Assembly: GCA_022709995.1 (NCBI GenBank)
Contig: JAKLHU010000012.1
Coordinates: 1 to 13,012 of the forward strand
DNA: 13,012 nt
Direction of reading: 5' to 3'
From: Verrucomicrobiota bacterium
GTDB lineage: Bacteria > Verrucomicrobiota > Lentisphaeria > Oligosphaerales > Oligosphaeraceae
Both the position numbers and the translations under genes were made by a program. Of the stretch, positions 1-13,012 are shown piece after piece (the stretch's first letter is position 1; every line of letters begins with the position of its first letter). The notes beneath the pieces are model-generated. The model was not told where the DNA came from. It saw only the letters and a program-made list of their open reading frames with translations, and did not search any database.

Positions 1-578
1 GCGGCCGGAACATGAAAATGGCCGACAAAGACCTGCCGGCCCGGACTGCGCCGGTCCTCGCGCTCGGCCCAGACGCGCACCGCCGTTTCCGGCAGGTTGT
101 CGGCAATCCCGCGCGCTTCGCTGCTGAGCTTGCTCTTCACCCACGCCGTGATCGCCGGCGCCCACGGCGCCCACCGCATCGCCGCATAGCCAAACCGACT
201 CTTGGCCAGCCATAAAATAAACGAATTCAGCGGTGACATCATCTGGATGCGGTCGCCGTGCAGAAAAACACAATCGCCCCGTGTCAACGCCAGCTCCGAA
301 GAACAGCTGAAGTCCACGCCGTGATGACGATGGACAAAAAATTCATGGTTGCCCTCGACATAGGCGACGAAACGCCGCGTTTTCTGCCGGCGGCACCAAT
401 CCAGCAGGTCTCCGCCAAAGGCATTGGCGAAATTCGGCAGGGCGATCCAGAGGTCGACGATGTCGCCGAGGAAGACGACATCATGCCGGCTGGCGGCGAT
501 TCGCTCCAGCATGGCCAGAAAGTCGGCGGCGGCGGGGGTGTTATCCCGGATATGGGCGTCGGTGACAAGAATCAGCAT
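1..578 (-). CDS. LpxH-like metallophosphoesterase, 3' end outside window
   Basis: Calcineurin-type metallophosphoesterase, probably of the UDP-2,3-diacylglucosamine hydrolase (LpxH) class, which in lipid A synthesis cleaves UDP-diacylglucosamine at the inner membrane. The reading frame stays open for 192 codons from the ATG at 578 to the window edge. The full set of family metal ligands is visible: D7-x-H9, GD39-x-x-D42-x-W, GN77-H78-E, H107-G-D and a final G-H187-x-H189-x-P. Classic LpxH has GNRD at the third motif and this protein has GNHE, so it may be a relative acting on another phosphodiester or pyrophosphate. The start gives the DxH motif at residue 7, as in the family, but no strong ribosome binding site is close. 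It follows the metal transporter by 38 bases on the same strand and probably shares its transcript. The family is secure, the exact substrate is not. Confidence 0.8.
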   Translation of the reverse strand, partial: MLILVTDAHIRDNTPAAADFLAMLERIAASRHDVVFLGDIVDLWIALPNFANAFGGDLLDWCRRQKTRRFVAYVEGNHEFFVHRHHGVDFSCSSELALTRGDCVFLHGDRIQMMSPLNSFILWLAKSRFGYAAMRWAPWAPAITAWVKSKLSSEARGIADNLPETAVRVWAEREDRRSPGRQVFVGHFHVPA

Positions 579-616
579 AGGCTGGCAAGAACTCGCTCCC
601 TGGATTTCCTGGTGGT

Positions 617-1477
617 CTACATCATAAGCAGGCTGATGGCCATGACCGCCATGCCGGCGATCAGGCCGACGATGCTGTCATGGCCTTCGCCATAGGAATG
701 ACTGGCCGGGATCAATTCGTCAAGGCTGATATACACCATGATGCCGGCAACGGTGCTGAAGGTGAACGCCATGAATTGCTCCGGAAGCGGCTGCCCCTCG
801 GCCAAAAACAAGCGCAGGAGAACATAGGCGACGGCAGCGCCGACCGGTTCGGCCAAGCCGCTGGCAAACGAATACACCAGAGCACGGCCGCGGTTGCCGG
901 TGGCGTAGTAGATCGGCACCGCAACGCTGATCCCCTCGGGGATGTTGTGCAGCGCCACCGCCAGGGCAATCGCCAGCCCCGTGCCCGGGTCATGCAGCGC
1001 CGCCACAAAGGTCGCCAGACCCTCCGGAAAATTGTGAATCGTCACCGCCAGGGCCGTGAACACGCCGGTACGGAGCAGTTTGGCCGGCGACCGGAAAGGC
1101 GCCGCCGCGCCGCCGGCCTTGCCCCCGTACGAATCGTCCCGGAGGGCGTCACGCTCCGATTCCGAAGGCCGCTCGTGCGGATTCTCCGCCGAGGGAATCA
1201 GCATGTCGATCGCCCCGATCAAAAAAATACCGCCGAAAAAACCGCCGACATTCAGCCATTGGCCCATGGTGTCGCCGTAATGCTCGACCAAAATCTCGCC
1301 AGCCCCGGGAAACAACTGAACAAAAGAGATGTACAGCATCACCCCGGCCGAAAAACCGGTGGCCAACGCCAGAAAACGGTAATTCGTCCGCGCCGCGAAA
1401 AACGCAATCAGACTGCCCAGGCCGGTCGCCATCCCCGCGAACAAAGTCAAACCAAATGCCGTCAGAACATTTTCCAT
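617..1477 (-). CDS. zupT: ZIP-family zinc/divalent metal transporter ZupT
   Basis: Inner-membrane importer of Zn(II) and other divalent cations, 286 residues (E. coli ZupT is 257). Several hydrophobic segments are evident: residues 5-29, 35-57, 77-95, 138-160, 166-190, 203-226, 235-256 and 267-286. The two signature metal-site motifs are HNFPEG at 148-153 and HNIPEG at 177-182. The segment I-S-L-D-E-L-I-P near 250-257 also matches ZupT. The extra length comes from a charged, Glu/Arg/Ser-rich cytoplasmic loop around residues 97-130, the usual variable loop of ZIP proteins. The start at 1477 places the first transmembrane helix at the N terminus. Stop is TAG. It is the first gene of a likely two-gene transcript with the phosphoesterase downstream. 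Specificity among Zn, Mn, Fe and Co cannot be read from sequence. Confidence 0.93.
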
Positions 1478-1530
1478 GAGCCTGCGTCACTTCCGGGTTG
1501 AGTTCGCCGATTACGCCGTATCTGTACATG

Positions 1531-1540
1531 ATAATATATA
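1531..1540 (-). promoter_or_regulatory. AT-rich putative -10 region upstream of zupT
   Basis: The only strongly AT-rich patch in the zupT upstream region. On the minus strand it reads TATATATTAT, about 55 bases before the zupT ATG. It contains TATATT and TATTAT, both acceptable -10 hexamers, but no convincing -35 lies 16-18 bases upstream. It could equally be a metal-regulator site, since the plus strand reads TGATAATATATA. This is an inference from composition and position only. Confidence 0.25.
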
Positions 1541-1647
1541 GGCTGGTTTGAGTTTTGCGGAAACCGCCAACGCCTTTTCAGGGAAACGAAGCGGCCGCGG
1601 CAGCCGATGATCGGCGGGCGCCAGCAAAAGCCCAACCGAAAATAGAG

Positions 1648-1787
1648 GTGATAGGACGGATGAGACCAATACTCCTTAGTTTAGGGATTTGGTCTGGCTT
1701 GGGCGACGGCAATGACCCAAGGGCATATTCTTCCCATAGTCCTATGTGCCGTCCCAGAAATCAGATACGTCCCATGCGTCCTATCAC
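1648..1787. repeat. 140-bp structured inverted-repeat element with RGGAC repeats
   Basis: Non-coding element bounded by imperfect 19 bp inverted repeats: 1648-1666 starts GTGATAGGACG and 1769-1787 ends CGTCCTATCAC, with 17 of 19 positions pairing. Two more stems sit inside. AGACCAA (1663-1669) pairs with TTGGTCT (1689-1695), and CTTGGG (1698-1703) pairs with CCCAAG (1716-1721). Read on the minus strand, the 1787-1732 half carries RGGA(C) at roughly 9-base steps (ATAGGACG, ATGGGACG, CTGGGACG, ATAGGACT, ATGGGA). No open frame fits. I see no flanking target duplication. It may be a MITE-like or REP-like repeat, or a structured RNA; the gene-free stretch 1478-1852 is mostly this element. Confidence 0.6.
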
Positions 1788-1819
1788 TTCGATGGCCCGT
1801 AAAACAGCGGATAGCGCCC

Positions 1820-1848
1820 GGCCAAGGCGCCACGCGGCGCCCCTGGCC
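1820..1848 (-). terminator. Strong hairpin just downstream of yigZ, possible terminator
   Basis: GGCGCC at 1826-1831 pairs with GGCGCC at 1836-1841 around a 4-base ACGC loop. After a small bulge (A opposite CC), GGCCA at 1820-1824 pairs with TGGCC at 1844-1848. The stem starts only five bases past the yigZ TAG stop. There is no immediate U run; the first TTTT on the minus strand comes roughly 15 bases later. Transcription could end here, or the stem could only protect the 3' end. Confidence 0.4.
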
Positions 1849-1852
1849 CACC

Positions 1853-2467
1853 CTATGCCGGCGCCGCGCCATCGTCGCCAACGGTCAGTTTCGCCTTGCC
1901 GTTGGACAAATCCGCGACCTTGCGCGCAAACTCGGCGAACTCGCGGTCGCGCATCCGTCCCCGGATGTCGACGCCATCCGCGAAGGTCTCGGCAGTCACT
2001 TCCGCGCCTGCCTCAACGAGCAGACGGCGCACGGGCTCATAGCACGAGTATGGCACGTGCAAGGCAAACTCCGTCCTGGCGGTCAGTTCCGTGGTCGCGG
2101 CCTTGGCCAGGACCTCCTGCGCCGCTTCCGTATAGGCCTTCACCAGCCCGCCCGTGCCGAGCTTGACGCCGCCGAAATAACGCGTGATCGTCACCATGAT
2201 GTTGGTGATGTTGCTGCCCTTGAGGACTTCCAGGGCTGGCCGGCCAGCGGTCCCGGGCGGCTCGCCGTCATCCGAACAGCCCATCACATTGGCGTTCGGG
2301 CCGACCACAAACGCATGCACCACATGGCTGGCGTCCGGACGCGACTCTTTCTGCGCGCGCAGACACTCACGAGCGCTTTCCGCGTCCGCCACCGCAAAGG
2401 CCTCGGCGATGAAACGCGAATTTCGAATGACGATTTCCGCCGCGGTCGGCGCAACCAGAATCAGCAT
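1853..2467 (-). CDS. yigZ: YigZ/IMPACT (UPF0029) family protein
   Basis: Member of the widespread YigZ/IMPACT family, 204 residues, the same length as E. coli YigZ. The N-terminal IMPACT domain is complete: the family's S-R-F-I near residues 17-20, the loop GEPPGTAGRPAL at 68-79, and the signature R-Y-F-G-G-V-K-L-G-T-G-G-L-V-K-A-Y at 96-112. The remaining ~80 residues match the ferredoxin-like C-terminal domain position. In eukaryotes IMPACT modulates translation through GCN1; the bacterial role is not settled. An in-frame ATG at 2548 would add 27 residues. I prefer the ATG at 2467 because the protein then begins like its relatives and GGTGGA precedes it by six bases. It stands alone, divergent from the serine hydrolase, with the mobile repeat at 2580-2702 in the shared upstream region. 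Confidence 0.9.
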   Translation of the reverse strand: MLILVAPTAAEIVIRNSRFIAEAFAVADAESARECLRAQKESRPDASHVVHAFVVGPNANVMGCSDDGEPPGTAGRPALEVLKGSNITNIMVTITRYFGGVKLGTGGLVKAYTEAAQEVLAKAATTELTARTEFALHVPYSCYEPVRRLLVEAGAEVTAETFADGVDIRGRMRDREFAEFARKVADLSNGKAKLTVGDDGAAPA

Positions 2468-2579
2468 GGATGTTCCACCGTCGACATGGAAAGACAAACG
2501 CCGATCCGGCTCGAACCGGCCAGCGCTTTGCTTACTTTGCCCCGCCATGCCGCCATATCAAGTCAGACCGAGTCATTTT

Positions 2580-2702
2580 GTAATCGGTCACTATTGAGAA
2601 TTGAGCGATAAAGGAGACAACGTTTGAGCGCCTCAGGGCCTGAGGCGCCACCTTGGCGCGCCAGGCCACTAGGACCGCCATTATCAATGGGTGACCGATT
2701 AC
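2580..2702 (+). mobile_element. IS66-like MITE, copy A (123 bp)
   Basis: Small non-autonomous element with terminal inverted repeats GTAATCGGTCAC at the left and GTGACCGATTAC at the right; compared with copy B the similarity continues through about 20 bases. The core is a 10 bp arm palindrome: GCGCCTCAGG (2628-2637), central G, CCTGAGGCGC (2639-2648). A second palindrome, TGGCGCGCCA, follows. It is nearly identical to the reverse complement of 10039-10162 and related to 12824-12925. Ends starting GTAA are an IS66-family trait. No target duplication is obvious here (GTCATTTT before, GTCGCTAC after), so this copy is older or rearranged. A TTG-initiated open frame crosses it and runs into the next gene. 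Confidence 0.85.
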
Positions 2703-2794
2703 GTCGCTACGTCTTCTTCCGCGATGGCGGTTTGCAAACGGTTCCCGGCGAGGTAAAGTTATGGGTCGCGGCCACGACCGTGACCTGGTTCGAC

Positions 2795-2929
2795 CCGGAC
2801 GGTTCCGGCGCTTTGCCCGGACCCCCGTCCATTTCCCTTGCGGCAATCCTTTTCGACCGGCTCGGCAAGGGAAGCATTTGGATAGCGGCCGACGGTCGCG
2901 ACCGACTTCGGCCCCGGACGGTTCCGGGG
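2795..2929 (+). promoter_or_regulatory. Hairpin-rich leader before the serine hydrolase gene
   Basis: The non-coding stretch between copy A of the MITE and the serine hydrolase contains a series of stems. CCGGA-CGGT-TCCGG is at 2795-2808. TTCCCTTGC (2833-2841) pairs with GCAAGGGAA (2865-2873). GGCCGA (2887-2892) pairs with TCGGCC (2908-2913), enclosing the 12-base palindrome CGGTCGCGACCG (2893-2904). CCCCGGA-CGGT-TCCGGGG is at 2912-2929. The first and last share the same CGGT tetraloop, giving a direct repeat GGACGGTTCCGG 119 bases apart. It could be a 5' leader with regulatory structure or part of an older repeat. I recognise no known riboswitch. Confidence 0.4.
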
Positions 2930-2959
2930 ACGCCAAATCCTCCCCAACAGGAAACACCT

Positions 2960-4060
2960 ATGCTCAAAGAAGATATCATGGCTCTGCAGACTCGTATTCA
3001 GAATCGGCTGGACGCCGCCGTCGCCGCCGGCGATGAGATCGGCTGCCAATTCGCGGCCTTCGTCGACGGCGAATTGGCGGTGAACGTCTGCGCCGGCTGG
3101 CTTGACGCCGGGCGCACCCGGCCGGTGGACGAGCAGTCGCTGTTTCCGGTTTTTTCGACCGGCAAAGGCATTGCCAGCACGGCTTTCCTCCGCCTGGTTG
3201 AACGCGGCCTCCTGACCTTGGACCAGAAGGTCGGCGAAATCTGGCCGGAATTCGCCAGCCATGGCAAGGAGGCGACCACGGTGCGCCACATCCTGCAGCA
3301 CCGCTCGGGCGTCTGCCTGCGAACGCCCTACGATTGCATCGAACAAATTGCCGACTGGGACGAGATGTGCCGGCGGGTGGCGGCCGCGAAGCCGGTTTTC
3401 CCTCCGGGCTCGGCCACGCGTTATCAGACCATCAACTACAGCTGGCTGCTGGGGGAATTGGCGCAACGGGTGACCGGCAAGCCATTCCGGCAAGTCATTG
3501 AGGCGGAGGTGCTGCATCCGGTCGGCCTCCGGAATCTCTTCTTTGGCGTTCCGGACGGCGCGCTCTGCCGGGTGGCGCCGGTGATCCGCGGAACAGACAT
3601 GCCGGCCATTCCGGAGCATCCGCCCTGCTGGGATTATTCCCTGGAGGAGATCATGAACAACCGTGTCATCCAGCAGGCCTGCCTGCCGGGCTTCAACTGT
3701 ATAACCAGCGCCATCGACCTGGCCAAACACTATGCGGCATTGCTGGACAGCTGGAAGGCGCCGCGCGTGCTCAACCCGGCGACGCTCCGCGCCGCCCGGA
3801 CCATGAGCCTGGCCCCGAACGACCCGAAGCCGTCCTCACCGGCGGCATGGAGCACGCACGGACTGGGCTATGCCGTTTCCGATCCGGACGAACAGGGCGT
3901 CGCCCGTCAGTTCGGCCACGGCGGCTACGGCGGCGCCACCGGCGCGGCTTGGGAGCCTGGCCAGCTTAGCTACGGCTTTACCGCCAATCTTATGCGCAGC
4001 ACCGCCAACCATCGCTACGAAATTATCGATTTGGTCAAGCGTCAATGCCGGAAATCCTGA
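2960..4060 (+). CDS. Serine beta-lactamase-like hydrolase/esterase (EstB/class C family)
   Basis: Hydrolase of the serine beta-lactamase/penicillin-binding-protein fold, 366 residues, most like EstB-type carboxylesterases rather than true beta-lactamases. Active-site motifs in order: S66-T-G-K69 (SxxK nucleophile and base), Y155-Q-T in place of YxN, and H320-G-G near the C terminus (the KTG-equivalent strand). No signal peptide is present, so it should act in the cytoplasm, which argues against antibiotic resistance. The frame is open back to a TTG at 2624, but those 112 codons come from the MITE and the hairpin leader. The ATG at 2960 has AGGA seven bases upstream and starts the conserved part; the ATG at 2978 is a second possibility. 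The GH43-like gene follows by 130 bases on the same strand, suggesting joint ester and glycoside processing. Substrate unknown. Confidence 0.85.
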   Translation: MLKEDIMALQTRIQNRLDAAVAAGDEIGCQFAAFVDGELAVNVCAGWLDAGRTRPVDEQSLFPVFSTGKGIASTAFLRLVERGLLTLDQKVGEIWPEFASHGKEATTVRHILQHRSGVCLRTPYDCIEQIADWDEMCRRVAAAKPVFPPGSATRYQTINYSWLLGELAQRVTGKPFRQVIEAEVLHPVGLRNLFFGVPDGALCRVAPVIRGTDMPAIPEHPPCWDYSLEEIMNNRVIQQACLPGFNCITSAIDLAKHYAALLDSWKAPRVLNPATLRAARTMSLAPNDPKPSSPAAWSTHGLGYAVSDPDEQGVARQFGHGGYGGATGAAWEPGQLSYGFTANLMRSTANHRYEIIDLVKRQCRKS

Positions 4061-4190
4061 TGACGCGGGTTCGCCATCGCCGCTTCGCCGCCAGCCGGCC
4101 AGCGGGGATATAGGATTAACAAGAAGAATGAGGCATTCCTGCAAGCGGCCGAGAGCCGGCGCTGAAAAACATGGAAAAGGAAGAAAAGCG

Positions 4191-5087
4191 ATGACGACGC
4201 ACCGGATCATCAAGCTTGGCACCGTCGATCTGGACACGGTCGAGAGCAATCCGATCGTGTTCCGGGGAAGACTTTATCGGTTTGAATATATTCGCCAGCG
4301 CTATCATGCCAATGCGCTCCATAATTCCTACTTCCGTTTTGTCGATGTGGAGGCGGGTGTCGCCGGCCGGCCTTTTGGCGTTGGCCTGCACATGGGAAAC
4401 GCCTTTGTCTGGGACAACCGCGTCGTGGTGACGGCGGTGGAAGATTGGGGCAAGAAGCATTTCTATCAGCTCGAATCCGAAGATTTGGTCACCTGGACCG
4501 AGCCGCGCGTCATCTTGACCGGCGACGGATGGCAAGGCTACAACACGTCGCTCTGCCGGGCCGGCGATCGTTTCCTGCTGACCTTTGAGCTCGGCGCGCC
4601 GAAAGAGCTGGTCGGCAGGCCGTTCACGATGTTTTTCGCGGAATCGACTGACCTGCGGAATTGGACAGTCCTGCCGGGCCGGCATTTCGATCGCGACATC
4701 TACACGGGCGGCCCGATGCTGCGCTGGTTCAACGGCTGGTACTACTTCTTCTATCTGCATGCCTATGCCGGCGACAGAGGCAGAAACTGCTACCGCCAGC
4801 ATGTCGCGCGCTCGCTGGATTTGCTGAACTGGGCCTGGAGCAAGTACAATCCGATTCTCGACTTCGGGCCGGATGACCAGCGGCCGGGCCGGGGTCACTT
4901 CACCCCCGCCCAGCTGGAAAAGCTGGCGACTGCCGACAATATCAATGTCTCCGATCTCGACATGTGCGAGTGGCAGGGCGGACTGTATATGGTCTACTCC
5001 TGGGGAAATCAGCACGGCGTCGAATTCCTGGCCGAAGCCAAGGTGGAAAACTGCACCGAACAGGACTTCTGCGAAAGCTTGTTCTGA
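4191..5087 (+). CDS. GH43-like five-bladed beta-propeller protein
   Basis: A 298-residue protein with the sequence rhythm of five-bladed propeller glycosidases (GH43/GH32/GH62/GH130 superfamily). The blade motif S-x-D-L-x-x-W occurs three times, at about 96-102 (EDLVTW), 152-158 (TDLRNW) and 208-214 (LDLLNW), each followed by a short strand. Aromatic-rich blade strands such as GWYYFFYLHAY (182-192) alternate with these. Candidate acidic catalytic residues are D75, E133, D255/D257 and E260, but I cannot assign them without a structure or alignment. There is no signal peptide or carbohydrate-binding module, so it is probably intracellular and acts on imported small sugars, or it could be a non-catalytic relative. 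The start at 4191 has AAGGA about ten bases upstream. It converges with the CoA operon across a 192-base gap with no clear terminator. Confidence 0.75.
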   Translation: MTTHRIIKLGTVDLDTVESNPIVFRGRLYRFEYIRQRYHANALHNSYFRFVDVEAGVAGRPFGVGLHMGNAFVWDNRVVVTAVEDWGKKHFYQLESEDLVTWTEPRVILTGDGWQGYNTSLCRAGDRFLLTFELGAPKELVGRPFTMFFAESTDLRNWTVLPGRHFDRDIYTGGPMLRWFNGWYYFFYLHAYAGDRGRNCYRQHVARSLDLLNWAWSKYNPILDFGPDDQRPGRGHFTPAQLEKLATADNINVSDLDMCEWQGGLYMVYSWGNQHGVEFLAEAKVENCTEQDFCESLF

Positions 5088-5279
5088 GGCGCTGATGCCA
5101 AAATCCCGCGCTCCGTCACGCCATGTAGATGCCAAGCCGGCGGCGTTGCGTTTCGCCAGGACGGCAAGATCGCTCCATGCCCGTCGCTGCCGGTTGCATG
5201 CCTCGTGACGCCGCCGCCTCAAAACGGCGCGGCGAACCGATCATCCGGCCGACGCATCGTCTCCTTGGCTTTCGGCCGC

Positions 5280-6023
5280 TCACAGGCGCAGGCCGCCGTC
5301 GATTTCCAGAATTTTGCCGTTGACGAAGTCATTGCCGATGATGAAGCAGACGGTGTCGGCGATTTCCTGCATTTGCCCCAGGCGCCGCAGGGGGATTTGC
5401 GCGGTGATTTTTTCCAGAATCTCGGGTCGGATGGCGGCCGTCATTTCGGTTTGCAGATAGCCGGGGGCGATGGCGGCGCAGCGGATCTGGTAGCGGGCCA
5501 GTTCCTTGCTCCAGGTGACCGTCATGGCGTCGACGCCGGCTTTGGCGGCGGAATAGTTGGTCTGCCCGAAGTTGCCGCAGCGCGACACCGAGGAGATGTT
5601 GATGATGACGCCGCCGCCGCCGGCTCTGGCGGCCATCCGGGCGGCGGCGGCTCGTCCACACAGGAAAACGCCGGTCAGGTTGACGTGCAGGACGCTCTGG
5701 AAATCGGCCAGGGGCATGGTGGAGAGGACGCCGTCCTTGTTTTTCACCAGCAGGCCGTCACGCGTGATGCCGGCGTTGTTGACCAGCACGTCGACGGCCG
5801 GCAGACGGTCAAAAAATGCCTGGACGGCGGTTTCGCTGCTGACGTCGCAGGCGGCGCAGGTGAGGTGCGGCGAAGCGGCGGCCTGTCTGAGCCCGTCCAG
5901 GGTATCAAGGTTGAGGTCGCAGGCGTGGACGATGGCGCCCCGGGCGAGGAGCGCAAGGGCGATTTGGCGGCCGAGGCCACGGCCGGCCCCGGTGACGACG
6001 CAATGCTTGTCCGCGATGTCCAT
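5280..6023 (-). CDS. PhaB/FabG-like short-chain 3-hydroxyacyl-CoA (ACP) reductase
   Basis: Classical short-chain dehydrogenase, 247 residues, probably interconverting acetoacetyl-CoA and (R)-3-hydroxybutyryl-CoA. Cofactor motif TGAGRGLG is at 11-18, D60 contacts adenine, NNAG is at 82-85, and the catalytic tetrad is N115, S144, Y157 and K161. The sequence around the active site, NFGQTNYSAAKAG, resembles PHB acetoacetyl-CoA reductases more than housekeeping FabG. D36 closes the second strand (VHACD), which in this superfamily favours NAD(H) over NADP(H). That would suit an oxidative role or NADH-driven reduction. It is the last gene of the four-gene operon, 21 bases after the 3-hydroxybutyryl-CoA dehydrogenase. 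A role as fatty-acid FabG cannot be ruled out, but no other fatty-acid synthesis gene is nearby. Confidence 0.87.
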   Translation of the reverse strand: MDIADKHCVVTGAGRGLGRQIALALLARGAIVHACDLNLDTLDGLRQAAASPHLTCAACDVSSETAVQAFFDRLPAVDVLVNNAGITRDGLLVKNKDGVLSTMPLADFQSVLHVNLTGVFLCGRAAAARMAARAGGGGVIINISSVSRCGNFGQTNYSAAKAGVDAMTVTWSKELARYQIRCAAIAPGYLQTEMTAAIRPEILEKITAQIPLRRLGQMQEIADTVCFIIGNDFVNGKILEIDGGLRL

Positions 6024-6044
6024 GGCTCCTCCCGGTGCTGGTGG

Positions 6045-6893
6045 TCAGTAGGTGTAGAACCCGGCGCCGCTTTTGCGGCCGAGCTGGCCGGCGGCGACAC
6101 GGCTGGTCAGCGCCGCCGCCGGGCGATAGTTGGGATTGCCCAGGCTGTCGGCCAGCTTCGTCAGAATGTCGCAGCAGATGTCGAGCCCGATCAGGTCGGC
6201 GACTTGCAACGGCCCGGCCGGGTGCAGGGTGCCCAAACGCATGGCCGCGTCAATGTCGGCCGGCGTCGCGATGCCGGCGTCGACCAGCCTGGCCGCCTCG
6301 TTGATGAACGGCAGCAGCAAGCGGTTGACGATGAATCCCGGCGAGTCCTTGACGGTCACCGGCTCTTTGCCGCAACGCTTCAGCAGGGCGATGACACCGT
6401 CGGCCCGCGCGGCCGGAAAGGCCGGCGTGGTGATGACTTCGACCAGGGCCAGGCGGGTCGGCGGGTTGAAGAAATGGAGGCCGAGAAACCGTTCGGGGCG
6501 GGTGAGCGCGCTGGACAGTTCCGTGACGCTCAGCGAGCTGGTGTTGGTGCCGATGAGAGTCTGCGGCGAAACGACCCCTTCCAGCTGCCGATAGAGGGCC
6601 GTCTTGGCGGCGACGTCTTCAAAGATGGCCTCGATGACCAGGTCGGCGTCGGCCAGTTCGGCCAAGCCGGCCGCCGGGTGCAGGCGGGCTAAAATCTCCT
6701 CGGCCGCCGCCGCCGTCAGCGAGCCTTTTTCCACGCTTTTGGCCATTCGGCCGCGGATTGCCGCGACGCCTTTGGCGGTGAGGGCCGGGTTGACGTCCCA
6801 CAGGCGGGTCGTAAAACCCTTTTCGGCAAACATCTGGGCGATGCCGCCACCCATGGTTCCGGCGCCGACGACGGCGATGACTGCGATATCCAT
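6045..6893 (-). CDS. hbd: 3-hydroxybutyryl-CoA dehydrogenase (S-specific, Hbd/PaaH type)
   Basis: NAD-dependent L-3-hydroxyacyl-CoA dehydrogenase, 282 residues, the normal length for the single-function short-chain enzyme. The Rossmann motif GAGTMGGG is at 10-17, with D33 as the NAD-ribose acid. Catalytic residues are visible at S119, H140 (in HFFNP), E152 and N190 (in SPGFIVNR), matching the family spacing. The C-terminal helical domain includes D-x-A-M-R-L-G (215-221) and ends R-K-S-G-A-G-F-Y-T-Y. The ATG at 6893 is chosen over the upstream frame extension (to 6977) because AGGAG lies a few bases before it and the Rossmann strand starts at once. It lies 35 bases after the thiolase stop. With the thiolase it makes (S)-3-hydroxybutyryl-CoA or runs in the oxidative direction. 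No crotonase is encoded in this window. Confidence 0.93.
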   Translation of the reverse strand: MDIAVIAVVGAGTMGGGIAQMFAEKGFTTRLWDVNPALTAKGVAAIRGRMAKSVEKGSLTAAAAEEILARLHPAAGLAELADADLVIEAIFEDVAAKTALYRQLEGVVSPQTLIGTNTSSLSVTELSSALTRPERFLGLHFFNPPTRLALVEVITTPAFPAARADGVIALLKRCGKEPVTVKDSPGFIVNRLLLPFINEAARLVDAGIATPADIDAAMRLGTLHPAGPLQVADLIGLDICCDILTKLADSLGNPNYRPAAALTSRVAAGQLGRKSGAGFYTY

Positions 6894-6928
6894 GCTGTTC
6901 TCCTGTTGATTTTCCGGACGGGGCGGTT

Positions 6929-8101
6929 TCAGATGTTTTCGAGCAGCACGGCGACGCCCATGCCGCCGCCGACGCACAGCGAGGCGACGCCCAGCGCCGC
7001 GCCCTGGCGTTTCATCTGGTGCATCAGGGTGACGATGATGCGGGCGCCACTGGCGCCGATCGGATGGCCCAGGGCGATGGCCCCGCCGTTGACGTTGACG
7101 TTGACCGGGTCCAGGCCCAGTTCCGCCAGGACGGCCAGCGACTGGACGGCAAACGCCTCGTTCAGTTCCCAGAGATCGATGTCGCCGGTTTGCAGCCCCT
7201 GGCGCTGCAGCAGGCGACGGACGGCGTCCACTGGCCCCATGCCCATCATGTCGGGCGGGCAGCCGGTGCAGACCGCGTCGCGCAAAATCACACAGCCGGA
7301 GGTGTCGGCCAGGCGTGAACGCTCGGTGATCACGAGGGCGGCGGCGCCGTCGTTGATGCCCGAGGCATTGCCGGCCGTGACGGTCCCATCCGGCTTGAAG
7401 GCGGGCCGCAGCCGGGCCAGGACCGCCGTCGTCGTGTCCGGCCGCGGATGCTCGTCGCGCGTCACTACGATCTCGCTTTTGCGCTGACGCACGGTCACGG
7501 GGACGATTTCCGCCTCGAAGCGGCCCTCGGCGACGGCGGTGGCGCAGCGGCGCTGGCTTTCGGCCGCATAGGCGTCCTGGGCTTCGCGCCCGATCGCGTA
7601 GTGCGCGGCGATGTTTTCGGCGGTCAGTCCCATGTGGGCTTGGCTGAAGGCGTCGGTGAGGCCGTCGCTTTCGGCGCTGTCGAGGGCGACCGTGCGGCCA
7701 TAGCCGGCGCCTTGCCGGAGGGCGGGCAGGAGGAACGGGGCGCCGCTCATGCTTTCGGCGCCGCCGGCGAGGACGGCCCTCGCTTCGCCGAGGCGGATGG
7801 CCCGCAGCGCCTGCAGCACCGCCTGCATGCCGGAGCCGCAGACCTGGTTGACCGTGCAGGCCGGCGAGCCGACCGGAACGCCGCAGCCGATGGCAATCTG
7901 CCGGGCCGGATTCTGGCCGAGGCCCGCCTGCAGGACATTGCCGAACAGCGTTTCGTCAATCGCCTCCGGCGCCAGCCCGGAGCGGGCCAGGGCGGCGGCG
8001 GCGGCGACTTGGCCGAGCTTGACGGCCGAGACGCTGGCAAGAGTGCCGTTGAGGCTGCCGATCGCCGTGCGGGCGGCGGCGCAAATCAAAGCTTGGTTCA
8101 T
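6929..8101 (-). CDS. Acetyl-CoA C-acetyltransferase (thiolase II)
   Basis: Biosynthetic-type thiolase, 390 residues, joining two acetyl-CoA into acetoacetyl-CoA or cleaving it. All catalytic residues are present: acyl-accepting C88 in NQVCGSG, H346 in GHPIGASG, C376 in SLCVGGG, plus the NEAFA motif at 314-318. Length is that of PhaA/AtoB/ThlA enzymes. The start at 8101 has a clear AAGGAG ribosome binding site; an in-frame ATG eight codons earlier overlaps the CoA-transferase and lacks a site. It is the second gene of the operon, 20 bases after the CoA-transferase and 35 before the 3-hydroxybutyryl-CoA dehydrogenase. Its neighbours indicate acetoacetyl-CoA as the substrate rather than longer beta-oxidation intermediates. 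Confidence 0.94.
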   Translation of the reverse strand: MNQALICAAARTAIGSLNGTLASVSAVKLGQVAAAAALARSGLAPEAIDETLFGNVLQAGLGQNPARQIAIGCGVPVGSPACTVNQVCGSGMQAVLQALRAIRLGEARAVLAGGAESMSGAPFLLPALRQGAGYGRTVALDSAESDGLTDAFSQAHMGLTAENIAAHYAIGREAQDAYAAESQRRCATAVAEGRFEAEIVPVTVRQRKSEIVVTRDEHPRPDTTTAVLARLRPAFKPDGTVTAGNASGINDGAAALVITERSRLADTSGCVILRDAVCTGCPPDMMGMGPVDAVRRLLQRQGLQTGDIDLWELNEAFAVQSLAVLAELGLDPVNVNVNGGAIALGHPIGASGARIIVTLMHQMKRQGAALGVASLCVGGGMGVAVLLENI

Positions 8102-8121
8102 GGCTTCTCCTTGGTCTTGAG

Positions 8122-9651
8122 TCACTTGAAGATGGCGGCCGGCATCTGCCGCAGGTCGGGGCTGACGGCGGGCTTGAAGGCCATGTGGTTGAAAATGTCG
8201 CGCTGCAGGTCAATCCCGGGAGCGATTTCCACCAGTTCGAGACCGCTGGCGGTCAGCCTGAAGACTGCCCGTTCAGTGATGAAGAGGACTGGCCGGTTTT
8301 TTTGCCGGGCGTAGTCGCCGCTGAACGTCACGTGCTCGACCGCCTGGACGAATTTGTCAAAGCGGCCTTCCTGGAGAATGCGCAGCGTGCCGTCGACAAA
8401 GTCCATCTCCAGACCGCCGGCCGTGAAGGTGCCGGCGAAGACGACTTTGGCGGCGTTCTGGGTGATGTTCATGAATCCGCCGATGCCGGCGATGCGCCCC
8501 GAGAACTTGCTGACGTTGACATTGCCGCGGGCGTCCGCCTCGGCCAGGCCCAGGAAGGCGACGTCGAGGCCGCCGCCGTCATAGAAGTCGAACATGTACG
8601 GCTGGTCGATGACCGCCTGGGGGAAGGTGGAGGCGCCGAAGCTCAGGCCGGAGGCGGGGATGCCGCCGATGGGGCCGGCTTCGACCGTGAAGGTCATGTC
8701 GCCAAGCTTGCCCTCTTCGTAAGCCGCCAGGGCAATGCCTTCGGGAAGGCCGATGCCGAGGTTGACCACGTCGCCAGGAGTGATTTCCGCCAGGGCCCGC
8801 CGGGCGATGGTGCGGCGCGGGCCGTTTTCCAGACTCGGCAGGGCCAGGGTGGCGACATCGCCCTGCCGAATGTAGTTCGGATTGTAGCGCTCGGCGAAAG
8901 TCTGCAGATGCTCGCCCGGCGGCGCGACCACGACCGCGTCGACGAAAATGCCGGGAATCTGGATGTTCTTGGGGTCGCGGCTGAAGTCGTCCACCAGGCG
9001 TTCGACCTGGACAATGACCTTCCCGCCGCTGTTTCTCACGGCGATGGCGATCGACAGCGCCTCGGCGGAAATGACTTCGTTTTCAAACGAGATGTTGCCG
9101 AAGCTGTCGCTGGAGGTGCCGCTGAGCAGGCCGATGTCGAGCTTGAACGCCTTGTAAAACAGCCATTCGCGACCTTGCAGATGCACCAGCTCGACCAGGT
9201 CCTCGACCGTGCGTTCGTTCAATTTGCCGCCGCCATGGCGGGGGTCGACAAAAGTCTGCAGGCCGACATGGGTCAGGCGGCCGGGAGTCCCGGACGCGAT
9301 TTCCCGGAACAGCTGGCTGATCACGCCCTGCGGAAAATTATAGGCCTCGATGCGGTTTTCCAGGGCGAGGCGTCCCATGGTCGGCGCCAGGTTCCAGTGG
9401 CCGCCGATAACCCGCTTGAGCATGCCGTCGTGGCCGAAATGGTTGAGGCCGCGCGTCTTGCCGTCGCCCTGTCCGGCCGCATAGACCAGCGTCAGCGCCG
9501 ATGGCGACCCATCGGCCAGATAGCGTTTCTCCAGTTCCGCGGTCAACAGTTCGGGGTGCGTGCAACCCACGAATCCGCCGGTGGCGACGGTCGCGCCGTC
9601 CGGCACCATTTTCACTGCCTCCGCCGCCGTCATTATCCTTGTCTTGCGCAT
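8122..9651 (-). CDS. Fused alpha/beta short-chain acyl-CoA transferase (YdiF/Pct type)
   Basis: Class I CoA-transferase with both subunit domains in one 509-residue chain, as in E. coli YdiF and propionate CoA-transferase. The N-terminal half carries T-G-G-F-V-G-C (24-30) and the glycine-rich G-G-K-L-N (141-145) segments. The C-terminal half has N-L-G-I-G-L-P-E (298-305) and the catalytic glutamate E324 in F-T-V-E-A-G-P-I-G-G, which forms the covalent glutamyl-CoA intermediate. The reaction moves CoA between short-chain acids such as acetate, propionate, butyrate, acetoacetate or 3-hydroxybutyrate; the exact pair is not readable. GGTGGAAG precedes the ATG. It is the first gene of the operon, so the promoter should be in 9652-9900. 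It likely feeds a free acid into, or releases one from, the thiolase and dehydrogenase steps downstream. Confidence 0.9.
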   Translation of the reverse strand: MRKTRIMTAAEAVKMVPDGATVATGGFVGCTHPELLTAELEKRYLADGSPSALTLVYAAGQGDGKTRGLNHFGHDGMLKRVIGGHWNLAPTMGRLALENRIEAYNFPQGVISQLFREIASGTPGRLTHVGLQTFVDPRHGGGKLNERTVEDLVELVHLQGREWLFYKAFKLDIGLLSGTSSDSFGNISFENEVISAEALSIAIAVRNSGGKVIVQVERLVDDFSRDPKNIQIPGIFVDAVVVAPPGEHLQTFAERYNPNYIRQGDVATLALPSLENGPRRTIARRALAEITPGDVVNLGIGLPEGIALAAYEEGKLGDMTFTVEAGPIGGIPASGLSFGASTFPQAVIDQPYMFDFYDGGGLDVAFLGLAEADARGNVNVSKFSGRIAGIGGFMNITQNAAKVVFAGTFTAGGLEMDFVDGTLRILQEGRFDKFVQAVEHVTFSGDYARQKNRPVLFITERAVFRLTASGLELVEIAPGIDLQRDIFNHMAFKPAVSPDLRQMPAAIFK

Positions 9652-10030
9652 GTTCTTCCACCCTTGTTAGTTGTTCGAAATCGAGGCGGCGCTCTGGTCG
9701 GGGGCACTTCGGTCTTGGCGAGGCAAAACCGTGTGCTTGGCGCCATGTGCTGTTGACATTGCCCTTCCACCGCCCCGAAGCGGAGGGAAAGCCGGCACGG
9801 GTTGCCGGGCGAAAGAATACGGGTATCGCTGATGTTGCCGAAATGCCGTCCTCCTGGTCAGAAAATACAATCCATTCATGGGCGAAAATTGTGTGGCTTG
9901 GTTCGGGATGTCGTTGTCTTCCAACAATCATGGCGGTGGCGATTTCCCCTGGCCAAGGTTGGTTTGGCACTGCGGACATGAATTTACTGTGCCGAACGCC
10001 GTATGCAAGCCAATCGGTCGGGTAAGCAAA
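9652..10030. other. Gene-free region upstream of the CoA-transferase operon
   Basis: About 380 bases with no recognisable gene. Base composition drops here (9841-9900 is 45% GC, against GC-rich flanking genes). One frame on each strand stays open across it, but neither gives a familiar protein. The minus-strand frame begins inside the MITE and runs into the CoA-transferase in the wrong frame. The operon promoter should lie here. On the minus strand the AT-rich GGATTGTATTTTCT (around 9861-9874) could hold a -10, but I find no good -35. The minus strand also has a perfect AGGAGG around 9850 with no ATG or GTG start just after it. Confidence 0.5.
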
Positions 10031-10038
10031 GGGAACTG
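10031..10038. repeat. Left 8-bp target-site duplication of MITE copy B
   Basis: GGGAACTG, identical to 10163-10170 directly after the right end of the element. It shows that this copy arrived by transposition and that the junctions have not been rearranged since. Confidence 0.85.
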
Positions 10039-10162
10039 GTAATCGGTCACCCATTGATAATGGCGGTCCTAGTGGACAGGCGCGCCAAGTAGGCGCCTCA
10101 GGCCCTGAGGCGCTCAAGCGTTGACTCCTCTATCGCTCAATTCTCAATGGGTGACCGATTAC
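10039..10162 (-). mobile_element. IS66-like MITE, copy B (124 bp) with 8-bp target duplication
   Basis: Full-length copy of the element at 2580, in opposite orientation. The ends are GTAATCGGTCACCCATTGA and its complement, about 22 of 23 bases matching between the two termini. It is bracketed by a perfect direct repeat GGGAACTG at 10031-10038 and 10163-10170, the 8 bp duplication expected from insertion. Ends starting GTAA plus an 8 bp duplication are together diagnostic of IS66-family transposition. At 124 bp it cannot encode a transposase, so it must be mobilised in trans. It contains the GCGCCTCAGG/CCTGAGGCGC palindrome and the GGCGCGCC segment shared with the other copies. Confidence 0.92.
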
Positions 10163-10170
10163 GGGAACTG
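10163..10170. repeat. Right 8-bp target-site duplication of MITE copy B
   Basis: GGGAACTG, the partner of 10031-10038. Removing the element and one copy would restore the presumed empty site AAAGGGAACTGCAG. Confidence 0.85.
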
Positions 10171-10299
10171 CAGTCCCTCATTTTTGCGGGAAGCAACCGG
10201 ACAATTTTCGACAGCCAGGCGGAGGGCGGCACGGTCCCATGTCCGGGTGATTAGAACGCAACTATTTTCGATAAAGGACGTTGTGTCGATGGTTGGCGA

Positions 10300-10320
10300 G
10301 CACGGGCTGGGAGCTCGTGC
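10300..10320. repeat. REP-like hairpin downstream of thiL
   Basis: GCACGGGCT (10300-10308) pairs with AGCTCGTGC (10312-10320) at eight of nine positions around a GGG loop. It lies 33 bases past the thiL stop. The pattern resembles the short 'gcacgggctggaagcccgtgc' palindromes scattered through many bacterial genomes (recalled, not searched). No U run follows on the minus strand, so it is not a standard terminator. Confidence 0.5.
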
Positions 10321-10352
10321 CACCTCTTCCGTGCCGCTTTGCCGGCCGGCGT

Positions 10353-11255
10353 TCAGAAGGCAAAATGGTCCCACCCGGCCACGGCAAGTGGCCGGCCGGC
10401 GGGGTCCCACAGGCCGGCCGCGGCCGTGAACTCGCCCAGCCGCGTCAGCGGCGTGTCCGCAAACGGCCAGCCGGTAGTCAGGGACGGGACGCGCTCCGGC
10501 GGCACGGCGAAGATCAGCTCGAAGTCCTCGCCGTCCCCACAGGCCTGTTCCAGGGTCGCGCGACCGCGGCGCGGCACGGCGTCCAGGTCGAGGGTCAGGC
10601 CGACGTGGGAGGCGGCGCAGATTCTGGCGGCGTCGCGCAGGAGGCCGTCGCTGACATCCATCATGGCCCGGGCCAAGTGCCGCTGCGCCAGCCACTGGCC
10701 TTCGGCGCAGCGCGGCGTGAACAGCAGGTGATGCTGGCTGGCAAACGAATCGCCAAAGCACCCGGTCGCAAACAGCTGGTCGCCGGGCCGGGCGCCGGAA
10801 CGCCGGATCACCTGGTCGGCGGCGACTTCGCCGAGGATCGTCAGGCTGGCGACGTCGTCATGGGGGGTGGCCGCGAAGTCGCCGCCGACCATGCTGACGC
10901 CATATTCGGCGGCGAGGGCGATGATGCCGTCGTAGAACTCCCGCAGCCAGGCTTCGTCGCGGTCTTTGGCGAAGGCGCCGGCCAGCAGGCACAGCGTCGG
11001 CGTCCCGCCCATGGCGGCGATGTCGCTCAGGTTGCGGGCCAGCAGCTTGCGGCCGGCCAGGCGCGGGGGCGTGGCCTGATCTCCGCGGCTGACATAGTGG
11101 CGGTCGCCGACCACCTGGTCGACGGCCAGCAGCAGCAGCCGGTTTTCGCCCCAGGTGATGGCGGCGCAGTCATCTCCCGGCGGGATGACGACGGCGGCCG
11201 GGAAGGCCGGCAGGCGGCGGAACAGGTCCGCAAAGAAGTCGTCTTCGGTCCTCAT
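10353..11255 (-). CDS. thiL: Thiamine-monophosphate kinase
   Basis: ATP-dependent kinase making thiamine diphosphate from thiamine monophosphate, the last step of cofactor synthesis. It has 300 residues, slightly shorter than the usual ~320. Motifs of the PurM/ThiL fold appear in order: P-P-G-D-D (25-29), D46 in the first metal-binding strand, N-L-S-D-I-A-A-M-G-G (75-84), G-G-D (124-126), M-D-V-S-D-G-L (199-205) and G-E-D-F-E-L-I-F (242-249). The Asp-rich sites that bind Mg-ATP and substrate are all kept. Its ATG overlaps the stop of the MTHFR-like gene as ATGA, so translation is coupled. No other thiamine gene is in view, so the link to folate chemistry is by position only. Confidence 0.94.
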   Translation of the reverse strand: MRTEDDFFADLFRRLPAFPAAVVIPPGDDCAAITWGENRLLLLAVDQVVGDRHYVSRGDQATPPRLAGRKLLARNLSDIAAMGGTPTLCLLAGAFAKDRDEAWLREFYDGIIALAAEYGVSMVGGDFAATPHDDVASLTILGEVAADQVIRRSGARPGDQLFATGCFGDSFASQHHLLFTPRCAEGQWLAQRHLARAMMDVSDGLLRDAARICAASHVGLTLDLDAVPRRGRATLEQACGDGEDFELIFAVPPERVPSLTTGWPFADTPLTRLGEFTAAAGLWDPAGRPLAVAGWDHFAF

Positions 11256-12670
11256 TGGGCGACCTCGCCATTTTCCAAGGCCTCCAGGTCATTGGCGGCG
11301 CTGGCCAGGCGGATTACCCGGTGGAAGAAGCATTCCCGGCTGCCGTCCTCGCACCGTCCGTCGGTGCTGGCGCCGCCGCAGGCGCCATAGACCAGGCCTT
11401 TGGGGCAGGAGCGGTTCAGCAGGCCCTGGCACCAGCCGGCCGCGGCCTCTTCGGCGGCGCTGCGGAAGGTGATTCGCCGCACGGCTTCGCGGAGCGGCCG
11501 CGGTCGGGTCGGCCGATGCAGCCAGCGTGTCCAGCGGTCGCCCAGGGTCGGCGGCGCAATCGTATTGAAGCCGGGCTGGGTGAGTTCGGGGGCGAAGTCG
11601 CGCCGGCCAGGTCGCAGCAGGTCGGCGAACAGGTAGTACGGCGGGTCCGGATAGAGGTCGGACACGCCGGGGCCGAACGAGATGTCGCCGTGCCGCTGGC
11701 GCCAGGCCTCCAGCCAGGCGTCATAGTCAGGGCATTCGGCGGCGCAGTCGTGCACGCGGTCGACGATCTGCGCCAGGAGATTCGGCGTGCGGACGCCGGT
11801 GACCTGGACGCCGCTGTAGCCGAGCAGACGGCAGCCGACAATCTGCAGGGCCGCCCGCGACAGCTGCGCCTCCAGAAACTGGTCCGCCGTTCCGGCGGCT
11901 TCCCGCATGATGAGGGCGGCCAGGGGGATCGGCACCGGCACGCCGGGCCAGAAGCCCTCCGCCAGCTTCAAGGCGTCGTCCTGGCTCATCAGCACCACCC
12001 GGGCCAGCACCGGCAGGTACAGCTCTCGCATCTGCAGGAACCACTGCAGCTCCTGCGCCTTTTTCATGTCCCAGCCGGCCTGGGCCACCAGAAAGCCGGC
12101 GCCGTGCGTGATTTTACGTTGCAGTTTCGCGTATTGCAGATAAACGCCCTCGCAGGTGTATTTGTAGGGGCTGACGGTGGCGCCGACCCAGACATCCGAA
12201 CCGAATTGGTGGGCCGTGACGGCTGTCGTCACGCCGTCCTGATAGACCGTCGGCACGCCCTCGGCGCCGTTTTTGCCGAGCAAGTCTCCGGTCACCGCCA
12301 GAAAGCATCGAATGCCCTTGGCGCGCGCTTCGGCCAGCAGCGTCTTGGCGCGGGTCTGGTCCGTGCCGCGACCGGAGATGGCCATCAGCACCGGCTTGCC
12401 GGAACTCTCCGCCGCCTGCGCCGCGAAGTCAACCGGGTCCTGGCGTTGGACGGTCGGCCAGCGGTCCGTCACCGCGATGCCGTGCACTGCCGGCAGCGTT
12501 CCGACCCGCTTGAAGATTGGCGCCGCCGCCGCCATGTACGAGTCGAGGGGCTGGTTGCTGGGCGGGCTGTTCATTTCCAGCAGAAAACAGAACTGGCCGG
12601 CACGCATGGCCGCAGCCAGGCGGCCGTCACCCTCAAAACTCATCTTCAATTGACGCGTTTGTTGAACCAT
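11252..12670 (-). CDS. Methylenetetrahydrofolate reductase fused to Cys-rich MTHFR C-terminal domain
   Basis: A 472-residue fusion. Residues about 25-310 form a MetF-type TIM barrel that would reduce 5,10-methylene- to 5-methyl-tetrahydrofolate with FAD. Signs are the opening acid E32 (LLEMNSPP, matching the catalytic Glu of MetF), V-T-D-R-W (67-71), and the V-T-G-D turn at 126-129 where E. coli MetF has RGD. Residues about 410-472 are the Cys-rich domain known from MetV and similar C-terminal extensions: C422-P-K, G-A-C431-G-G, G-R-C440-E and C447, a plausible metal or cluster site. Residues 310-405 link them, rich in Pro and Arg. The ATG at 12670 has AGAGGA ten bases upstream; ATG 12643 is an alternative, and the frame extends uselessly to 12865. 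The stop overlaps thiL. The electron donor (NADH or a partner protein) cannot be told. Confidence 0.85.
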   Translation of the reverse strand: MVQQTRQLKMSFEGDGRLAAAMRAGQFCFLLEMNSPPSNQPLDSYMAAAAPIFKRVGTLPAVHGIAVTDRWPTVQRQDPVDFAAQAAESSGKPVLMAISGRGTDQTRAKTLLAEARAKGIRCFLAVTGDLLGKNGAEGVPTVYQDGVTTAVTAHQFGSDVWVGATVSPYKYTCEGVYLQYAKLQRKITHGAGFLVAQAGWDMKKAQELQWFLQMRELYLPVLARVVLMSQDDALKLAEGFWPGVPVPIPLAALIMREAAGTADQFLEAQLSRAALQIVGCRLLGYSGVQVTGVRTPNLLAQIVDRVHDCAAECPDYDAWLEAWRQRHGDISFGPGVSDLYPDPPYYLFADLLRPGRRDFAPELTQPGFNTIAPPTLGDRWTRWLHRPTRPRPLREAVRRITFRSAAEEAAAGWCQGLLNRSCPKGLVYGACGGASTDGRCEDGSRECFFHRVIRLASAANDLEALENGEVAQ

Positions 12671-12686
12671 GGAACACGGTTCCTCT
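12671..12686 (-). promoter_or_regulatory. Hairpin overlapping the ribosome binding site of the MTHFR-like gene
   Basis: On the minus strand the start region reads AGAGGAACCGTGTTCCATG. GGAAC and GTTCC (12683-12679 and 12675-12671) can pair around a 3-base loop. This would cover the GG of the Shine-Dalgarno sequence and end directly at the ATG. It could hold translation low until the stem is opened. The stem is only five pairs, so the effect may be small. Confidence 0.35.
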
Positions 12687-12730
12687 CTGCTGTTCCCATT
12701 CTGTCGGCCGGCAACGGCCGACGCCACCCC

Positions 12731-12755
12731 GGAGCGCTCCCCCCGGCAAGGGGGA
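12731..12755. repeat. GC-rich palindromes in the leader of the MTHFR-like gene
   Basis: GGAGCGCTCC (12731-12740) is a perfect palindrome. It overlaps a second stem, TCCCCC (12738-12743) pairing with GGGGGA (12750-12755) around a CGGCAA loop. The two are mutually exclusive because they share TCC. The position, about 60-85 bases before the start codon, would suit a leader switch, but it may simply be a REP-type repeat. No U run follows. Confidence 0.4.
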
Positions 12756-12823
12756 TGATGTGGGAAATATAACGTCTGGCCCGCGCCCTGACAAATCGCC
12801 GGCCGGGTTTCCGCTCGGTTACG

Positions 12824-12925
12824 GTAAGCGGTCAGCCATTGATAACTGCGCTCTTGAGGAGTCAACGCTTCGGCGTCTCCGGGCCGGAGGCGCCACCGTG
12901 GCGCGCCAGGCCACTACCGCCGCCA
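12824..12925 (+). mobile_element. IS66-like MITE, copy C, diverged and right-truncated
   Basis: Same orientation as copy A. The left end GTAAGCGGTCAGCCATTGATA aligns to GTAATCGGTCACCCATTGA of copy B, and the middle keeps GGAGTCAACGCTT and GGCGCGCCAGGCCACTA. Alignment stops at about 12925 (CCGCCGCCA); the right inverted repeat is missing. The central palindrome is kept as GCGTCTCCGG / CCGGAGGCGC (12873-12882 and 12884-12893), where an A-T pair of copies A and B is a C-G pair. This is an older or differently ancestored copy upstream of the MTHFR-thiL transcript. Confidence 0.75.
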
Positions 12926-12974
12926 GATGCAAGGACTCCTATGTTACATGGCCGGATAACCGGGGAATGGGGAG

Positions 12975-12988
12975 CAGGCTAAAGCCTG
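12975..12988. repeat. Short REP-like hairpin at window end
   Basis: CAGGC (12975-12979), TAAA loop, GCCTG (12984-12988), followed by AACTAC. On the minus strand it reads GTAGTTCAGGCTTTAGCCTG, a motif I recall as a dispersed repeat in several bacterial phyla but cannot verify here. No gene is visible in the rest of 12926-13012. Confidence 0.4.
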
Positions 12989-13012
12989 AACTACATACGC
13001 CGCCGCCCACCC

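Follow-up and report, generated by a model that had tools for sequence, protein, structure and literature searches.

The window and its three short repeats

The window, i.e. the whole stretch of 13,012 bp that was analysed, is an entire contig (C24) of a draft genome (G000; 2.93 Mb, 692 contigs, 64.2% complete), many contigs of which stop inside the repeats described below. The genes of the window are ordinary according to Pfam and code for a ZIP transporter, a UPF0029 protein, a beta-lactamase family protein, a short-chain dehydrogenase, a 3-hydroxyacyl-CoA dehydrogenase, a thiolase, a CoA transferase, MTHFR and an AIRS protein that we read as ThiL-like; a GH43 match was weak and below the cut-off. 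No Rfam match above the gathering scores was obtained for the window. Three related short repeats, copies A, B and C, all occupy intergenic positions.

Copy B is a gene-less element of 124 bp on the plus strand (10039..10162), with identical copies on contigs C1 and C235 of the same draft. Its left terminal inverted repeat (10039..10061, plus strand) comprises 23 nt and is 96% complementary to the right one (10140..10162, minus strand), with which it pairs, and a palindromic core is found at 10093..10113, with counterparts at 2628-2648 in copy A and 12873-12893 in copy C. The element is flanked on the left (10031..10038) and on the right (10163..10170) by the same 8 bp, GGGAACTG, the perfect target duplication that had been claimed for this copy. 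Copy A (locus L019; 123 bp, minus strand, 2580..2702) has the opposite orientation and is 94% complementary to copy B across 110 nt. Its left repeat is eroded and one base short, and no target duplication was found, the flanks GTCATTTT and GTCGCTAC differing at four positions. Both copies fold far better than their shuffled sequences, with z-scores of -9.3 for copy B and -6.5 for copy A and none of 200 shuffles as good in either case. Copies A and B are thus as described in the original prediction, which had reported three related short elements with inverted repeats and a palindromic core; 124 bp without any gene is also, as it had noted, too small for tnpABC.

For copy C, the predicted element is present, but its extent had to be corrected from 12824-12925 to 12824..12935 (minus strand), corresponding to 112 of 124 bp. 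The copy stops in the middle of its right terminal repeat at 12935, and a different repeat starts at 12936 and runs to the end of the contig at 13012. Copy C is incomplete because this second repeat interrupts its right end after 112 bp; the last 12 bp, expected to read CTGACCGATTAC, would lie beyond the insert and off the contig. The inserted sequence (12936..13012, plus strand) represents the first 77 bp of a unit of 126 bp, to which it is 97% identical, and we infer it to be a miniature of IS110 type. That copy C is split by another small mobile element, unrelated to the first, had been missed in the first reading of the window.

An IS66-type MITE family with 8-bp target duplications

The family of the organism was represented by 29 genomes, own draft included, to which 18 other genomes of the order were added for motif counts. 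Three of them are referred to repeatedly below: G001, a genome of the same genus (91% complete), G023 (85% complete) and G008, which consists of a single contig.

A search of the own genome with copy B gave 138 candidates at first look, 40 of which were scored, and 53 matches at E <= 0.001, some of them being second, reverse-strand matches to one copy. The 19-nt terminal repeat GTAATCGGTCACCCATTGA, which starts with GTAA as in IS66-family elements, matched 154 times with at most three mismatches (79 forward and 75 reverse matches in 2.93 Mb), compared to 0 and 1 matches for the reversed control, in line with the high genome load that had been predicted. No match to copy B was obtained in the plasmid and phage collections. 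Among the fetched own-genome loci, some of which were fetched for matching the MITE and thus carry a sampling bias, a script identified 53 distinct full-length copies with both ends and the core within 100-140 bp. The flanking 8 bp of these copies were exact repeats in 23 cases, copy B included, and differed by one mismatch in 13, by two in 5 and by four or more in 12, copy A included. The inspection of the flanks that had been proposed thus gave, for the fetched loci, 36/53 copies with at most one mismatch, and at lengths of 4 to 12 other than 8 none of the 53 copies had exact flanking repeats. When left flanks were paired with the right flanks of other copies, 0 of 2756 pairs were exact and 8 had one mismatch or less. 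Longer gene-less relatives of 298 bp with ends as in the MITE were found in G008 and G023; four of them (L150, L152, L153 and L154) have exact 8-bp duplications and one (L151) has none.

The Pfam model of the IS66 transposase, PF03050, did not match in the own draft (64% complete) and matched in 10 of the 29 family genomes. We fetched 22 IS66 loci with about 1.5 kb on either side at most, some element ends falling outside, and at one of these (L086, G001:C5) both ends are MITE-like. This element (L086:1151-3716, 2566 bp) has GTAATCGGTCACCGATTGA at each end, identical to the MITE repeat at 18/19 positions on both sides, and is flanked on both sides by the 8-bp duplication TTTTTCGC. The two of its frames that were scanned with Pfam are tnpC, coding for an IS66 transposase of 591 amino acids above the cut-offs of both PF03050 and NF033517, and a gene for a DUF6788 protein of 140 amino acids, with an overlap of 4 nt at the transposase start. 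The same genus hence contains a full IS66 element with nearly identical terminal bases, as the original prediction had suggested to look for. The next best locus, L082 of G012, is four differences away at both ends, and the other inverted repeats at the fetched loci differ more. Copy B matches the right end of L086 at 32/35 nt (91%), and at its other end the likeness is limited to the 22-23-nt repeat. Other own-genome repeats (L128, L111, L139 and L131) match the right end of L086 over 39-62 nt at 79-90%, so that 35-62 nt of this end are present in these repeats, copy B among them. The middle of the MITE gave no convincing match to L086, and the MITE is thus related to L086 at the ends rather than being a simple deletion of it.

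The 124-bp element is a MITE, and the three repeats of the window are IS66 relatives that lack a transposase and occur in high copy number. For the IS66 family, PMC11946415 names 8-bp duplications and inverted repeats of 20-30 bp, in its case beginning with GTAAGCG, and the elements share these traits and have a matching IS66 element in the same genus; they differ in being gene-less and 124 bp long, whereas the related L086 has tnpC and the DUF6788 gene. The IS66 traits named in the original prediction, GTAA-starting ends and 8-bp duplications, accordingly apply, the ends being common to L086 and the duplications being the rule (23/53 exact), although its IS66 reading has to accommodate a copy A without duplication, 12/53 copies with four or more mismatches and a draft without an IS66 gene. 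The missing gene and a likeness of copy B to L086 of about 35 nt at one end and 22-23 nt at the other, as opposed to a simple deletion, would also fit a MITE of another transposase family that makes 8-bp duplications and resembles IS66 only at its ends. We regard such an origin as very improbable, given that 18/19 terminal bases at both ends and 32/35 at one, the GTAA start and the 8-bp duplication are all common to a same-genus element whose transposase exceeds the cut-offs of PF03050 and NF033517. The IS66 reading of the MITEs is, in our judgement, nearly certain. As for the mechanism, an IS66 transposase would move the 124-bp MITEs in trans, recognising their GTAATCGGTCA... ends, and its staggered insertion would make the 8-bp target duplications. 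Such a mobilisation in trans appears to be the best explanation of the sequences, together with a spread recent enough for 23/53 full-length copies to keep exact duplications.

A second element family in the MITE ends

Many apparently truncated MITE copies end at one and the same base and then run into one common sequence. This sequence is a unit of 126 bp, CTCCTATG...TGTACA, which lies between CAATGG and CTGACCGATTAC, within the terminal repeat. The insertion site in the MITE end reads TCAATGG, CT, GACCGATTAC, with CT at both junctions. The unit matched 7 of the 29 family genomes, own included. Its right end exists in two versions, and a 19-nt motif for one of them occurs, at up to one mismatch, in the own genome (19 times), G001 (14), G008 (104), G023 (11) and G005 (3), and in none of the remaining 24 family genomes or of the 18 additional genomes from the order. 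The second family is thus present in 5/29 family genomes, own included. Among viral contigs, an 18-nt motif of the element had one match (L333), where the rest of the element is absent.

The units are variable in length. Measured from the nearest start motif, sought up to 3000 bp away, the spans were 96-131 bp, apart from a single 156-bp span, a single 2184-bp span and four between 350 and 472 bp that we read as extending across an adjacent unit; for many right ends no start motif lay within reach. By eye, conservation covers about 12 bp of one end and 36-45 bp of the other. A stem-loop close to the conserved end takes two forms, CCCAGCG..CGCCGGG and CCCCGGTG..CACCGGGG. The overall folding of three miniatures was not unusual (z -1.3, +1.2 and +0.5). 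Tandem copies are frequent, e.g. in G001, where one whole unit is followed by 71 bp of a second (L053).

The target was deduced from the sequences adjoining the units; many of the inserts in G001, G005, G008 and G023 were found via the insert sequence itself, and their sampling is biased to that extent. Behind 116 distinct right ends we found exact CTGACC in 74 cases, another unit in 23, CTTACC in 5 and other sequences in 14. The CTGACC was located 21 nt behind the motif in 61 of the 74 cases, 26 nt behind it in 11 and one base off in 2; for this range of offsets (20-21 or 25-26 nt), exact CTGACC is expected by chance in about 2%. By eye, the 14 other right ends consist of 12 near variants (such as CTGGCC, CTGACT, CTGAACG, CTAACC, CCGACC and one tandem with a changed base), one different site (L171) and one spurious match (L202). 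The 110 distinct left ends follow TIR-like sequence in 52 cases, a unit in 29, GAGCATTR in 5 and other sequences in 24, several of the latter stemming from a different repeat and a few being near variants, copy C of the window included. In the own genome, 19/21 left ends follow TIR-like sequence with at most two mismatches to CAATGG, the exceptions being L224 and L228. All 12 contig-end copies of G001 adjoin CTGACC, and in L234, whose insert looks as if it lay inside a gene, and L235 this hexamer is followed by sequence less like an IS66 end. CTGACC is therefore the most important part of the target, and it is usually encountered in an IS66 end. The second family has a sequence-specific target with a CT dinucleotide core and no longer duplication, and nearly all inserts have the same orientation.

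Nine split MITEs could be examined for the MITE's own duplication around MITE plus insert. The duplication is exact in L133 and L166 and has one mismatch in L051 and L142; in the other five, the flanks differ by 3-7 mismatches. In those four copies the MITE came first and the insert followed, as the duplication is kept around both. The contig of the window ends inside the insert and many contigs of the draft end inside the same repeats, as would be seen if the split end of copy C were an assembly join, but the draft contains 12 further loci at which both junctions are assembled intact (of 14 full inserts, 12 have TIR-like surroundings), and junctions of this kind are likewise seen in G001, there next to a tandem copy (L053), and in G008 with its single contig, which makes an artefact the most improbable of the alternatives considered here. 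Miniatures, with a unit of 126 bp in copy C and mostly of 96-156 bp in relatives, enter such ends site-specifically, leaving CT at both junctions and repeatedly forming head-to-tail tandem arrays. Each insertion splits the IS66 repeat and should thereby immobilise the MITE.

The core dinucleotide of the target varies among the MITEs. In 106 intact MITE ends it is CT in 62 cases, GT in 39 and another dinucleotide in 5, and the intact other ends of 16 split copies (15 from the own genome, 1 from G001) gave CT in 10, GT in 5 and CG in 1. The 12 split ends compared, which were entered by hand, have CT in 12/12 cases versus 62/106 for the intact ends (Fisher p 0.003), a comparison that is confounded by the CT contributed by the insert. 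Ends with GT would be safe if CT were required for insertion, and we hypothesise that the change of the core from CT to GT may be an escape from attack by the insert. The core of the IS66 parent L086 is GT, and GT may thus simply be the older state.

A candidate IS110 parent and related systems

The best candidate for a parent of the second family is an IS110-family element of G001, L196. It is 2.18 kb long, codes for a recombinase (PF01548, 1.1e-19; PF02371, 1.1e-13) and is the only span above 500 bp with both unit ends when starts were sought up to 3000 bp away. This parent is represented by one assembled IS110 element in one relative, and its recombinase had one record in the genome contig collection, identical to the G001 gene. 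The 156-bp miniature L177 of G005 shares its ends with this one recombinase-coding element: positions 1-83 correspond to one end of L196 (80/83) and positions 70-156 to the other (84/87). The two halves meet in TTGCCGC, a sequence that L196 has at both breakpoints, and deletion between short direct repeats is a usual origin of such a junction. By its sequence, L177 qualifies as a clean internal deletion of L196. Both have the left flank CACTACAGAAGA in common, as well as the right flank CTGACCCATTAC. Like the miniatures, the complete L196 is flanked by GGTCAG on one side and AG on the other. The subterminal inverted repeats of 11-13 bp of the IS1111 group were not detected in L196, the best 12-nt pairing being 7/12 with 456/500 shuffles as good. 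Guide sequences were sought in four unit types; the 112-bp unit has an unusual target match of 8 nt (with two forms of the target, 40 and 27 out of 1000 mononucleotide shuffles did as well), and the three others have none.

Two further IS110 genes, L199 of the own genome and L211 of G008, were rejected as parents of the miniatures, as they sit inside units and their transposases have weak or no similarity to that of L196 and to each other. The transposases of L196 and L211 agree at 13 of 42 residues (E 4e-5), those of L199 and L196 at 30 of 127 (E 1.5), and L199 and L211 have no similarity.

L199 and L211 look like later insertions into miniatures, and L196 could in principle be one too, i.e. 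a third layer on top of an existing miniature that is moved by another enzyme. L199 joins its unit at position 49, L211 lies inside a unit in G008, L213 and L137 show the junction sequence of L199 before their contigs end, the transposases of the IS110 genes in units are not alike, and an insertion duplication is one way to read the 7-bp repeat at the junctions of L196. However, deletion between short direct repeats is a usual route to such a junction, the position of the complete L196 between GGTCAG and AG is that of the miniatures, and IS110/IS1111-type insertions add no duplicated bases according to PMC11187229, so that we consider a third-layer L196 rather unlikely. Less likely still is a miniature of the IS200/IS605 type (Y1 HUH), in which the ends rather than a guide RNA would choose the target. 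Insertion 3' of a short motif (GGTCAG on the other strand), hairpins near the ends, among them the stem-loop in two versions near the conserved end, the lack of a duplication beyond 2 nt, the fixed orientation and the tandem arrays would all suit such an element, and Y1 genes occur in G008 (5), G005 (1), G013 (2) and G017 (3), genomes that also match the unit. These counts come from a survey of PF01797 matches, 30 Y1 loci in all, at the level of the genes. On the other hand, PF01797 had no match in the miniature-bearing genomes G000, G001 and G023 (64%, 91% and 85% complete), and L177 is by its sequence a clean deletion of an IS110 element. A point against an IS110 mobiliser is that G023, with its 11 miniature ends, lacks a match to PF02371 at its 85% completeness.

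We favour the IS110 reading of the second family as likely. The miniatures, in this view internal deletions of an IS110 element, would be inserted by a DEDD recombinase of that family, which would act in trans and use a guide RNA of its own; both the enzyme and the use of a guide RNA are putative. When transposase and non-coding RNA are provided in trans, cargo placed between the ends of IS1111-type elements can move (PMC11187229), and this makes gene-less units mechanically reasonable. Taken together, IS66 MITEs split by IS110-derived miniatures are probably the best explanation of what lies in the window, with a probable RNA-guided miniature of IS110 type parasitising the ends of the MITEs.

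Parallels to known systems exist at several levels. IS4321 and IS5075 of the IS1111 family enter the terminal repeats of the Tn21 family site-specifically (PMC11187229, PMC8269217), whereas the inserts described here are mostly gene-less units of 96-156 bp, commonly in tandem arrays, and their victims are IS66 MITEs. In Coxiella burnetii, the MITE family QMITE2 is likewise a landing site for an IS110/IS1111-type element (PMC5896051), but there a full IS1111 enters a REP palindrome and here miniatures enter the terminal repeat. The CT core dinucleotide and the short specific target are shared with IS621 and the bridge-RNA or seekRNA IS110 elements (PMC11208160), and the donor ends of seekRNA elements can be moved in trans (PMC11187229); in contrast to IS621 and its kin, the miniatures have no recombinase, and a guide RNA was not convincingly predicted for them. 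Neither an IS66-derived MITE nor an IS110-derived miniature was found in searches of an open library with few subscription journals, covered mostly by titles and the starts of abstracts, and the pair of IS66 MITE and IS110 miniature might conceivably be new.

As to whether a lineage of the Lentisphaerae carries two tiers of gene-less parasites, with IS66 MITE repeats being targeted by RNA-guided IS110-type miniatures moved in trans, we see the chances as evenly balanced. The locus illustrates how a mobile element can be split by another one that targets its ends, and the CT/GT difference in the core makes an escape of the target directly testable. If the IS110 reading of the inserts is true, the family would provide more than 100 natural pairs of donor ends and targets for a recombinase of the bridge-RNA type and would show how little donor sequence suffices.

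Further repeats and copy counts in the draft genome

Because the window contig ends inside a repeat (12936-13012) and many other contigs of the same draft likewise end within a repeat, copy counts for this genome are lower bounds. A further repeat of about 85 bp, starting with CTCCTATGAAACCAAAGG or close to it, was seen in this genome at L110:80, L133:1062 and, on the minus strand, in L028 at 2021; at L132 and L226, an end of the IS66-type MITE lies immediately behind a start resembling CTCCTATGAAACCAAAGG. Palindromes of the CACGGGCTGGAAGCCCGTG type occur within longer gene-less repeats having the same IS66 ends as the MITE (L111:201-465, L128, L134 and L139). On contig C330 (L218:1-176), the right half of the 126-bp unit adjoins the end of another transposase-like frame, which we take to be putatively ISKra4-like.

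The DUF6788 gene of the IS66 element

In the IS66 element at L086 of the same-genus genome, the DUF6788 gene (L086:3093-3515) overlaps the start of the transposase. Next to the adjacent IS66 element there is a small frame (L086:623-937) with a putative resemblance to this gene.

IS110-type elements and the 126-bp unit

In the single-contig genome G008, eight IS110 copies (L189, L201 and L204-L209) are located within longer repeats that have palindromes in common with the 298-bp IS66-type elements, and five of the eight (L201, L205, L206, L208 and L209) have on the right side a miniature and then CTGACCGA. A variant with the same left end and a different body was also observed there. Its length is about 175-230 bp, and about 2.2 kb where an IS110 gene is included; at all three places (L167:1326, L174:1836 and L211:527) a 126-bp-type unit follows directly behind it.

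In the draft genome, the palindrome CAGGCTAAAGCCTG of the 126-bp unit is the apparent entry point of a different IS110-type element, always at position 49, as seen at L199:1273-1321 (C134), L213:939-987 (C289) and L137:709-757 (C246). Only in L199 is the IS110 gene present on the contig; the contigs of L213 and L137 stop just past a junction identical to that in L199. This IS110-type element, apparently inside the 126-bp unit, is possibly a third layer.
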